Shown: piece after piece, positions 1 through 64,000 of the stretch
Layout of the letters: each line of letters starts with the position of its first letter
How positions within the stretch are numbered: position 1 is the first letter of the stretch
Assembly (NCBI GenBank): GCA_902763335.1
Contig: CACWRR010000001.1
Span: 1-64,000 of the forward strand
DNA: 64,000 bases
Source of the DNA: an uncultured Lachnospiraceae bacterium
GTDB taxonomy: Bacteria; Bacillota; Clostridia; Lachnospirales; Lachnospiraceae
Reading direction: 5' to 3'
Translations under genes and position numbers: made by a program
The notes under the pieces: model-generated
Databases searched by the model: none
Told to the model about the DNA's origin: nothing
The model's input: the letters and a program-made list of their open reading frames with translations, nothing else

Positions 1-66
1 CTTGTTATTGTTCTTGCAGCAGGAGTGGGAGCAGCAGTGGTATTTCAAAAAAGAAATAAAGGTTGA
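1..66 (+). CDS. C-terminal end of a membrane-anchored protein (partial)
   Basis: An open frame runs in from the left edge and stops at TGA 64-66. Its last 21 residues are a hydrophobic stretch rich in Val, Ala and Gly followed by a basic end (Gln-Lys-Lys? region reading QKRNKG). That is the pattern of a C-terminal transmembrane anchor with a positive stop-transfer tail. The rest of the gene is outside the window, so the function cannot be told. Confidence 0.5.
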   Translation, partial: LVIVLAAGVGAAVVFQKRNKG

Positions 67-91
67 CATATAAGATAAATGTGAATAATAT
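63..91 (+). promoter_or_regulatory. Predicted promoter of mecA
   Basis: A perfect -35 TTGACA at 63-68 is followed after 17 bp by TAATAT at 86-91. It overlaps the stop codon of the preceding partial gene and lies about 50 bp ahead of the mecA start. The recA promoter has the same two hexamers and spacing. Confidence 0.55.
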
Positions 92-144
92 TATTCTTAT
101 TAGGAAAATGCAAACATATAGAGTATACATATATGGAGGTAACT

Positions 145-798
145 ATGGTTTTTAAGAGGATAAACAAAGATACTGTAAGATGTATTCTTACAGAGCAGGA
201 TATGATAGATAATGGGCTTCAGATAGAAGATTTTTTCAAAAATAAAGGAAAGGTACAGAGTTTTCTCGAAAATCTTGTGGAACAGGCAAAAGAGCAGATA
301 GGATACGAGGCTAAAGGCGGAATACTTGCAATGCAGGTTATGCCATTGCCAAACAACTGTCTTGCTGTTACATTTTCTGATGAGCCGAGTGGTGATATTG
401 AAGATATGATGGACCAGATAAGAGAGGTTGCAGAGGATATACTGCCGGGACTGTTAGCAGATGGCGATGATAATGCAGAGAAAAATAAGCCGGATAAGGT
501 GAGCAGAAAATATGACGGACGCTTATATGAATTTGATAATTTGGAAAGCGTAGAGAGACTGTGCGCATCAATTGAGCTTGAGAAGGTGAATAAAAGTATT
601 TTATATAAGGAAGATGACAAATATTACATGATACTCCGAAAAGGAAAACTGTCTAAAAAAGTATATGAGTCATTGTGCTTTTCATTTTTAGAATACGGAA
701 GACTTGTGTCAGATAATCCGGCAGTTCTAGTAAACTGGCAGGAACATAAACAGCCGATGATAAAAAAGAATGCGATAGGAATTTTAAAGAACATTTAA
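145..798 (+). CDS. mecA: Adaptor protein MecA
   Basis: MecA-family adaptor. In Bacillus the N-terminal domain captures substrates such as ComK and the C-terminal domain docks on the ClpC unfoldase and promotes its assembly, so the protein acts in regulated proteolysis. The N-terminus reads MVFKRINKDTVRC, the usual MecA opening; an acidic linker (about residues 85-115) separates it from a C-terminal domain of about 100 residues, and the length (217 aa) is normal. An ATG at 133 is also in frame, but the Shine-Dalgarno GGAGG at 135-139 overlaps it and is 5 nt before ATG 145, so 145 is the better start. It has its own promoter. Which substrates it delivers in this organism is unknown. Confidence 0.9.
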   Translation: MVFKRINKDTVRCILTEQDMIDNGLQIEDFFKNKGKVQSFLENLVEQAKEQIGYEAKGGILAMQVMPLPNNCLAVTFSDEPSGDIEDMMDQIREVAEDILPGLLADGDDNAEKNKPDKVSRKYDGRLYEFDNLESVERLCASIELEKVNKSILYKEDDKYYMILRKGKLSKKVYESLCFSFLEYGRLVSDNPAVLVNWQEHKQPMIKKNAIGILKNI

Positions 799-853
799 AG
801 ATTCAAAGAATGTATGGGAGGGTGCATATTTTTAGAAAGGTTTGGAAAAATAG

Positions 854-2401
854 ATGGAAGAAATAAGTTACAGAGAATCAGGTCTTGATCCCAGAATATT
901 AAGAGCAGTGGAAGAAATGGGTTTTGAACAGATGACACCGATACAGGCACAGGCCATACCGGTACTGCTTGAGGGCAGGGACGTAATAGGACAGGCACAG
1001 ACAGGAACGGGAAAGACGGCAGCATTTGGAATACCGGTTATACAGAATGTCTCACCGGATGATAACAGTCTTCAGGCACTTGTATTGTGTCCGACAAGGG
1101 AGCTTGCGATACAGGCAGCAAGAGAAATTCGCAGTTTTGCAAAATTTATGCATGGAATAAAAGTATTGCCAATATATGGAGGACAGGATATATCAAAGCA
1201 GATCCGTTCACTTAAAGGTGGCGTTCAGATAGTTGTCGGAACACCGGGACGGGTTATGGATCACATGAGAAGACATACATTAAAACTCGGTTCAATAAAG
1301 ATGCTTGTACTTGATGAAGCAGATGAAATGCTTGATATGGGATTCAGGGAAGATATCGAAACAATATGCAGTGCCATAGACGGTGAACATCAGACTGCAT
1401 TATTTTCTGCTACAATGCCAAAGGAAATAATGGACATAACAGACAGATATCAGAAGGATGCAGTTTTAGTTAAAGTAGTGAAAAAAGAGCTTACCATTCC
1501 ACTTGTGAGACAGTATTATTACGAAGTAAGAAACAGGGACAAGGAAGAGGTAATATGCAGACTTCTTGATTATTACAATCCGAAGAGATCACTCATATTC
1601 TGTAACACAAAACGAATGGTGGACGAGCTTGCAGATAACCTTAAAGGAAGAGGTTACTTTGCAGAGGGACTTCATGGGGACCTTAATCAGTATCAGAGAG
1701 ATAAGGTTATGCAGGGATTCAGAAACGGAAGAACAGAGATTCTTATAGCTACTGATGTTGCGGCAAGAGGTATAGATGTCAATAATGTGGAAGCGGTTTT
1801 TAATTATGATGTTCCGCAGGATATAGAGTATTATGTTCACAGAATAGGAAGAACCGGACGTGCAGGTAAAAAGGGACGTGCCTTTACACTTGTGGTAGGA
1901 CGTGAAATATATAAGCTTAGAGAAATAGAGAGAACATGTAAGACAAAGATTAAAAACAGACTTATACCGACTGTGTCTGATATTACGGAAAGCAAGGCTG
2001 AAAATATATTAAAGCAGGCACTTGATGTAATGAAAAATAGAGATATAAGTAAGGCAGAAGCTCTTATTGAGAAGAAGATGAATGAGGAAGACTTTACGGC
2101 TATAGAACTGGCAGCAGCATTTCTCAGAATGGAAGTAGGAGATGAGCCGGAAAATATTATTCTCAAAGAGGATCCGTATGTTCCTGAAAAGAGTGACAAA
2201 AAGAAGAAAAATGGAAAAGGTGGAAATGGCAGAAGACGTTTCTCAAAGGACGGAAACAAAAAATATAAAGATGGTCACGATAAAAAAGGAAAAGAACGTA
2301 AAGAGCGAAAAGATAAAGAAGTACCATTTAGTAAATTTAGAAATAATAAGAAGAAGGATGGAAATAATGATGCTAAACGAAGGAATAAAAGGAAGAGTTG
2401 A
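854..2401 (+). CDS. DEAD-box ATP-dependent RNA helicase (CshA/DeaD type)
   Basis: Unwinds RNA duplexes using ATP; relatives act in ribosome assembly, mRNA decay and cold growth. All core motifs are present: Walker A AQTGTGKT (residues 48-55), PTRELA (80-85), GTPGR (129-133), DEAD (154-157), SAT (185-187), ARGID (304-308) and HRIGRTGRAG (329-338). After the two RecA-like domains comes an auxiliary region and, from about residue 440, a very Lys/Arg-rich low-complexity tail that probably binds RNA. At 515 aa it is within the family range. Its last 35 nt overlap the next gene in another frame, so the two are likely cotranscribed and possibly translationally coupled. Confidence 0.93.
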   Translation: MEEISYRESGLDPRILRAVEEMGFEQMTPIQAQAIPVLLEGRDVIGQAQTGTGKTAAFGIPVIQNVSPDDNSLQALVLCPTRELAIQAAREIRSFAKFMHGIKVLPIYGGQDISKQIRSLKGGVQIVVGTPGRVMDHMRRHTLKLGSIKMLVLDEADEMLDMGFREDIETICSAIDGEHQTALFSATMPKEIMDITDRYQKDAVLVKVVKKELTIPLVRQYYYEVRNRDKEEVICRLLDYYNPKRSLIFCNTKRMVDELADNLKGRGYFAEGLHGDLNQYQRDKVMQGFRNGRTEILIATDVAARGIDVNNVEAVFNYDVPQDIEYYVHRIGRTGRAGKKGRAFTLVVGREIYKLREIERTCKTKIKNRLIPTVSDITESKAENILKQALDVMKNRDISKAEALIEKKMNEEDFTAIELAAAFLRMEVGDEPENIILKEDPYVPEKSDKKKKNGKGGNGRRRFSKDGNKKYKDGHDKKGKERKERKDKEVPFSKFRNNKKKDGNNDAKRRNKRKS

Positions 2402-2759
2402 TAAGGAAGTAAAAAAAGAGGCACTTGCAAGTTCTATGGGAAGCGGACTTTTACCGGTATTTGCCACGCCTGCAATGGTTACACTTATGGAAGAAACAGC
2501 CTGGAGAAGTGTTGAACCGTATATGGAAGAAGGATGTGGAACTGTAGGTACTGCACTTGATATCAAACATCTTGCAGCGACACCGGAGGCTATGAAGGTG
2601 TGGTGTGAAAGTGAACTTATAAAAGTTGACGGTAGAAGACTGGTGTTTGATGTTAAGGTATATGATGAATGTGGAATCATAGGTGAAGGTACACATGAGA
2701 GATTTATTATTAACAATGAAAAATTTGCAGCAAAAGCTGCTGCCAAGAAACAGAAATAA
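2367..2759 (+). CDS. Thioesterase, FlK-like hotdog family
   Basis: A hotdog-fold protein of 130 aa resembling fluoroacetyl-CoA thioesterase (FlK) and its many housekeeping relatives, which hydrolyse small acyl-CoA esters. Visible family features are the LMEETA helix motif with its conserved Glu, the TALDIKHLAATP segment with its conserved His, and a C-terminal GEGTHERFIIN strand. An open frame extends upstream inside the helicase tail, but the homology starts at MLNEGIKGRV, so I use ATG 2367 (2370 is equally possible), preceded by AAGGA about 8 nt away. Substrate is unknown; true fluoroacetate resistance is unlikely for a generic family member. Confidence 0.8.
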   Translation: MMLNEGIKGRVDKEVKKEALASSMGSGLLPVFATPAMVTLMEETAWRSVEPYMEEGCGTVGTALDIKHLAATPEAMKVWCESELIKVDGRRLVFDVKVYDECGIIGEGTHERFIINNEKFAAKAAAKKQK

Positions 2760-2804
2760 TATAGCTGCTAAACGGATAATATGATGTTTCGGAATGGAGA
2801 GTTT

Positions 2805-4268
2805 ATGAACAGAACGCAGAGTATGAAGAGAAATCTTACAATGGTCATGGATTTTTATGAAATGACTATGAGTAATGGATATTTTAGGGATGAAGTAAAA
2901 GATACACAGGTTGTGTTTGATGTGTTTTACAGAAAAAATCCGGATAATGGAGGATTTGCAATTTTTGCCGGGTTAGAACAGATAGTTGATTATATAGAGA
3001 ATCTTAAATTTTCAGATGAGGATATAGAATATCTGAGAGAACAGAATATGTTTTGCGAGGAATTTCTTGAGTATCTGCAGAGTTTTAAATTCACCGGAGA
3101 TATATACGCATTTCCGGAAGGAACCATAATGTATCCGAATGAGCCGGTGATAACGGTTGTAGCTTCATTGATAGATGCTCAGCTTATAGAAACAGCGGTA
3201 TTGCTTCAGATTAATCATCAGTCACTTATAGCAACCAAAACTAGAAGGATAGTAAAGGCTGCAAACGGAAGGGCAGTTTCAGATTTTGGAGCAAGAAGAG
3301 CACACAATATGGATGCAGCAGTGTATGGTGCCAGGGCAGCTTATATAGGAGGAGCAGTCGGAACAGCCACGGTTTTGGCGGGACAGATGTTTGACATACC
3401 GATAAGCGGAACAATGGCACACAGTTATATAATGTTTTATAAAGATGAATTTACTGCATTTAAAAAGTATGCACAGACATACCCTGATGCAACAACATTA
3501 CTTGTAGATACATATGACGTATTAAAAAGCGGAATACCGAATGCAATAAGAGTTGCGAAAGAAGTTCTTGAACCTATGGGTAAAAGATTAAAGGGTATAA
3601 GAATAGATAGTGGAGATTTGGCTTATCTTACGAAAAGGGCAAGAAAGATGCTTGACAAAGCCGGACTTGAGGATTGTAAAATAGTTATATCAAACAGTCT
3701 TGATGAGTTTACCATCACATCAATATTAAGTCAGGGCGGGTGTGTTGACAGTTTCGGCGTAGGCGAGAGACTTATTACTGCAAAATCTGAACCTGTTTTT
3801 GGTGCGGTATATAAACTTGCAGCGGTAAAAGATGAAAATGGAAATTTTGATCCGAGAATAAAGATATCTGAAAATGTAGAGAAGATAACAAATCCGGGAC
3901 TTAAAAAAGTATACAGAATAATAGATGAAGATGGCAGGGCTATTGCCGATATGTTAGCAAGAGCAGACGAAGAGGTTGACATGTCAGAGCCGTTCAGATA
4001 TGTAGATCCGAATAAGCCGTGGAAAAACCGTTTCTTTGAAAACTGTAGTGCGAAAGAATTGCAGATTCCTGTTATTCTCGGAGGAAAAGTGGTATATGAG
4101 AAACAATCACTTAAGGATATTGCCGATTATGTAAAAAAACAGCTTTCAGAGGAAATCTGGGAGGAAGAACAGAGATTTGAAAATCCTCATACTCATTATA
4201 TGGATATGACACCGGATTACTATGAACTTAAGATGCAGTTATTAAACGATTCGAGAAAAGATGATTAA
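2805..4268 (+). CDS. pncB: Nicotinate phosphoribosyltransferase
   Basis: Converts nicotinate and PRPP to nicotinate mononucleotide, the first committed step of the Preiss-Handler NAD salvage route, in the cytoplasm. The N-terminal DFYEMTMSNGYF segment, the SDFGARRAHN motif, SGTMAHSYIM and the DTYD and IRIDSGDL strands are diagnostic. At 487 aa it is the longer Firmicutes form. An in-frame ATG exists at 2781, but GGAG at 2796-2799 precedes ATG 2805 at a normal distance and the family alignment begins there. It follows the thioesterase by 45 bp and precedes the SseB-like gene by 16 bp, so these are probably one transcript. NAD kinase for the same cofactor lies at 15896. Confidence 0.93.
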   Translation: MNRTQSMKRNLTMVMDFYEMTMSNGYFRDEVKDTQVVFDVFYRKNPDNGGFAIFAGLEQIVDYIENLKFSDEDIEYLREQNMFCEEFLEYLQSFKFTGDIYAFPEGTIMYPNEPVITVVASLIDAQLIETAVLLQINHQSLIATKTRRIVKAANGRAVSDFGARRAHNMDAAVYGARAAYIGGAVGTATVLAGQMFDIPISGTMAHSYIMFYKDEFTAFKKYAQTYPDATTLLVDTYDVLKSGIPNAIRVAKEVLEPMGKRLKGIRIDSGDLAYLTKRARKMLDKAGLEDCKIVISNSLDEFTITSILSQGGCVDSFGVGERLITAKSEPVFGAVYKLAAVKDENGNFDPRIKISENVEKITNPGLKKVYRIIDEDGRAIADMLARADEEVDMSEPFRYVDPNKPWKNRFFENCSAKELQIPVILGGKVVYEKQSLKDIADYVKKQLSEEIWEEEQRFENPHTHYMDMTPDYYELKMQLLNDSRKDD

Positions 4269-4284
4269 TGAAAGGTGATAAAAT

Positions 4285-4719
4285 ATGGATAATGCAAACA
4301 GACTTGTAGGGATGGAGACAAAGATTACAAACATTATGCTTGTGGAGGCAATAAGACAGCTTAAGGAAAATGAAAATCCCGACACGACCAATGCGGTAAT
4401 AGATGAAGTTGTTATGAGAGCAAAATTTCTCATGCCTGTAACCGTAAAAGAAGGAAAGATGGAATTTAACATGGTTACAAATGCAAGTAAACAGAATTAT
4501 TTTGTTGCATTTACTGACTGGGAGGAAATGAGAAGCTGTATAAGCGGTCCTGAACAAAAAGCAATGGTAATGACATTTGACGATTATGCCATGATAATGA
4601 AGAACAACAATCAGACAGAGGGCTTTGTAATTAATCCTTTTTCATCGAATCTTATATTTAAAAGGGATTATGTAAAACAGCTTTTTGATAAAAAAGTGGA
4701 GATACTTACAAAAGAATAG
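4285..4719 (+). CDS. SseB-family N-terminal domain protein
   Basis: A 144-aa protein matching the SseB N-terminal domain, named after an E. coli protein linked to serine sensitivity but of unclear biochemical role. The pattern seen is a first helix, a strand with FLMPV, the central FVAFTDWEEM segment, and GFVINPFSSNLIF near the end. No signal peptide or membrane segment is present, so it should be cytoplasmic. It starts 16 bp after pncB and is followed at once by a terminator, so it is the last gene of the mecA-side run. I assign no specific function. Confidence 0.75.
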   Translation: MDNANRLVGMETKITNIMLVEAIRQLKENENPDTTNAVIDEVVMRAKFLMPVTVKEGKMEFNMVTNASKQNYFVAFTDWEEMRSCISGPEQKAMVMTFDDYAMIMKNNNQTEGFVINPFSSNLIFKRDYVKQLFDKKVEILTKE

Positions 4720-4731
4720 AGTGAAAATTAA

Positions 4732-4780
4732 GGCAGATGCTTTGACAGTGTAGAAACGTTAAAGTATCTGTCTTTTTTTT
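4732..4780 (+). terminator. Intrinsic terminator after the SseB-like gene
   Basis: GGCAGATGCTTT at 4732-4743 pairs with AAAGTATCTGTC at 4761-4772, with G-U wobbles, and eight T residues follow (4773-4780). It separates the pncB-side genes from the spoIIIA operon. Confidence 0.8.
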
Positions 4781-4789
4781 GCAAATATA

Positions 4790-4818
4790 CATAAAGATAT
4801 GGACATCCTCATATATAT
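4790..4818 (+). promoter_or_regulatory. Possible sigma-E-type promoter for spoIIIA
   Basis: The mother-cell sigma-E -10 consensus is CATACAnT with ATA at the core of the -35, about 14 bp apart. Here CATATATA at 4810-4817 follows an ATA core at 4791-4793 with a 14-bp spacer (4796-4809). The -10 is good and the -35 weak. In B. subtilis spoIIIA is sigma-E controlled, which makes this the expected signal. It remains a by-eye match. Confidence 0.35.
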
Positions 4819-4865
4819 GTTTTAGGAGCGATAAAAACGCTTGGAAATGGAGATTGGTGTGAAAT

Positions 4866-5816
4866 ATGAAAAATGAGAATGATTTAATAAGGCTGTTTTC
4901 AATTAATATCAGAAACAGACTGAAAATGTTACGTTTGGATATAGACAGGCTTCAGGAGATACGAATGAGGATAAATGGACCAATGATACTCAAATATGCA
5001 GGGAGAGAATATATAGTTGAGGAAAACGGAGGCATTGGACAGGTTTCACAAAGACCATATATAGTAGTTCAGAATGAGATGCGAGAGACAATGGAATACA
5101 TAAGCAATTATTCTCTGTATGCTTTTGAGGATGAAATAAGGCAGGGATTTATAACCGTACAGGGCGGACACCGTGTAGGTATATCGGGAAAGGTAGTCGT
5201 GGAAGACGGACATATAAAGACCATAAAATACATATCATCCATAAATATAAGGATTTCACATGAAGTAAAGGGCTGTGCTACTAAAGTACTTAACAGCATC
5301 TACAATGCCAACAGTATATATCATACATTAATAATTTCGCCACCCGGATGTGGCAAGACCACTCTTTTAAGAGACCTTGTAAGGCAGTTGAGTAACGGAA
5401 CGCAAAAACGCAGAGGGCTGACAGTAGGGGTGGTGGATGAGCGTAGTGAGATAGCCTCCTGTTATATGGGAATACCTCAAAATGATGTGGGGGTGAGAAC
5501 GGATGTGCTGGACTGTTGTCCGAAGGATAAAGGAATGATGATGCTTATCCGTTCAATGGCACCGGAGGTGATTGCCATAGATGAAATTGGCGGCATGGAG
5601 GAGATAAATTCAATAAAATATGCAATCAACTGTGGATGCAGAATGATTGCAACCGTACATGGAAGTTCGCTTGAGGATGTAAACAGAAGATATGGTGTCA
5701 ATTCGCTTATAAGGGATGAAATATTTGAGAGATGTATAATACTTGATAAAATCAGAGGAGTCGGTAATGTCACTGCTATATATGACATGAGTGGAAAAGA
5801 GGTAATAAGATTATGA
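4866..5816 (+). CDS. spoIIIAA: Stage III sporulation protein AA (ATPase)
   Basis: The cytosolic ATPase of the SpoIIIA-SpoIIQ channel, made in the mother cell and needed for forespore sigma-G activity. It belongs to the secretion-ATPase superfamily. The Walker A motif reads PPGCGKTT (about residues 159-166), a Walker B-like VIAIDEIGG follows at about 236-244, and a MIATVHGS segment lies between later helices. At 316 aa the length is typical. Starting at ATG 4866 it heads eight collinear spoIIIA genes; its stop overlaps the spoIIIAB start by 4 nt, which indicates translational coupling. Confidence 0.95.
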   Translation: MKNENDLIRLFSINIRNRLKMLRLDIDRLQEIRMRINGPMILKYAGREYIVEENGGIGQVSQRPYIVVQNEMRETMEYISNYSLYAFEDEIRQGFITVQGGHRVGISGKVVVEDGHIKTIKYISSINIRISHEVKGCATKVLNSIYNANSIYHTLIISPPGCGKTTLLRDLVRQLSNGTQKRRGLTVGVVDERSEIASCYMGIPQNDVGVRTDVLDCCPKDKGMMMLIRSMAPEVIAIDEIGGMEEINSIKYAINCGCRMIATVHGSSLEDVNRRYGVNSLIRDEIFERCIILDKIRGVGNVTAIYDMSGKEVIRL

Positions 5817-6334
5817 TATTAAAGATAGCAGGCAGTATTCTGATATTATTTGCGGGAGGAATGATGGGTATAAAGTCCGGACTTAACTTAAAGAGAAGAT
5901 TGTGGGAGTTAAAGAGACTTGAACGTATAGTTATTATGTTAAAGGGAGAGATAAAATACAATAATTCAACATTGCCGGAGGCGTTATTGCATGTGGGAAA
6001 TAAGACAGTATATCCCTTTGATGAGATGCTTGTGAGAGCGGGAGAACAGCTTAATGAATATGAGGGCAGGCCGTTTTACGAGCAATGGACAGAGGTGGTG
6101 GAGTCTTACAGGGATGAATTCGTACTTACCAAAGAACAGTTTGAACACCTGAAAGGGATGGGGGAGAGTCTTGGATATCTTGACATGGAAATGCAGATGA
6201 ATTCACTGGAACTCAGCCATATTCAGATAAAAAATTATATTTCCGGGATGGAAGGCACAATGGCAAATAATATAAAACTGTATAATTGTCTCGGTATAAT
6301 GGGAGGTATATTGGTTGTGCTGATAATAGTATAG
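5813..6334 (+). CDS. spoIIIAB: Stage III sporulation protein AB
   Basis: Membrane protein of the SpoIIIA feeding apparatus, similar to type II secretion system GspF-like proteins. A hydrophobic N-terminal segment (about residues 4-20, ending before SGLNLKRR) and a C-terminal hydrophobic segment (about 155-173) flank a helical cytoplasmic core with the conserved KGEIKYNNSTLPEAL stretch. The ATG overlaps the spoIIIAA stop. At 173 aa it is the usual length. Confidence 0.93.
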   Translation: MILKIAGSILILFAGGMMGIKSGLNLKRRLWELKRLERIVIMLKGEIKYNNSTLPEALLHVGNKTVYPFDEMLVRAGEQLNEYEGRPFYEQWTEVVESYRDEFVLTKEQFEHLKGMGESLGYLDMEMQMNSLELSHIQIKNYISGMEGTMANNIKLYNCLGIMGGILVVLIIV

Positions 6335-6345
6335 GGGGGAGAAAA

Positions 6346-6540
6346 ATGGATGTAAATCTTATATTTAAAATTGCGGCTATTGGAATACTGGTATCCGTTA
6401 TCAGTCAGGTACTTAAACACAGCGGGAGAGAAGAACATGCATTTCTTACAAGCCTTGCGGGTCTGATACTTGTCTTATTCTGGATAGTGCCATACATATA
6501 CGAATTGTTCGAAAAAATCAAGGAGTTGTTTATGCTATGA
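6346..6540 (+). CDS. spoIIIAC: Stage III sporulation protein AC
   Basis: A 64-aa membrane protein with two hydrophobic helices (about residues 5-22 and 33-55) around a short HSGREEHAF loop, the standard SpoIIIAC layout. An upstream in-frame extension runs into spoIIIAB, but a purine-rich site (GGGGGGAG) lies just before ATG 6346 and the family starts with MDVNLIFKIAAIGI, so I take that start. It overlaps spoIIIAD by 4 nt. Confidence 0.93.
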   Translation: MDVNLIFKIAAIGILVSVISQVLKHSGREEHAFLTSLAGLILVLFWIVPYIYELFEKIKELFML

Positions 6541-6923
6541 GTAATATTTTGCAGGCAGGAATACTTGTGATATGCGTAGTGATGTTTGCCATACAGTTTA
6601 AATCGTTAAAACCTGAATATGGGATATATATGACCGTTGCGGCATCAATGATAGTATTTTTTTACTCCCTGTCAAAACTTCAGATAATATTTGAGGGGAT
6701 AGAGGAGCTGAAAACATTTATAAATCTGGGAGGGTATATGCCGGTTATAGTGAAAATAGTAGGTATATCGTATATTTCTGAATTTGCATCGGATATATGC
6801 AGGGATTCGGGATATGCGGCTATAGGTAATCAGATACAGATATTTGGTAAATTATCAATACTGGCTGTAAGCGTGCCTGTTTTTATATCACTGTTTGAGA
6901 CTATAAACCGTTTTATAGTATGA
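6537..6923 (+). CDS. spoIIIAD: Stage III sporulation protein AD
   Basis: A 128-aa multi-pass membrane protein of the SpoIIIA complex, related in layout to SpoIIIAC. Hydrophobic segments fall at about residues 4-20, 29-47, 65-83 and 100-120; the VKIVGISYISEFASDICRDSGY segment between the last two is the conserved family signature (written here as one 22-residue region at about 72-93). It overlaps both neighbours by 4 nt, which implies coupled translation. Confidence 0.93.
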   Translation: MSNILQAGILVICVVMFAIQFKSLKPEYGIYMTVAASMIVFFYSLSKLQIIFEGIEELKTFINLGGYMPVIVKIVGISYISEFASDICRDSGYAAIGNQIQIFGKLSILAVSVPVFISLFETINRFIV

Positions 6924-8038
6924 GGGTAATAAGGACAATTTTTTTCACAATAATTTTAATAGCGGTCTGTTTTACATCGGATGTTTATGGCATGGAGCTT
7001 GATGAGTATGACTTTTCAGATATTCAGAAACTGATGGAGAAGGAAAATGTTGATTTTGATTTTTATGAGGTGGCGCAGGAGCTTGGTACAGGGGATACTT
7101 CTGTTGTGAAGCAGACATTTATAACTTCAGTGGAAGCGATAAAAAATGAATTTGTATTTAACAGGGATGTTTTTTTACAGATAATAGGACTTGCCATAGC
7201 GGCAGCTTTAATTGGCGGATTCTCAAACATTTTCAATAACAGCCAGATAGGGACAACCGGATTTGGCATAATATATATGCTACTTATGATAGTTCTTATG
7301 GCTGGATTTATGACGGTAAGTCAGATGGCGGAGAGACTTTTGGAATTGCTTATTGAATTTATGAAACTGCTGTTACCTACATATTTCATGGCTGTGGGAA
7401 TGTCGGGAAATGTTTCGGGAACGCTGGTGTTCTATGAGGTGATGATGGTTATTATCACGGTTACGGAATGGATGTTTTTCAGGGTATTTATTCCACTTGT
7501 GAAAATCTATGTAGTAATAACCATCGTAGATCATATATCAAAAGAGCGTGTTATGACAAAGATATCAGGACTTATAAAGAAATTTATATCATGGATGTTA
7601 AAGACTTCTATAGCTGTTGTTACGGGGGTGAATCTTATAGAGGGAATGGTTGTGCCGGCAGCAGATTCGGCAGCAGTTACCACATTAAACAGAATGACAT
7701 CGGTTATTCCGGGAATAGGAAGTGGTGGGAGTGCCTTATCTGGAATAGCCATAGGTGCAGGAAACATGATAAAAAATACAATAGGCGGTGCAGCCCTGGT
7801 GGCGATAATAGTGGTGGCGGTAGTTCCGGCTTTGAAGATAGCAGTTACGTCATTTATGTACCAGATACTTTCAGGTGTTTTGCAGCCTGTCACAGATAAA
7901 AGAATAACAGAATGTATTTCAGTTACAGGGTATGGAATGGAGATGATATTTAAGATTATTTTAACATCGGCACTTCTTTTTATTATATCAATAGCAGTTA
8001 TATGCATGTCAACAAACAGCACGTATTACGGTATGTAG
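6920..8038 (+). CDS. spoIIIAE: Stage III sporulation protein AE
   Basis: The large polytopic membrane subunit of the SpoIIIA channel. The N-terminus carries a signal-like hydrophobic stretch ending at TSDVYG (about residue 25), then a short extracytoplasmic region, then about seven hydrophobic helices, with conserved GFSNIFNNSQIGTTGF near residues 97-112. At 372 aa the size is as expected. The start ATG overlaps the spoIIIAD stop. Confidence 0.93.
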   Translation: MRVIRTIFFTIILIAVCFTSDVYGMELDEYDFSDIQKLMEKENVDFDFYEVAQELGTGDTSVVKQTFITSVEAIKNEFVFNRDVFLQIIGLAIAAALIGGFSNIFNNSQIGTTGFGIIYMLLMIVLMAGFMTVSQMAERLLELLIEFMKLLLPTYFMAVGMSGNVSGTLVFYEVMMVIITVTEWMFFRVFIPLVKIYVVITIVDHISKERVMTKISGLIKKFISWMLKTSIAVVTGVNLIEGMVVPAADSAAVTTLNRMTSVIPGIGSGGSALSGIAIGAGNMIKNTIGGAALVAIIVVAVVPALKIAVTSFMYQILSGVLQPVTDKRITECISVTGYGMEMIFKIILTSALLFIISIAVICMSTNSTYYGM

Positions 8039-8052
8039 GGAGAGGAGGGAAA

Positions 8053-8550
8053 ATGCAGTATATAAATGATTATATACGGGAGATAATAGGATTTGTACTT
8101 GTATCGGGATTTATAGTAAATATCCTTCCGGACAACAAAAATATTAAATATATAAAGCTGTTTACAGGCCTTGTGATTACGATATTACTGTTGTCACCGG
8201 TTTTGAAAATCATGTCTGCCGATGTAAATGGTGTGTTTCAGGGAGATATAGCAGATGAGGTATCGGTACAGAATTTTAAGAATGAACTGAGTGAGCGGCT
8301 TGATGATGAAAAAATCAGGGCGTGGGAAGAATATATAAATAATATTTCAGATGATAAAGTCATGGTTGATAAAATATGCTGCAGGGATGAGGAAATATAT
8401 ATTTATCTGAGGGAAGATAAAAGGATAAATGTAGGAAAGATAGTGACGGGGGAGCGGGATGAGAGTGAAAAATATGATTACATAGCTGAAAAAATATCAG
8501 ATGAATCAGGTATAGATAAAGAAATGATACATATATATGAAACGGGGTGA
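8053..8550 (+). CDS. spoIIIAF: Stage III sporulation protein AF
   Basis: A 165-aa protein with two N-terminal hydrophobic helices (about residues 10-26 and 38-56) and a soluble C-terminal domain that resembles the ring-building domains of SpoIIIAG and SpoIIIAH. The start at ATG 8053 follows AGAGGAGGG closely; a longer in-frame extension into spoIIIAE is not needed. It sits between spoIIIAE and spoIIIAG, sharing a GTGA overlap with the latter. Confidence 0.9.
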   Translation: MQYINDYIREIIGFVLVSGFIVNILPDNKNIKYIKLFTGLVITILLLSPVLKIMSADVNGVFQGDIADEVSVQNFKNELSERLDDEKIRAWEEYINNISDDKVMVDKICCRDEEIYIYLREDKRINVGKIVTGERDESEKYDYIAEKISDESGIDKEMIHIYETG

Positions 8551-9131
8551 GACAGATTAAGAAATTTAACATTGATTTAAAGAAAATCGGGATGGATAAA
8601 TGGCTATTGATTGCCCTTGCGGGAGTTTTGATAGTCATGAGCAGTATTCCCACATCAAAAAAGGAAGTAAATACTGACAAAACCGGAAAAAATATTAAGG
8701 AAACACAGATACAGCAGAAGATGGACAGCAGGGAATACGTGGATTATATGGAGAAAAGGCTAAAATCAATGATTGAAAATATAGACGGAATAGGGAAGGC
8801 AGAGGTGATGATTACATTAAAGACTACAGGAGAAGATGTTATTCTTATGGAGAAACCGTATTCAAAATCACAGGTTACGGAAAATGATGACACCGGAGGA
8901 AGCAGGACAACCAATGAATTGTCAGAGGAACAAAGGGTAATATATATAACGGAGTCAGACGGGACTACGGTTCCGTATGTACTGAAAGAAAAAGAACCGG
9001 AGATAGAGGGAATAGCAATAGCAGCGAAAGGTGGTGGCAATAAAGCAAAGGCTGTTCAGATAATATCCATGACGGAGGCATTATTTTCGGTATCGGCACA
9101 TAAAATATCTGTAGTAGAAATGAACGAATAA
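8547..9131 (+). CDS. spoIIIAG: Stage III sporulation protein AG
   Basis: Ring-forming channel subunit; in B. subtilis it makes a 30-fold ring in the intermembrane space. One transmembrane helix (about residues 18-34) is followed by a soluble domain with the motif MIENIDGIGKAEVMITL and the SpoIIIAG-type insertion carrying EKPYSKSQV and a Gly/Ser/Thr-rich loop. It begins at GTG 8547, overlapping the spoIIIAF stop. At 194 aa it is typical. Confidence 0.92.
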   Translation: MRQIKKFNIDLKKIGMDKWLLIALAGVLIVMSSIPTSKKEVNTDKTGKNIKETQIQQKMDSREYVDYMEKRLKSMIENIDGIGKAEVMITLKTTGEDVILMEKPYSKSQVTENDDTGGSRTTNELSEEQRVIYITESDGTTVPYVLKEKEPEIEGIAIAAKGGGNKAKAVQIISMTEALFSVSAHKISVVEMNE

Positions 9132-9148
9132 AATCAGGGAGGTCAGTT

Positions 9149-9850
9149 TTGAAAAAAATAGTTAGAAAAAATCAGGTTATTATTACGGCATTGGCAATAA
9201 TGATTGCAGCAGCCGGGTATTTTAATTATGCGGAGAAGAACATAATAAAATCTACCGGAGTTGCAACTAAGGATACGGAGGAAAAAGAGACTATGGCTGA
9301 GGGAGAATCAGCCGGAGCAGCAGTGGAAGATCCTTATAATGATGATGAGCTTCTTCTGTCTGAAAATGATATATTAAGTCTGGATTCAGATGCAGGTGAA
9401 GAAAGCAGTGAGGCGGCATCCGAGGCACAGACGGAAGCACAGGTACAGCCGGAAAGCGAGGAGACCACACAGGAACCGGGAGAGGCGGTACTTACAAACG
9501 GAACTGCATTTTCTTCGGATGTAAAGCTTAACAGAGAGCAGTTAAGGGCAAAAAACAAAGAAGCATTACTTGAAATCGTAAATAATGCGTCAGTGTCTGA
9601 AGCACAGAGACAGCAGGCGGTCGATGCGATGGTGGAAATGACTGACAATGCAGAAAAGGAAGAGGCAGTTGAAATGCTCCTCGAAGCAAAAGGGTTTGCG
9701 AATGCGGTTGTAAGTATTTCCGACGGCACTGTTGATATCGTCATGGACATGACGGACATAACCGATGCACAGAGAGCGCAGATAGAAGATATCGTTGTCA
9801 GAAAAACAGGATTGTCACCTGATAATATAGTTATCACTCCTCTTAATTAA
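9149..9850 (+). CDS. spoIIIAH: Stage III sporulation protein AH
   Basis: The mother-cell half of the SpoIIQ-SpoIIIAH zipper across the intermembrane space. One N-terminal transmembrane helix (about residues 10-27) is followed by a long acidic Glu/Ser/Ala-rich linker (about 40-120) and a YscJ/FliF-like ring domain (about 130-233) ending with KTGLSPDNIVITPLN. It starts with TTG at 9149 after a strong AGGGAGGT site. The acidic linker is longer than in B. subtilis. It is the last gene of the operon. Confidence 0.92.
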   Translation: MKKIVRKNQVIITALAIMIAAAGYFNYAEKNIIKSTGVATKDTEEKETMAEGESAGAAVEDPYNDDELLLSENDILSLDSDAGEESSEAASEAQTEAQVQPESEETTQEPGEAVLTNGTAFSSDVKLNREQLRAKNKEALLEIVNNASVSEAQRQQAVDAMVEMTDNAEKEEAVEMLLEAKGFANAVVSISDGTVDIVMDMTDITDAQRAQIEDIVVRKTGLSPDNIVITPLN

Positions 9851-9853
9851 ATG

Positions 9854-9881
9854 TTGCAATTCCTCCCAATTTTGTTATAAT
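9854..9881 (+). promoter_or_regulatory. Predicted promoter of the Asp23-nusB-recN run
   Basis: TTGCAA at 9854-9859 and a perfect TATAAT at 9876-9881 are 16 bp apart, and the -10 carries the extended TGn element (TG at 9873-9874). It starts 4 bp after the spoIIIAH stop, so vegetative genes downstream do not depend on the sporulation operon. Confidence 0.75.
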
Positions 9882-9952
9882 AAAGTATCGGGATAAATCT
9901 GATTTTGGTACTTGGATTTAATAAAATGACATAAATATGGAGGTATTCAATA

Positions 9953-10333
9953 GTGGAAGAAAATAGAGCTACACATATGATACATGATGACGGAAGTATA
10001 GGACAGGTGCAGATAGTTGATGATGTAGTCGCTATCATAGCCGGACTCGCAGCTACAGAGACAGAAGGTGTGGAGGCCATGGCAGGTAACATTACCAATG
10101 AGCTTGTTGCAAAGCTTGGTATGAAGAACCTTTCAAAAGGTGTGAAAGTAAAAGTTACGGAAGAAGGCGTATATGTAGATTTAACATTAGTCCTTAAATA
10201 TGGTTACAATATACCTGATGTATCTGCAAAAGTTCAGGATAAGGTTAAAAGCGAGATAGAGAATATGACGGGACTTAATGTATTAGAAGTTAATATAAGA
10301 GTTGCAAGCGTGTCATTAGAGACGAATAATTAA
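9953..10333 (+). CDS. Asp23/Gls24-family envelope stress protein (YqhY-like)
   Basis: A 126-aa Asp23/Gls24 protein. The family includes membrane-surface stress proteins; the copy beside nusB corresponds to B. subtilis YqhY, linked to control of fatty acid synthesis. Conserved pieces seen are IGQVQIVDDVVAIIAGLAA, TEGVEAMAGN and the C-terminal VLEVNIRVASV. It starts with GTG 9953, preceded by GGAGG with a normal spacer. It is the first gene of the housekeeping run and has no membrane segment. Confidence 0.85.
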   Translation: MEENRATHMIHDDGSIGQVQIVDDVVAIIAGLAATETEGVEAMAGNITNELVAKLGMKNLSKGVKVKVTEEGVYVDLTLVLKYGYNIPDVSAKVQDKVKSEIENMTGLNVLEVNIRVASVSLETNN

Positions 10334-10342
10334 GCTTTTACG

Positions 10343-10366
10343 GGGTGTCCATTGTGGCACCCTTAT
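10343..10366 (+). terminator. Weak stem-loop between the Asp23 gene and nusB
   Basis: GGGTGTC at 10343-10349 pairs with GGCACCC at 10356-10362 with one G-U pair and a 6-nt loop, followed only by TTATT. It may attenuate transcription rather than stop it, since no promoter is evident before nusB. Confidence 0.4.
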
Positions 10367-10397
10367 TCGATATTAGATTACATGAACGGAGGAATTT

Positions 10398-10796
10398 ATG
10401 ACCAGAAGAGAGTTAAGAAAGCACGTATTTACACTTCTTTTTTGTTGCGAATTTTATGAGAAAAATGAGATAAACCAGCAGAAAGAGCTGTATCTTGACA
10501 ACCCTGAAGTGCATTTAAGTGAAGAACAGGCAGAACATATAAGTGCCAGAGTGGATTTGGTGCTGGAGAAAAAAGAAGAGATAGACGAACTTGTAAATAA
10601 TGTATCTGAAAACTGGAAAACAGACAGAATGGGTAAAGTTGAACTGTCTCTTATACGTCTGGGATGCTATGAGATGAAGTATGATGATGACATCCCTACG
10701 GCAGTTGCGATAAATGAAGCGGTTGAACTGGCTAAGATATATGGAAGTCAGGAAGCAGGAGCGTTTGTAAACGGAGTACTTGCAAAGCTTCTATAG
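10398..10796 (+). CDS. nusB: Transcription antitermination factor NusB
   Basis: NusB binds boxA RNA with NusE (S10) to keep RNA polymerase antiterminated on rRNA operons. The 132-aa sequence starts MTRRELRKHVFTLLF and ends with the family helix segments ELSLIRLGCYEM, VAINEAVELAKIYG and AGAFVNGVLAKL. The gene follows the Asp23 gene and overlaps the region just before xseA, an order common in Firmicutes. Confidence 0.95.
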   Translation: MTRRELRKHVFTLLFCCEFYEKNEINQQKELYLDNPEVHLSEEQAEHISARVDLVLEKKEEIDELVNNVSENWKTDRMGKVELSLIRLGCYEMKYDDDIPTAVAINEAVELAKIYGSQEAGAFVNGVLAKLL

Positions 10797-10812
10797 AAAC
10801 AGGAAAGGTAAC

Positions 10813-12018
10813 GTGAAGACGGTGGCAGGAGTATATACAGTCGGACAGGTTAATTCATATATAAAAAATATGTTTGCCGAGGATTTTGCCCTCAGGCGTA
10901 TATCGATAAAGGGCGAGATATCGAATTGTAAGTATCATTCGTCAGGGCATATTTATTTTTCACTCAAGGATAAAAATGCAGTCATAGCCTGCGTTATGTT
11001 TAAAAGCAATACAAAGGGACTGGATTTCAGACTTACGGAGGGTCAGTCCGTTGTGGCTACTGGTACCGTAAGTGTATATGAGCGTGATGGAAAATATCAG
11101 CTGTATGCTGAAAAGATAACATCAGATGGTGCGGGAGATTTGCATAAGAAGTTTGAAGAGCTCAAAAAAGAACTTGAGGAAATGGGAATGTTTGCACCTG
11201 AGTATAAAAAGCCTATTCCTAAGTATGCGATGAATATCGGTATAGTGACTGCTGCCACAGGAGCAGCAATACAGGATATTATAAATATATCAACAAGAAG
11301 AAATCCGTATGTTCAGCTTAATCTGTATCCGTCTCTTGTTCAGGGAGCATCTGCTGCTTCTGATATTGTAAACGGCATAAGATGTCTTGACAATATGGGA
11401 ATGGACGTGATTATAGTCGGCAGGGGCGGAGGCTCGATAGAAGATTTGTGGGCTTTTAACGAAGAAATAGTGGCAAGAGCCGTATTTGAATGTAATACAC
11501 CTGTAATATCAGCGGTCGGTCATGAAACTGACACAACCATAATAGATTATGTGGCAGACAGAAGAGCACCGACACCATCGGCAGCGGCAGAACTTGCGGT
11601 GTTTGATTATATGAGATTTGAGCAGGATATTAACGATATAGGTTATACTCTGAAAAGGAGTCTTATAAGAAAATCACAGAGCTCGAGGGCAATTCTTGAA
11701 CAATACCGGTTAAGGCTTATAAATAAAAGTCCGCAAAACCGTATATTTGAAAGCAGACAGAGGGTATCAGACATGCAGGAACAGATGTCAGATATTATGC
11801 ATGACAGATTAAACATACTTAAAAATAATCTTGCGGTTATGTCAGAGAGACTTAACGGTCTGTCACCGCTAAACAAATTGTCAAAGGGTTATGCATATGT
11901 TCAGACAAAGGATGAAAAGCCTCTGACAGACATAGCACAGATAAAGCCGGGCGATGATATAAAGCTTAATCTGCAAAACGGAAGTGCCATGGCACAGATA
12001 AAGAAAGTACTTGATTAA
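10813..12018 (+). CDS. xseA: Exodeoxyribonuclease VII large subunit
   Basis: Catalytic subunit of exonuclease VII, which degrades single-stranded DNA from both ends. The OB-fold domain opens with VYTVGQVNSYIKNMF and ISIKGEISN, and the catalytic region holds IGIVTAATGAAIQDI, GRGGGSIEDLW and GHETDTTIIDYVADRRAPTPS (split across about residues 240-265); a coiled C-terminal half follows. An upstream TTG at 10780 would overlap nusB; GTG 10813 sits 4 nt after AGGAAAGG, so I use it. The small subunit gene follows directly. Confidence 0.93.
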   Translation: MKTVAGVYTVGQVNSYIKNMFAEDFALRRISIKGEISNCKYHSSGHIYFSLKDKNAVIACVMFKSNTKGLDFRLTEGQSVVATGTVSVYERDGKYQLYAEKITSDGAGDLHKKFEELKKELEEMGMFAPEYKKPIPKYAMNIGIVTAATGAAIQDIINISTRRNPYVQLNLYPSLVQGASAASDIVNGIRCLDNMGMDVIIVGRGGGSIEDLWAFNEEIVARAVFECNTPVISAVGHETDTTIIDYVADRRAPTPSAAAELAVFDYMRFEQDINDIGYTLKRSLIRKSQSSRAILEQYRLRLINKSPQNRIFESRQRVSDMQEQMSDIMHDRLNILKNNLAVMSERLNGLSPLNKLSKGYAYVQTKDEKPLTDIAQIKPGDDIKLNLQNGSAMAQIKKVLD

Positions 12019-12037
12019 ATCGGAATGGAGTAGAAAT

Positions 12038-12247
12038 ATGGCAGCTGAGAGCAAATCTATAGAGAAAAATTTTGAAGAGCTGGGTAAAATTATTGAAATG
12101 ATGGATAATGATGAAGTATCCCTTGAAGATTCATTTAAGCTCTATGAAAAGGGTATGAAACTGGTAAAACAGTGTAATGATAAGATTGATAAAGTAGAAA
12201 AAAAGATAAATATTATTGAAGGAAATGTGGAAAATGATGGAATTTAA
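12038..12247 (+). CDS. xseB: Exodeoxyribonuclease VII small subunit
   Basis: A 69-aa helical-hairpin partner of XseA. The conserved motif FEELGKIIEMMDNDEVSLEDSFKLYEKGM (about residues 12-40) is intact and the typical CNDKIDKVEKKI helix follows. ATG 12038 follows GGAATGGAG. Its 3' end overlaps the start of the prenyl transferase gene, so expression is probably coupled. Confidence 0.93.
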   Translation: MAAESKSIEKNFEELGKIIEMMDNDEVSLEDSFKLYEKGMKLVKQCNDKIDKVEKKINIIEGNVENDGI

Positions 12248-13124
12248 CAAAGAATTTAAAGAGAGAACCGCATGGGCAGAGAAGGTTGTCAAAGAATTTC
12301 TTCCGGAGGAAACTACAAAGCAGAAACTTGTAATGGAAGCAATGAATTACAGTGTAAACGCAGGAGGCAAGAGATTGCGTCCGCTTTTAATGTGTGAAAC
12401 TGTAAAGATGTTTGGCGGTGATACGGAGAATGTAAAACCGTTTATGGCAGCGATAGAGTATATACACACATATTCCCTTGTTCACGATGATCTTCCGGCT
12501 ATGGATAATGATGATTACAGAAGAGGAAGAAAGACTACCCATAAAGAATATGGTGAGGGAATGGGTGTACTTGCAGGGGACGCACTGTTAAATTATGCAT
12601 TTGAGACAGCGATAGACGGCGTGCTGAAAAGTGACAATCCGGCGAGAGCTGCTGCCGCATTATCTGTTATTGCCCATAAAGCGGGAATATATGGCATGAT
12701 AGGCGGACAGACAGTTGATATAATGTCTGAGGGCAAACCGCAGACTAAGGATTCACTTGATTATATAAATGAATTAAAAACAGGAGCGCTTATAGAAGCA
12801 TCCATGATGGCAGGAGCAATACTTGCAGGAGCCACACAGAGTGAAGTTGACGTTATAGAGAAGATTGCATCAAATATCGGACTGGCATTTCAGATTAAAG
12901 ATGACATACTTGATGTCACCGGAGATGAAGAAGAGATAGGAAAGCCTGTACACAGCGACGAGAAAAATAACAAATCTACATATGTAAATATTATGGGTAT
13001 AGATGAGGCCGCAAAAGAGGTTAAGCGACTTTCGACAGAGGCAGAAGAGTGCCTTAAATCACTGGGAAAAGAAGATGAATTTCTGTTAATGCTTATTGAT
13101 TGGTTGACATCCAGGAAAAAATAG
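12234..13124 (+). CDS. ispA: Polyprenyl synthetase (farnesyl/geranyl diphosphate synthase)
   Basis: Condenses IPP with allylic diphosphates to give C15 (possibly C20) prenyl chains for undecaprenyl and quinone-type lipids. The first Asp-rich motif DDLPAMDND lies at about residue 84, the second DDILD at about 223; GGKRLRP at about 43-49 is the substrate-binding motif. The start is ATG 12234 or 12237, inside xseB. It lies directly before dxs, placing the MEP pathway entry and a chain elongation step in one transcript. Exact chain length cannot be read safely. Confidence 0.92.
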   Translation: MMEFNKEFKERTAWAEKVVKEFLPEETTKQKLVMEAMNYSVNAGGKRLRPLLMCETVKMFGGDTENVKPFMAAIEYIHTYSLVHDDLPAMDNDDYRRGRKTTHKEYGEGMGVLAGDALLNYAFETAIDGVLKSDNPARAAAALSVIAHKAGIYGMIGGQTVDIMSEGKPQTKDSLDYINELKTGALIEASMMAGAILAGATQSEVDVIEKIASNIGLAFQIKDDILDVTGDEEEIGKPVHSDEKNNKSTYVNIMGIDEAAKEVKRLSTEAEECLKSLGKEDEFLLMLIDWLTSRKK

Positions 13125-13149
13125 CAGTCGTATAGCGGAGGGACTGGTT

Positions 13150-15018
13150 ATGGTATTAGAGAGAATAAATAAACCAAATGATATAAAAGATATAGATAAA
13201 GAGGAATATGACATTCTCGCACAGGAAATCAGAGAATTCCTGATCGAAAAGATAAGCGCAAGCGGAGGACATCTTGCTTCAAATCTTGGTGTTGTAGAGC
13301 TTACCATGGCGTTACATCTTGCATTTGAACTTCCTGAGGATAAGATTATATGGGATGTTGGACATCAGTCATATACGCATAAAATTCTTACCGGAAGAAA
13401 AAATGAGTTTAACAGACTCCGTAAGTACGGTGGAATGAGCGGATTTCCAAAGAGACGTGAGAGTGAGTATGACTGCTTTGATACAGGACACAGTTCTACG
13501 TCTATTTCGGCAGGACTCGGTATTATAAGCGGAAATGCGTTAAATGGAGATGACTCCTACGTCGTATCGGTTATAGGTGATGGGGCATTAACAGGTGGTA
13601 TGGCATACGAGGCTTTAAATAACGTTTCAGCACTTCACAGAAATTTTATTATCGTATTAAATGATAATGATATGTCCATATCAAAAAATGTAGGCGGAAT
13701 GTCAAAATATCTTACAAATCTGAGAGCCGGTTCGGCGTATATAGAACTTAAAAACGGTGTTGTTGACCAGCTCAATAAGATTCCTAAAATAGGGGACAAG
13801 CTGGTAACGAAGATACGCAAAACAAAAAGCAGTATAAAGCAGCTTGTAATACCGGGAATGTTATTTGAAGATATGGGAATCACGTATCTGGGTCCTGTGG
13901 ACGGCCATGACATAAACGGTATGGTAAGAGTGTTTAATGAAGCTAAAAACATAGACCATGGTGTTATTATACATGTTCTTACCCACAAGGGAAAAGGATA
14001 TAAATATGCAGAAAAATATCCTGATAAGTTTCACGGTATTGCACCGTTTAATCCTGAAACCGGAAAGGTGCTTGACAGACCGGAGAAACCTTCGTACACG
14101 GATGTGTTCTCAAAGGCATTTATGAAATTAGCAGAAAAGGATGAAAAGGTGGTGGCTATATGTGCTGCCATGCCGGATGGAACGGGATTAAAGAAATTCA
14201 GTGAACAGCATCCTGACAGATTTTTCGATGTGGGAATAGCGGAGGAACATGCGGTGACATTTGCGGCAGGTCTCGCCTCTACAGGATTTAAACCATATGT
14301 TGCGATTTATTCATCATTTCTGCAGAGAGCATATGACCAGATACTTCATGATGTCTGTATACAGGACCTGCCCGTAAAATTCATGGTGGACAGGGCAGGT
14401 CTTGTAGGCGGTGACGGTGAAACACATCAGGGAATATTTGATCTGTCATATCTCAGCAATATTCCGAATATGAATATCATTGCACCGAAGAACAAGTATG
14501 AGTTAGCTGATGCAGTCAGATTTGCTGCGGATTTTTCACATCCGATAGCCATAAGATATCCGAGAGGAGAGGCTTATGACGGACTTAAGGAATACAGGGC
14601 TCCTATAGAGTATGGCAGAAGTGAGATAATATACAGGGAAAAGGATATAGCGCTGATAGCTGCCGGAACCATGGTTAAGAAAGCGGTAGAAGTAAGGAAA
14701 TGTTTAAAAGAACAGGGATATTCCGTTACTCTGGTAAATGCCAGATTTGTAAAGCCGATAGATGAGAAATGTTTAGAGACACTTTCGGAGACACATTATC
14801 TTTTTGTGACGATGGAAGAAAACGTTGTAAGCGGGGGATTTGGTGAAACTGTTCTAAGGTATGTTAATACGATGAATAAAAACATAAAGGTAATAAATAT
14901 TGCCATACCGAATCTCTATGTGGAGCATGGAAGCATAGATATATTAGAAAGAGAATCAGGAATAGATTCTGCTTCAATAGTAAATAAGATTAAGGATAAT
15001 GTACAGCATCAGAAGTAA
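13150..15018 (+). CDS. dxs: 1-deoxy-D-xylulose-5-phosphate synthase
   Basis: Thiamine-diphosphate enzyme making DXP from pyruvate and glyceraldehyde 3-phosphate, first step of the MEP isoprenoid route. Key segments are WDVGHQSYTHKILTGR, the ThDP/Mg motif GDGALTGGMAYEALNN, the DNDMSIS loop, GIAEEHAV with the catalytic Glu and DRAGLVGGDGETHQG. At 622 aa it is full length. Start ATG 13150 follows GCGGAGGG. It is embedded between ispA and tlyA. Confidence 0.96.
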   Translation: MVLERINKPNDIKDIDKEEYDILAQEIREFLIEKISASGGHLASNLGVVELTMALHLAFELPEDKIIWDVGHQSYTHKILTGRKNEFNRLRKYGGMSGFPKRRESEYDCFDTGHSSTSISAGLGIISGNALNGDDSYVVSVIGDGALTGGMAYEALNNVSALHRNFIIVLNDNDMSISKNVGGMSKYLTNLRAGSAYIELKNGVVDQLNKIPKIGDKLVTKIRKTKSSIKQLVIPGMLFEDMGITYLGPVDGHDINGMVRVFNEAKNIDHGVIIHVLTHKGKGYKYAEKYPDKFHGIAPFNPETGKVLDRPEKPSYTDVFSKAFMKLAEKDEKVVAICAAMPDGTGLKKFSEQHPDRFFDVGIAEEHAVTFAAGLASTGFKPYVAIYSSFLQRAYDQILHDVCIQDLPVKFMVDRAGLVGGDGETHQGIFDLSYLSNIPNMNIIAPKNKYELADAVRFAADFSHPIAIRYPRGEAYDGLKEYRAPIEYGRSEIIYREKDIALIAAGTMVKKAVEVRKCLKEQGYSVTLVNARFVKPIDEKCLETLSETHYLFVTMEENVVSGGFGETVLRYVNTMNKNIKVINIAIPNLYVEHGSIDILERESGIDSASIVNKIKDNVQHQK

Positions 15019-15039
15019 TATTTCTGAGTGGAGGTAGTC

Positions 15040-15867
15040 ATGAAGGAAAGATTAGATGTAATGCTTGTAAATCGTGGTCTTGCACCATCAAGAGAAAAGG
15101 CAAAAGCCATAATCATGAGCGGTCAGGTATATGTTGACGGTCAGAAAGAGGACAAGGCGGGAACAAGTTTTGCAGAAGAGGTAAAAATAGAAGTCAGAGG
15201 TAATACATTGCCTTATGTAAGTCGTGGTGGTCTGAAACTTGAAAAGGCAATGAATAACTTTGGCGTTAATGTGGATAAAAAAATATGTATGGATGTAGGT
15301 GCATCTACAGGCGGATTTACCGACTGCATGTTACAGAATGGAGCAGTAAAGGTATATTCTGTGGATGTGGGACACGGTCAGCTTGCATGGAAGTTAAGAC
15401 AGGATGAGCGTGTTGTATGTATGGAAAAGACTAATATAAGGTATGTAGAACCGGCAGATATTCCGGACAGGATAGAGTTTTCTTCGATAGATGTATCATT
15501 TATATCGCTGACAAAGGTTTTGCTTCCGGTTAAAAATCTGCTGACAGATGACGGGCGGATTGTATGTCTTATCAAACCACAGTTTGAGGCAGGACGTGAA
15601 AAAGTAGGTAAAAAAGGTGTAGTAAGAGACAAGGCGGTACATCGTGAAGTGATAGAAAAGGTTATGGAGTATGCTGCATCCATAGGATTTAATATTTTAA
15701 ATCTTGATTATTCTCCTATAAAAGGACCTGAAGGCAACATAGAATATCTCTTATATCTTGAAAACGGTAATCGGGATGAGACAGATGAGATAAAAACAGA
15801 TATAAATGCTGAAGGTGTAAGTGTGAATGATGTTGTAGATATGGCACATGGAGACCTTGATAAATAG
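15040..15867 (+). CDS. tlyA: TlyA-family rRNA (cytidine-2'-O)-methyltransferase
   Basis: A 275-aa protein with an N-terminal S4 RNA-binding domain (about residues 1-60, with KERLDVMLVNRGLA and VYVDGQ) and an FtsJ-like methyltransferase domain beginning VSRGGLKLEKAM. The SAM site reads MDVGASTGGFTDC and the later motif is CLIKPQFEAGR. Family members methylate ribose in 16S/23S rRNA and set capreomycin sensitivity in mycobacteria; older annotations call them hemolysin A. ATG 15040 is preferred over the in-frame GTG at 15028 because GGAGGT stands just before it. The acidic C-terminal tail of about 30 residues is extra. Confidence 0.9.
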   Translation: MKERLDVMLVNRGLAPSREKAKAIIMSGQVYVDGQKEDKAGTSFAEEVKIEVRGNTLPYVSRGGLKLEKAMNNFGVNVDKKICMDVGASTGGFTDCMLQNGAVKVYSVDVGHGQLAWKLRQDERVVCMEKTNIRYVEPADIPDRIEFSSIDVSFISLTKVLLPVKNLLTDDGRIVCLIKPQFEAGREKVGKKGVVRDKAVHREVIEKVMEYAASIGFNILNLDYSPIKGPEGNIEYLLYLENGNRDETDEIKTDINAEGVSVNDVVDMAHGDLDK

Positions 15868-15895
15868 CTTTTGATGAAATGAGGACTGGTAAGAG

Positions 15896-16771
15896 ATGGA
15901 CAATTTTTTTCTGATTACAAACAGAGATAAGGACGCAGATTATGTTATTACGGAAAAAATAATGTCGATAATAGAAAGGGCAGGCAGGAAATGTTTTGTG
16001 CGACGGAATGAAGGAAACATTATAGCGGACGGAGTGTTAAAAAAGTACAGCTATACAAATCCGAACGATGTTCCTGAAAATACGGACTGTATAATAGTGC
16101 TTGGCGGCGACGGAACAATGATACTTGCTGCAAGAGACCTTGTACAGCTTGATATACCGTTTATAGGCATAAATCTCGGCAATCTCGGATATCTTGCTGA
16201 AGTCGAGGTTCAGAATGTGGAAGAGACCATAACTCAGCTTATAGAAGACAGATATCACATTGAAAAGAGAATAATGTTATCGGGAGATTTATACAGAAAT
16301 GGCGAAAAGGTTTGCCACAATATAGCACTTAATGATATTGTTGTGGGGAGAAGCGGTACACTGCGTGTTATTGATTTTGATATTTATGTAGATGATATTC
16401 TGCTTAATCACTATACTGCAGATGGAATAATCATAGCTACTCCGACAGGATCGACAGCGTATAATCTTTCAGCCGGAGGGCCTATAGTAACGCCACCGGC
16501 AGATATTGTCCTTTTGACACCGGTATGTGCCCATACTTTAAATACGAGAAGCATTGTATTGCCTGCCGGTTCTGAGATAGAGATAGAAATATGTCCTGAC
16601 AGACATGGTATGGATGATGAGAAAATATTATCATTTGATGGAAGTGAGAATGTCAGTCTGAAACCGGGAGACCGCATTAAGATTACAAAATCGGCGCTTG
16701 ATACAAAGATTATTAAACTCAGTAACAGGAGTTTTGTGGAGATATTACAGAAAAAGATGAGTGTGAAATAA
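15896..16771 (+). CDS. nadK: NAD kinase
   Basis: Phosphorylates NAD to NADP. The ATP/NAD-kinase signature GGDGTMILAARD is present at about residues 68-79, then GINLGNLGYLAEVE, the second motif DGIIIATPTGSTAYNLSAGGPIV (about 179-201) and a closing SFDGSENVSL. At 291 aa it is normal. It lies 28 bp after tlyA and before argR and recN, a common order. Confidence 0.95.
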   Translation: MDNFFLITNRDKDADYVITEKIMSIIERAGRKCFVRRNEGNIIADGVLKKYSYTNPNDVPENTDCIIVLGGDGTMILAARDLVQLDIPFIGINLGNLGYLAEVEVQNVEETITQLIEDRYHIEKRIMLSGDLYRNGEKVCHNIALNDIVVGRSGTLRVIDFDIYVDDILLNHYTADGIIIATPTGSTAYNLSAGGPIVTPPADIVLLTPVCAHTLNTRSIVLPAGSEIEIEICPDRHGMDDEKILSFDGSENVSLKPGDRIKITKSALDTKIIKLSNRSFVEILQKKMSVK

Positions 16772-16813
16772 AAGCTGACAGAATACAGCCAGCGAAAGGG
16801 AAGGTGCAGTATT

Positions 16814-17281
16814 GTGAAATTAGCCAGACACAGAAAGATAATTGAATTAGTTAATGAGCGTGTAATAGAAACGCAGGAAGAGTTAGCTGAACAATTAAAA
16901 CAATCGGGATATAATGTTACACAGGCAACAGTGTCAAGAGACATAAGGGAGCTGAAACTGACAAAAATAACCGATAATTCAGGAAAACAAAGATATGGGG
17001 TTGTTCAGAATAAAAGCACTGACATGAACGAAAAGTACATACGAATATTAAAGGATGGATTTATGTCGATGGATATGGCCATGAACATTCTTGTTATCAA
17101 AACAGTTTCCGGTATGGCTATGGCAGTTGCGGCAGCCCTTGATGCCATGCAGTGGAGTGAGATAGTTGGCAGTATCGCAGGTGACGATACAATAATGTGT
17201 GCCGTCAGAAGCGTCGATGAGACATTGATAGTGATGGAGAAGATAAAGAAGATAGTAGACAGCCGAACGGGAGAGAAATGA
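16814..17281 (+). CDS. argR: Arginine repressor ArgR
   Basis: Hexameric arginine-responsive repressor of arginine synthesis and activator of catabolism (AhrC in Bacillus). The winged-helix domain includes ETQEELAEQLKQSGYNVTQATVSRDIRELKL (about residues 17-47), and the C-terminal arginine-binding domain contains GSIAGDDTIMC. It starts at GTG 16814 with AAGG 9 nt before. At 155 aa it is full length. The gene sits between nadK and recN as in many Firmicutes. Confidence 0.94.
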   Translation: MKLARHRKIIELVNERVIETQEELAEQLKQSGYNVTQATVSRDIRELKLTKITDNSGKQRYGVVQNKSTDMNEKYIRILKDGFMSMDMAMNILVIKTVSGMAMAVAAALDAMQWSEIVGSIAGDDTIMCAVRSVDETLIVMEKIKKIVDSRTGEK

Positions 17282-17296
17282 TAAAGGAGGGAAAAT

Positions 17297-18973
17297 ATGC
17301 TTTTAAATGTAAGCGTAAAAAATCTGGCATTAATAAAGGAGTCAGACATTTATTTTAAAGATGGAATGAATATACTGAGTGGTGAGACCGGTGCAGGTAA
17401 ATCGATTATCATAGGTTCCATTAATATTGCACTCGGAGGCAAAGTAAATAAGGAAATGGTAAGAAGTGGTGAGGACCATGCAATGGTTGAACTTGTGTTT
17501 AAAGTTGACAGGGAAAGCACCAGAAAAAAATTAGAAGATGCAGGTGTCACTCTTGAAGATGGAGAGGTTATTGTCACCAGAAAGATAGTCAATGGAAGAA
17601 GTATAACAAAGGTGAATGGTGAAACATTTCCGGTGAGTGCGCTGAGAGACATAACTGCGCTATTAATAGATATACATGGACAGCATGATCATCAGTCGCT
17701 GTTAAAGGTGGACAAACATATAGGCATACTTGACGAGTTTGCAGCAACCGAGATATCCGATGTGAAAAATGATGTTTTAAAAGCCTACAATGCATATGTT
17801 GATGCAAAGAATGAGCTTGAAATGTTTGACATGGATGAAGAGCAGCGGATACGTGAATGTGAATTTTATAATTTTGAGATTAATGAAATTACAGATGCAG
17901 ACCTGACGATTGGTGAAGATAATGACATAGAGGAAAGTTTTAAAAAAGTTGCAAACATGAAAAAAATACTTGAGAGTGTGTCGGTTGTACATAATGTCAT
18001 GAATGGAGATACAGGGGAAAATGTTCTTGATATGCTTGGAAGAGCTGTATCTGAGATGGCATCAGTGTCGGATTATGACGATAGCCTTAAAGATATATAC
18101 AATCAGCTTGTAAGTATAGAAGATTTGTGCATCAGTGTATCAAGGGATGTATCAGGATATGCGGACAGCAGTGAATTTGATGAGGAAAGGGCAAAGAAAC
18201 TGGAAGAAAGACTTGACCTTATCAATCATTTAAAATTAAAATATGGGAATACTATAGAGAAAATACTTGAATACAGAGATGAAAAACAGCAAAAACTGGA
18301 ATTGCTTGAAAATTATGATATAAAGAAAAAGCAGGCGCAGCAAAAGCTCGATGAAACAGAAAAAATATTAGATAAAAAATGCGAAAAACTCAGTAATCTG
18401 CGAAAAAAATATGCGGTTGAATTTGAAAAAAGAGTAGTGGAAACATTGGAAGATTTAAACTTTTTACAGGTTAAGTTTAAAGTTGATTTCAAAAAATCCG
18501 GTACCTATTCTGCCAATGGAAATGATAAGGCAGAATTTATGATATCGACAAATCCGGGAGAACCGCTTATGCCACTTGCAAAGATTGCTTCAGGAGGTGA
18601 ACTTTCAAGAATAATGCTTGGAATAAAAACCATTATGGCAGGGCAGGATGATATTGACACTCTTATATTTGATGAGATAGATACGGGAATAAGCGGCCGT
18701 ACGGCACAGAAGGTTGCAGAGCAGATGAAACTGCTCAGCAAAAAACATCAGATAATATGTATAACACATTTGCCACAGATAGCAGCCATGGCAGACAACC
18801 ATTTAAAAATCGAAAAAACATCTGAGGGTAATGAAACATCAACAAAGATTTACCCGCTTGATGAAGAAAAATCAGTGGAAGAACTTGCCAGAATGCTGGG
18901 TGGAGCTGAGATTACTGAAACTGTAATGCAGAATGCAAGAGAGATGAAAAAACTTGCTATAATAACAAAATAA
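17297..18973 (+). CDS. recN: DNA repair protein RecN
   Basis: SMC-like ATPase acting early in double-strand break repair. The Walker A GETGAGKS is at about residues 30-37, long coiled coils fill about 155-370, and the C-terminal head has the ABC signature region SGGELSRIMLGIK and Walker B TLIFDEIDTGISGRTAQ, followed by HLPQIAAMADNH. At 558 aa it is full length. It ends the housekeeping run; a terminator follows. No SOS box was seen before it, so it is probably driven by the upstream promoter. Confidence 0.95.
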   Translation: MLLNVSVKNLALIKESDIYFKDGMNILSGETGAGKSIIIGSINIALGGKVNKEMVRSGEDHAMVELVFKVDRESTRKKLEDAGVTLEDGEVIVTRKIVNGRSITKVNGETFPVSALRDITALLIDIHGQHDHQSLLKVDKHIGILDEFAATEISDVKNDVLKAYNAYVDAKNELEMFDMDEEQRIRECEFYNFEINEITDADLTIGEDNDIEESFKKVANMKKILESVSVVHNVMNGDTGENVLDMLGRAVSEMASVSDYDDSLKDIYNQLVSIEDLCISVSRDVSGYADSSEFDEERAKKLEERLDLINHLKLKYGNTIEKILEYRDEKQQKLELLENYDIKKKQAQQKLDETEKILDKKCEKLSNLRKKYAVEFEKRVVETLEDLNFLQVKFKVDFKKSGTYSANGNDKAEFMISTNPGEPLMPLAKIASGGELSRIMLGIKTIMAGQDDIDTLIFDEIDTGISGRTAQKVAEQMKLLSKKHQIICITHLPQIAAMADNHLKIEKTSEGNETSTKIYPLDEEKSVEELARMLGGAEITETVMQNAREMKKLAIITK

Positions 18974-19003
18974 TACCAGATTTAAAAAGGTGCAAATACA
19001 TAC

Positions 19004-19050
19004 AATAACAGCAAAGACTTATGTATAAAAAGTTGATGCTGTTATTTTTT
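19004..19050 (+). terminator. Terminator after recN
   Basis: AATAACAGC at 19004-19012 pairs perfectly with GCTGTTATT at 19038-19046, followed by TTTT. The loop is long (25 nt). It separates recN from spoIVB, which therefore needs its own promoter. Confidence 0.7.
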
Positions 19051-19081
19051 GTTATACCATTTAGAAAGGAGAGTAGGCCGG

Positions 19082-20359
19082 ATGACTATAAAAACCTATT
19101 ACAGACGAATACTCATTATGTTGCTTATAGCATCTGTCATATATACAATAGATGCAACTTACCGTTTTATAAACAGAAATATACCAGACACAATCAATCT
19201 GAGGGCGGATGAGGATGAAACATTTGATCTTAAAATTCCTGTTGCAGCCACAATATCCAGTGATGACCGGGAGGTTTCACTTGAGGGGGAGACCGGTCTG
19301 CTAAACAAAAATATAAAAATTTCTACAAATCAGGATGTAAGCCGTAGTGAGCTGCTATCGGGAAAATACAATATAGATATAAAGCTGTTGGGAGTATTTA
19401 ATTTCAAATCAATACAGGTAAATGTAATAGAGAAACAAAAAGTCATTCCGTGTGGGTTTCCGATAGGCATATATCTGGAGACTGATGGGGTAATGGTAAT
19501 AGGTACCGGTGACGTAAAGTCGATGAATGGTGATGTCACAGATCCGGCAGACAATAAGGTGTGGTCAGGAGATTATATAGTATCCCTTAATAATATTCCG
19601 GTCAGCTCAAAATCACAGCTTATATTTCTCGTTAATAAATACGGAAATGATGATATTATACTTGGAATAAGACGTAAGGATGAAGTGATAAATGTTAAAA
19701 TAAATGCGGTTGAAACTTCAGCGGGTGAATACAAAATGGGTATATGGGTGCGCGATGACACACAGGGTATAGGCACATTAACGTATGTGACAGAAGATGG
19801 AACATTTGGTGCATTGGGACATGGTATAAGCGATATAGATACAGGTGAACTGCTGGCATCAAACACGGGTGTACTTTATGAGGCAGACATATGGGGAATA
19901 AAAAAGGGAGAAAACGGTGCCCCCGGAGGTCTGTGCGGTGTTGTGAATTATGAAGATGACTGTGTTTTGGGAACAATAAAAGGAAATACGACCAAAGGTA
20001 TATTTGGAGATGCTGAGGACAGGCTTATAAATATGTGCAGTAACAGTCCGATGGACATCTGCCTTAAGCAGAATATAAAGAAAGGGCCGGCGAAGATAAG
20101 ATGTATGCTTGACGGGGCAATAAATGAGTATGATATAGAGATAACAGATATAGACAGGACAGACAGTACTACAAATAAAGGAATGGTTATACAGGTAACA
20201 GATCCGAGACTTTTGTCTATAACAAACGGAATAGTGCAGGGAATGAGCGGAAGTCCCATAATTCAGGATGGAAAACTGGTAGGTGCCGTCACACATGTAT
20301 TTGTCAATGATCCGACAAAAGGGTATGGAATATTTATTGAAAATATGCTGGAACATTGA
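19082..20359 (+). CDS. spoIVB: SpoIVB serine peptidase
   Basis: Forespore-secreted S55 peptidase that cleaves SpoIVFA and so triggers processing of pro-sigma-K in the mother cell. A signal/anchor helix lies near the N-terminus, a PDZ domain in the middle (CGFPIGIYLETDGVMVIG, then GDYIVSLNN), and a SpoIVB domain with GALGHGISD (catalytic His near residue 246) and GMSGSP (catalytic Ser near 391). Start ATG 19082 follows AAAGGAGAG with 8 nt; an earlier TTG at 19049 overlaps the recN terminator. In most Firmicutes spo0A is next; here other genes intervene. Confidence 0.94.
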   Translation: MTIKTYYRRILIMLLIASVIYTIDATYRFINRNIPDTINLRADEDETFDLKIPVAATISSDDREVSLEGETGLLNKNIKISTNQDVSRSELLSGKYNIDIKLLGVFNFKSIQVNVIEKQKVIPCGFPIGIYLETDGVMVIGTGDVKSMNGDVTDPADNKVWSGDYIVSLNNIPVSSKSQLIFLVNKYGNDDIILGIRRKDEVINVKINAVETSAGEYKMGIWVRDDTQGIGTLTYVTEDGTFGALGHGISDIDTGELLASNTGVLYEADIWGIKKGENGAPGGLCGVVNYEDDCVLGTIKGNTTKGIFGDAEDRLINMCSNSPMDICLKQNIKKGPAKIRCMLDGAINEYDIEITDIDRTDSTTNKGMVIQVTDPRLLSITNGIVQGMSGSPIIQDGKLVGAVTHVFVNDPTKGYGIFIENMLEH

Positions 20360-20366
20360 GTTGCGA

Positions 20367-20395
20367 TTGTACTGCTTACGGTTTTGTGATATGAT
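20367..20395 (+). promoter_or_regulatory. Predicted promoter of the DUF3791-DUF3990 module
   Basis: TTGTAC at 20367-20372 and TATGAT at 20390-20395 are 17 bp apart, with an extended -10 (TG at 20387-20388). It starts 8 bp after the spoIVB stop, so the trio can be transcribed separately from spoIVB. Confidence 0.5.
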
Positions 20396-20423
20396 AATTT
20401 ATAAAGTAAAGGAGGGAGTGATT

Positions 20424-20663
20424 ATGATGCCTGATGAAAAAATTAAAAATTCCAGTGAATTGGAATTTGCTGTGTTTTGTATTGAAAATGTTGCGGCAAA
20501 GCTGGGTGTAGATGCGGAACGGGTATATGAGGCATTTACTCAAAATAGCAATATTTTACACGACTATATTGTTCCAGAGTATGAAGTATTGCATACTCAG
20601 AGCAGGGAATATATTATAGATGACCTCCTTGATGTTATGGAAGAAAGGGGCGTGAAAGTATGA
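20424..20663 (+). CDS. DUF3791 protein, first copy (candidate antitoxin)
   Basis: A 79-aa acidic protein I recognise as DUF3791. The pattern is a helix (SSELEFAVFCIENVA), an LGVDAERVYEAF helix, then a HDYIVPEYEVLHTQSREYI region and a final DDLLDVMEERG helix. ATG 20424 or 20427 follows AAAGGAGGG. Its TGA overlaps the start of the DUF3990 gene, so translation is coupled. The third gene of the module has the same layout, so the two look like paralogues flanking one enzyme-like gene. By its small size, acidity and position, an antitoxin or specificity role is plausible, but this is inference. Confidence 0.7.
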   Translation: MMPDEKIKNSSELEFAVFCIENVAAKLGVDAERVYEAFTQNSNILHDYIVPEYEVLHTQSREYIIDDLLDVMEERGVKV

Positions 20664-21130
20664 TTCTATATCATGGCTCCTTTTTAGAGGTTGCAAAGCC
20701 GGATTTGGTTCATTCACGTCATAATGTTGATTTTGGACGTGGATTTTATGTTACACCATTGTATGAACAGGCGGTAAAATGGTGTGGGAAGTTCAAACGA
20801 AGGGGAAAAGATGGAATTATATCAAGATATGAGTATGATGAAAGCAGAGAAGTCGAACTAAAGGTAATGAAATTCGATTCATATTCGGAAGAATGGCTGG
20901 ATTTCATATTAAATTGCCGAAGTGGAAAAGATTTGACAAATTATGATATTATAATAGGTGGAGTTGCCAATGACAAGGTGTTTAATACAGTGGAATTGTT
21001 TTTTGATGGATTGATTGATAAAAAGGAAGCTATCAAACGGTTGTTTTATGAGAAACCAAATCAGCAAATTTGTTTACGTACAGAGAAAGCTCTTACTCTG
21101 TTGCGTTATGAAGGAAGTGAAAAGATATGA
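20660..21130 (+). CDS. DUF3990 protein, predicted ADP-ribosyltransferase-like toxin
   Basis: A 156-aa protein matching DUF3990, which is placed near the ADP-ribosyltransferase (ART) fold. ART-like motifs are seen in order: ILYHGS (residues 2-7, motif with His-Gly), DFGRGFYVTP (about 25-34, the aromatic/Thr strand), the helix QAVKWCGKF, and a late QICLRTEKAL (about 138-147) in the place of the third catalytic motif. It overlaps both neighbouring DUF3791 genes by ATGA junctions. This suggests a three-gene toxin-antitoxin-like unit in which this gene is the enzyme. The target and the activity are unknown; an H-Y-Q-type catalytic set rather than R-S-E is my reading. Confidence 0.7.
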   Translation: MILYHGSFLEVAKPDLVHSRHNVDFGRGFYVTPLYEQAVKWCGKFKRRGKDGIISRYEYDESREVELKVMKFDSYSEEWLDFILNCRSGKDLTNYDIIIGGVANDKVFNTVELFFDGLIDKKEAIKRLFYEKPNQQICLRTEKALTLLRYEGSEKI

Positions 21131-21348
21131 CAGCGAATCCGATTTTGCTTCAGAAAAAATATAGTCGGGTTATTGAGTGCTTTGCAAAGCAGCAGAGTAT
21201 CTCACTAGATGCAGCATTGGACTTCTTTTACCATTCAGAAGTTTATCCGCTGATTCGTGATGGCGTCTCTGATATGCATTGTATGAGTGATGCATATCTG
21301 GCAGAAGAATTGGAACAGGAATATATAAGAAAACGAAAGGAAAAGTGA
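21127..21348 (+). CDS. DUF3791 protein, second copy (candidate antitoxin)
   Basis: A 73-aa DUF3791 protein with helix KKYSRVIECFAKQQSIS, then LDAALDFFYHSEVYPLI, the MHCMSDAYLAEELEQEY helix and a basic end. It parallels the first copy: both have a helix, a hydrophobic F-x-S/N pair, a His-containing turn and a closing acidic helix. Its ATG overlaps the DUF3990 stop. Its stop overlaps a GTG that could start the nitroreductase, so the module may be translated through into that gene. Confidence 0.7.
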   Translation: MTANPILLQKKYSRVIECFAKQQSISLDAALDFFYHSEVYPLIRDGVSDMHCMSDAYLAEELEQEYIRKRKEK

Positions 21349-21353
21349 TAAAG

Positions 21354-21887
21354 ATGAGTGAAGTATTAGATAAAATGAAAAGCAGAAGAAGCATAAGGAA
21401 ATATAAACCGGATATGGTTCCACAGGATGTTTTAAATCAGATTATAGAAGCAGGACTGTATGCGGCAAGTGGAATGGGTTACCAGAATACTATAATTATT
21501 CAGGTAACAAATAAAAAATTAAGGGATGAAATATCAGAATTGAACCGTGAGATTGCAGGAATGAAAGAAGGTACAGATCCGTTTTACGGTGCTCCTGCCA
21601 TGCTTATTGTACTTGCAAAGAAAGACTGGAGAACCGGAGTGTATGACGGAAGTCTTGTTATGGGAAATCTTATGCTGGCTGCACATGAACTGGGATTGGG
21701 AAGCTGCTGGATTCATCGTGCAAAGGAGGAGTTTGAAACAGATTGGGGAAAAGAACTTTTAAAATCACTCGGAATTGAAGAAGAATATGAGGGCATAGGT
21801 CATTGTGCACTCGGATATATAGACGGAGAATATCCGGAGGCTGCAAAGAGAAAAGAAAACAGAGTGTTCTATATTACGGAGGATTAG
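21354..21887 (+). CDS. Nitroreductase-family flavoprotein
   Basis: FMN-dependent oxidoreductase family protein of 177 aa. The FMN phosphate-binding start MKSRRSIRKYKPDMVPQDVL is standard (residues 8-27), AGLYAASGMGYQN gives the second binding strand, and ELGLGSCWIHRAKEE and CALGYIDGEYPEA complete the fold. Natural substrates of such proteins are rarely known; they reduce nitroaromatics, quinones or flavins. Start ATG 21354 fits the family; GTG 21345, overlapping the previous stop, is an alternative. Confidence 0.88.
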   Translation: MSEVLDKMKSRRSIRKYKPDMVPQDVLNQIIEAGLYAASGMGYQNTIIIQVTNKKLRDEISELNREIAGMKEGTDPFYGAPAMLIVLAKKDWRTGVYDGSLVMGNLMLAAHELGLGSCWIHRAKEEFETDWGKELLKSLGIEEEYEGIGHCALGYIDGEYPEAAKRKENRVFYITED

Positions 21888-21906
21888 GAAAGAGAGTGAA
21901 ACTCCA

Positions 21907-22104
21907 ATGACAAAAGGACATTCTGTGTTTGTTGCCCAACATGCAACTGCTACATGCTGCAGAGGATGTATAAGAAAGTGGCATAAGATGCAGCCGGGCA
22001 GAGAATTAAGCCGGGTGCAGCAGGATTATCTGGTAGATGTAATCATGACATGGATTCAGATGGAAATAGACAGATATAATCAAAAATTAAATGAGGAATA
22101 TTGA
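21907..22104 (+). CDS. DUF4186-family protein, C-terminal part only
   Basis: The 65 residues GHSVFVAQHATATCCRGCIRKWH and onward match the second half of DUF4186 proteins (usually about 110 aa, by memory), including the Cys-Cys-x-x-Cys cluster and the GREL...YLVDVIMTWI helix. Just upstream in frame, residues ETPM match the family's usual TPM before this block, but further upstream the frame runs into the nitroreductase C-terminus and family similarity is lost. The N-terminal half appears to be missing, and the ribosome site before ATG 21907 is weak. It is probably a remnant created by recombination, though a short expressed form cannot be excluded. Confidence 0.55.
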   Translation: MTKGHSVFVAQHATATCCRGCIRKWHKMQPGRELSRVQQDYLVDVIMTWIQMEIDRYNQKLNEEY

Positions 22105-22129
22105 GAAATAGAATAAAAAGTGCTAATAT
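22101..22129 (+). promoter_or_regulatory. Predicted promoter of the DUF6465 gene
   Basis: TTGAGA at 22101-22106 and TAATAT at 22124-22129 are 17 bp apart; TG at 22121-22122 extends the -10. The -35 overlaps the stop codon of the DUF4186 fragment. Confidence 0.6.
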
Positions 22130-22143
22130 AAGGATATAACATC

Positions 22144-22206
22144 AAGGAGACAAATTCCTCTGCTCTTATAAGGACAGTCGCATTTTGCTCCATAAAAGGA
22201 GGAATT
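22144..22206 (+). promoter_or_regulatory. Structured leader that could hide the DUF6465 ribosome site
   Basis: AATTCCTC at 22153-22160 is perfectly complementary to GAGGAATT at 22199-22206, which contains the Shine-Dalgarno of the next gene. A competing local hairpin is possible: AGGA 22145-22148 with TCCT 22156-22159. The leader after the predicted start site is about 74 nt. The switch idea is inference from pairing only. Confidence 0.35.
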
Positions 22207-22209
22207 GAT

Positions 22210-22467
22210 ATGTCAGCACATAGGAAACAGATAGCAACATCAAAAGAGGCAACAAAAAGAATAGGTACAACAAAAGGAACAACTCAAAGACCTGATGTGG
22301 GAGATGAATACTTTATACAGTATCATGAATTAGAGATTAATGTTAAGGAGCTGGCTTCAACAATTAAGAAGACAGTAAAGGGTGGTAATCTTCACCTGTA
22401 CATAAAGCCGGAGGAACATAAAGTTTATTATGTAACAGATGAAGAAGTTGGAGATATGGATTTGTAA
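22210..22467 (+). CDS. DUF6465 family protein
   Basis: An 85-aa protein with a basic, Thr/Lys-rich flexible N-terminus (about residues 1-30) and a compact end with FIQYHELEINVKEL, HLYIKPEEHKVYYVTDEEVG. I recognise this as the DUF6465 pattern found in Lachnospiraceae; no function is known to me. ATG 22210 follows AAAGGAGG. The preceding leader may regulate translation. Confidence 0.7.
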   Translation: MSAHRKQIATSKEATKRIGTTKGTTQRPDVGDEYFIQYHELEINVKELASTIKKTVKGGNLHLYIKPEEHKVYYVTDEEVGDMDL

Positions 22468-22490
22468 ATAAGTTGACAGATGGTAAATAT

Positions 22491-22934
22491 ATGAATATTT
22501 ATGTAGATGCAGATGCGTGTCCGGTCGTTCGGATAGTGGAAGACATAGCTGAAAAATACAATATTGCAGTAACCCTTCTGTGTGACACAAATCATGTTTT
22601 GAATTCTGATTACAGTGATGTAATAGTTGTCGGGGCAGGAGCAGATGCAGTTGATTACAAGCTTATAAGCATTTGCCATAAGGGTGATATAGTAGTGTCT
22701 CAGGATTATGGAGTGGCAGCGATGGCACTTGGAAAAGGAGCATATGCTATTCATCAGTCAGGCAGATGGTATACAAATGACAACATTGACCGGATGTTAA
22801 TGGAACGTCATCTGAATAAAAAACAGCGAAGGACCTCTCATAAAAATCATGTTAAAGGTCCGAAGAAAAGAACGTCAGAGGATGATGAGAGATTCAGAGA
22901 GTCATTTGAAAAAATGGTTCGAATGTTATTATGA
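22491..22934 (+). CDS. YaiI/YqxD (DUF188) family protein
   Basis: A 147-aa protein of the DUF188 family, with the opening MNIYVDADACPVV, the VGAGADAVDYKLI block, VSQDYGVAAMALGKGAYAIHQSG and a basic C-terminal tail with MERHLNKKQRR. The conserved Asp set resembles PIN-like nuclease folds, but the function has not been settled. A TTG at 22473 is in frame; ATG 22491 fits the family start though its ribosome site is weak. It lies 23 bp after DUF6465 and is followed by a terminator. Confidence 0.85.
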   Translation: MNIYVDADACPVVRIVEDIAEKYNIAVTLLCDTNHVLNSDYSDVIVVGAGADAVDYKLISICHKGDIVVSQDYGVAAMALGKGAYAIHQSGRWYTNDNIDRMLMERHLNKKQRRTSHKNHVKGPKKRTSEDDERFRESFEKMVRMLL

Positions 22935-22953
22935 TACAGAAATACTAAGTTGG

Positions 22954-22992
22954 AAACGGATTGCCAGATAGAAAATGTGGCAGTTCGTTTTT
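22954..22992 (+). terminator. Terminator after the DUF188 gene
   Basis: A 13-bp stem with two G-U pairs: AAACGGATTGCCA at 22954-22966 and TGGCAGTTCGTTT at 22978-22990, loop 11 nt, ending in a run of five T residues (22988-22992). Confidence 0.75.
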
Positions 22993-23101
22993 GGGGTTAT
23001 ATGTAAATTGCAAGGAATATATATAATGATTTTTTGTTTTTTATATGTTAAAATTTATATAGTATTTTATAATATCTAATGAAAAGATGAGGAGAAAAGC
23101 T

Positions 23102-23371
23102 ATGAATAAAAAGAACTTTGACAAATACTTACCATTTTTTAAAAGCATTATGGATTGTCATAATGCGGAATCACAGAAGAAAATGAAAAAGGTTATAGAG
23201 TGGTTTGACGCATCACCTGAACATAACATTGTATATACGTTTTATAATGAGAAACAGAATAAAGATGTGTATATGGTAGCACTAAGAGATGGTGAAAAAC
23301 TTATTGGATATTATGAAAAACATGAATTCAGAAATCGTGAAAAAGATATGATAATGTATGATTTAACCTAA
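23102..23371 (+). CDS. Small hypothetical protein
   Basis: An 89-aa soluble protein, not recognised. It is rich in Lys, Asn, Tyr and charged residues, with an N-terminal helix FDKYLPFFKSIMD and a strand-rich second half (HNIVYTFYN, DVYMVALRDGEKLIGYYEKH). ATG 23102 follows GAGGAG with 7-8 nt; an ATG at 23087 lies on the ribosome site. The upstream 100 bp is very AT-rich, with a TATAAT at 23068-23073 but no matching -35. It sits between the DUF188 gene and the broken surface protein. Confidence 0.6.
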   Translation: MNKKNFDKYLPFFKSIMDCHNAESQKKMKKVIEWFDASPEHNIVYTFYNEKQNKDVYMVALRDGEKLIGYYEKHEFRNREKDMIMYDLT

Positions 23372-23377
23372 AGATAA

Positions 23378-23401
23378 TAAGAAAATAAGTAAGAAAATAA
23401 G
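23378..23401 (+). repeat. Tandem 12-bp repeat, two copies
   Basis: TAAGAAAATAAG occurs twice in a row (23378-23389 and 23390-23401), followed by a degenerate third unit. It lies between the hypothetical gene and the BspA-like locus. Slippage here could alter spacing upstream of the surface gene, but it is outside the coding frame. Confidence 0.6.
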
Positions 23402-23445
23402 CAAGATATAAGCAAGTTAATATAAGAAAACGAAGGATAAATTCC

Positions 23446-25859
23446 ATGAGAAAAAACAAATTTATAAACAAAATTATAGTATGCAGCATGACGGTTCTGA
23501 TGTTAACATTTGCATCTGCATATTCTGTTCACGCACAGGATGCGAATTATGACACAGATATGGAACAGGTACAGAAACACTTAAGGGTACAGATGGAGAT
23601 TTGACCTGGTCTATAACATCGACCGAAAAATTAACGATATCAGGTATTGGTAATGCAATTGAGAGTCCATGGAATAATTACAGGGACCAGATAAAGACAG
23701 CAACTTTAAAAGTAAAGGATTTTACTTCTGCAAGTGGATTTGTGTCAGGATGCAGTAATCTGACATCGGTTGATTTGACTCAATCAGATTTTTCTAAGTG
23801 TACAAACATTAGTGGAATGTTTAATTATTGTCTGAATTTGAAAACAATCAAGGGAATAGAAGATATAGATACAGGTAATGTAACAGGAATGTGGGGCGTT
23901 TTTGGCTATTGTGGAATAGAAAGTCTTGATTTATCAAAGTGGAATGTACAAAACGTAACTGACTGTTCACATATGTTCGAGTGTGCAACCAAACTTAAAA
24001 CTTTAAATCTTAAAGGATGGAAGGCAAAAAATCTTACTGAGATAGCGGGAATGTTTGAACACTGCGAATCGTTAAAATCTGTGGATGTAAGTGGGTTAAA
24101 TACATCAAATGTAACAGATATGTATTCTACATTTATGTACTGCGGTGAATTAGAAAATATATCAGGGCTTGATAAATGGGATACAGGAAATGTGAGAAGT
24201 ATGTACATGATGTTTCAGTGGTGCGAAAAGTTAAAAAGTCTGGATGTAAGTGGATTTGATACATCAAATGTAACAGATATGTTGTGTATGTTTGAGGGAT
24301 GTTTAAGCGTTAAAACATTAGATGTACGTTCTTTTAACACTGCAAATGTAACTAATATGCGGAGCATTTTTTCTAATATGCAATCATTAGAGACGCTGCA
24401 AATGAATACGGACACATTTGTTACAGACAAAGTTACGGATATGGGAGGAATGTTTTTTGATACATATAAGCTAAAAAAACTGGATGTAAGCAAATTCAAT
24501 ACAGAAAATGTAACTTCAATGGAAAATATGTTCTATGGTGCAAGAACACTTACTATGTTGGACGTCAGTGGCTTTGATACATCAAAGGTTACAAATATGG
24601 CGCTGATGTTTGCAGATATGCCAAATTTAAAATCGTTAGATGTGACAGGATTTGATACATCAAATGTGACAAATATGAATGGTACATTTTCGGGATGTTC
24701 ATCGTTGACCAAATTAGATATATCTAATTTTGATACATCAAAGGTTACGTGCATGACCATTATGTTTGCAGATATGCCAGGCCTTACATCAATAGACGTT
24801 TCAGGACTCGATACTACAAATGTTACAGAGATGACAAGAATGTTTTCGGGATGTTCTAAGCTGACAAAATTAGATGTCAGCAATTTTAAGACATCTAAGG
24901 TAACGGGGATGATGGGGATGTTTTCATATTGTTCATCTTTGAAGTGCATTGATATAAGTATGTTTGACTATTCCTCAGTAGAAAATATGTTTGCTATGTT
25001 TACACACAGTTCAGGATTAAAAGAGATAAAGCTTGGAAGGCTGAATGCTCCAAAAATAAAAGACATGTCTGAAATGTTTGGCAGATGTACATCATTAGAG
25101 TCTATTTCTTATTCAGATGTAAATATAAGCACAGTGACGGACATGAGTTATATGTTTATCTTCTGTAGTTCATTAAAATCACTGGATATGAGCTCATTTG
25201 ATTTGAAAAATCTGACATCAGTGGAATATATGTTCTCAGAAGCGTCAGCACTTCAGGAAATTGATACACCGAAGAATCTTTCTGTATTGGTAGAATTACC
25301 GGCAAAATATTATAATAACAGTGGAAAAAGTTACACATCGCTGCCGATGAATGAAGGAAAAAGTATTCATATTAGTAGTAATAACACAGTAAAATATCAG
25401 ATTATACTTGACGGCAACAAGGCAACAGGCGGTTCAATGAAAGCCCAGACTATTAAATATGGTACAGGAACAGGTCTAAAAACAAATGCGTATAAGCGTA
25501 AGGGATACGAATTTGTGGGTTGGAACACAAAGAAGAATGGAACCGGAACAACATATGCAGACAAAGCAGATGGCTCAAAACTTTCAAAGAAAAATGGTGC
25601 AAAGATCAGATTATATGCACAGTGGAAATTGAAAAACTACAAAATAACATACAAACTAAACGGTGGAACCAATGTAAAGGAAAATCGTACAAAATATAAT
25701 ATAAATACAAAAACAATTAATTTAAAAAATCCAAAACGAAAAGGCTATGTATTTAAAGGATGGTATACAGATGCCGGTTGTAAAAAAAGAATCAGATATA
25801 TTAAGAAAGGTTCAACAGGAAATAAGATATTATATGCTAAATGGGCTGTACGCAGGTAA
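23446..25859 (+). pseudogene. BspA-like leucine-rich repeat surface protein, frameshifted after the signal peptide
   Basis: ATG 23446, 8 nt after AAGGA, opens a classic signal peptide (hydrophobic core VLMLTFASA, cleavage near SVHAQ) but this frame stops at TGA 23602-23604. The mature protein lies in another frame that is open from 23553 to 25859: GTGTETLKGTDGDLTW and LTISGIGNA are the usual first residues of BspA proteins. About 19 DUF285-type repeats follow (pattern LDVSGFDTSNVTDMxxMF), then two InlB-B/Listeria-Bacteroides repeats (KGYEFVGWN, KGYVFKGWY). The frames join if one base is restored (or two removed) between 23553 and 23601. No start with a good ribosome site exists for the second frame; TTG 23601 is the only candidate. 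Without repair the protein is not secreted. A sequencing error or phase variation remains possible. Confidence 0.75.
23790..25260 (+). repeat. About 19 DUF285 leucine-rich-type repeats within the surface protein
   Basis: Units of roughly 23-27 residues end in VTxMxxMF or close variants, about 19 in a row. Within them a 52-residue double unit is repeated: ATGTTTGCAGATATGCCA appears at 24606 and again at 24762, exactly 156 bp later, each followed by a SGCS-LTKLD-SNF block. This points to recent internal duplication. Confidence 0.75.
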
Positions 25860-25876
25860 TAAGGTACAAAAATCCG

Positions 25877-25905
25877 TTGAATAAATAATGGTTACATAGT
25901 ACAAT
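25877..25905 (+). promoter_or_regulatory. Predicted promoter of the sodium symporter gene
   Basis: TTGAAT at 25877-25882 and TACAAT at 25900-25905 with a 17-bp spacer, 35 bp before the gene. Confidence 0.6.
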
Positions 25906-25939
25906 TGAGGGTACGTATAAAAAATGAAGGAGAAAGATT

Positions 25940-27340
25940 ATGAAAGAAAGTAAATCAAGAGCTAATTTCTCGGGAAAGCTGGGGTTTGTTCTGGCGGCAG
26001 CGGGAAGTGCAGTGGGGCTTGGAAATATATGGAGATTTCCATACCTGGCAGCAAAAGATGGAGGAGGACTTTTTCTGCTGTGTTATGTAGTGCTTGCACT
26101 CACATTTGGATTTGCATTACTGACAACGGAGATAGCGATAGGACGAAAGACTGGCAGCAGCCCGCTTACGGCCTATGGAAAGATACATTCAAAATGGAAA
26201 GGTGTCGGAGTGCTTGCGTGCCTTGTTCCGGTTATCATTCTTCCATACTATTGTACGATAGGCGGATGGGTGTTTAAATACTTTGCACTGTTTGCTATGG
26301 GAAGTGGCAGTGATGCGGTTAAGGACAGTTTTTTTACAGATTACATTCAGAGCGATGTTTCGCCGATAGTATTTGGAATTATATTTCTGGCAGCCACGGC
26401 ATTTATAGTTATATCAGGTGTTGATAAGGGAATAGAAAGATACAGCAAAATCCTTATGCCGGTATTGCTTGTTCTTATAATTGGAATATCGATATTTTCA
26501 CTTACATTGTCACATAAAGGTGCTGATGGAGTGGTGAGAACAGGTCTTGACGGATTTAAGATATATGTTATACCGGATTTTACAGGACTGACATTTAAGA
26601 AACTGTTTATGGTTATAGTGGATGCACTGGGGCAGTTGTTCTTTTCTATAAGTGTTGCCATGGGAATCATGGTGGCGTATGGTTCATATGTAAAGAAAGA
26701 AGTTAATCTTATGAATTCCATAAATCAGATAGAGATATTTGACACAGCAGTTGCATTTCTTGCAGGACTTATGATAGTGCCGGCAGTATATGTTTTTATG
26801 GGAAAAGACGGAATGTCAGGCGGTCCCGGACTTATGTTTGTATCTCTGCCTAAAGTATTCGGCTCTATGGGGAAAATAGGAAATTTTATAGGGCTTTTAT
26901 TCTTTGTAATGGTTTTGTTTGCTGCACTTACATCTTCTGTATCAGTTATGGAGGCCATTGTATCAAGTATGATGGATAAATTTAAGATTTCCAGAAATAA
27001 AGGAACCATAATAGTTACCATATATGCACTTATCGTAGGAACTATTGTATGCATGGGATATAATCATCTGTATTTTGAGGTGAAGCTGCCAAATGGAGTG
27101 ACAGGACAGATTCTTGATATCATGGATTATATCAGCAATAATTGTCTCATGCCGCTTGTAGCACTGCTTACATGTATTCTTGTCGGATGGGTTGTTAAGC
27201 CTAAGGTGATAATTGACGAGGTGACAGAGGGCGGATACAGATTTGGAAGACGCAGGTTATATATAATTATGATGAAATTTATTGCGCCTATATTACTTAT
27301 TATTCTTCTGTTACAGTCTATAGGAATACTTAGAATATAG
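25940..27340 (+). CDS. Sodium-dependent transporter, NSS (SNF) family
   Basis: Neurotransmitter:sodium symporter family protein, 466 aa, in the cytoplasmic membrane. The signature AAAGSAVGLGNIWRFPYLAAKDGGG (about residues 19-43) is the unwound TM1 region that binds sodium and substrate. Further hydrophobic helices, about 11-12 in all, run to a short C-terminus; DALGQLFFSISVAMG matches TM6. Bacterial members carry amino acids such as Tyr, Trp or branched-chain residues, but the substrate cannot be assigned here. It has its own promoter and is the last gene before spo0A. Confidence 0.9.
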   Translation: MKESKSRANFSGKLGFVLAAAGSAVGLGNIWRFPYLAAKDGGGLFLLCYVVLALTFGFALLTTEIAIGRKTGSSPLTAYGKIHSKWKGVGVLACLVPVIILPYYCTIGGWVFKYFALFAMGSGSDAVKDSFFTDYIQSDVSPIVFGIIFLAATAFIVISGVDKGIERYSKILMPVLLVLIIGISIFSLTLSHKGADGVVRTGLDGFKIYVIPDFTGLTFKKLFMVIVDALGQLFFSISVAMGIMVAYGSYVKKEVNLMNSINQIEIFDTAVAFLAGLMIVPAVYVFMGKDGMSGGPGLMFVSLPKVFGSMGKIGNFIGLLFFVMVLFAALTSSVSVMEAIVSSMMDKFKISRNKGTIIVTIYALIVGTIVCMGYNHLYFEVKLPNGVTGQILDIMDYISNNCLMPLVALLTCILVGWVVKPKVIIDEVTEGGYRFGRRRLYIIMMKFIAPILLIILLLQSIGILRI

Positions 27341-27342
27341 CT

Positions 27343-27370
27343 TTCGACATGAAACGTATTTTTTGTCGAA
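27343..27370 (+). promoter_or_regulatory. Two inverted Spo0A boxes ahead of spo0A
   Basis: The Spo0A recognition sequence TGTCGAA occurs perfectly at 27364-27370 and, reversed (TTCGACA), at 27343-27349. With one more base each side they form an 8-bp inverted repeat. They lie 84-111 bp before the spo0A start, consistent with autoregulation. The same dyad could also fold in the transporter mRNA, but no T run follows. Confidence 0.65.
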
Positions 27371-27388
27371 ACTTGCGATAGAAAAATG

Positions 27389-27417
27389 TTGCACTTTGGT
27401 TAGAATTGTGTGAAAAT
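27389..27417 (+). promoter_or_regulatory. Weak candidate vegetative promoter of spo0A
   Basis: TTGCAC at 27389-27394 and GAAAAT at 27412-27417, 17 bp apart, lie 20 bp downstream of the Spo0A box. A sigma-H element was looked for (GAAT at 27403-27406) but its -35 is poor. Confidence 0.3.
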
Positions 27418-27453
27418 AGTATCAAATAAAAATAAGAAAGAGGGAAGGGTTAT

Positions 27454-28251
27454 ATGGATACGCTGAATGTGGCGATTGCAGACGATAACGAGAGAATTTT
27501 ACAACTTTTGGGAGACATTTTGGAAAGCGACAGCGAGATAAATGTTGTCGGAAAAGCCAAAAATGGTGAGGAGGCATATGAAATTATCAAGAAAGAACAG
27601 CCTGATGTAATGCTGCTTGATATTATTATGCCGAAGATTGATGGTTTGACCGTTATGGAAAAGGTTAATAAAGATACTACGATAAAAAAGCACCCGGCAT
27701 TTATAGTAATGTCAGCAGTAGGCCAGGAAGCCATAACTGATGATGCATTTAATCTTGGAGCAAGTTATTATATAATGAAGCCGTTTAACAATGATATGGT
27801 TATTAACCGTATAAAGCATATTAAAAACAGTATGGGCAGAAAGGTACTTGATACCCGCAAGATTAATGCATATGAAAGCAAGAATGAATATATAGAGAGA
27901 AATCTTGAAGGTGATGTTACAAATATCATACATGAGATAGGCATTCCTGCACATATTAAGGGATATCAGTTTTTGCGTGACGCAATCATAATGTCTGTAA
28001 ACGACATGGATATGCTTAATTCCATAACAAAGATTTTATATCCGACCATTGCTAAAATGCATCAGACTACTCCGAGCAGGGTAGAGCGTGCCATCAGACA
28101 TGCCATAGAGGTTGCATGGAGCAGGGGAAGAATTGAAACGATAGATGAATTGTTTGGATATACAGTGAGTACGGGCAAGGGAAAGCCTACAAATTCAGAA
28201 TTTATTGCTCTTATTGCAGATAAAATCCGTCTTGAATATAAAAGTATTTAA
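27454..28251 (+). CDS. spo0A: Sporulation master regulator Spo0A
   Basis: Response regulator that commits the cell to sporulation. The receiver domain has acidic pocket ADD (residues 9-11), phosphorylation site Asp56 in [15 protein letters not shown] with the switch Ser, and MKPF with Lys. The C-terminal DNA-binding domain contains [19 protein letters not shown] and the recognition helix region [20 protein letters not shown]. At 265 aa it is full length. ATG 27454 follows AGAGGGAAGGG. In most relatives it directly follows spoIVB; here about 7 kb lies between. Spo0A boxes upstream suggest feedback control. Confidence 0.96.
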
Positions 28252-28268
28252 GAAAACTAATATTGTGC

Positions 28269-28297
28269 TTTAAAAGAAGTCAGAAATGAGTTATAAT
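28269..28297 (+). promoter_or_regulatory. Predicted promoter of glgA
   Basis: TTTAAA at 28269-28274 and a perfect TATAAT at 28292-28297 with a 17-bp spacer. The -10 lies inside the left arm of a long inverted repeat. Confidence 0.6.
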
Positions 28298-28317
28298 ATA
28301 CATTATTATAGCTCATT
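28285..28317 (+). promoter_or_regulatory. Inverted repeat over the glgA -10 region (candidate operator)
   Basis: A 14-nt arm at 28285-28298 (starts AATGAG) pairs with 28304-28317 (ends CTCATT) with 13 matches and one G-T, loop 5 nt. No T run follows, so it is not a terminator. Its position over the -10 and probable start site suits a repressor site. Confidence 0.5.
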
Positions 28318-28349
28318 ATTTGCGATTGGCGGGTAGAATGGAGGAAAGC

Positions 28350-29795
28350 ATGAAAAAAATACTTTTTGTTGCATCGGAATCAGTACCGTTTATGAAAACG
28401 GGTGGTTTAGCTGACGTTGTGGGTTCATTACCTAAATATTTTAATAAAGATGAATATGATGTGAGGGTTATATTACCTAAATATCTGAGCATGCCTTGGG
28501 AATATACACAGCGACTTGAGTTTATATCATATTTTTATATGGATATAGGATACAGAAATACATATGTCGGAGTGTTTAAATTAGAGCATGATGGAATTAC
28601 ATTTTATTTCATAGACAATGAAGGATATTTTGGCGGAGACAAGCCTTATGGAAATATAAAATGGGATTTGGAGAAGTTTACATATTTTTCAAGGGCAGCA
28701 TTGTCGGTTCTTCCGGTGGTAGGATTCAAGCCGGATATAGTACATTGTCATGACTGGCAGACAGGACTTGTGCCTGTATACATGAAAGACAGCTTCAGAG
28801 GCGGAGAGTTTTATCGTGATATGAAGTCGATAATGACTATACATAATCTTAAGTTCCAGGGTGTATGGGACATTAAGACTATTCAGGCACTCAGTGGCCT
28901 TTCTGATTATTATTTCACATCAGATAAGTTGAAAGACTATGATGATGCAAATCTTTTAAAGGGTGGTATCGTCTATGCTGATTTTGTCACGACTGTAAGT
29001 GAGACATATGCAGAAGAGATAAAGATGCCTTTCTATGGAGAGGGACTTGACGGACTTATGAGGGCTAGAAGTAATAATCTGTGCGGTATAGTCAACGGTA
29101 TAGATTATAATGAATACAATCCTGAAACAGATAACAGAATATATCATAAATACAATGCTGTTAATTTCAGAAAAGAGAAATTTAAGAATAAATGTGCTCT
29201 TCAGCAGCAGCTTGGACTTGAGGTAAATGAGAAGAAATTTATGATAGGTCTTGTCTCAAGACTTACGGATCAGAAAGGTCTTGACCTTATCGCATATGTT
29301 ATGGATCAGCTCTGTTCTGATGACATACAGTTTGTAGTACTTGGTACCGGCGATGAGAAGTACGAGAATATGTTCAGATATTATGATTGGAAATATGGCA
29401 ATAAGGTATCTGCTAACATATATTATTCAGAGGATATGTCGCATAAAGTTTACGCTGCATGTGATGCATTTCTTATGCCGTCATTGTTTGAGCCGTGCGG
29501 CCTCAGCCAGTTGATGAGCTTAAGATATGGAACAATTCCTATCGTCAGAGAGACAGGCGGATTAAAGGATACAGTTCAGCCTTATAATCAGTATGAGAGT
29601 ACAGGTACAGGTTTCTCATTTGCTAATTATAATGCACATGAAATGTTAGACACAATAAGATATGCAGAACAGATTTATTATGATAAGAAGAGAGAGTGGA
29701 ACAAGCTGGTAGACAGAGCTATGGCAGCAGACTTCTCATGGAATACATCTGCAAGAAAATATGAAAATCTTTACAACTGGTTGTTAGGCTGGTAG
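28350..29795 (+). CDS. glgA: Glycogen synthase (ADP-glucose type)
   Basis: GT5 glycosyltransferase extending alpha-1,4-glucan from ADP-glucose. The N-terminal KTGGLADVVGSLPK motif binds ADP-glucose; CHDWQTGL, ITTVSETYAEEI-like VTTVSETYAEEI, VSRLTDQKGLDL and the PSLFEPCGLSQLMSLRYG motif follow in order. At 481 aa it is full length. ATG 28350 follows GGAGGAAAG; an earlier in-frame start at 28320 falls inside the leader. It is alone, not in a glg operon; glgB, glgC and glgP are not in the window. Confidence 0.95.
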   Translation: MKKILFVASESVPFMKTGGLADVVGSLPKYFNKDEYDVRVILPKYLSMPWEYTQRLEFISYFYMDIGYRNTYVGVFKLEHDGITFYFIDNEGYFGGDKPYGNIKWDLEKFTYFSRAALSVLPVVGFKPDIVHCHDWQTGLVPVYMKDSFRGGEFYRDMKSIMTIHNLKFQGVWDIKTIQALSGLSDYYFTSDKLKDYDDANLLKGGIVYADFVTTVSETYAEEIKMPFYGEGLDGLMRARSNNLCGIVNGIDYNEYNPETDNRIYHKYNAVNFRKEKFKNKCALQQQLGLEVNEKKFMIGLVSRLTDQKGLDLIAYVMDQLCSDDIQFVVLGTGDEKYENMFRYYDWKYGNKVSANIYYSEDMSHKVYAACDAFLMPSLFEPCGLSQLMSLRYGTIPIVRETGGLKDTVQPYNQYESTGTGFSFANYNAHEMLDTIRYAEQIYYDKKREWNKLVDRAMAADFSWNTSARKYENLYNWLLGW

Positions 29796-29813
29796 AAAGA
29801 TTTGAAAAGATAA

Positions 29814-29858
29814 AAACAGGAAGTTATCGGATTTGGTTAGTCTGGTAACTTCCTGTTT
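29814..29858. terminator. Bidirectional terminator between glgA and rqcH
   Basis: AAACAGGAAGTTA at 29814-29826 pairs perfectly with TAACTTCCTGTTT at 29846-29858. T-rich ends are present in both directions, which fits two convergent genes. Confidence 0.85.
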
Positions 29859-29881
29859 GATTTATGAGGGCAACGACAGAG

Positions 29882-31624
29882 CTATTTACTTATTACTTCC
29901 TGTATTTCATCTATGTTACTGTCTATAAGCATCGAGTAATTAGTGTGATATATAACAAATCCCGGTGCTCCGCCATTTACTTTCTTAACGTGCTTCTTTT
30001 CTATATAATCAACTTCGGTTTTGCCCTGAGATGCACCTTTTGAGAAATGAGCAGCAAGCCTGCCAGCTTCTTCATATTCACTGTCAGTTATCTCGTCACC
30101 ATTTGTTTTTAAAATTACATGGGAACCGGGAACACCTTTGGCATGGAACCAGAGGTCATTGCCGGTAGCAACGTGGAAAGTAAGTTCCTCATTTTGAAAG
30201 TTATTTTTTCCAACATATATGTCATGTCCTCCGCTTGAAATATAGTGGAGAGGTTTGCTCTTAAAACGGGACTTTTTATCTGAAGACTTTCGTTTTATAT
30301 AACCATACTGAACCATTTCTTCTTTGATTTCTTTTAAATCATCTTCACTTGTAGACAAATCAAGAGAAGTCTGGATTGATTCAAGATGCTCGATTTCCTT
30401 TGCAGTTGTCTTAGTTATATCTGTCAGGGCTTCAAAGGTTCGTTTAAGTTTATTGTATTTTTCAAAATATTTTTTGGCGTTGTCGAGGGCAGATATATCC
30501 TTATCAAGAGGAATATCAATCATTTCATTTGTATAATAATTTTCACATGTAAGTTTAGATGCTCCCGGTTCACACTGATAGCCGTATGCTGTGATTAATT
30601 CACCGTATACCTTGAATTTTTCACGCTTTTCTGTATCTTTAAGCTGCTTTATCTGCAAATCATATTTTTTATATGATTTAGACAGGTGGCTTTGAATAAT
30701 CTGTCTTAAATCAGAAGAACGCTGACGCATTCTGGTTATAAAATTTTTCTCAGCATAATATTTTTCAAGAACGGCACTTATGGAGCCGTATGTCACACAT
30801 TCCGCATCTGAATATGAAGACAGTGGAAGTGCCGAAAATTCAACAGGTTCTTTGCTTTTATAATATATTCCGTATTTGAATGTTCCGTTTTTTATATCAT
30901 CAATAAGCAGAGCAGTCGTGTTAAAAAGATGCAAAGCTTCGGCATCTGATATTGCTGAAATATTTACTGATGAATCAATAGATGAGCGGTAGCATATTTC
31001 TTCAGATATCAACGGACTGAATCCGGTTATGGATGTGTATAATGCCTTTGAGCATGAGCACTGTTTTGTGCGGATATTTTCGTTAAAATATTCCTGTGTC
31101 AGCTCAAAGGGACTTATCTTGTGTGCAGTATCAGGGATAAAGTATTTCCGCCCCGGAAGAACTTCTCTTACCGAACTGACATTTGAAGATATGTGCTTTA
31201 TACTGTCGATAATAATATTCTTATCATCACAAAATATTATATTACTGTGCTTACCCATAAGTTCGATTATAAGATTTTTGCGGCATATATCTCCCATTTC
31301 ATTCAGATGTTCTATTTCAAAGTTTACTATACGCTCAAGACCGGGCTGTGATACTGAGATGATGCGGCCGTTACTTATATGTTTCCTTAAGAGCATGCAA
31401 AATGCGGGTGCAGTAAGAGGACTTACCTTTGAAGTCTCTGTAAAGTACAAAAGTGGAAGGGAAGCACTTGCTGACACCAGAAGTTTATACTGCTCGCGGT
31501 TATTCTTTATAGTAAGTAAAAGTTCATCGGGTTCCGGCTGGGCTATTTTAAATAATCTGCCGTTGATGATTTTTTCATTTAATTCATTAACGATGGCGGC
31601 AACTGTTATTCCGTCGAATGCCAT
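29882..31624 (-). CDS. rqcH: NFACT protein RqcH (FbpA/Rqc2 homologue)
   Basis: Ribosome quality control factor: binds stalled 50S subunits with peptidyl-tRNA and adds C-terminal alanine tails. The 580-aa protein has NFACT-N at its start (MAFDGITVAAIVNELNEKI, LIIELMGKHSNIIF), a long central coiled coil (about residues 280-430), and an NFACT-R/DUF814 end with ISSGGHDIYVGKNNFQNEEL and DLWFHAKGVPGSHVIL. Older names call it a fibronectin-binding protein. It reads leftward from ATG 31622-31624 with AAAGGA before it. It converges on glgA and diverges from yicC. Confidence 0.93.
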   Translation of the reverse strand: MAFDGITVAAIVNELNEKIINGRLFKIAQPEPDELLLTIKNNREQYKLLVSASASLPLLYFTETSKVSPLTAPAFCMLLRKHISNGRIISVSQPGLERIVNFEIEHLNEMGDICRKNLIIELMGKHSNIIFCDDKNIIIDSIKHISSNVSSVREVLPGRKYFIPDTAHKISPFELTQEYFNENIRTKQCSCSKALYTSITGFSPLISEEICYRSSIDSSVNISAISDAEALHLFNTTALLIDDIKNGTFKYGIYYKSKEPVEFSALPLSSYSDAECVTYGSISAVLEKYYAEKNFITRMRQRSSDLRQIIQSHLSKSYKKYDLQIKQLKDTEKREKFKVYGELITAYGYQCEPGASKLTCENYYTNEMIDIPLDKDISALDNAKKYFEKYNKLKRTFEALTDITKTTAKEIEHLESIQTSLDLSTSEDDLKEIKEEMVQYGYIKRKSSDKKSRFKSKPLHYISSGGHDIYVGKNNFQNEELTFHVATGNDLWFHAKGVPGSHVILKTNGDEITDSEYEEAGRLAAHFSKGASQGKTEVDYIEKKHVKKVNGGAPGFVIYHTNYSMLIDSNIDEIQEVISK

Positions 31625-31707
31625 ATAAACACGTCCTTTCTTATATAAAATTTATATAAACATTATATAAATACTAAACTAAACATTATCAAAATGCAAG
31701 GAAAACA

Positions 31708-31736
31708 TTGACTGATAAAAACTATTGTTTTATAAT
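31708..31736 (+). promoter_or_regulatory. Predicted upstream promoter of the yicC operon
   Basis: TTGACT at 31708-31713 and a perfect TATAAT at 31731-31736, 17-bp spacer. Confidence 0.7.
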
Positions 31737-31751
31737 ATACCGTATGATATT

Positions 31752-31779
31752 TTGCATATCTGCAAATTTTTGCTAAAAT
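31752..31779 (+). promoter_or_regulatory. Predicted downstream promoter of the yicC operon
   Basis: TTGCAT at 31752-31757 and TAAAAT at 31774-31779, 16-bp spacer, with TG at 31771-31772 extending the -10. It lies 40 bp before yicC and may act with the upstream promoter. Confidence 0.55.
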
Positions 31780-31818
31780 AAGGAAAATGCAGGATATGGA
31801 AAGGCAAGGTTTAATAAC

Positions 31819-32697
31819 ATGATAAAAAGCATGACAGGCTTTGGACGATATGAATATGTTGATAACGGAATAAGGTTTAATGTAGAAATAAAATCAGTAA
31901 ATCACCGTTATCTTGAACTTAATATAAAATTGCCCAAAAAGCTGAACTTTTTTGAACCGGAGATAAGAAATTACATCAAAAAATATGCATCACGCGGCAA
32001 GATAGATATGTTTATCACATATGAGGATATGAATGGCAAAACTGAGGAAGTCGGATATAATGATGAACTTGCACGCCAGTATATATCGAGATTTAAGGAA
32101 ATCGGCGAAAAATATGCGATAAAAAATGATGTCACAACCACCACATTACTCAGGTGTCAGGATGTATTTATAATGGAAGACAAAAAGCTTGACGAAGAAC
32201 AGCTGTGGAACGGGTTAAGACCTGCCATAGATGGTGCAGCAGAGAAATTTGTTGAGACGCGTATCACGGAAGGCGGAAATCTTAGAGAAGACTTACTTTC
32301 AAAGCTTGATTCAATGAATAAGATGGTAGAATACATTGAAAGCAGGGCACCGGAGATAGTTGCGGAATACAGAAAAAAGATTGAAGATAAGGTAAGCGAG
32401 CTTCTTGAAAATGCTCAGATTGACCAGAGCAGAATAGCTGCAGAGACGGTGATTTTTGCTGATAAAATATGTGTTGATGAAGAGACGGTAAGACTTAAAA
32501 GTCATATAAGTACTATGTCAGATTCATTAAAAAATGGTGGAGTTGTCGGAAGAAAGCTTGATTTTATTGCACAGGAAATGAACAGAGAAGCTAACACGAT
32601 TCTTTCTAAAACCACGGATTTAGATATTACGAATCATGCAATTGATTTAAAAACAGAGATTGAAAAAGTCAGAGAGCAGATTCAGAACATAGAGTAA
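31819..32697 (+). CDS. YicC family endoribonuclease-like protein
   Basis: A 292-aa YicC family member, starting with the canonical MIKSMTGFGR and containing EIKSVNHRYLELNIKLP, and the DUF1732 end LDFIAQEMNREANTILSKT with ITNHAIDLKTEIEKVREQIQNIE (split). E. coli YicC acts as an endoribonuclease on small RNA; whether this one does is not known. It heads the run yicC-remA-gmk-rpoZ-rimO, standard in Firmicutes. Confidence 0.92.
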   Translation: MIKSMTGFGRYEYVDNGIRFNVEIKSVNHRYLELNIKLPKKLNFFEPEIRNYIKKYASRGKIDMFITYEDMNGKTEEVGYNDELARQYISRFKEIGEKYAIKNDVTTTTLLRCQDVFIMEDKKLDEEQLWNGLRPAIDGAAEKFVETRITEGGNLREDLLSKLDSMNKMVEYIESRAPEIVAEYRKKIEDKVSELLENAQIDQSRIAAETVIFADKICVDEETVRLKSHISTMSDSLKNGGVVGRKLDFIAQEMNREANTILSKTTDLDITNHAIDLKTEIEKVREQIQNIE

Positions 32698-32724
32698 TTA
32701 AGTAACCGGAAAGGATATATACTT

Positions 32725-33003
32725 ATGGGAAGACTTATGAATGTTGGTTATGGAAATGTTGTGAATACGGACAAAGTGGTAGCTGTTATAAGTTCTGATT
32801 CGGCACCGGCGAGGAGAATGATTCAGTCGGCAAAAGATCAGGGAAAAGCAATAGATGCAACACAGGGAAGGAAAACAAAATCTGTCATTATTACTGATGG
32901 TGTGATGATAGTACTTTCAGCACTTTCACCGGATACAATATCAGCCAGATTTAAGGAAGATGAGGCGGTTTCGTCGTGGAAAGGAGAAAATCGTGATGAA
33001 TAA
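32725..33003 (+). CDS. remA: Extracellular matrix regulator RemA-like (DUF370)
   Basis: A 92-aa DUF370 protein. In B. subtilis RemA activates matrix and osmoprotection genes by binding repeated DNA sites. The core MNVGYGNVVNTDKVVAVISSDSAPARR is typical (residues 5-31), as is ATQGRKTKSVIITD. The C-terminus overlaps the gmk start by 8 nt, so the two are coupled. Its place before gmk and rpoZ is conserved far beyond biofilm formers, so a broader role is likely. Confidence 0.9.
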   Translation: MGRLMNVGYGNVVNTDKVVAVISSDSAPARRMIQSAKDQGKAIDATQGRKTKSVIITDGVMIVLSALSPDTISARFKEDEAVSSWKGENRDE

Positions 33004-33613
33004 AGGAGTACTTGTTGTGATTTCGGGTTTTTCAGGTTCAGGTAAGGGAACCATGATGAAAGAACTGGTTTCAAATTATGAAGGATATGCCCTTTCGATT
33101 TCAGCAACTACCAGAAAGCCGAGGGAAGGCGAGGAAGACGGAAGAGAATATTTTTTCAAAACAGAGGAAGAATTTAAGAAAATGATAAATGAGGATGCGT
33201 TCCTTGAACATGCCTGTTATGTAGGCAATTATTATGGAACTCCGAAAGCATATGTAGAAAAAATGCTTAATGAGGGAAAGAATGTCCTTTTGGAGATAGA
33301 GATTCAGGGGGCATTAAATATTAAGAAACAGATGCCGGATGCAGCACTTATATTTATACTTCCACCTTCAGCAGAGGAATTAAAAAGACGTCTTATCGGA
33401 AGAGGAACAGAGAGTATGGACGTTATAGAAGCCAGATTAAACAGGGCAAAGGAAGAGGCAGAAGGCATAGAAAATTATGATTATGTCATAGTGAATGATA
33501 AACTGGATGAGAGTGTGGCAGCATTGGATAATCTTATTACAGGTTTAAAATGCGGCACTTTTAGAAATATAGATTTTATTAATAAAATAAGAGATGGCGT
33601 TAAACGCTTTTAG
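32996..33613 (+). CDS. gmk: Guanylate kinase
   Basis: Phosphorylates GMP to GDP. P-loop SGFSGSGKGT at residues 10-19, the GMP-binding SISATTRKPREGEEDGREY (about 35-53), FLEHACYVGNYYGTP and the LEIEIQGAL motif are intact, with a normal lid RLIGRGTE. ATG 32996 is inside the remA end and matches the family start. At 205 aa it is full length. Confidence 0.95.
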   Translation: MNKGVLVVISGFSGSGKGTMMKELVSNYEGYALSISATTRKPREGEEDGREYFFKTEEEFKKMINEDAFLEHACYVGNYYGTPKAYVEKMLNEGKNVLLEIEIQGALNIKKQMPDAALIFILPPSAEELKRRLIGRGTESMDVIEARLNRAKEEAEGIENYDYVIVNDKLDESVAALDNLITGLKCGTFRNIDFINKIRDGVKRF

Positions 33614-33632
33614 GCAGAAAGGAGATTTTAAT

Positions 33633-33878
33633 ATGTTACATCCATCATATACTGATTTAATGGCAGTAGTAAATAAAGAGGTAGAGCCGGGAGAGCAGCC
33701 GGTAGTACAGAGCAGATATTCAATCGTTATGGCTGCTTCAAAGAGAGCAAGACAGATAATAGGAGGAGAAGAACCGTTAGTTAAAAACAGAAATGGTAAA
33801 CCGTTATCCATGGCAGTAGAGGAACTTTACAGTTCAAAAGTACGAATCGTAGGAGATGAGGAAGAGGAAGAAGAGTAA
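33633..33878 (+). CDS. rpoZ: RNA polymerase omega subunit
   Basis: An 81-aa omega subunit helping assemble RNA polymerase. The motif RYSIVMAASKRARQI (about residues 28-42) is diagnostic, with VEELYSSKVRI near the end and a Glu-only acidic tail. ATG 33633 follows AAAGGAG. Its stop TAA overlaps the rimO ATG. Confidence 0.93.
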   Translation: MLHPSYTDLMAVVNKEVEPGEQPVVQSRYSIVMAASKRARQIIGGEEPLVKNRNGKPLSMAVEELYSSKVRIVGDEEEEEE

Positions 33879-35206
33879 TGAAAATATTATTTATATCTTT
33901 GGGATGTGATAAAAATCTGGTTGATACGGAGGAAATGTTAGGTACATTATGTGAAAATAATGACATTTCATTTACTGATGATGAGATGGAAGCAGATGTC
34001 ATAATAATTAATACCTGTTGTTTTGTTAATGATGCAAAAGAGGAAAGTATTAATACTATAATAGAGATGGCTGAGCACAGAACTCATGGCAGATGCCGTT
34101 CGCTTATAGTTGCCGGATGTCTTGCACAGAGATATAAATCAGAAATATTAAAAGAGATACCTGAAGTGGATGCTGTTATCGGTACGGCATCTACGGATGC
34201 AATTCTTGATATAGTAAACAGGTTACAGAAGGATGAGGATAACATAGAAGTGTATAATCCGCTTGATATGCCTGTTTCAGCAGACAAAAAAAGGATACTT
34301 ACAACAGGTGGACATTATGCATTTCTTAAGATTGCAGAAGGGTGTAATAAATGTTGTAGTTACTGTGTTATTCCGTCAATACGCGGAAAGTACAGAAGTA
34401 TTCCTATGGAACAGCTGGTACACAAGGCACAGGAACTTGCTGATGGCGGTGTGAAAGAATTGATTCTGGTGGCACAGGAAACCACAATGTATGGTGTCGA
34501 TCTTTATAACAAAAAGATGCTGCCGGAGCTGCTTGAAAAATTATGTGCCATAAACGGATTATACTGGATAAGAATTTTGTATTGTTATCCGGAAGAAATA
34601 ACAGACGAACTTATACAGGTTATAAAAAATCAGGATAAAATATGTAATTATCTTGATATTCCTGTACAGCATGCAGCTGATAATGTGCTCAAAAATATGA
34701 AGAGAAGAGCTACGTTAGCACAGCTGACAGAAACAATAGGCAGATTGAGAAAGGAGATTCCGGACATAGTGTTAAGGACAACACTTATAAGCGGATTTCC
34801 GGGTGAGACAGAAGAAGATCATGAAATATTAAAGAAGTTTGTTGAGGACATGAGATTTGACAGACTTGGTGTCTTTGCATATTCGCCTGAAGAGGGAACA
34901 GAGGCTGCCGAAATGGAAAATCAGGTAGATGAAAATATAAAGGAAGAGCGCAGGGACGAACTTATGTCTATTCAGCAGGACATTGCTTTTGAAATGTCAG
35001 AGAGTAGAATCGGCAGGGAAATGCTTGTAATGATTGAAGGCAAGCTGGCTGATGAAAATGCGTATGTAGGACGTACATACATGGATGCACCGGGAGTCGA
35101 TGGTAATATATTTATTACTACAGATGCAGACCTTATGACCGGAGATTTTGTGAAGGTTAAAGTAACGGGTGCTGTTGAGTATGATCTTATAGGAGAAATT
35201 TTATAA
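33878..35206 (+). CDS. rimO: Ribosomal protein S12 methylthiotransferase RimO
   Basis: Radical-SAM enzyme that adds a methylthio group to an Asp of ribosomal protein S12. An N-terminal UPF0004 domain carries the first cluster cysteines (LGCDKN, NTCCFV, GCLAQRY), the radical SAM domain has CNKCCSYCVIP (CxxxCxxC), and a C-terminal TRAM domain follows. RTTLISGFPGETEEDHE is typical of the family. At 442 aa it is full length. The start overlaps the rpoZ stop. Confidence 0.94.
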   Translation: MKILFISLGCDKNLVDTEEMLGTLCENNDISFTDDEMEADVIIINTCCFVNDAKEESINTIIEMAEHRTHGRCRSLIVAGCLAQRYKSEILKEIPEVDAVIGTASTDAILDIVNRLQKDEDNIEVYNPLDMPVSADKKRILTTGGHYAFLKIAEGCNKCCSYCVIPSIRGKYRSIPMEQLVHKAQELADGGVKELILVAQETTMYGVDLYNKKMLPELLEKLCAINGLYWIRILYCYPEEITDELIQVIKNQDKICNYLDIPVQHAADNVLKNMKRRATLAQLTETIGRLRKEIPDIVLRTTLISGFPGETEEDHEILKKFVEDMRFDRLGVFAYSPEEGTEAAEMENQVDENIKEERRDELMSIQQDIAFEMSESRIGREMLVMIEGKLADENAYVGRTYMDAPGVDGNIFITTDADLMTGDFVKVKVTGAVEYDLIGEIL

Positions 35207-35225
35207 CGAAAGGAAGTGCTTTTAA

Positions 35226-35777
35226 ATGAATCTGCCTAATAAATTAACTTTACTCAGAGTTTTACTTATACCATTTTTTATTGTATTTATGTTGGTTGAT
35301 GTATTTGGAGAGGCCGATAAATACATAGCCCTGGCAATATTTGCTGTTGCAAGTATTACAGATATGCTTGATGGAAAGATAGCACGTAAATACAATCTTG
35401 TAACCAATTTTGGGAAATTCATGGACCCGATGGCGGATAAGCTGTTGGTATGTTCGGCAATGATATGTATGATAGATGACAGATTACAGTCATGGATTGT
35501 TATAGTCATTATCAGTAGAGAACTGATTATCAGTGGCTTCAGAACAGTAGCAGCGGATAATGGCGTTGTTATTGCAGCAAGCTGGTGGGGAAAATGGAAA
35601 ACTACAAGCCAGATGATAATGATAATCCTTCTTATACTGGATTTGGACTTTGCGTGGTATGGAGTTGTAGAATACATTTTCATATATCTGGCTTTGATTC
35701 TTACATTGGTTTCACTTGTGGATTATCTGGTTAAGAACAGAAGTGTATTATCTGATGGTGTTTCATCAAAGAAATAG
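35226..35777 (+). CDS. pgsA: CDP-diacylglycerol-glycerol-3-phosphate 3-phosphatidyltransferase
   Basis: Makes phosphatidylglycerol phosphate in the membrane. The CDP-alcohol phosphotransferase motif spans DMLDGKIARKYNL and FGKFMDPMADK (about residues 44-70), and four or so hydrophobic helices cover the rest. It starts MNLPNKLTLLRVLLIP, as usual. It is 19 bp after rimO. Confidence 0.94.
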   Translation: MNLPNKLTLLRVLLIPFFIVFMLVDVFGEADKYIALAIFAVASITDMLDGKIARKYNLVTNFGKFMDPMADKLLVCSAMICMIDDRLQSWIVIVIISRELIISGFRTVAADNGVVIAASWWGKWKTTSQMIMIILLILDLDFAWYGVVEYIFIYLALILTLVSLVDYLVKNRSVLSDGVSSKK

Positions 35778-35801
35778 TAAATTAAGGATGGAAGAATTAC
35801 A

Positions 35802-36284
35802 TTGAAGAGTCAGGAAATGGAATATGAATTATCCAGAAATGAATATATGGATGTTCAGACATATTTTATGCTGAGGCAGAGTAATATTGTTAAATTCTGC
35901 ATTGCTTTATTTGTACTGGGTTTGACGTTGGGAATCATAAAGATTGCCACGGGAAGCGGTGTGAGTGGTATATGGGTTCTTGTAATATTTCCTTTTCCAT
36001 ATATGGCATATGTTATATTTAAAATAAGAAATATTGCATATAGAATGTACGGAAATGATATAAGCAAGTGGAAGGTAATATTTAGTGAGAATGGTATAAA
36101 TGCCATAGCCGTTAAACAGAACAGAAATCTTGATGCATCATGGGAGTCAGTGAGAAAAGTGTGGAAGACAAAGAAATATGTATTTTTCTTCCTGTCAAAA
36201 AGTGTTTATCTTGTGGTTCCGTTACGGGCAGTAAAGGATTACGAATTATTTGAAAAATATATTGAGACAGCTAAAGGCAGATAA
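35802..36284 (+). CDS. YcxB-like membrane protein
   Basis: A 160-aa protein with two hydrophobic helices (about residues 30-48 and 55-72) and a C-terminal YcxB-like domain (VIFSENGINAIAVKQNRNLDASWESVRKVW, spanning about 88-117, then LVVPLRAV). Function unknown. I use TTG 35802; ATG 35817 is a credible alternative with AGGA three bases before. It closes the yicC-pgsA run and is followed by a long hairpin. Confidence 0.7.
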   Translation: MKSQEMEYELSRNEYMDVQTYFMLRQSNIVKFCIALFVLGLTLGIIKIATGSGVSGIWVLVIFPFPYMAYVIFKIRNIAYRMYGNDISKWKVIFSENGINAIAVKQNRNLDASWESVRKVWKTKKYVFFFLSKSVYLVVPLRAVKDYELFEKYIETAKGR

Positions 36285-36288
36285 ATAT

Positions 36289-36366
36289 AAAACGTATGCA
36301 TTTGTAAGGCGGTGAATTGGCAGAATGTAGTATGCAGGCCGGTCTTATACATTGCATACGTTTTTT
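36289..36366 (+). terminator. Long-loop terminator after the ycxB-like gene
   Basis: AAAACGTATGCA at 36289-36300 pairs with TGCATACGTTTT at 36353-36364, followed by more T. The 52-nt loop contains a second GTATGCA (36339-36345) that could pair with the same right arm, so two mutually exclusive folds are possible. Confidence 0.65.
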
Positions 36367-36490
36367 GTGCACAATAAAAAATATACTTATGATAAAAACT
36401 AAATCACATATTGCATATAATTAAAAAATATGTTATACTGTGAAAGTATTCAAAACATCTTTTAATCTGATAATTCAAAAATTTTTATTC

Positions 36491-36519
36491 TTGACAAACA
36501 TCGGTCAATATAATAATAT
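36491..36519 (+). promoter_or_regulatory. Predicted recA promoter
   Basis: A perfect TTGACA at 36491-36496 and TAATAT at 36514-36519, 17-bp spacer. The LexA-type operator lies just downstream at 36532-36543. Confidence 0.65.
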
Positions 36520-36531
36520 TATAGCAGAAAC

Positions 36532-36543
36532 GAACAAATGTTC
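36532..36543 (+). promoter_or_regulatory. SOS (LexA/DinR) box of recA
   Basis: GAAC-AAAT-GTTC matches the Firmicutes LexA operator GAACnnnnGTTC exactly. It sits about 13 bp after the -10, near the predicted transcript start, and 34 bp before the recA ATG. Confidence 0.85.
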
Positions 36544-36576
36544 ACAATAGCAGAAATAATCAGGAGGAAATATTTA

Positions 36577-37638
36577 ATGGATAAGAATGATAAATTAAAA
36601 GCATTGGAAGCAGCAATATCACAGATAGAAAAACAGCATGGTAAGGGCTCTGTAATGAAACTTGGAGATCCTGCATCAGCAATGAATATAGAGACAATAC
36701 CTACAGGTTCATTAAGCCTTGATGTGGCACTCGGACTCGGAGGAATACCTAAGGGACGTGTTATAGAGATATATGGTCCTGAATCCAGTGGTAAGACAAC
36801 AGTTGCACTACATATAATTGCAGAAGTTCAGAAAAGAGGAGGCATTGCCGGATTTATAGATGCGGAACATGCGCTTGACCCTGTATATGCAAAGGCAATA
36901 GGCGTTGATATAGATAACTTATATATATCACAGCCGGATTTCGGAGAACAGGCACTTGAAATAGCAGAGACATTTGTGCGTTCAGGGGCTATTGATATTG
37001 TCGTTGTGGATTCTGTTGCAGCCCTCGTTCCAAAGGCAGAGATAGACGGTGAGATGGGAGATTCACATGTAGGACTTCAGGCGAGACTTATGTCACAGGC
37101 ACTCAGAAAACTTACAGGTGTTATCAGTAAGACTAATACGGCGGTAATATTTATAAACCAGCTCAGAGAAAAAGTCGGGGTCATGTTTGGAAATCCGGAG
37201 ACTACAACAGGAGGAAGAGCACTTAAATTTTATTCATCCGTAAGACTTGATGTAAGAAGAATTGAAACACTCAAGCAGGGGGGAGAAATGATTGGTAACA
37301 GAGCTAGGGTCAAAGTAGTTAAAAATAAGATTGCGCCTCCGTTTAAGGAAGCAGAGTTTGATATTATGTTTGGAAAAGGAATATCAAGAGAAGGAGATAT
37401 TCTTGATCTGGCAGCGGATTTAAATATTGTAAATAAGAGTGGAGCATGGTATGCGTATAATGGAGAGAAGATTGGACAGGGAAGGGAAAATGCCAAAACA
37501 ACACTTTCTAACAATCCTGAGATGATGACGGAGATAGAGGCTGCTGTAAGGGAACATTATGGCATGCCGGCAGCACCGGTGGTTGATGCGGCAGAAGCGG
37601 CAAAGAGTAAGGATAAAGACAAAGCAGAGGATAAATAA
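36577..37638 (+). CDS. recA: Recombinase RecA
   Basis: Strand-exchange ATPase and LexA coprotease. The sequence starts [22 protein letters not shown]; Walker A is GPESSGKTT (about residues 66-74), with [20 protein letters not shown], the loop L1-L2 region including [22 protein letters not shown] (two adjacent segments) and the C-terminal basic then acidic tail (KDKDKAEDK). At 353 aa it is normal. ATG 36577 follows AGGAGG; an in-frame ATG at 36538 lies in the SOS box and is not used. recX follows with an overlap. Confidence 0.97.
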
Positions 37639-38246
37639 TGTATGTTACTGAACTTATACCGGTAGATAAGAAACAGATACTTGTTATAACTGATGATGAT
37701 ATCAGGTTTCGATTGTATAAAGGAGAAGTACGGAGATTTAATGTGACAGCGGGGATGAATATAGAGGAAACTGTATTAAATGAAATATTCACCCTGCTAA
37801 AGAAAAGATGCAAAGAGCGTGCACTGTATATAGTAGAACGTGCGGATAAGACTGAGAAGGAACTCAGGATAAAGCTTGAGAGTGGAGATTATCCTGAGGA
37901 GATAGTTGAATGTACGCTGGAATTTCTTAAATGTTATGATTATATAAATGATTACAGATATTCATGTAACTATGTGAGACAGAAGACTGTTAAGTACGGT
38001 ATGAGAAAGATAAAATATGAGCTTTTGAGCAAAGGTGTGTCTGTGGAAACCATTGATAAAGTATTTGCTGAAAATGAAACGGACAGTAGAGAAGTAATAA
38101 GAAAAATTCTTACCGGAAGAAGATTTGATTTTTCCACAAACGATAGAAAACAGATAGATAGACAGATAAGATATTTGATTGGAAAAGGATTTTCCTATGA
38201 AGATATAAGTTCGGTTATTAAAGAAAATCAACAAGATTTTATGTGA
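37638..38246 (+). CDS. recX: Regulatory protein RecX
   Basis: Modulator of RecA filaments. A 202-aa helical protein with a variable N-terminus (about 60 residues) and RecX three-helix repeats containing RADKTEKELRIKLESGDYP, DYINDYRYSCNYV and GMRKIKYELLSKGV. The ATG overlaps the recA stop (TAATG), so it is cotranslated and shares SOS control. Confidence 0.88.
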   Translation: MYVTELIPVDKKQILVITDDDIRFRLYKGEVRRFNVTAGMNIEETVLNEIFTLLKKRCKERALYIVERADKTEKELRIKLESGDYPEEIVECTLEFLKCYDYINDYRYSCNYVRQKTVKYGMRKIKYELLSKGVSVETIDKVFAENETDSREVIRKILTGRRFDFSTNDRKQIDRQIRYLIGKGFSYEDISSVIKENQQDFM

Positions 38247-38294
38247 TATCAAGAGAAAAATATAACAGTTTGCATATAAAAGTACCATCTTTAC

Positions 38295-38323
38295 TTGACA
38301 TAATTATAAAATGAGTATAAAAT
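38295..38323 (+). promoter_or_regulatory. Predicted promoter of rny
   Basis: Perfect TTGACA at 38295-38300 and TAAAAT at 38318-38323, 17-bp spacer, between recX and rny. Confidence 0.7.
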
Positions 38324-38369
38324 TGAACTGTTGTATTGCACAATGAAAACTAAATAAGGAGGTGCTCCT

Positions 38370-39917
38370 GTGATTGAAGTTATAATTGCTGTTTTGATTA
38401 CACTTGTTATAGCTGCTCCGATTGCATGGATTGTTTCGTCAAAACGTACTACTACAGTATTTGAGGAGAAAATCGGAAACGCAGAAACAAAATCAAGGGA
38501 AATCATAGATGAAGCATTAAAGACTGCTGAGACAAAGAAACGTGAAGCTTTATTGGAGGCTAAAGAAGAATCTCTCAAGACAAAGAATGAACTCGAAAAA
38601 GAGAGTAAAGAGAGAAGAGCCGAGATACAGCGTTACGAGAAGAGAGTTTTGTCTAAGGAAGAGGCATTGGATAAGAAGATGGATCAAATCGAGAAAAAAG
38701 AAGCAGTGCTTAGTTCTAAGGAAGAAGAACTCGAAAAGCAGAAAGAAAAAATAGCTCATCTGCATGAACAGCGTGTACAGGAATTAGAGAGAATCTCTGG
38801 ATTAACCTCCGAGCAGGCAAAAGAGTTTTTATTGAAATCTGTTGAAGAAGAAGTTAAACATGACACAGCTAAGATGATTAAAGAACTTGAGACAAGAGCT
38901 AAGGAAGATGCATCTAAGAAGGCTAAGGAATATGTGGTTAATGCAATTCAGAAATGTGCGGCAGACCATGTATCTGAGACAACAATATCTGTTGTGCAGC
39001 TTCCTAATGATGAGATGAAAGGAAGAATCATTGGACGTGAGGGAAGAAATATAAGAACACTTGAGACACTTACAGGTGTTGACCTTATAATTGATGATAC
39101 TCCGGAAGCTGTTATTCTTTCAGGATTTGATCCGATAAGAAGAGAAGTTGCAAGAATTGCACTTGAGAAGCTTATTGTCGATGGTCGTATTCATCCGGCT
39201 AGAATTGAAGAAATGGTTGAAAAGGCTCAGAAGGAAGTTGAGTCCATGATGCGTGAAGAGGGTGAGGCAGCTACATTAGAGGTAGGTGTTCATGGAATAC
39301 ACCCTGAACTCGTTAAGTTACTTGGTAAGATGAAATTCAGAACAAGTTATGGACAGAATGCATTAAAACATTCAATTGAGGTTGCACATTTGGCAGGTTT
39401 GCTTGCAGCTGAAGTTGGTGTTGATGTGCGATTAGCTAAAAGGGCAGGATTGCTTCATGATATCGGTAAGTCCGTTGATCATGAGGTAGAAGGATCTCAT
39501 ATACAGATTGGAGTGGATTTGTGTAAGAAGTACAAAGAATCACCGCTGATAATTAATGCTGTTGAGGCACATCATGGTGATGTAGAACCACAGTCATTAG
39601 TTGCATGTCTTGTTCAGGCGGCTGATACAATTTCAGCAGCAAGACCTGGTGCAAGAAGAGAGACTTTAGAAACATACACAAACAGATTAAAACAGTTAGA
39701 AGACATAGCTAACGAGTTTGATGGAGTAGATAAATCTTTTGCTATTCAGGCAGGTAGAGAAATACGTGTTATGGTTATTCCAGATCAGGTAAGTGATGCT
39801 GATATGGTATTACTTGCAAGAAATGTGTCAAAGGAAATCGAGAAACAGCTTGAATATCCTGGACAGATTAAAGTAAATGTTATACGCGAAAGCAGAGTAA
39901 CGGATTACGCTAAATAA
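38370..39917 (+). CDS. rny: Ribonuclease Y
   Basis: Membrane-bound endoribonuclease starting bulk mRNA decay. One N-terminal membrane helix (about residues 2-24), a long charged coiled coil (30-150), a KH domain with [14 protein letters not shown] (about 213-226) and an HD domain with [17 protein letters not shown] (about 362-378). At 515 aa it is full length. It begins at GTG 38370 after a strong AAGGAGG. It has its own promoter and a clear terminator. Confidence 0.96.
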
Positions 39918-39940
39918 CGAAATTAATTAAAAAGTAAGGA

Positions 39941-39992
39941 AAAGACTTGGAATCGAGGTTTAATTAAAAAATCGATGATTCTGAGTCTTTTT
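39941..39992 (+). terminator. Terminator after rny
   Basis: AAAGACT and GAATC at 39941-39954 pair with GATTC and AGTCTTT at 39977-39990, with a two-base internal mismatch, and T residues follow. Confidence 0.8.
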
Positions 39993-40044
39993 AGTTAATA
40001 TTGAATAGACGGCGTGATAAAATCGCTAAGAAATGGAGAGTAGT

Positions 40045-40845
40045 GTGAAAAATATGAGAAAAGTATTAACTATAGCCGGTTCTGATTGTAGTGGAGGAGC
40101 CGGAATTCAGGCAGATTTGAAAACAATGACAGCACACGGAGTGTATGGGATGAGTGTTATAACGGCCCTTACAGCCCAGAATACATGTGGTGTTGACGGT
40201 ATTTTTAATGTTGACAGTGAGTTTACCGGGTTACAGATGAAAAGTGTGTTTGAGGATATAGTACCGGATGCAGTGAAGGTTGGAATGGTATCTGATGCCG
40301 GAAATATCAATGTGATTTCAGAAAAGCTTGCTGAGTATAATGCGAAAAATATTGTTGTTGATACAGTTATGGTTTCGACAAGTGGACATTCACTTATTGA
40401 TGAGGATGCGAAAAAAGTTTTAATAGAAAAGCTTATTCCGATGGCAACGGTTATAACACCTAATTTGTCAGAGGCAAGGGAGCTGTCAGGGGTGTGCATA
40501 AATTCCAAGGAAGATATGGAAAAGGTAGCCGTGATAATTTCTGAGATGACGAATGCAGCCATATTGATAAAAGGCGGACATTCAGAAGACAATTCAGATG
40601 ATTTATTATATATAGATGGAAAAAATGTTTGGTTTAAGGCGAAAAGAATAGATAATGAAAATACTCACGGCACAGGATGTACACTATCTTCGGCAATTGC
40701 CTGCAACCTTGCAAATGGTTTAAGTATAGAAGAAAGTGTAAGTAATGCAAAGAAATATATAACCGGTGCTATAGATAGCAGACTTGATATTGGCAGAGGG
40801 CGCGGACCACTTAATCATATGTTTTTGTTGCAAAAGCAAAAATAG
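40045..40845 (+). CDS. thiD: Hydroxymethylpyrimidine/phosphomethylpyrimidine kinase
   Basis: Phosphorylates HMP and HMP-P for thiamine synthesis; related proteins also phosphorylate pyridoxal. The ribokinase-like fold is marked by LTIAGSDCSGGAGIQADLKT near the start, TPNLSEA, KGGH and the catalytic THGTGCTLSSAIACNLA. Starts in frame are ATG 40033, GTG 40045 and ATG 40054; GGAGAG at 40035-40040 best serves 40045. No thiamine riboswitch was seen upstream, and no other thi gene is near. Confidence 0.9.
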   Translation: MKNMRKVLTIAGSDCSGGAGIQADLKTMTAHGVYGMSVITALTAQNTCGVDGIFNVDSEFTGLQMKSVFEDIVPDAVKVGMVSDAGNINVISEKLAEYNAKNIVVDTVMVSTSGHSLIDEDAKKVLIEKLIPMATVITPNLSEARELSGVCINSKEDMEKVAVIISEMTNAAILIKGGHSEDNSDDLLYIDGKNVWFKAKRIDNENTHGTGCTLSSAIACNLANGLSIEESVSNAKKYITGAIDSRLDIGRGRGPLNHMFLLQKQK

Positions 40846-40856
40846 TGTACTATAAT
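40828..40856 (+). promoter_or_regulatory. Predicted promoter of proC
   Basis: TTGCAA at 40828-40833 and a perfect TATAAT at 40851-40856, 17-bp spacer, overlapping the end of thiD. Confidence 0.75.
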
Positions 40857-40900
40857 TATTTTTAATTTTGATTGTACAGATTATTAACGGAGGCGTAAAA

Positions 40901-41695
40901 ATGGCTAAGATTGGTTTTATTGGTATGGGCAATATGGGTTATGCCATGTTGAAAGGAACACTTAACGTATTTGATAAGGATGATATTTTATTTTGTGATG
41001 CGAGTGAATCGAGAATGAATCAGGTGTCAGAGGAGACCGGCGTCAGACATACTGAATCAAACGCTGAATGTGCAAATAACGTAAAATATCTTGTATTGGC
41101 TGTGAAACCGCAGTTTTATTCACAGGTTATTAAAAATATTGTAAACGTTGTGACACCGGAGCATGTAGTTATCTCTATTGCACCTGGAAAGACTATAAAA
41201 TATCTGACGGATGAACTTGGTTTTGACGTAAGGGTGGTCAGAGCAATGCCGAATACACCGGCATTATTGGGAGCAGGAATGACAGGCATAAGCTATGACC
41301 CTAAGCTGTTTAGTTTTTCAGAAAAAGAAATTATAGAAAAGTTTTTCTCATCATTTGGAAGAGTCAGGGTTATAGATGAAAAACTTATGAGTGCCGTGAC
41401 ATGTGCCAGCGGAAGTTCACCGGCTTATGTATATATGTTTATAGAGGCAATGGCAGACAGTGTTGTAAAATATGGTATACCGAGAGATGCGGCATACGAG
41501 ATGGTTGCACAGACGGTTATGGGAGCTGCTAAGATGGTGCTTGAGACAAATGAACATCCGGGCAGATTAAAGGACAATGTATGCTCACCGGGTGGAACAA
41601 CTATAGCAGGTGTTGCAGCACTTGAAGAGTATGGATTTAGAAATGCTATTATCAAGGCTACAGATGCATGCTATGATAAAGCTGAGAACATGTAA
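40901..41695 (+). CDS. proC: Pyrroline-5-carboxylate reductase
   Basis: Last step of proline synthesis, reducing P5C with NAD(P)H. The Rossmann start is KIGFIGMGNMGYAMLKG, then LAVKPQ, VVRAMPNTPALLGAGMTG, and the C-terminal signature CSPGGTTIAGVAALEEYGFR. At 264 aa it is typical. ATG 40901 follows CGGAGG. Confidence 0.94.
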   Translation: MAKIGFIGMGNMGYAMLKGTLNVFDKDDILFCDASESRMNQVSEETGVRHTESNAECANNVKYLVLAVKPQFYSQVIKNIVNVVTPEHVVISIAPGKTIKYLTDELGFDVRVVRAMPNTPALLGAGMTGISYDPKLFSFSEKEIIEKFFSSFGRVRVIDEKLMSAVTCASGSSPAYVYMFIEAMADSVVKYGIPRDAAYEMVAQTVMGAAKMVLETNEHPGRLKDNVCSPGGTTIAGVAALEEYGFRNAIIKATDACYDKAENM

Positions 41696-41739
41696 TTATA
41701 TTTATGTTATATTTCAAATGCTGAATGGAGAATCAGGTA

Positions 41740-42276
41740 ATGGAAGAAATAAAACGCTTGAATAGAGAACTTGTATACAAGGGACATATTATAGATATGT
41801 ACAAAGATACGGTGAAAATACCAAATGGAAACATTGCGGAATGGGATTTTATCGGTCATAAAGGTGCGGCTGCGGTTTTACCGGTACTTAAGAATGGGAA
41901 TGTGTTAATGGTAAGGCAGTACAGAAATGCACTTGACAGATATACACTTGAGATTCCGGCAGGTGGACTTGAAAGTCCGGATGAACCGATGATTGATTGT
42001 GCAGCGAGGGAACTTGAGGAAGAAACAGGTTATAAATCTGATAATCTTGAAATGTTGTTATCGTTACATACAACGGTAGCTTTCTGCAATGAAAAAATAG
42101 AGGTGTTTTTGGCGAGAGATCTTGTAAAAACGAGTCAGCATTTAGATGAAGATGAATATATAGATGTTGAAGAACATTCTATAGAAGAACTGTTAGAGGC
42201 GGTTTATTCAGGAAAAATCGAAGATTCAAAAACCGTTTCGGCGATACTTGCATATTACTCAAAATACTGCAAGTAG
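41740..42276 (+). CDS. NUDIX hydrolase (ADP-ribose pyrophosphatase type)
   Basis: A 178-aa NUDIX protein close to YqkG/NudF, which splits ADP-ribose into AMP and ribose 5-phosphate. The Nudix box runs from GGLESPDEP to ARELEEETGY (about residues 77-100), preceded by VRQYRNALDRYTLEIPAGG. ATG 41740 follows GGAG at 41727-41730; an ATG at 41725 is on the ribosome site. Next to spoIIM, as nudF and spoIIM are in Bacillus. Confidence 0.88.
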   Translation: MEEIKRLNRELVYKGHIIDMYKDTVKIPNGNIAEWDFIGHKGAAAVLPVLKNGNVLMVRQYRNALDRYTLEIPAGGLESPDEPMIDCAARELEEETGYKSDNLEMLLSLHTTVAFCNEKIEVFLARDLVKTSQHLDEDEYIDVEEHSIEELLEAVYSGKIEDSKTVSAILAYYSKYCK

Positions 42277-42298
42277 GAATAAATGAGAAGTAAACCGC

Positions 42299-42327
42299 AT
42301 ATATTCATTTAGAGTTGTCCATGTAAA
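42299..42327 (+). promoter_or_regulatory. Possible sigma-E-type promoter of spoIIM
   Basis: ATATATT at 42299-42305 and CATGTAAA at 42320-42327 are 14 bp apart, near the sigma-E pattern (-35 with ATATT, -10 CATACAnT; five of eight). In B. subtilis spoIIM is a sigma-E gene. Confidence 0.3.
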
Positions 42328-42350
42328 AATGGAATGGAGGAGAAATCTTT

Positions 42351-42938
42351 ATGAAATATGCGGTTTTTAATGTTGTCCGTAAAAGAAAAATGTGGTTAAT
42401 TTTCTTTTTTGTTGGAATTATAGCGGGTACAGTGTATGCGAATTTTAAATGGTTTGACTCATTAAATGAGGTTGATGCATTTGTTTCATATTGGGGGGAA
42501 AGAATAAAAAATGCAGACATAAATAAGACAGATTTCTGGCATTACGTTTTAAAAAGCAGAATGAAAGAAATTTTATTTATTTTATTATTTAATCTTACTA
42601 TTGCGGGCAAAGTGTTTAATTGTATATATCTGGTGTATCTTGGCTATTCATCTTCAATGGTAGGGACGCTGATGACGTTAAGATACGGCTACAGGGCACT
42701 GATTGTGTATCCGGCATCCATATTTCCATATTACATTATGTATGGAATACTTATTACATATACGTTTGCACAGTGTGAGAGATTAAATGAGACTTTTTTT
42801 AAGGAAAAATGTTTTAAATCTTACAGACCCGGTCCGGAAAGCGTTAAGGAGTCATTTAAACAGGCAGCTGTTATTATGGTTTTACTGATAATTGAGAGCA
42901 TGCTTGAAGCATATATAAATATTAATGTTTTGGTTTGA
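42351..42938 (+). CDS. spoIIM: Stage II sporulation protein M
   Basis: Membrane component of the SpoIIDMP complex that remodels peptidoglycan for septal thinning and engulfment. Five hydrophobic segments are seen over 195 aa, with the conserved LIFFFVGIIAGTVYANF at the start and PASIFPYYIMYG in the fourth helix. ATG 42351 follows GGAGGAG. It lies beside the NUDIX gene and xerD, an order conserved with Bacillus. Confidence 0.88.
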   Translation: MKYAVFNVVRKRKMWLIFFFVGIIAGTVYANFKWFDSLNEVDAFVSYWGERIKNADINKTDFWHYVLKSRMKEILFILLFNLTIAGKVFNCIYLVYLGYSSSMVGTLMTLRYGYRALIVYPASIFPYYIMYGILITYTFAQCERLNETFFKEKCFKSYRPGPESVKESFKQAAVIMVLLIIESMLEAYININVLV

Positions 42939-43022
42939 TTTTTAGGAGATATTTGGTATACTTTTTAGTGGAGAGGTTTTTATAGAGAAACTAAAGAAAA
43001 TGGTGTTTCGTTGGAGGTATGT

Positions 43023-43910
43023 ATGCAAAGCAGTATAGAGGAATTTCTGGTCTATATGGAGAATGTGAGAAAGGTTTCACAAAATACAAAACAGTCGTAT
43101 AGACGTGATTTGGTTAAAATGATAAATTTTATGGAAAAACATGGGATAGAAAATGTAACAGATATAACTGTTACGAATATTAACGCATATATTTTGAATC
43201 TGGAAAAGGATGGAATGTCGCCGGCAACCATATCAAGAAATATTGTTTCCATGAAGGCGTATTTTCATTATCTGTTGGTTAATAAACAAATTGATTACGA
43301 ACCGATTGAATTTGTAAAGGCACCTCCTGTAGAAAAGAAGGCACCGCATATATTGTCAGTTGAAGAAGTAGACCGTCTGTTGTCGCAGTTGTCAGGAAAT
43401 TCACCTAAGGCAGTAAGAGATAAGGCTATGATTGAACTTTTGTATGCTACGGGTATGAGAGTAAGTGAAATGATACTGCTTAAAGTTTCTGATGTAAATC
43501 TTGACATGGAGTATGTATCCTGTGACGGAAAAGGAAAGAAGAACCGTATAGTGCCTTTTGGAAGAGCTGCAAAGGATGCGCTTACAATATATATTAATGA
43601 CTACAGGGACAATATGGTAAAAGGAAAAGATAATGATTTACTGTTTGTGAACTGTCAGGGAAATCCGATGAGCAGACAGGGATTTTGGAAAATAATTAAA
43701 GGATATGGAATAAAGGCTGATATAAAAACGGATATTACACCACACAGTATAAGACATTCGTTTGCTGCACACATGGTTGCTAACGGTGCAGATTTAAAGT
43801 CTGTACAGGAACTTATGGGACTGTCTGATATATCATCTACAAAGGTATATGCGGATATGTCAAAGAAAAGACTGAGAAGTGTATATGAGAGTACTCATCC
43901 GAGAAATTAA
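43023..43910 (+). CDS. xerD: Tyrosine recombinase XerD-like, with an altered active-site position
   Basis: Site-specific recombinase family acting at dif sites to resolve chromosome dimers. The N-terminal SAM-like domain spans about residues 1-95. Catalytic residues are Arg146 (ATGMRVSEM), Lys170 or 172 (DGKGKK), His241 and Arg244 (HSIRHSF) and nucleophile Tyr276 (STKVYADM). The usual second histidine (LGHSD) is Leu267 here (MGLSD). ATG 43023 follows TTGGAGG. Length (295 aa) and context next to spoIIM are those of XerD, so the role is probably kept or modified. Confidence 0.85.
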   Translation: MQSSIEEFLVYMENVRKVSQNTKQSYRRDLVKMINFMEKHGIENVTDITVTNINAYILNLEKDGMSPATISRNIVSMKAYFHYLLVNKQIDYEPIEFVKAPPVEKKAPHILSVEEVDRLLSQLSGNSPKAVRDKAMIELLYATGMRVSEMILLKVSDVNLDMEYVSCDGKGKKNRIVPFGRAAKDALTIYINDYRDNMVKGKDNDLLFVNCQGNPMSRQGFWKIIKGYGIKADIKTDITPHSIRHSFAAHMVANGADLKSVQELMGLSDISSTKVYADMSKKRLRSVYESTHPRN

Positions 43911-43922
43911 ATATTTACATAA

Positions 43923-43958
43923 AAACGGACGTTGCAAATTAATGTAACGTCCGTTTGA
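43923..43958. terminator. Bidirectional terminator between xerD and DAHP synthase
   Basis: AAACGGACGTT at 43923-43933 pairs perfectly with AACGTCCGTTT at about 43945-43956, with T-rich ends both ways. Confidence 0.8.
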
Positions 43959-43976
43959 TTTTCATAAGCAAATTTC

Positions 43977-45005
43977 TTATAACAATTCAGCAATATCGTA
44001 TATGAGCCGTTCTGTCTGATCCCATCCTATACATGGATCGGTGATTGATTTGCCGTATATATGTTCCTCAATCTTCTGTGAGCCCGGCTCTATATAACTT
44101 TCTATCATAAGTCCTTTTACAAATTTTGCAATATCATCAGAATGTCTCATGCTGTGAAGAACTTCTTTTGATATTCTTATCTGCTCAAGATACTGTTTAG
44201 CTGAGTTTGAATGGTTTGTATCAACAATAACAGCAGGATTCTTGAGATTCATTTCTTCGTACATATTATGGAGACGGATTAAATCTTCATAATGGTAGTT
44301 TGGGATGCACTGACCGTGCTTGTTAACTGCTCCACGAAGTACAGTATGTGTGTAAGGGTTTCCGTCAGTCTTAACTTCCCATGCACGGTATATAAATGTA
44401 TGACCGCTCTGTGCAGCTGTAACCGAATTGAGCATAACTGAAAAGTCACCGCTTGTAGGGTTTTTCATTCCGACAGGAATCTCCATTCCGCTGACGGTGA
44501 GACGGTGCTGCTGATCCTCAACAGAACGTGCTCCGATTGCAACATATGAGAGAATATCCGAAAAATAGCGGTAGTTTTCCGGATAGAGCATCTCGTCTGC
44601 TGCTGTAAGTCCTGTTTCTTCCATAACACGGATATGCATTTTTCTGATTGCGAGAAGTCCGGCTAAAAGATCCGGCTTTCCTTCAGGATCGGGCTGATGT
44701 AACATTCCCTTGTATCCCATACCTGTTGTTCTCGGTTTGTTAGTATATATTCTTGGAATTATGATTATCTTGTCAGATACTTTTTCACTGACTTTTGCAA
44801 GTCTGTTTACATAATCGCAGACAGTGTCTTCGTTATCTGCTGAACATGGTCCGATGATTAACAGAAATTTATCAGATTCTCCTTTAAATACTTTTTTGAT
44901 TTGAATATCTCTTGCTTCTTTTAACTCTGCCAGTTTCATTGGAAGAGGAAACTGTTCTTTAATTTCAGCAGGAGTTGGTAATTTTTTTATAAATTGAAAA
45001 CTCAT
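43977..45005 (-). CDS. 3-deoxy-7-phosphoheptulonate synthase (class I)
   Basis: Joins phosphoenolpyruvate and erythrose 4-phosphate in the first step of the shikimate pathway. The sequence is the AroF/G/H type: IIGPCSADNEDTV, RIYTNKPRTTGMGYKGML, GARSVEDQQHR, GMKNPTSGD, RGAVNKHG and DTNHSNSAKQ. At 342 aa it is full length. It reads leftward from 45005, with AGGAGG before the start. Feedback by a given aromatic amino acid cannot be assigned. It diverges from deoB. Confidence 0.94.
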   Translation of the reverse strand: MSFQFIKKLPTPAEIKEQFPLPMKLAELKEARDIQIKKVFKGESDKFLLIIGPCSADNEDTVCDYVNRLAKVSEKVSDKIIIIPRIYTNKPRTTGMGYKGMLHQPDPEGKPDLLAGLLAIRKMHIRVMEETGLTAADEMLYPENYRYFSDILSYVAIGARSVEDQQHRLTVSGMEIPVGMKNPTSGDFSVMLNSVTAAQSGHTFIYRAWEVKTDGNPYTHTVLRGAVNKHGQCIPNYHYEDLIRLHNMYEEMNLKNPAVIVDTNHSNSAKQYLEQIRISKEVLHSMRHSDDIAKFVKGLMIESYIEPGSQKIEEHIYGKSITDPCIGWDQTERLIYDIAELL

Positions 45006-45068
45006 TTATCTGATTCCTCCTTGTCGTAAAGGATTATAATATAAATAAATTTAAAATTCAATTACAAA

Positions 45069-45097
45069 TTATCAATCATGCTAAAATGTGTTATAAT
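45069..45097 (+). promoter_or_regulatory. Predicted promoter of deoB
   Basis: TTATCA at 45069-45074 and a perfect TATAAT at 45092-45097, 17-bp spacer, with TG at 45089-45090 extending the -10. Confidence 0.65.
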
Positions 45098-45137
45098 ATA
45101 AGATATAAAAATACCCATATGGAAGGAGAAGATGGTT

Positions 45138-46316
45138 ATGAAGCTTAGACGTGTTATATGGATAATTTTAGACAGTGTTGGGGCAGGGGAAATGCCGGAT
45201 GCAGACAGATTTGGAGATGTAGGAAGCAATACTCTTGAACATGTGTGGAAGGAGAATGGCGGACTCAATATTCCGAATATGATTAAGCTGGGACTTGGAA
45301 ACATATCAGGACTTGACAGTATAGATAAGTGTGAAAGTCCTGCCGGGAATTTTGGAAAACTGGCGGAAATGTCAAACGGAAAGGATACAACTATCGGACA
45401 TTGGGAAATGACAGGAATATATTCTCCAAGTAAATTTCCTACATATCCAAATGGATTTCCGGAGGATGTTATAGATGAATTTATAAAAAAGACAGGTGTA
45501 CCGGGGGTATTGGCAAATTGTACGGCATCGGGAACAGAGATTATAAAGAAACTCGGCGTAGAACATATAAAAACAAAGAAACCTATAGTGTATACATCTG
45601 CGGACAGTGTATTTCAGATTGCCTGCCATGAAGATGTTTATCCTGTAGAGGAACTTTACAGGATATGCAGGTGTGCCCGTGAAATTTTGCAGGGGGGTAA
45701 TGCGGTTGCAAGAGTTATTGCAAGACCATTTGTCGGAACAGATGGCAATTTTACCAGAACCTCAAACAGAAGAGATTTTTCGTTAAAACCGGACAGCAAT
45801 AATCTTCTTGTTAAAATGAAAGAGGCCGGACATAATGTTATGGCAGTAGGAAAGATAGAAGATATATTTGCGGGATGCGGAATTACAGATGCCGTGCATA
45901 CAAAGGATAATATGGATGGCGTTGACAAGACTATTGATTATATGAAACAGGATAAAGAAGGACTTATTTTCACAAATCTTGTGGAGTTTGACTCTGCATG
46001 GGGGCACAGAAGAGATTATAAAGGATATGGAAAAGGACTTGAGGACTTTGATGCAAGATTACCTGAAATAATTGACAATATGTCAGAAGAGGATTTGCTT
46101 ATAATAAATGCAGACCATGGATGCGACCCGACATTTAAGGGTACAGATCATACAAGAGAATATATTCCTCTTCTTGTATACGGAAAAGGTATAAAAAGCG
46201 GATGCAGTCTTGGAACGGGTGATACATTTGCAAATATCGGGCAGACTATTTCGGAAATATTCGATGTGGGAAAACTCAGTATCGGAAACAGTTTTCTGGG
46301 AAAAATTAAAATGTAA
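45138..46316 (+). CDS. deoB: Phosphopentomutase
   Basis: Interconverts ribose/deoxyribose 1- and 5-phosphates in nucleoside salvage. An alkaline-phosphatase-fold metalloenzyme: WIILDSVGAGEMPDA at the N-terminus, GKDTTIGHWEM with the catalytic Thr, and the metal-binding INADHGCDPT and DHTREYIPLL near the C-terminus. ATG 45138 is 9 nt after AGGAG; ATG 45132 is too close. At 392 aa it is normal. It is followed by pyrimidine-nucleoside phosphorylase, so the pair form a salvage operon. Confidence 0.95.
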   Translation: MKLRRVIWIILDSVGAGEMPDADRFGDVGSNTLEHVWKENGGLNIPNMIKLGLGNISGLDSIDKCESPAGNFGKLAEMSNGKDTTIGHWEMTGIYSPSKFPTYPNGFPEDVIDEFIKKTGVPGVLANCTASGTEIIKKLGVEHIKTKKPIVYTSADSVFQIACHEDVYPVEELYRICRCAREILQGGNAVARVIARPFVGTDGNFTRTSNRRDFSLKPDSNNLLVKMKEAGHNVMAVGKIEDIFAGCGITDAVHTKDNMDGVDKTIDYMKQDKEGLIFTNLVEFDSAWGHRRDYKGYGKGLEDFDARLPEIIDNMSEEDLLIINADHGCDPTFKGTDHTREYIPLLVYGKGIKSGCSLGTGDTFANIGQTISEIFDVGKLSIGNSFLGKIKM

Positions 46317-46339
46317 TCATCTGTGGAATGGAGATTAGT

Positions 46340-47665
46340 ATGAGAATATATGATTTGATTGAAAAGAAAAGGGACGGACACGTACTGTCAAATGAAGAGA
46401 TTGACTATGTTATAAAGGGTTATACGGATGGAAGCATACCGGATTATCAGATGTCGGCACTTCTTATGGCTATTTATTTCAGGGGAATGAATGAAGAAGA
46501 GACACTGCATCTGACCATGGCTATGAGAGATAGTGGTGATGTGCTTGATTTGTCAGAGATAAAAGGTGTCAAGGTTGATAAACACAGTACCGGAGGCGTA
46601 GGAGATAAGACAACGCTTGTTGTGGGACCTATGGTGGCAGCGTGTGGTGTACCTGTTGCTAAAATGTCAGGAAGAGGACTTGGGCATACCGGGGGAACGA
46701 TTGACAAACTGGAAAGCTTTCCGGGATACAGGGTAAGCATACCGGAGAACGTTTTTATTTCAAATGTAAATGAAATAAAGATAGCAGTTGCAGGTCAGAC
46801 GGCAAATCTTGCACCGGCTGATAAAAAGATATATGCACTCCGCGATGTTACTGCAACCGTAGATAACATATCCCTCATTGCAAGCAGTATAATGAGCAAA
46901 AAACTTGCGTCCGGAGCAGATGCAATAGTTCTTGATGTAAAGACAGGAAGCGGTGCTTTTATGAAAGAGGAGAAGGATGCCATTCTTCTTGCACAGGAAA
47001 TGGTAAATATAGGAAACGGTGCAGGAAAGAATACGATTGCAGTTATAACCGACATGGACCAGCCACTTGGCCATGCAGTTGGAAATGCACTGGAGGTAAG
47101 AGAGGCGATAGATACATTAAAAGGAGAGGGACCGGATGATCTGTTAGAGTTAAGTTACGTCCTTGGAAGCTATATGCTAAAAGCGGCAGGGGTGGCTGAT
47201 GATCTTGAGGAGGCAAGAGAGAAATTAGAGAATAGTGTGAAAAACGGAAATGCATTAAAAAAACTTGCGGAGCTTGTGAAAGCACAGGGTGGAGACGAAA
47301 CATATGTGTATAATACTGATAAACTCGTAAAGTCATCTATAATTATGGATGTAAATTCTGAAGTTTCCGGTTATGTGGAAAAAATAGAGACAGAGGATAT
47401 AGGAAGAGTTTCGCTTGTGCTTGGCGGAGGACGTGAAAATAAAGACAGCGTTATTGATTTATCCGTGGGTGTTGTATTGCATAAAAAAGTAGGTGATAAG
47501 GTTGAAAAAGGGGATGCCATAGCAACTTTATATGCAAATGATCTGGATAAATTGTCGGTGGCAAAAGATATTCTTGTAAACGCATACAGCATAACCGTAA
47601 CTCCGGCAAAGTCAAAGCCGCTTATTAAGTGGATTGTAGGAAAAAATGGTGCGAAAAAATATTAA
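46340..47665 (+). CDS. pdp: Pyrimidine-nucleoside phosphorylase
   Basis: Splits thymidine, uridine or deoxyuridine with phosphate, giving pentose 1-phosphates for DeoB. Key segments are MRIYDLIEKKRDG, DKHSTGGVGDKTTLVVGP, KMSGRGLGHTGGTIDKLESFPG (about residues 108-129), KKLASGADAIVLDVKTGSGAFMK and DMDQPLGHAVGNALEV. At 441 aa it has all three domains. ATG 46340 follows TGGAG. Whether it prefers thymidine alone cannot be read. Confidence 0.93.
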   Translation: MRIYDLIEKKRDGHVLSNEEIDYVIKGYTDGSIPDYQMSALLMAIYFRGMNEEETLHLTMAMRDSGDVLDLSEIKGVKVDKHSTGGVGDKTTLVVGPMVAACGVPVAKMSGRGLGHTGGTIDKLESFPGYRVSIPENVFISNVNEIKIAVAGQTANLAPADKKIYALRDVTATVDNISLIASSIMSKKLASGADAIVLDVKTGSGAFMKEEKDAILLAQEMVNIGNGAGKNTIAVITDMDQPLGHAVGNALEVREAIDTLKGEGPDDLLELSYVLGSYMLKAAGVADDLEEAREKLENSVKNGNALKKLAELVKAQGGDETYVYNTDKLVKSSIIMDVNSEVSGYVEKIETEDIGRVSLVLGGGRENKDSVIDLSVGVVLHKKVGDKVEKGDAIATLYANDLDKLSVAKDILVNAYSITVTPAKSKPLIKWIVGKNGAKKY

Positions 47666-47691
47666 ATATAATTGTTCATAAAAAATTCATT

Positions 47692-47720
47692 TTGTATTTT
47701 ATATAAAAATGTGCTATATT
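47692..47720 (+). promoter_or_regulatory. Predicted promoter of the LtaS-like gene
   Basis: TTGTAT at 47692-47697 and TATATT at 47715-47720, 17-bp spacer; TG at 47712-47713 extends the -10. Confidence 0.65.
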
Positions 47721-47759
47721 CTATGTTTAGTATTAGAAAAATACAGAAAGGCAATGATT

Positions 47760-49745
47760 ATGAACAGAATAAAAGATTTTTTTAAGAATAAAAATAATAT
47801 TAAAGTCATTTTAGTGTACATTCTGCTTCCGATATTTATTAATCTGATTATTGAAATATTGAGCAGAAGTTCAGTGATTGATGGAATTAAATACATGTTT
47901 ACACATCCGGTTCCGTTTTTGTGTAATGCAATGATTATATTATCGGTACTTATATTTACCATTCTTGTAAGAAGGCGATTGTTTGGCCTTACGGTATTAT
48001 CGATTATATGGATAATATTCGGAATAGTTAATATGGTATTGCTTAACCAGAGGGTTACACCTTTCAATGCATCGGATCTTAAACTTATTGATTCGGCTAT
48101 TACCATTATCAATAAATACTTCAGCTCCCTTATGGTTGCAGTTGTTGTAGTCGGTGTGGTTCTGGTAGTTGCCCTTATTGTTTTCGTGTTCCTTAAGGTT
48201 CCGAAAGTCAAATATAAGATTAACTATGTAAGAAATGCAATAGTGGTTGCGGCTGTGATAGTTTTGATGCTTGCTTCAATAAATATATCTATAGACACAG
48301 GATTTATGTCTACAGAATTTACAAATCTTACTACAGCCTACAATGAATACGGGTTTGTATATTGTTTTATGAATGGTCTGGTAAACACGGGAGTAAAGAA
48401 ACCGTCAGATTATTCACAGGATACAATAAATGAAATAGTAGATAAGATTACAACAGAACCTGAGAACACAGGTGAGAAAAAGACTCCTAACATCATATTC
48501 ATTCAGCTTGAGTCGTTTTTTAACCTTAATAATGTAAAAGATATTCAGTTGTCAGAAAATCCTATACCTTATTTTACGGAGCTGTGTCAGAAATATTCGT
48601 CAGGATATTTAAATGTATTTAATGTCGGATATGGAACATGTAATACTGAATTCGAAGTTATGACAGGAATGAATCTGGATGATTTTGGTCCGGGAGAATT
48701 TCCGTACAAAACCATACTTAAGGAAACAACATGTGAGAATATCACGTATGATCTTAAGGAAAACGGCTATGCAACTCATGCAATGCACAATAATACAGGA
48801 ACATTTTATGGAAGAAATGCAGTATTTAAGAATCTGGGATATGATACATTTACATCTATTGAGTATATGCATGTAAATGAATTTACACCTATGTCATGGG
48901 CGAAGGATAAATTCCTCACACAGGAGATTATTGATACATTAAAATCGACAAAGGAACAGGATTACATTTATACAATATCAGTACAGGGACATGGAAGTTA
49001 TCCGACAGAGCCTATGTATGAAAATCCTGTTATTAAAGTATCAGGTGTTGATAACGAAGGTCAGAGAAATGCCATAGAATACTATGCAAACGAGATACAC
49101 GAGATGGATCAGTTTGTAAAGGAACTTGTAACGGCGCTTGATGAACTTGGTGAGGATACAGTCCTTGTTATGTATGGTGACCATCTTCCGGGACTAGGAT
49201 TTTCTGATGATGAGCTTGTAAACGGTTCACAGTATCAGACAACATATGTTATATGGGATAATATAGGACTTGAGAAAAAGGATGAAACCCTTGAGGCATT
49301 CCAGCTTTCATCTGAAGTAATGTCAAGATTAAATATAACAACAGGTGTTATAAACCAGTACCATCAGAAATACAGAGGTACGGAAGAGTATCTTAGTGGA
49401 CTTCAGAATCTTGAGTACGATATATTGTATGGAAGAAAATCCGTATATGGCGGAATAAATCCGTATGATCCGAGTGACCTTAAGATGGGAATAAAGGACA
49501 TCGTCATAAATAAGGTTGAAAAGGATGAAGAAGCGGATGATGGAACAGTATATGTAAGAGGAGAGAACTTCACGGAATACAGCGTTGTATATGTGAACGG
49601 AGATGAGTACGATACAGAATATATAGATGAAAACACATTAAAGATAAAATGTGACAAACTTAAGAGTCTTGATTCATTTATCGTGTCTCAGAAATCAGGA
49701 GATACAAAACTGAGTTCAACAAAAGAATGTTTGTATTACGAATAA
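47760..49745 (+). CDS. LtaS-family sulfatase with a C-terminal TIG-like domain
   Basis: Membrane sulfatase-fold transferase of the lipoteichoic acid synthase family, which moves glycerol phosphate from phosphatidylglycerol. Five hydrophobic helices (about residues 15-190) are followed by an extracellular domain with FIQLESFFNL (metal ligand Glu), GTCNTEFEVMTG (nucleophilic Thr), AMHNNTGTFY and MYGDHLPGLG. The last 70 or so residues (VYVRGENFTEYSVVYVNG, then DENTLKI) resemble an IPT/TIG Ig-like domain, which is not usual for LtaS. ATG 47760 follows AGAAAGG. Lipoteichoic acid polymerase, or a related glycan modifier, is the best guess. Confidence 0.85.
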   Translation: MNRIKDFFKNKNNIKVILVYILLPIFINLIIEILSRSSVIDGIKYMFTHPVPFLCNAMIILSVLIFTILVRRRLFGLTVLSIIWIIFGIVNMVLLNQRVTPFNASDLKLIDSAITIINKYFSSLMVAVVVVGVVLVVALIVFVFLKVPKVKYKINYVRNAIVVAAVIVLMLASINISIDTGFMSTEFTNLTTAYNEYGFVYCFMNGLVNTGVKKPSDYSQDTINEIVDKITTEPENTGEKKTPNIIFIQLESFFNLNNVKDIQLSENPIPYFTELCQKYSSGYLNVFNVGYGTCNTEFEVMTGMNLDDFGPGEFPYKTILKETTCENITYDLKENGYATHAMHNNTGTFYGRNAVFKNLGYDTFTSIEYMHVNEFTPMSWAKDKFLTQEIIDTLKSTKEQDYIYTISVQGHGSYPTEPMYENPVIKVSGVDNEGQRNAIEYYANEIHEMDQFVKELVTALDELGEDTVLVMYGDHLPGLGFSDDELVNGSQYQTTYVIWDNIGLEKKDETLEAFQLSSEVMSRLNITTGVINQYHQKYRGTEEYLSGLQNLEYDILYGRKSVYGGINPYDPSDLKMGIKDIVINKVEKDEEADDGTVYVRGENFTEYSVVYVNGDEYDTEYIDENTLKIKCDKLKSLDSFIVSQKSGDTKLSSTKECLYYE

Positions 49746-49767
49746 AATAGTCATAAAATATAATAAT

Positions 49768-49802
49768 CCCTATAGAAATATAATAAGTATATTTCTATAG
49801 GG
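49768..49802 (+). terminator. Perfect 15-bp hairpin between the LtaS-like gene and dacA
   Basis: The arm at 49768-49782 (starts CCCTATAG) pairs without mismatch with 49788-49802 (ends CTATAGGG); loop 5 nt. ATTTGTTT follows, and the dacA ATG comes only 8 nt after the stem. It can end the upstream transcript and also bury the only ribosome-site-like AGGG of dacA. Confidence 0.7.
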
Positions 49803-49810
49803 ATTTGTTT

Positions 49811-51028
49811 ATGTTAAAAAGATTAACGGCTTTTGTGTTAATGGCAATAATCAGTATGACCGTGATATCGGGTGGAGCGACAGTGTCTGCGACAACAGAT
49901 GAAAATGTTCAGGAAAACACGGCAGAAGGTGACGGACTGGGAATTCAGTCAAAGGCGGCAGTACTTATGGAAAAGACAACGGGAAATGTCCTGTATGAAA
50001 AAAATGCAGATGAAAAACTAAGCCCTGCAAGCATTACAAAGATAATGACCCTTATCCTTATATTTGACAATATTGAGAGTGGAAAGATAAAATTAGAGGA
50101 TATGGTGACAACGAGTGAATATGCAAAATCAATGGGCGGTTCGCAGGTATTTTTGGCAACAGGAGAACAACAGACAGTAGATACACTGATAAAATGTATA
50201 ATAGTTGCGTCGGGAAATGATGCCAGTGTAGCAATGGCAGAACATATTGCGGGAACTGAGGAAGAATTTGTAAAAATGATGAATAAAAGGGCTAAAGAAC
50301 TTGGCATGAACAGCACAAATTTTGAGGATTGCTGCGGGCTTACGGATTCAACAAATCATTATACAAGCGCAAGAGATGTGGCGATAATGTCAAGAGAACT
50401 TATATCGAAGTATCCACAGATACATAATTATTCAACAATATGGATGGAAAACATAACACATACAACTGATAAGGGAACAAAGGAATTCGGACTTACAAAT
50501 ACGAATAAACTTTTAAAGCAGTATCAGTGGACAACAGGACTCAAAACAGGCAGCACATCATTGGCAAAATATTGTGTGAGTGCTACGGCAAAGAAAAACG
50601 ATATAGAACTGATAGCAGTTATAATGGCTGCTCCGGATTATAAAATCAGATTTTCAGAAGCAATAAAACTTCTTGAGTACGGATATGGCAAATGTGATTT
50701 GTATTCAGATGTTATATCAGGAGAAAAGGTGTATGTGAAAATAGATGGCGGTGTAAAAGAAAAGGTAAAATGCAGCCCTGAAAGTGATTTTAATTATCTG
50801 GGTATGAATGGAGAAAATTTACAGAGTATGACGAAGAAGATTATAAAAGAAAAAAATGTTAAAGCATCCGTAAAAAAAGGTGATGTGATGGGAAAATATG
50901 TTTATTATATTGATGGCAGTGAAATCGGAAGTACTAATATAATTGCAATGGAAAATGTAAAGAAGATGAAATACACTAACGCGTTTGTAAAGACCGGAAA
51001 AAAATTTCTCATTGATATTAAAAAATAA
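49811..51028 (+). CDS. dacA: D-alanyl-D-alanine carboxypeptidase (PBP5/6 type)
   Basis: S11 peptidase trimming the terminal D-Ala of peptidoglycan stem peptides. A signal peptide (residues 1 to about 28, ending TVSATT) leads into the catalytic domain with SITK (Ser74, Lys77), SGN (in VASGNDASVAMAEH) and KTG (in GLKTGSTS); a C-terminal domain completes 405 aa. ATG 49811 has no clear Shine-Dalgarno except AGGG inside the preceding hairpin. A second S11 enzyme is at 56678. Confidence 0.9.
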   Translation: MLKRLTAFVLMAIISMTVISGGATVSATTDENVQENTAEGDGLGIQSKAAVLMEKTTGNVLYEKNADEKLSPASITKIMTLILIFDNIESGKIKLEDMVTTSEYAKSMGGSQVFLATGEQQTVDTLIKCIIVASGNDASVAMAEHIAGTEEEFVKMMNKRAKELGMNSTNFEDCCGLTDSTNHYTSARDVAIMSRELISKYPQIHNYSTIWMENITHTTDKGTKEFGLTNTNKLLKQYQWTTGLKTGSTSLAKYCVSATAKKNDIELIAVIMAAPDYKIRFSEAIKLLEYGYGKCDLYSDVISGEKVYVKIDGGVKEKVKCSPESDFNYLGMNGENLQSMTKKIIKEKNVKASVKKGDVMGKYVYYIDGSEIGSTNIIAMENVKKMKYTNAFVKTGKKFLIDIKK

Positions 51029-51088
51029 AAAATCGTTGAAATATCCTATAGAATTATGTAAAATAGAAATAGTGTCAATTCTGCAGCG

Positions 51089-51109
51089 GAAACAGCGTGG
51101 TGCTGTTTC
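51089..51109 (+). terminator. Stem-loop between dacA and scpA
   Basis: GAAACAGC at 51089-51096 pairs perfectly with GCTGTTTC at 51102-51109; loop 5 nt. A T-rich stretch (GGTTTTTG) begins 9 nt later, so termination is possible but not typical. Confidence 0.5.
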
Positions 51110-51157
51110 TGTTGTGGTTTTTGTATAAGCAACGAGGAAAACGGAAAGGGCATATAT

Positions 51158-51898
51158 ATGGAATTAGAGGTTAAGCTGCAGGTGTTTGAGGGCCCGTTAG
51201 ACTTACTTTTACACCTTATAGATAAAAATAAGATAAACATATATGATATCAATATTGTGGAAATAACTGCTCAGTACATGGAATACATAAGCATGATGCA
51301 GACCCATGATCTGGAGGTCGTCAGTGAATTTATGGTTATGGCGGCGACTCTTCTTGATATTAAGGCTAAGATGCTTCTGCCGAGAGAAGTGAATGAAGAA
51401 GGGGAGGAAGAAGATCCGAGACGTGAACTTGTGGAGCAGCTTCTTGAATATAAGATGTACAAGTATGCATCCTATGAACTCAGAGACAGATATACATATG
51501 CGGAAAGAAGTTTTTACAGAAAAGAAAGTCTTCCAAAGGAAGTTAAGCAGTACGAACCGCCGTTAGATATAGAGGCATTGCTTGACGGACTTACGCTCAG
51601 CAGACTTAACAGCATTTTTAAGGATGTCATGAAGCGCCAGAGTGATAAGATAGATCCGATAAGAAGTAAATTTGGCAGGATAGAGAAAGAAGAGGTAAAT
51701 CTTTCGGACAAGATGGATTATATTGAAGATATATTAAAGAACGGAGAACCGCTGAGCTTCTTTTCACTTCTTGAATCACAAAAGTCTAAAATGCATGTTA
51801 TTGTAAGTTTTCTGGCAGTTCTTGAACTGATGAAGGTTGGAAAGATTGTGATTATTCAGGAAAATGTGTTTGATGATATTATAATAAATGCGGCCTGA
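51158..51898 (+). CDS. scpA: Segregation and condensation protein A
   Basis: Kleisin subunit bridging SMC heads in the bacterial condensin. The N-terminal helix region MELEVKLQVFEGPLDLLLHLID is diagnostic (residues 1-22 of the protein), with DIKAKMLLPRE following and a C-terminal winged helix ending SFLAVLELMKVGKIVIIQ. At 246 aa it is full length. scpB follows after 32 bp; smc is not in the window. Confidence 0.95.
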   Translation: MELEVKLQVFEGPLDLLLHLIDKNKINIYDINIVEITAQYMEYISMMQTHDLEVVSEFMVMAATLLDIKAKMLLPREVNEEGEEEDPRRELVEQLLEYKMYKYASYELRDRYTYAERSFYRKESLPKEVKQYEPPLDIEALLDGLTLSRLNSIFKDVMKRQSDKIDPIRSKFGRIEKEEVNLSDKMDYIEDILKNGEPLSFFSLLESQKSKMHVIVSFLAVLELMKVGKIVIIQENVFDDIIINAA

Positions 51899-51930
51899 AT
51901 ATTTAAATGTATAGTGAAATGGAGAAATGT

Positions 51931-52512
51931 ATGAACAAAAACAGTGAGATAGAAAAAACAGAGTCGGCCATAGAAGCAATTCTGTTTACTATGGGTAACT
52001 CTGTGGAAATAGGTAAAATTGCCACGGCTATAGATCATGATGAAGATACAACAAGAAAAATTATTCACAATATGATGGACAGGTATTCTGAGCAACACAG
52101 GGGAATAAAAATTGTTGAGCTTGACAATGCATTTCAGATGTGCACGAATCCGGAATATTATGAACAGCTTATAAAGGTAGCATCCCAGCCTAAGAAACAG
52201 GTTCTTACGGATGTATTGCTTGAAACACTGTCAATAATTGCATACAAACAGCCTATCACCCGAATAGAGATAGAAAAGATAAGAGGTGTTAAGTGTGATC
52301 ATGCGGTAAATAAGCTTGTAGAGTATAATCTTGTTATGGAGGTTGGCAGGCTTGATGCTCCGGGAAGACCTATACTTTTCGGTACATCAGAAGAATTTTT
52401 AAGACAGTTTGGCATCAGTTCGCTTGAGGATTTACCGATTATCAATAAAGCTAAAGAAGAAGAGTTTAAGCTTGAGGCAGAAGAAGAGGCACAGCTTAAG
52501 CTGGATATCTGA
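51931..52512 (+). CDS. scpB: Segregation and condensation protein B
   Basis: Dimeric winged-helix partner of ScpA. Conserved pieces are IEAILFTMGNSVEI near the N-terminus, LSIIAYKQPITRIEIEKIRGV in the middle and LDAPGRPILFGTSEEFLRQFG near the end. The acidic tail is extra but common. ATG 51931 follows TGGAG; an ATG at 51907 lies too early. At 193 aa it is normal. Confidence 0.95.
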   Translation: MNKNSEIEKTESAIEAILFTMGNSVEIGKIATAIDHDEDTTRKIIHNMMDRYSEQHRGIKIVELDNAFQMCTNPEYYEQLIKVASQPKKQVLTDVLLETLSIIAYKQPITRIEIEKIRGVKCDHAVNKLVEYNLVMEVGRLDAPGRPILFGTSEEFLRQFGISSLEDLPIINKAKEEEFKLEAEEEAQLKLDI

Positions 52513-52881
52513 TGAAAGTGTAAAAATGTACAAATATTAAAGTGAAAATACACAAAAAATTCTTATAAATTAGAAGTAAGCTGAAAATTGGAAAATATAT
52601 AAATGGTACAATTATGCAAAATGCACAAAAAATGTGGTTTTTTTATGACGAATAATATTGACAATACTATTTCAGAATGATATACTACATTTGAAATAAA
52701 AGCAGTATAATTGTAAGAGTTTATGGGAATAATTACTAAGTTATTGTTATGACAGAATTGCTTTTGTTGTTAATATTAACTAGAATTATTTGCCATAAAG
52801 GAATTTAAGCTTTTGTTGCAAAATTAATGTAAAAAGTAAGAGCTGAATATAAGTCTGCGGCTCGGAAAGGTATGAACAATT
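52513..52881 (+). other. Long AT-rich intergenic region with the sugar-importer leader
   Basis: No gene fits in these 369 bases. They hold a strong promoter at 52658-52686, then a leader of about 190 nt. In the leader GTTAATATTAAC at 52769-52780 is a perfect 12-bp palindrome that could be a regulator site. No clear CcpA site or riboswitch was recognised. Confidence 0.6.
52658..52686 (+). promoter_or_regulatory. Strong predicted promoter of the maltose-type importer operon
   Basis: Perfect TTGACA at 52658-52663 and TATACT at 52681-52686 with a 17-bp spacer. The predicted start is near 52693. Confidence 0.8.
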
Positions 52882-54162
52882 ATGAAAAAAAGAATTATGG
52901 CAGTTGCATTAGTTGTAACTATGGCAGCGACAGCGTTCACTGGATGCGGTAAGAGTAAGACTTCGTCAGGCAATGCTGTAGAAGTGAAGGATTTTGATCC
53001 TGGTATCGAAATTGATACAAAATCAAAAATTGAGTTAACAGTATGGGAGTCTACAGGTGGACCTGATGAATTTATCAAGGCAGCAGGAGAGTCATTCACA
53101 AAACTTTATCCAAACATTACTATTAAGTATGTAAACGTAGAGTCAGCTGATGCACAGACAAAGATTGCATTGGACGGACCTGGTGGAAACGGACCTGACC
53201 TCTTTGCAGCAGCACATAATATCATGGGTGCTTTAGTAGCAGGTGGATATGTTTCAGAAGTTCCGGCAGGAGTTGACGAGACAGTTAAGAATAATGTTAT
53301 CGAGAGTGCTGCACAGGGTGCTACATTAGACGGAAAAATGTATGGATATCCTGTTTCAGTTGAGACATATGCATTATTCTACAACAAAGACATTGTAGAC
53401 GAAGCTGATGTTCCAAAGACAATGGATGATTTATTAACATACATCGACGGATTCGATAAAAAAGATGTAAATCCATTCGTATTTGATGCAGGAAATGCAT
53501 ACTACAGTGTATTATTTACAAACACAGATGATAATCACCTTTATGGAATGAATGGTGATGATATCACTCAGACATGCATGAACACGGATGAAGCTGTTAA
53601 GCAGATGCAGACATTCGTAAAACTTTCTAAGGCAGTAAACATGCCAACAGAGGATATTTCTACAAAATATTGTGATGCTATGTTCCTTGAAGGAAAAGCA
53701 GCTATGACAATTACAGGTGCATGGAATATTAAGACATTTGAGGAGTCTGGAATTAACTTCGGTATTACAACTATACCAAGTCTTCCTGATACAGATCATC
53801 CTGCAATTACATTCCAGGGTGTAAGATGTATGTATGCTTCAGCATTCTCAAATCATCCAAATGAAGCAGCAGCATTTGCTGAGTTCCTTACAACACCTGA
53901 GATGCAGAAACTTCGTTATGACTTAACAACAACTTTACCTGCAGCTGATATCGAAGTAGATGATGAGAAGGGATATATTGCAGGAATGAACGAGCAGCTT
54001 AAGTATTCTTACCCAATGCCAAATATCTCACAGGCAAGTTTGTTCTGGAGTGCATTTGGTTCAGCATATGCTAATATCTGGAATGGTGAAGTTGGCAATG
54101 ACGATGCATCAGTTTTATCAGAATTAGATAAAGCAAACCAGACAGCAACAAAGAAAGGCTAA
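52882..54162 (+). CDS. Extracellular sugar-binding lipoprotein (MalE-like)
   Basis: Solute-binding protein of a CUT1 ABC importer, tethered outside the membrane. The N-terminus is a lipoprotein signal with lipobox AFTGC (Cys22 or so). The mature part starts KIELTVWESTGGPDEF and has the LDGPGGNGPDLFAAAHNIMG and AMTITGAWN segments of maltose/maltodextrin binders. At 426 aa it is typical. Codon choice is enriched in frequent codons, fitting high expression. Ligand is probably maltose or maltodextrin, but other oligosaccharides are possible. Confidence 0.85.
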   Translation: MKKRIMAVALVVTMAATAFTGCGKSKTSSGNAVEVKDFDPGIEIDTKSKIELTVWESTGGPDEFIKAAGESFTKLYPNITIKYVNVESADAQTKIALDGPGGNGPDLFAAAHNIMGALVAGGYVSEVPAGVDETVKNNVIESAAQGATLDGKMYGYPVSVETYALFYNKDIVDEADVPKTMDDLLTYIDGFDKKDVNPFVFDAGNAYYSVLFTNTDDNHLYGMNGDDITQTCMNTDEAVKQMQTFVKLSKAVNMPTEDISTKYCDAMFLEGKAAMTITGAWNIKTFEESGINFGITTIPSLPDTDHPAITFQGVRCMYASAFSNHPNEAAAFAEFLTTPEMQKLRYDLTTTLPAADIEVDDEKGYIAGMNEQLKYSYPMPNISQASLFWSAFGSAYANIWNGEVGNDDASVLSELDKANQTATKKG

Positions 54163-54175
54163 TATAGTTAATATC

Positions 54176-54200
54176 ATTGACCGGTGGAAGGCCGGTCAAT
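54176..54200 (+). promoter_or_regulatory. Perfect stem-loop between binding-protein and permease genes
   Basis: ATTGACCGG at 54176-54184 pairs with CCGGTCAAT at 54192-54200; loop 7 nt, and no real T run follows. Such structures after a binding-protein gene often protect its mRNA and give more binding protein than permease. Confidence 0.65.
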
Positions 54201-54236
54201 GAAAAAATAAACAAATTTAGAAAGTCAGGTGAGGTT

Positions 54237-55559
54237 ATGGGAACATCTTTAGCTACAGATGGTTCTGATAAGAAAAAAGTAATGCTTACTTCTATACTGT
54301 TTATGGGACTCGGACATATTGTTCATTTAAAACAGTGGGTTAAGGGTATATTCTTTGCCCTCATAGAAGTAATATTTTTATGTTTTGTTCCGCATTTTGT
54401 AACAAAACTGGATGATATGATACATATTGGTAAAGACCAGTCTATGATACCGGCTGCAGAGAGACAGATGTCAACCTTCATGTTAATTGATGGTATTATA
54501 GTATTGGCATTTATAGCAATTTTTATTGTTGTATATGTATTGTCGGTTAAAAGTGCATTAGCTGATTACAGAGATTACTGTATTTTAGGAAAATATGCTG
54601 ATAACAGAGATGCTACAAAAGGAATTTTAGGAAAAGCTTTCCCTATCGTTGGCCTTGCACCAGCGTTAATCCTTATTGTATTCTTCGTTATTGTTCCGTT
54701 GGTATTCTCAATAACAGCGGGATTTACAAACTGGTCTAATCCGGATCATATCCCACCGGGAGGTTCAGTAAACTGGGTTGGACTTGAGAATTACATCGGC
54801 ATGTTCGGTGGAGAAGCAGAGTGGTCATCAGCATTCTTACGTGTTGCAGGATGGACGCTTATCTGGGGATTCTGTGCTACATTCACTAACTACTTTGGTG
54901 GAATGATTATGGCAGTTATCTTCAATCAGACAAAGTTAAAAATAGCTCCTGTTTTCAGAGCAATTTTCATTTTACCATATGCTATTCCTAACATCCTTAG
55001 TATGATGGTATGGAAGAACCTTTTGAATGGATCTTCAGGTACGGTAAACAAAACACTTGAGGCAATGGGTCTTATAGATCATGCTATTCCTTGGTTGTCT
55101 GACGTAAACTACGCAAGAATGACTTGTGTGCTTGTAAACTTATGGGCAGGTTTCCCATATTTCATGATGCTTATTGCTGGTCAGATGACTGCTATATCTA
55201 CAGATATATTTGAAGCGGCAGCTATCGATGGTGCTAATAAGTTCCAGATATTTAAGAGTATTACATTACCAATGGTATTATACCAAACAGTGCCTTTGAT
55301 TATCATGTCATTTACACATAATGTAAATAACTTCGGTGTTATCTACTTCTTGACAGGTGGTGCACCAAACGTTGCATCGTCAACAACCACAAAAGCGGGT
55401 GGTACGGATATCGTCGTAACATGGATTTACAAACTGACTATGGACGATATGAACTACAAGAACGCATCAGTACTTGCCATGTTCGTATTTGTAGTACTTG
55501 CACCATTTGCTATATTTAACTTTATGAATACTAAGTCGTTTAAGGAGGGTGAATTATAA
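54237..55559 (+). CDS. Sugar ABC transporter permease (MalF-like)
   Basis: First membrane subunit of the importer, 440 aa. Two extra N-terminal hydrophobic segments (about residues 20-60 and 80-105) precede a core of six helices. The EAA loop that meets the ATPase reads EAAAIDGANKFQIFKSITLPM. ATG 54237 follows GTGAGG; an in-frame TTG at 54177 is in the hairpin and is not used. The next gene starts on its stop codon. Confidence 0.9.
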   Translation: MGTSLATDGSDKKKVMLTSILFMGLGHIVHLKQWVKGIFFALIEVIFLCFVPHFVTKLDDMIHIGKDQSMIPAAERQMSTFMLIDGIIVLAFIAIFIVVYVLSVKSALADYRDYCILGKYADNRDATKGILGKAFPIVGLAPALILIVFFVIVPLVFSITAGFTNWSNPDHIPPGGSVNWVGLENYIGMFGGEAEWSSAFLRVAGWTLIWGFCATFTNYFGGMIMAVIFNQTKLKIAPVFRAIFILPYAIPNILSMMVWKNLLNGSSGTVNKTLEAMGLIDHAIPWLSDVNYARMTCVLVNLWAGFPYFMMLIAGQMTAISTDIFEAAAIDGANKFQIFKSITLPMVLYQTVPLIIMSFTHNVNNFGVIYFLTGGAPNVASSTTTKAGGTDIVVTWIYKLTMDDMNYKNASVLAMFVFVVLAPFAIFNFMNTKSFKEGEL

Positions 55560-56398
55560 TGAAAAAAAGTTCAAAAGCTACAGCTTTAACAGTGCTGGTA
55601 GTTGTATTTTTACTCCTTGTTACGTTTATAGTATTATACCCTATCGTGTTCGTTGTAAGTGCAGCATTTGCACCGGGTAATACAGCAACAGGTCTTTCTA
55701 TAATACCTTTTGCACAGGGATTTACTACTGAGCATTTTTCATATTTGTTTAATGAGACAAACTTTGTATTATGGTTCCAGAACACACTTATTATAGCTAT
55801 CTGCACAAGTGCAGCATCTATAGTTGTATGTTCGTTATCAGCATATGTTTTCTCAAGATTTAGATTTGCACTTAAGAAGGCAATGCTTATGTCATTGCTT
55901 ATATTACAGATTTTCCCATCTTTCGTTGGAATGATAGCTATCTATGTTATCATCAACAGAATGGGTGCTTATAACCAGTTATGGGGTCTTGTACTTGTTT
56001 ATGTTGCAGGTAACGTACCTTATAATACATGGCTTGTTAAGAGTTATCTGGATACTATTCCTAAGAGTCTTGACGAAGCAGCCAGAATCGATGGAGCTAA
56101 CCACCTTACAATTTTCGCACGAGTTATAATGCCGATTGCAAGACCAATCATTATCTTCCTTGCAATTACAACATTTACAGGTCCGTGGATGGACTGGATT
56201 TTCCCGAAACTTGTATTAGGTGAAAATGAGAAGCAGACATTAGCACTTGGACTTTTCAGCTTTGTTACAGATAGAAAAGACCAGTTCACAACATTTGCAG
56301 CAGGAGCATTACTTATCGCAATTCCTTTCGTATTCTTCTTTGTAATAACACAGAAGGCACAGACAGAAGGTCTTGGAGCTGCAGCTGTTAAGGAATAA
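55559..56398 (+). CDS. Sugar ABC transporter permease (MalG-like)
   Basis: Second membrane subunit, 279 aa, with six hydrophobic helices and the EAA loop EAARIDGANHLTIFARVIMPI. The end (EGLGAAAVKE) is typical of MalG. ATG 55559 overlaps the previous stop. No ATPase gene follows, so a shared MsmX/MsmK-type ATPase elsewhere must power it. A terminator lies 20 bp on. Confidence 0.9.
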   Translation: MKKSSKATALTVLVVVFLLLVTFIVLYPIVFVVSAAFAPGNTATGLSIIPFAQGFTTEHFSYLFNETNFVLWFQNTLIIAICTSAASIVVCSLSAYVFSRFRFALKKAMLMSLLILQIFPSFVGMIAIYVIINRMGAYNQLWGLVLVYVAGNVPYNTWLVKSYLDTIPKSLDEAARIDGANHLTIFARVIMPIARPIIIFLAITTFTGPWMDWIFPKLVLGENEKQTLALGLFSFVTDRKDQFTTFAAGALLIAIPFVFFFVITQKAQTEGLGAAAVKE

Positions 56399-56417
56399 TA
56401 TAATAATCTGATTATTT

Positions 56418-56460
56418 GGAGAGGCACTATGGCGTGTGAGCTATGGTGTCTCTTTTTTTG
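56418..56460 (+). terminator. Terminator of the importer operon
   Basis: GAGAGGCACTAT at 56419-56430 pairs with ATGGTGTCTCTT at 56443-56454 with G-U pairs; seven or more T follow. Confidence 0.8.
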
Positions 56461-56482
56461 TTATGTGACAGTATGTTTATAT

Positions 56483-56602
56483 GATTTAGGTGTCAAAAGG
56501 GTGCTACGCACCAGTCAAACACAATATGTGATATTGCAAGCTGGCTTGCAAATACACATACTTGTGTCGGCTAGTCCCCGTAGGGGCTTTTGACCCTAAA
56601 TC
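56483..56602. repeat. Inverted-repeat element with three internal hairpins (MITE-like or ncRNA)
   Basis: Outer arms GATTTAGG-TCAAAAG at 56483-56499 and CTTTTGAC-CTAAATC at 56587-56602 pair with one bulged base. Inside are three hairpins: GGTGC/GCACC (56500-56512, loop TAC); a long one from 56519 to 56567 with ACACAA/TTGTGT, ATGTG/CACAT and TTGCAAG/CTTGCAA; and CCCC/GGGG (56576-56586, loop GTA). Together they make a closed multi-branch fold of about 120 nt. It has no open frame. Only one copy is in this window. It follows a terminator and precedes the dacF promoter. Confidence 0.6.
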
Positions 56603-56612
56603 TTATATAAAA

Positions 56613-56640
56613 TTGCGAAAGTCTTTTTTTCTGATATATA
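56613..56640 (+). promoter_or_regulatory. Predicted promoter of the second carboxypeptidase gene
   Basis: TTGCGA at 56613-56618 and TATATA at 56635-56640, 16-bp spacer, with TG at 56632-56633 extending the -10. Confidence 0.55.
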
Positions 56641-56677
56641 CATAGAATTATAGAAAGAGATTTTTTGTGGGGGAGAA

Positions 56678-57823
56678 GTGTTAAAGAAGTTATTTGTAAT
56701 TATATGTATGATTGGTATATGTCTGGCACAGCGTGTGTATGGCGATGAGGATATGCAGCTAAATGCTAAATCAGCGGTTTTGATTGATGCGGAAAATGGC
56801 AGGATACTGTATGGTAAAAATGAGAGAGAAAAGCTGCCTATGGCAAGTACGACCAAGATAATGACATGTATTATTGCCATTGAAAACGGTAAAATGGATG
56901 AGGTTGTGGAAGTATCGGACTACGCAGCATCTATGCCGGATGTCCAGTTGAATATTAATAAAGGAGAAAAATATTATCTTAAGGATTTACTTTATTCATT
57001 GATGCTTGAATCGCATAATGATACTGCAGTTGCAATTGCGGAGCATATAGGCGGAAGTGTGGAAGGATTTGCCGGGATGATGAATGAAAAGGCATACTCA
57101 ATCGGTGCATTTGATACACACTTCGTAACGCCAAATGGCCTCGATTCAGATGAACATTATAGTACGGCATACGATATGGCATTAATAGCTTCGTATGCAT
57201 TAGAAAATGATATATTTATGGAAGTGATAAACACACCGTCACATACATTTTCAGACATTGATGGTAAAAGAAGTTTTACAGTCAATAATAAAGATGCATT
57301 TTTGGGAATGATGGATGGAGCTGTAGGGGTTAAAACGGGATTTACCGGAAATGCAGGGTATTGTTTTGTGGGAGCGGTTTATAAAGATGATAAGAAATTC
57401 GTGTCGGCAGTGCTTGCTTCGGGCTGGCCCCCGCATAAGACATATAAATGGCAGGATACGATTAAACTTATGAATTATGGAAATGATAATTACGAACACA
57501 GAAAGATTTTTGATGGGAGTGAGTACTATAGGGAGATACAGGTTGATGATGGCATAGATGACAACGTGGGGGTATATTCTTATGGATATGAGGATATATT
57601 AGTTTCTGATAAAGATATAATAGAAGTTAAGGAAGTGTTAAATGAGAAAATAAGTGCACCTGTGAACAAAAATCAAGTTGTGGGGAAATTGGTTATCAAA
57701 ATTAATTCTGAAAAATATAGAGAGTATTGTATAAAAAGCTGTGAATATATAAGACGGAAAACTTATGTATGGGAATTAAAGCGTATTTATTCATGTTTTT
57801 TACTTGATTTTTTCCATAATTAA
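56678..57823 (+). CDS. dacF: D-alanyl-D-alanine carboxypeptidase (DacF-like)
   Basis: Second S11 peptidoglycan carboxypeptidase of the window, 381 aa. Signal peptide to about residue 22 (CLAQRVYG), catalytic STTK (Ser57, Lys60), SHND, and VGVKTGFTGNAGYC; a C-terminal PBP5_C-like domain follows, ending in an odd basic and aromatic tail (CFLLDFFHN). It begins at GTG 56678 beside a GGGGGAG site. In sporulating relatives DacF acts on spore cortex, but nothing here proves a sporulation role. Confidence 0.85.
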   Translation: MLKKLFVIICMIGICLAQRVYGDEDMQLNAKSAVLIDAENGRILYGKNEREKLPMASTTKIMTCIIAIENGKMDEVVEVSDYAASMPDVQLNINKGEKYYLKDLLYSLMLESHNDTAVAIAEHIGGSVEGFAGMMNEKAYSIGAFDTHFVTPNGLDSDEHYSTAYDMALIASYALENDIFMEVINTPSHTFSDIDGKRSFTVNNKDAFLGMMDGAVGVKTGFTGNAGYCFVGAVYKDDKKFVSAVLASGWPPHKTYKWQDTIKLMNYGNDNYEHRKIFDGSEYYREIQVDDGIDDNVGVYSYGYEDILVSDKDIIEVKEVLNEKISAPVNKNQVVGKLVIKINSEKYREYCIKSCEYIRRKTYVWELKRIYSCFLLDFFHN

Positions 57824-57832
57824 TTATACAAT
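57804..57832 (+). promoter_or_regulatory. Predicted promoter of the decarboxylase cluster
   Basis: TTGATT at 57804-57809 and TACAAT at 57827-57832, 17-bp spacer, overlapping the last codons of dacF. Confidence 0.6.
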
Positions 57833-57886
57833 TACAATCGGCAGAGATTTTGATTAATTTAAATATAGAAAAATGGAGGTTCAAAA

Positions 57887-59320
57887 ATGAGTACAACAAC
57901 AAATGAATCAGCAAGGCAAAGAATTGAGTCTTTACTTGATGATAACAGTTTTGTTGAAATCGGTGGTCTTGTAACAGCAAGAAATACTGATTTTAACTTG
58001 TCTGGTAAAGAAACACCTGCTGACGGAGTAATTACCGGATATGGAGTTATTGATGGAAATCTGGTTTATGTATACAGCCAGGATAGCTCTGTAATGAATG
58101 GTTCTGTAGGAGAGATGCATGCAAAGAAGATAGCCGGTATTTATGATATGGCTATGAAGATGGGAGCACCGGTTATAGGTCTTATTGATTGTGCCGGTAT
58201 CAGACTTCAGGAAGCAACAGATGCTCTGAACGCATTCGGTGAGATATACTACAAACAGACAATGGCTTCAGGTGTGATTCCACAGATATGTGCAGTATTT
58301 GGAAAATGTGGTGGCGGTTTATCAGTACTTACTGAGCTTGCTGACTTCACATTCATGGATTCAGAAAAAGGAAAGTTATTTGTAAATTCTCCAAACGCAA
58401 TAGATGGAAATTATACAGAGAAATGTGATACTGCATCAGCAGATTTCCAGAGCAAAGAAAGCGGAAATGCTGACGTTGTCGGCAGTGAAGATGACATTAT
58501 TGCACAGATTAGAGAATTAGTATCTATTCTGCCTGCAAATAATGAAGATAATACAGCATATGATGAATGTACAGATGATTTGAACAGAATTAATGAAAAT
58601 ATTGAGGCATATGCGGGAGATACAGCATATGCGTTAAGAGAAATATCTGATAATAATATGTTCTTTGAAGTTAAATCAGAGTATGCAAAAGAGATGGTTA
58701 CAGGCTTTATCAAGTTAAATGGTATGACAGTCGGTGCAGTTGCAAACAGAAAAGAGGTAATGTCTGAGGACGGAGAAGTTGCAGAAAAACTTGATACATT
58801 CCTTACAGTTAAAGGATGTGAAAAGGCTGCTGAATTCGTTAAGTTCTGTGATGCATTTTCAATTCCTGTACTTACACTTACAAATGCAACAGCATTTAAG
58901 GCAAGCATGTGTCAGGAGAAGAAGATTGCCAAAGCCGCAGCAAAGCTTACATACGCTTTTGCTGATGCAACAGTACCTAAGGTAAATGTTGTAGTTGAAA
59001 AGGCATATGGAACAGCTTATACAGTAATGAACAGTAAAGCACTCGGTGCTGATATTGTATATGCATGGGATGGAGCAGAGATTGGAATGATGGATGCAAC
59101 TCTTGCAGCCAAGATAATGTACCCTGATAACAATGCAGAAGTACAGAAAAAGGCCGACGAGTACAGAGAGCTTCAGTTAAATGCCACATCTGCTGCAAGA
59201 CGCGGATATGTTGATACAATGATTAATCCACAGGATACAAGAAAGTATGTAATTGGAGCATTTGAGATGTTATTTACAAAGAGGATTGATTTACCGGCTA
59301 AAAAGCATGGAACAGTGTAG
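57887..59320 (+). CDS. Acyl-CoA carboxyltransferase subunit (MmdA-like)
   Basis: Carboxyltransferase that moves CO2 between biotin and an acyl-CoA such as methylmalonyl/propionyl-CoA. Two crotonase-like halves are seen: ARQRIESLLDDNSFVEIG and SQDSSVMNGSVGEMHAKKI in the first, with the acyl-CoA oxyanion loop KCGGGLSVLTELADF; the second has VGAVANRKEV, AWDGAEIGMMDATLAAK and ARRGYVDTMINPQDTRKYV. At 477 aa it is somewhat shorter than MmdA/PccB. ATG 57887 follows ATGGAGG. It heads five collinear genes for a biotin-dependent sodium pump. Confidence 0.88.
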   Translation: MSTTTNESARQRIESLLDDNSFVEIGGLVTARNTDFNLSGKETPADGVITGYGVIDGNLVYVYSQDSSVMNGSVGEMHAKKIAGIYDMAMKMGAPVIGLIDCAGIRLQEATDALNAFGEIYYKQTMASGVIPQICAVFGKCGGGLSVLTELADFTFMDSEKGKLFVNSPNAIDGNYTEKCDTASADFQSKESGNADVVGSEDDIIAQIRELVSILPANNEDNTAYDECTDDLNRINENIEAYAGDTAYALREISDNNMFFEVKSEYAKEMVTGFIKLNGMTVGAVANRKEVMSEDGEVAEKLDTFLTVKGCEKAAEFVKFCDAFSIPVLTLTNATAFKASMCQEKKIAKAAAKLTYAFADATVPKVNVVVEKAYGTAYTVMNSKALGADIVYAWDGAEIGMMDATLAAKIMYPDNNAEVQKKADEYRELQLNATSAARRGYVDTMINPQDTRKYVIGAFEMLFTKRIDLPAKKHGTV

Positions 59321-59334
59321 AAAGAGGTGTAGAT

Positions 59335-60111
59335 ATGAAGAAAATTCATAAATCCGTTCTTCTTTTGACATTGGTAGTTGCAATGATTTTTACGGTCGTA
59401 TCGGTTAAACCGGTGACTGCATATGCTGCTGACCTTTCTTTTTCATATGAATATGATGATATAGAAAGTTCAATGGAAGGTATAGCACAGTTTTTTGCTG
59501 CTAAATCAGATGCAGCAATAGATTATTATATAGATAATTCTGTTGGTATGCAGCTTGAAGCTTTTAAGTCATTTAAAGAAGTAAAAGAACAGAAAATCGG
59601 TTCATTTGTTTCTATTGAAAAATGTAATATAAAAGAAGACGCAGATAATGATAGTATAGAGGTAACATCTATAATTCACTTTGAAAAGAAAGATGTTAAA
59701 ATGACAGCAACATTTAAGTCTATAGATGACGATGTGATGCCTGTTGAGATGTCATTCGGTATTTATGCCGGTGATGAAGAGAAGAATGTAAGTCTTGCAT
59801 CAAAAATGGGAAAGGCTGCATTAAATACTCTTATGGGTATGGGAACCGTAATAATCGTTCTTGCTTTCCTTGCTGTTGTTATCTCATTACTTGGTGTTGT
59901 AAATAATTTACAGAACAAAAAGAAAAAAGAAGCGCCGGTTATTATTGATAACACAGAACCTAAGAGTACAGATGAAGAAGTATACGAAGATGATGATGAA
60001 CTTGTGGCAGTCATTGCAGCCGCAATAGCAGCATCAGAAGGTACAACTACTGATGGATTTGTAGTAAGATCGATAAAAAGAAGTAAGAACAATAAATGGA
60101 AAAATGCATAA
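59335..60111 (+). CDS. OadG-like gamma subunit with an added extracytoplasmic domain
   Basis: By position and membrane pattern this is the small gamma subunit that anchors the decarboxylase complex, but at 258 aa it is far larger than classical OadG (about 80 aa). It has a cleavable-looking signal peptide (residues 1-32), an outside domain of about 130 residues (SFSYEYDDIESSMEGIAQFF and on), one membrane helix with the OadG-like GMGTVIIVLAFLAVVI (about 172-190), a Lys-rich stop-transfer, an acidic stretch and the conserved ELVAVIAAAIAASEG helix before a basic end. The outside domain's role is unknown. Confidence 0.75.
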   Translation: MKKIHKSVLLLTLVVAMIFTVVSVKPVTAYAADLSFSYEYDDIESSMEGIAQFFAAKSDAAIDYYIDNSVGMQLEAFKSFKEVKEQKIGSFVSIEKCNIKEDADNDSIEVTSIIHFEKKDVKMTATFKSIDDDVMPVEMSFGIYAGDEEKNVSLASKMGKAALNTLMGMGTVIIVLAFLAVVISLLGVVNNLQNKKKKEAPVIIDNTEPKSTDEEVYEDDDELVAVIAAAIAASEGTTTDGFVVRSIKRSKNNKWKNA

Positions 60112-60130
60112 ATATTAGGAGGATATCATA

Positions 60131-60490
60131 ATGAAGAATTATAAAATTACCGTAAACGGAACAGAGTACGATGTAGCAGTTGAAGAGGTTACAGGCGGAG
60201 CAGTTGCTTCAGCACCTGTAAAGGCAGCACCTGCAAAGAAAGCACCGGTTAAAAAGGCTGTTTCAGGAACACAGGGTGGAATTAAGGTTACAGCTCCAAT
60301 GCCAGGTAAAATTTTATCTGTAAAGGCAAGTGTTGGACAGTCTGTTAAGAAGGGCGATGTAATAATGCTTCTTGAGGCGATGAAAATGGAGAATGAGATT
60401 GTTGCTCCTGAAGACGGAACAGTAGCAAGTATTGATACTTCAGAAGGTGCAAGTGTAGAAGCAGGATCAGTTTTAGCTACACTTAACTAG
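60131..60490 (+). CDS. Biotin carboxyl carrier protein
   Basis: A 119-aa carrier with an Ala/Pro/Lys-rich flexible linker (about residues 22-52) and a C-terminal biotinyl domain. The biotin site is EAMKMENEI, with Lys85 as the attachment residue. TAPMPGKIL and the KKGDVIMLLE strand are standard. It carries CO2 between the two carboxyltransferases and the membrane pump encoded alongside. ATG 60131 follows AGGAGG. Confidence 0.93.
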   Translation: MKNYKITVNGTEYDVAVEEVTGGAVASAPVKAAPAKKAPVKKAVSGTQGGIKVTAPMPGKILSVKASVGQSVKKGDVIMLLEAMKMENEIVAPEDGTVASIDTSEGASVEAGSVLATLN

Positions 60491-60527
60491 TTTGTCTGGA
60501 TATTAGAATTTAACAGGAGGATTAAAA

Positions 60528-61676
60528 ATGGATTACATTGCTAGTACATTGGGAAATCTCGTTCACCAGACTGCTTTTTTCAATCTGACAGTAGGAAATT
60601 ATATAATGATACTTGTTGCATTATTTTTCCTTTATCTTGCGATAGCAAAAGAGAAAGAACCACTTTTGCTTTTACCGATTGCATTTGGTATGCTTTTGGT
60701 TAATATTTATCCGGATATAATGCTTAAGATAGAAGAATCTGCAAACGGTGTTGGAGGTTTGTTCCAATATTTTTACAAATTAGATGAGTGGAGTATTCTT
60801 CCTTCGCTTATATTCCTTGGTGTAGGTGCGATGACGGATTTCGGTCCGCTTATAGCAAATCCTAAATGTTTTATGATGGGTGCCGCAGCACAGTTCGGTA
60901 TATATATTGCATATTTCATGGCTATATTAATGGGATTCAATGATAAGGCCGCTGCAGCAATATCAATCATAGGTGGAGCTGATGGTCCTACATCTATATT
61001 CCTTGCAGGTAAACTTGGACAGACTGCACTTTTAGGACCAATCGCAGTTGCAGCATATTCATATATGTCACTGGTTCCTATTATCCAGCCGCCAATTATG
61101 AAACTGCTTACAACTGAGAAAGAACGTAAAATAAAGATGGAACAGTTAAGACCTGTTTCTAAGTTAGAGAAAATATTATTCCCTATAGTTATTACATGTG
61201 TTGTTGTACTTATTCTTCCTACAACTGCACCGTTAGTAGGTATGCTGATGCTCGGAAATCTCTTCAGAGAGAGTGGAGTTGTAAAACAGCTTGCAGAAAC
61301 AGCATCAAATGCACTTATGTACATTGTAGTTATACTTCTTGGTACAAGTGTTGGTGCAACAACAAGTGCAGAGGCATTCCTTAACATGGATACAATTAAA
61401 ATCGTTATTTTAGGACTTATTGCATTTGCATTTGGTACGGCGGCAGGTGTTCTTATCGGAAAACTTATGTGCGTATTAACACACGGAAAGATAAATCCAC
61501 TTATAGGTTCAGCAGGTGTATCTGCGGTTCCTATGGCAGCCAGAGTTTCACAGAAGGTTGGTTCTGAGGCAGATCCGACAAACTTCCTTTTGATGCATGC
61601 TATGGGACCTAACGTAGCAGGTGTTATCGGAACGGCTGTAGCAGCCGGAACATTTATGGCAATATTTGGAATATAG
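60528..61676 (+). CDS. Sodium-translocating decarboxylase beta subunit (OadB-type)
   Basis: Membrane subunit decarboxylating carboxybiotin and exporting sodium. About nine to eleven hydrophobic segments in 382 aa, with the functional [16 protein letters not shown] motif (about residues 147-162, containing the key Asp) and [19 protein letters not shown] and [19 protein letters not shown] near the C-terminus. ATG 60528 follows AGGAGG. It sits between the carrier and the OadA-like gene. Confidence 0.94.
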
Positions 61677-61711
61677 TATAGAGCCGTATTACGGCAGAAT
61701 GGAGTGATAAA

Positions 61712-63127
61712 ATGGCAGAGCAGGTTAAGAAAAAACCAATTAAAATTACAGAAACAGTTTTACGTGATGCCCATCAGTCATTGATAGCGACTAGAATGTC
61801 AACAGAGCAGATGCTTCCTATAGTTGATAAGATGGATAAAGTAGGATATCATTCAGTAGAGTGCTGGGGTGGAGCTACATTTGATGCATCACTCAGATTC
61901 CTGAAAGAAGATCCGTGGGACAGACTCAGAAAATTAAGAGACGGATTTAAGAATACAAAGTTACAGATGTTATTCAGAGGTCAGAATATTCTTGGATATA
62001 ATCATTATGCAGATGACGTGGTTGAATATTTTGTTCAGAAATCTATTGCCAATGGTATAGATATAATCAGAATTTTTGACTGCTTTAATGACCTTGATAA
62101 TTTAAAGACAGCAGTAAATGCTGCAAAGAAGGAAAAAGGACATGCACAGATAGCACTTTCTTATACATTAGGTGATGCATATACACTTGATTACTGGAAG
62201 GAAACTGCTAAGCAAATTGAAGAAATGGGTGCTGATTCTTTATGTATTAAGGATATGGCAGGACTTTTATTACCATACAAGGCAACTGAACTTGTTCAGG
62301 CACTTAAAGAGGGTACAAGCCTTCCGATTCAGATTCATACACACTATACATCAGGTGTAGCTTCAATGACATATCTTAAGGCTGTTGAAGCAGGTGCTGA
62401 TGTTATCGATACAGCTATTTCACCATTCTCAATGGGAACAAGCCAGCCGGCTACAGAGGTTATGGTTGAGACATTTAAGGGAACTGAATATGATACAGGA
62501 CTTGATCAGAATCTTCTTGCTGAGATTGCTGAGTACTTCAGACCGATGAGAGAAGAAGCATTAAAGACTGGTCTTATGAATACTAAGGTTCTCGGTGTTA
62601 ATATCAAGACACTTCTTTATCAGGTTCCGGGTGGTATGTTATCTAACCTTGTGTCACAGCTTAGTGAGGCACATGCAGAAGATAAATATCAGGAGGTTCT
62701 TGAAGAGATACCTAGAGTTCGTAAGGACTTCGGTGAACCGCCACTTGTAACACCTTCTTCACAGATTGTAGGTACACAGGCTGTATTAAATGTACTTCAG
62801 GGTGAGAGATACAAGATGATTACAAAAGAGTCTAAGAAGATATTAGACGGAGAATTCGGTAAGACAGTTAAGCCGTTCAATAAAGAGGTTCAGAAGAAGG
62901 CTATAGGAGATAAGAAGCCTATTACTTGCAGACCGGCTGACCTGATTAAACCACAGCTTGAAGAATTTAAGAAAGAAGCTGCACCATATATACAGCAGGA
63001 GGAAGATGTATTATCATATGCATTATTCCCACAGGTAGCAACTGATTTCTTTAAATACAGAGAAGCACAGCAGACTAAGGTTGATCCTTCACAGGCTGAT
63101 AGTGAAAACGGAGCATATCCGGTATAA
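61712..63127 (+). CDS. Oxaloacetate decarboxylase alpha / pyruvate carboxylase B-type carboxyltransferase
   Basis: TIM-barrel carboxyltransferase acting between oxaloacetate/pyruvate and biotin. ITETVLRDAHQSLIATRM holds the metal Asp, then MLFRGQN, RIFDCFNDL, LCIKDMAGLL with the catalytic Lys, and IQIHTHYTSG with the metal His pair. The conserved C-terminal PYC_OADA domain follows, but the usual biotinyl domain is absent at the end (471 aa); the separate carrier at 60131 replaces it. Last gene of the cluster; a palindromic stem-loop follows. Confidence 0.93.
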   Translation: MAEQVKKKPIKITETVLRDAHQSLIATRMSTEQMLPIVDKMDKVGYHSVECWGGATFDASLRFLKEDPWDRLRKLRDGFKNTKLQMLFRGQNILGYNHYADDVVEYFVQKSIANGIDIIRIFDCFNDLDNLKTAVNAAKKEKGHAQIALSYTLGDAYTLDYWKETAKQIEEMGADSLCIKDMAGLLLPYKATELVQALKEGTSLPIQIHTHYTSGVASMTYLKAVEAGADVIDTAISPFSMGTSQPATEVMVETFKGTEYDTGLDQNLLAEIAEYFRPMREEALKTGLMNTKVLGVNIKTLLYQVPGGMLSNLVSQLSEAHAEDKYQEVLEEIPRVRKDFGEPPLVTPSSQIVGTQAVLNVLQGERYKMITKESKKILDGEFGKTVKPFNKEVQKKAIGDKKPITCRPADLIKPQLEEFKKEAAPYIQQEEDVLSYALFPQVATDFFKYREAQQTKVDPSQADSENGAYPV

Positions 63128-63144
63128 TTTGATTATGTAACTGC

Positions 63145-63170
63145 AGGGCTGCCGCATATGCGACAGCCCT
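63145..63170 (+). terminator. Palindromic hairpin after the decarboxylase cluster
   Basis: A near-perfect 26-bp palindrome: AGGGCTG at 63145-63151 with CAGCCCT at 63164-63170, and an inner CGCATATGCG. Only TTAAAAT follows, so Rho-independent termination is weak; a protective 3' structure is as likely. Confidence 0.5.
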
Positions 63171-63226
63171 TAAAATATGTAGGGGGACATATAGGATGTG
63201 TCTCTTATAATTGGAGAAGTGTAAAG

Positions 63227-64000
63227 ATGGACGAGTTGATAAAAAGCAAAATGCCTGAGATGAGCAAGGGACAGAAAAAAATATCAGAGTTTATACTTAC
63301 AAATTATGAAAAGGCTGCATTTATGACTGCTGCGGAATTGGGCAGGGAAGTCGGAGTGAGTGAGTCGACGGTAGTAAGATATGCTGCATTACTGGGATAT
63401 AAAGGATATCCTGAGATGCAGAAGGAAGTCGAAAAAATGGTTCAGAGAAAGTTGCATGCAATCGAGCGTGTCAACATTGACAATCCTGACATATCAAGGA
63501 AGGACATTTTAAACAGCGTAATAATGTCAGATATTGAGAAATTGAAACTGTCGTTAGAACTTATAGATGTAAACATATTTAATGAGGCGGTGGAGAGCAT
63601 ATTAAATGCAGAGACTATATATATAGTGGGGCTTAGAAACTGTCTCCCTCTGGCACAGATGCTTGGCTTTAATCTGAATATGATGTTTGATAACGTAAAA
63701 GTTATAACCACTACAAGCTCAAGTGAAATATTTGAACAATTGATGAGAATAAGTGATAAAGATGTAATAATCGGTATAAGTTTTCCGAGGTATTCAATGA
63801 GAACATTAAAGGCAATAGAATTTGCCAATGACAGGAATGCAAAGGTTATCGCAATTACAGACAGTATAAATTCACCTATGAATCTATACTCATCATGTAA
63901 TCTTTTTGCGAGAAGTGAACTTACTTCAGTTATGGATTCACTTACAGCTCCGGTAAGCCTGATAAATGCACTTATCGTTGCGCTAACGATAAAAAATCAG
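63227..64000 (+). CDS. MurR/RpiR-family transcriptional regulator (partial at right edge)
   Basis: Open to the right edge (258 codons seen). An N-terminal RpiR helix-turn-helix (MPEMSKGQKKISEFIL, AAELGREVGVSESTVVRYA) is followed by a SIS sugar-phosphate-binding domain with IYIVGLRNC and IIGISFPRYSMRT. Such regulators sense phosphosugars. ATG 63227 follows TTGGAG. It is downstream of the decarboxylase cluster; its target is not shown by the window. Confidence 0.88.
   Translation, partial: MDELIKSKMPEMSKGQKKISEFILTNYEKAAFMTAAELGREVGVSESTVVRYAALLGYKGYPEMQKEVEKMVQRKLHAIERVNIDNPDISRKDILNSVIMSDIEKLKLSLELIDVNIFNEAVESILNAETIYIVGLRNCLPLAQMLGFNLNMMFDNVKVITTTSSSEIFEQLMRISDKDVIIGISFPRYSMRTLKAIEFANDRNAKVIAITDSINSPMNLYSSCNLFARSELTSVMDSLTAPVSLINALIVALTIKNQ

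Follow-up and report, generated by a model that had tools for sequence, protein, structure and literature searches.

Type II MITEs, described as QMITE in Coxiella and Chunjie in Geobacter, are elements of less than 500 bp that lack an ORF, carry terminal inverted repeats (TIRs) and lie between genes; their target duplications are lost with age, their transcript is stably folded, and shortened copies occur (PMC10969869). The Correia elements of Neisseria are MITEs that lie close upstream of genes and can join transcripts (PMC10969869), and REPINs combine a fixed spacing and a hairpin with compensatory changes in their variable part (PMC3116915). Here we describe an element that, judged from its sequence, shares these features, found in a window of 64,000 nucleotides (the whole stretch of DNA analyzed) from an uncultured Lachnospiraceae bacterium. 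Correia elements, which have promoter activity and are processed by RNase III, differ from the present element in their ends, host phylum and internal layout. Unlike the type II MITEs, the present class has a fixed length of 120–121 bp and a TIR stem that encloses three hairpins, its layout is common to families with differing inner sequences, and no parent IS was identified for it (PMC10969869 for comparison); unlike REPINs, it has 17-bp TIRs and target duplications of 7–8 bp. Our analysis assigns the element, with a probability of about 0.93, to the type II MITEs, as a non-autonomous and non-coding DNA transposon with 17-bp TIRs and a 7–8 bp target duplication. A search of the open literature for the end sequence of the class found no description, and none was found for MITEs in Lachnospiraceae or Clostridia.

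The first-pass annotation had placed a structure of about 120 bp at 56483-56602 and drawn it as a four-way layout, and the position proved correct. An outer stem of 16 pairs with one bulged T, formed by the arms 56483-56499 and 56587-56602, encloses three hairpins (Table 1). The outer stem, the GGTGC/GCACC and CCCC/GGGG pairings and the tiny TAC and GTA loops, seen in hairpins 1 and 3, were as described, but the long hairpin spans approximately 60 nt rather than 49 nt. Folded as RNA, positions 56473-56612 of the window reach −57.6 kcal/mol compared to −30.8 ± 3.6 kcal/mol for dinucleotide shuffles (z = −7.46), with 0 of 200 shuffles equally good. No long ORF belonging to the window element was found, in agreement with the annotated absence of a coding frame, and an Rfam 15 covariance-model search with the element gave nothing near any gathering score. 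The terminator annotated upstream is supported, but support for the annotated promoter is weak: the single match on the plus strand (56458-56485) overlaps the left end of the element, and such matches are not commoner than expected by chance.

Table 1. Features of the window element, its immediate surroundings and its shortened relatives.
Feature	Position	Strand	Description	Basis
Whole element	56483..56602	+	120 bp; family norm 121 bp	Ends from multi-copy alignment; covariance-model match C1:56483-56602
Left TIR, GATTTAGGTGTCAAAAG	56483..56499	+	Family form GATTCAGGTGTCAAAAG	
Right TIR, CTTTTGACCCTAAATC	56587..56602	+	1 base short of family CTTTTGACACCTGAATC	
Target-site duplication TTATAT, left copy	56477..56482	+		
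Target-site duplication TTATAT, right copy	56603..56608	+		
Hairpin 1, GGTGC-TAC-GCACC	56500..56512	+	Five pairs invariant	26-sequence alignment
Long hairpin	56513..56572	+	~60 nt; conserved tip TTGCAAGC..GCTTGCAA	
Hairpin 3, CCCC-GTA-GGGG	56576..56586	+		
Intrinsic terminator of upstream malG-like gene	56418..56455	+	Context, outside element	
Stubs	Own genome L064, L065, L066, L068, L069, L070; other genomes L268-L270, L303-L307			

The element is flanked upstream by a gene for a malG-like sugar ABC permease (55559-56398) and downstream by a D-Ala-D-Ala carboxypeptidase-like (dac) gene that begins at approximately 56678, both named from their translations. The malG-dac neighborhood is conserved in four congeneric species (G001-G004) without the element between the genes, indicating that the window copy is an insertion; this comparison is at the level of synteny because the flanks are too diverged for base-exact alignment. 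The covariance model described below found no copy anywhere in G002-G004 and a single copy, at another site, in G001.

Use of the element with 10-bp flanks as a query matched 40 places in its own 2.5-Mb genome, and a covariance model derived from 26 of the copies brought the total to approximately 50 loci, full or shortened, essentially all of them intergenic. Beyond this genome the model matched a single copy each in a congener and in a member of another genus, and the remaining 58 relatives searched had none. Four contigs of the own genome (G000:C47, C9, C5 and C57) carry 3 or 4 copies per 18–60 kb, compared to a genome mean of about 1 per 50 kb. Alignment of the copies gave sharp ends, GATTCAGGTGTCAAAAG on the left and CTTTTGACACCTGAATC on the right, which form the 17-bp TIR of young copies. 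Outside these ends there is no similarity between copies, only direct repeats of 7–8 bp that abut the ends, for example CTATACAT, CTGATATG, CTAAGTAA and TTAGCAG, and 11 of 19 young copies scored above the 95% level of mismatched-flank controls for such a target-site duplication (TSD). To our knowledge, Y1 transposition leaves no such target duplication; the duplications point to a DDE transposase. The first-pass annotation had proposed either a non-autonomous mobile element, to be recognized by further copies and by target duplication at the edges, or an undescribed structured RNA, to be recognized by compensatory changes and expression. The copies, the TSDs (for the window copy, TTATAT on both sides) and the malG-dac site, occupied here and empty in the congeners, lead us to conclude that the element is a MITE, bearing out the first proposal: it is multi-copy, short and non-coding, has TIRs, shows TSDs in its young copies and is missing from the site in relatives. 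Internally deleted stubs of 27–65 bp, recurrent in three genomes, have retained the two ends and in many cases the target duplication as well; we infer that they probably arose by slippage from one short repeat to another at the bases of the hairpins.

The element belongs to a wider class. A scan for both ends spaced 72–102 bp apart found at least 112 stretches among sequenced species; a scan of genome contigs with an inner-core pattern gave no match, while the end-to-end pattern worked. The Clostridia matches listed, from Lachnospiraceae, Herbinix, Fusibacter and others, have the 17-bp end GRTTNNRGTGTCAAAAG, followed in most cases by exact duplications of 6–8 bp, and Lachnospiraceae bacterium A2 has at least 27 copies of 120–121 bp, most with exact target duplications. 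The genomes SIG294 and ABMPRH_237_1 are likewise rich in MITEs. Among the matches listed, 25 of 55 distinct elements with these ends have the three-branched outer stem, and 22 of these 25 are 120–121 bp in length. The inner sequences differ between families, while the ends, the length of 120–121 bp and the four-way layout are common to them; 19 of 36 consensus pairs are altered on both sides across 12 families.

Other repeats came to light in these searches. The Bacteroidota matches listed, with GAGGGT/GAGGCT ends and without clear duplications, were set aside as a different element. Repeats of about 105–135 bp with GAGG(G/C)TGTGTCAAAAG ends, often with strong hairpins, occur in this phylum (L137, L138, L145, L153, L173, L205 and others) and are possibly a separate mobile family. 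A Prevotella MAG has a TolC-like outer-membrane efflux gene between inverted GAGGGTGTGTCAAAA ends (L140:3252-4745). Lachnospiraceae SIG294 (G064) contains a second MITE size class of approximately 300 bp with GATTTGAGTGTCAAAAG ends (L260, L262-L265, L274, L275), as well as a 920-bp unit in which GATTTGAGTGTCAAAAG-type ends flank an ECF sigma-factor-like gene.

Known insertion sequences were considered as the parent. The own genome has no match to PF00872, PF13610, PF06782, PF01610 or PF13751 (IS256, IS6, ISLre2, ISL3 and IS1182, respectively). IS256, IS6, ISLre2 and ISL3 were rejected on the absence of their transposases from this genome; IS1182, likewise without a match there, has copies in relatives, and these do not carry the ends of the element. 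TIR listings of the own genome and of A2 contained no IS-sized pair of these ends.

Of the marks by which a structured RNA was to be recognized, compensatory changes are present. In the family of the window element, 21 of 51 pairs are changed on both sides, a level reached by 0 of 500 shuffles and compared to 8–11 pairs for control slides. Eighteen copies without a clear TSD differ from the young consensus at 117 outer pairs, 69 of which have compensating changes on both sides. Hairpin 1 is preserved in 16 of these copies and the TTGCAAGC tip in 14. Compensated changes of this sort can have three causes: the fold may be under selection, one palindrome arm may be corrected with the other as template, or masters that had already diverged may transpose. 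The last is illustrated by C23:11699 (GATGCCGGGGGTGAAAG), in which the stem is radically altered and the target duplication still perfect, indicating that diverged ends can apparently transpose. Under the second, the fold would not be selected at all, and quasi-palindrome repair (hairpin-templated correction) would make both arms drift together. Young copies whose TSDs are perfect also show concerted changes of the arms, for example GATTCATGTGTC/GACACATGAATC at C47:2744, and a concerted GTGCC/GGCAC change is found in copies of A2. In the diverged copies G-U pairs are about as numerous as A-C mismatches (43:36), a ratio that also fits templated correction and does not point to selection on one transcribed strand. 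However, the drift of the outer arms is not matched in hairpin 1 or the TTGCAAGC tip, whose sequences stay constant, and the 120–121 bp length and the spacing of the three hairpins are maintained across families, so we regard templated correction as a possible but tentative account of the fold, at somewhat below even odds.

We also compared the gene context of young and diverged copies, the two being separated by the inner-arm motif TTGGCT and not by position. Young copies were placed at random, with sense to antisense ratios in tandem contexts of 4:6 in the own genome and 9:5 in A2, and divergent to convergent ratios of 4:4 and 8:5, respectively. The 33 diverged copies, with ORFs called by a simple script, gave 15:3 and 15:0. 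By Fisher's test the difference from the young copies of the own genome has p = 0.035 for tandem orientation and 0.008 for divergent/convergent; against the young copies of both genomes pooled, the values are 0.057 and 0.005, so that the contrast in tandem orientation weakens. A raw count of 30/33 diverged copies with a sense downstream gene was dropped as evidence, since a divergent gene pair gives this result in every case, and only the tandem and the convergent/divergent contrasts were used. The bias raises the alternative that the element is a functional structured RNA, a cis-acting 5′ leader spread by mobility, with diverged copies kept because the fold, once transcribed, would protect the mRNA or regulate it. 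The sense bias in tandem contexts, the lack of convergent placements, the distance to the start codon (often 45–80 nt), the TATAAT-like boxes immediately upstream of several copies, and the double changes that preserve pairing in TSD-less copies are all in its favor. Against it, the young copies are randomly placed in both genomes, the genes downstream of diverged copies are functionally unrelated, many copies in divergent contexts are closer to the antisense gene, and there is no Rfam match. With G-U pairs not clearly above A-C mismatches, RNA-level selection on the fold is unproven. The structured RNA of the first-pass annotation may be an added role of the MITE, as the fold covaries and diverged copies tend to lie in sense orientation upstream of genes, but the comparison of G-U with A-C singles out no transcribed strand, and as the explanation of the element we consider it rather unlikely.

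That the element is REPIN/REP-like and moved by a RAYT (Y1) transposase via single-stranded DNA is very improbable: it is palindromic, intergenic and of fixed length with compensatory hairpin changes as in REPINs (PMC3116915), but REPIN/RAYT insertion is not known to involve a target duplication, and exact 7–8 bp duplications and 17-bp terminal repeats are present here.

For the element as a MITE, we propose that a DDE-type transposase supplied in trans would cut AT-rich, often TATAAT-like intergenic DNA with a stagger of 7–8 nt, at which the element would then be inserted. This transposase would have to recognize the GTGTCAAAAG ends and probably also the folded form of the element (hairpin or cruciform), since its length and pairing persist although the sequence drifts. 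With age, copies would be lost, or shortened by slippage to stubs; others would persist where the fold does no harm or is of use at the start of an mRNA 5′ leader. We infer preferential retention of diverged copies in 5′ leaders because of their sense bias. The architecture of the class is unusually fixed, and old copies may plausibly act as leader RNAs. A more far-reaching proposal is speculative and on present evidence unlikely to hold in full: a widespread class of MITEs in Clostridia that would need a four-way DNA fold of fixed length for transposition, whose sequence could drift provided that pairing is kept, and from which 5′ leader RNAs would be recruited time and again as copies age.

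The class is common in Lachnospiraceae, which are abundant gut bacteria. Covariation of a strength expected for an RNA is found here in an element that behaves as a transposon, and covariation alone is therefore no proof of an RNA gene. The element also raises two testable questions: can a transposase exert selection on the shape of DNA, and do MITE copies turn into mRNA leaders as they age?
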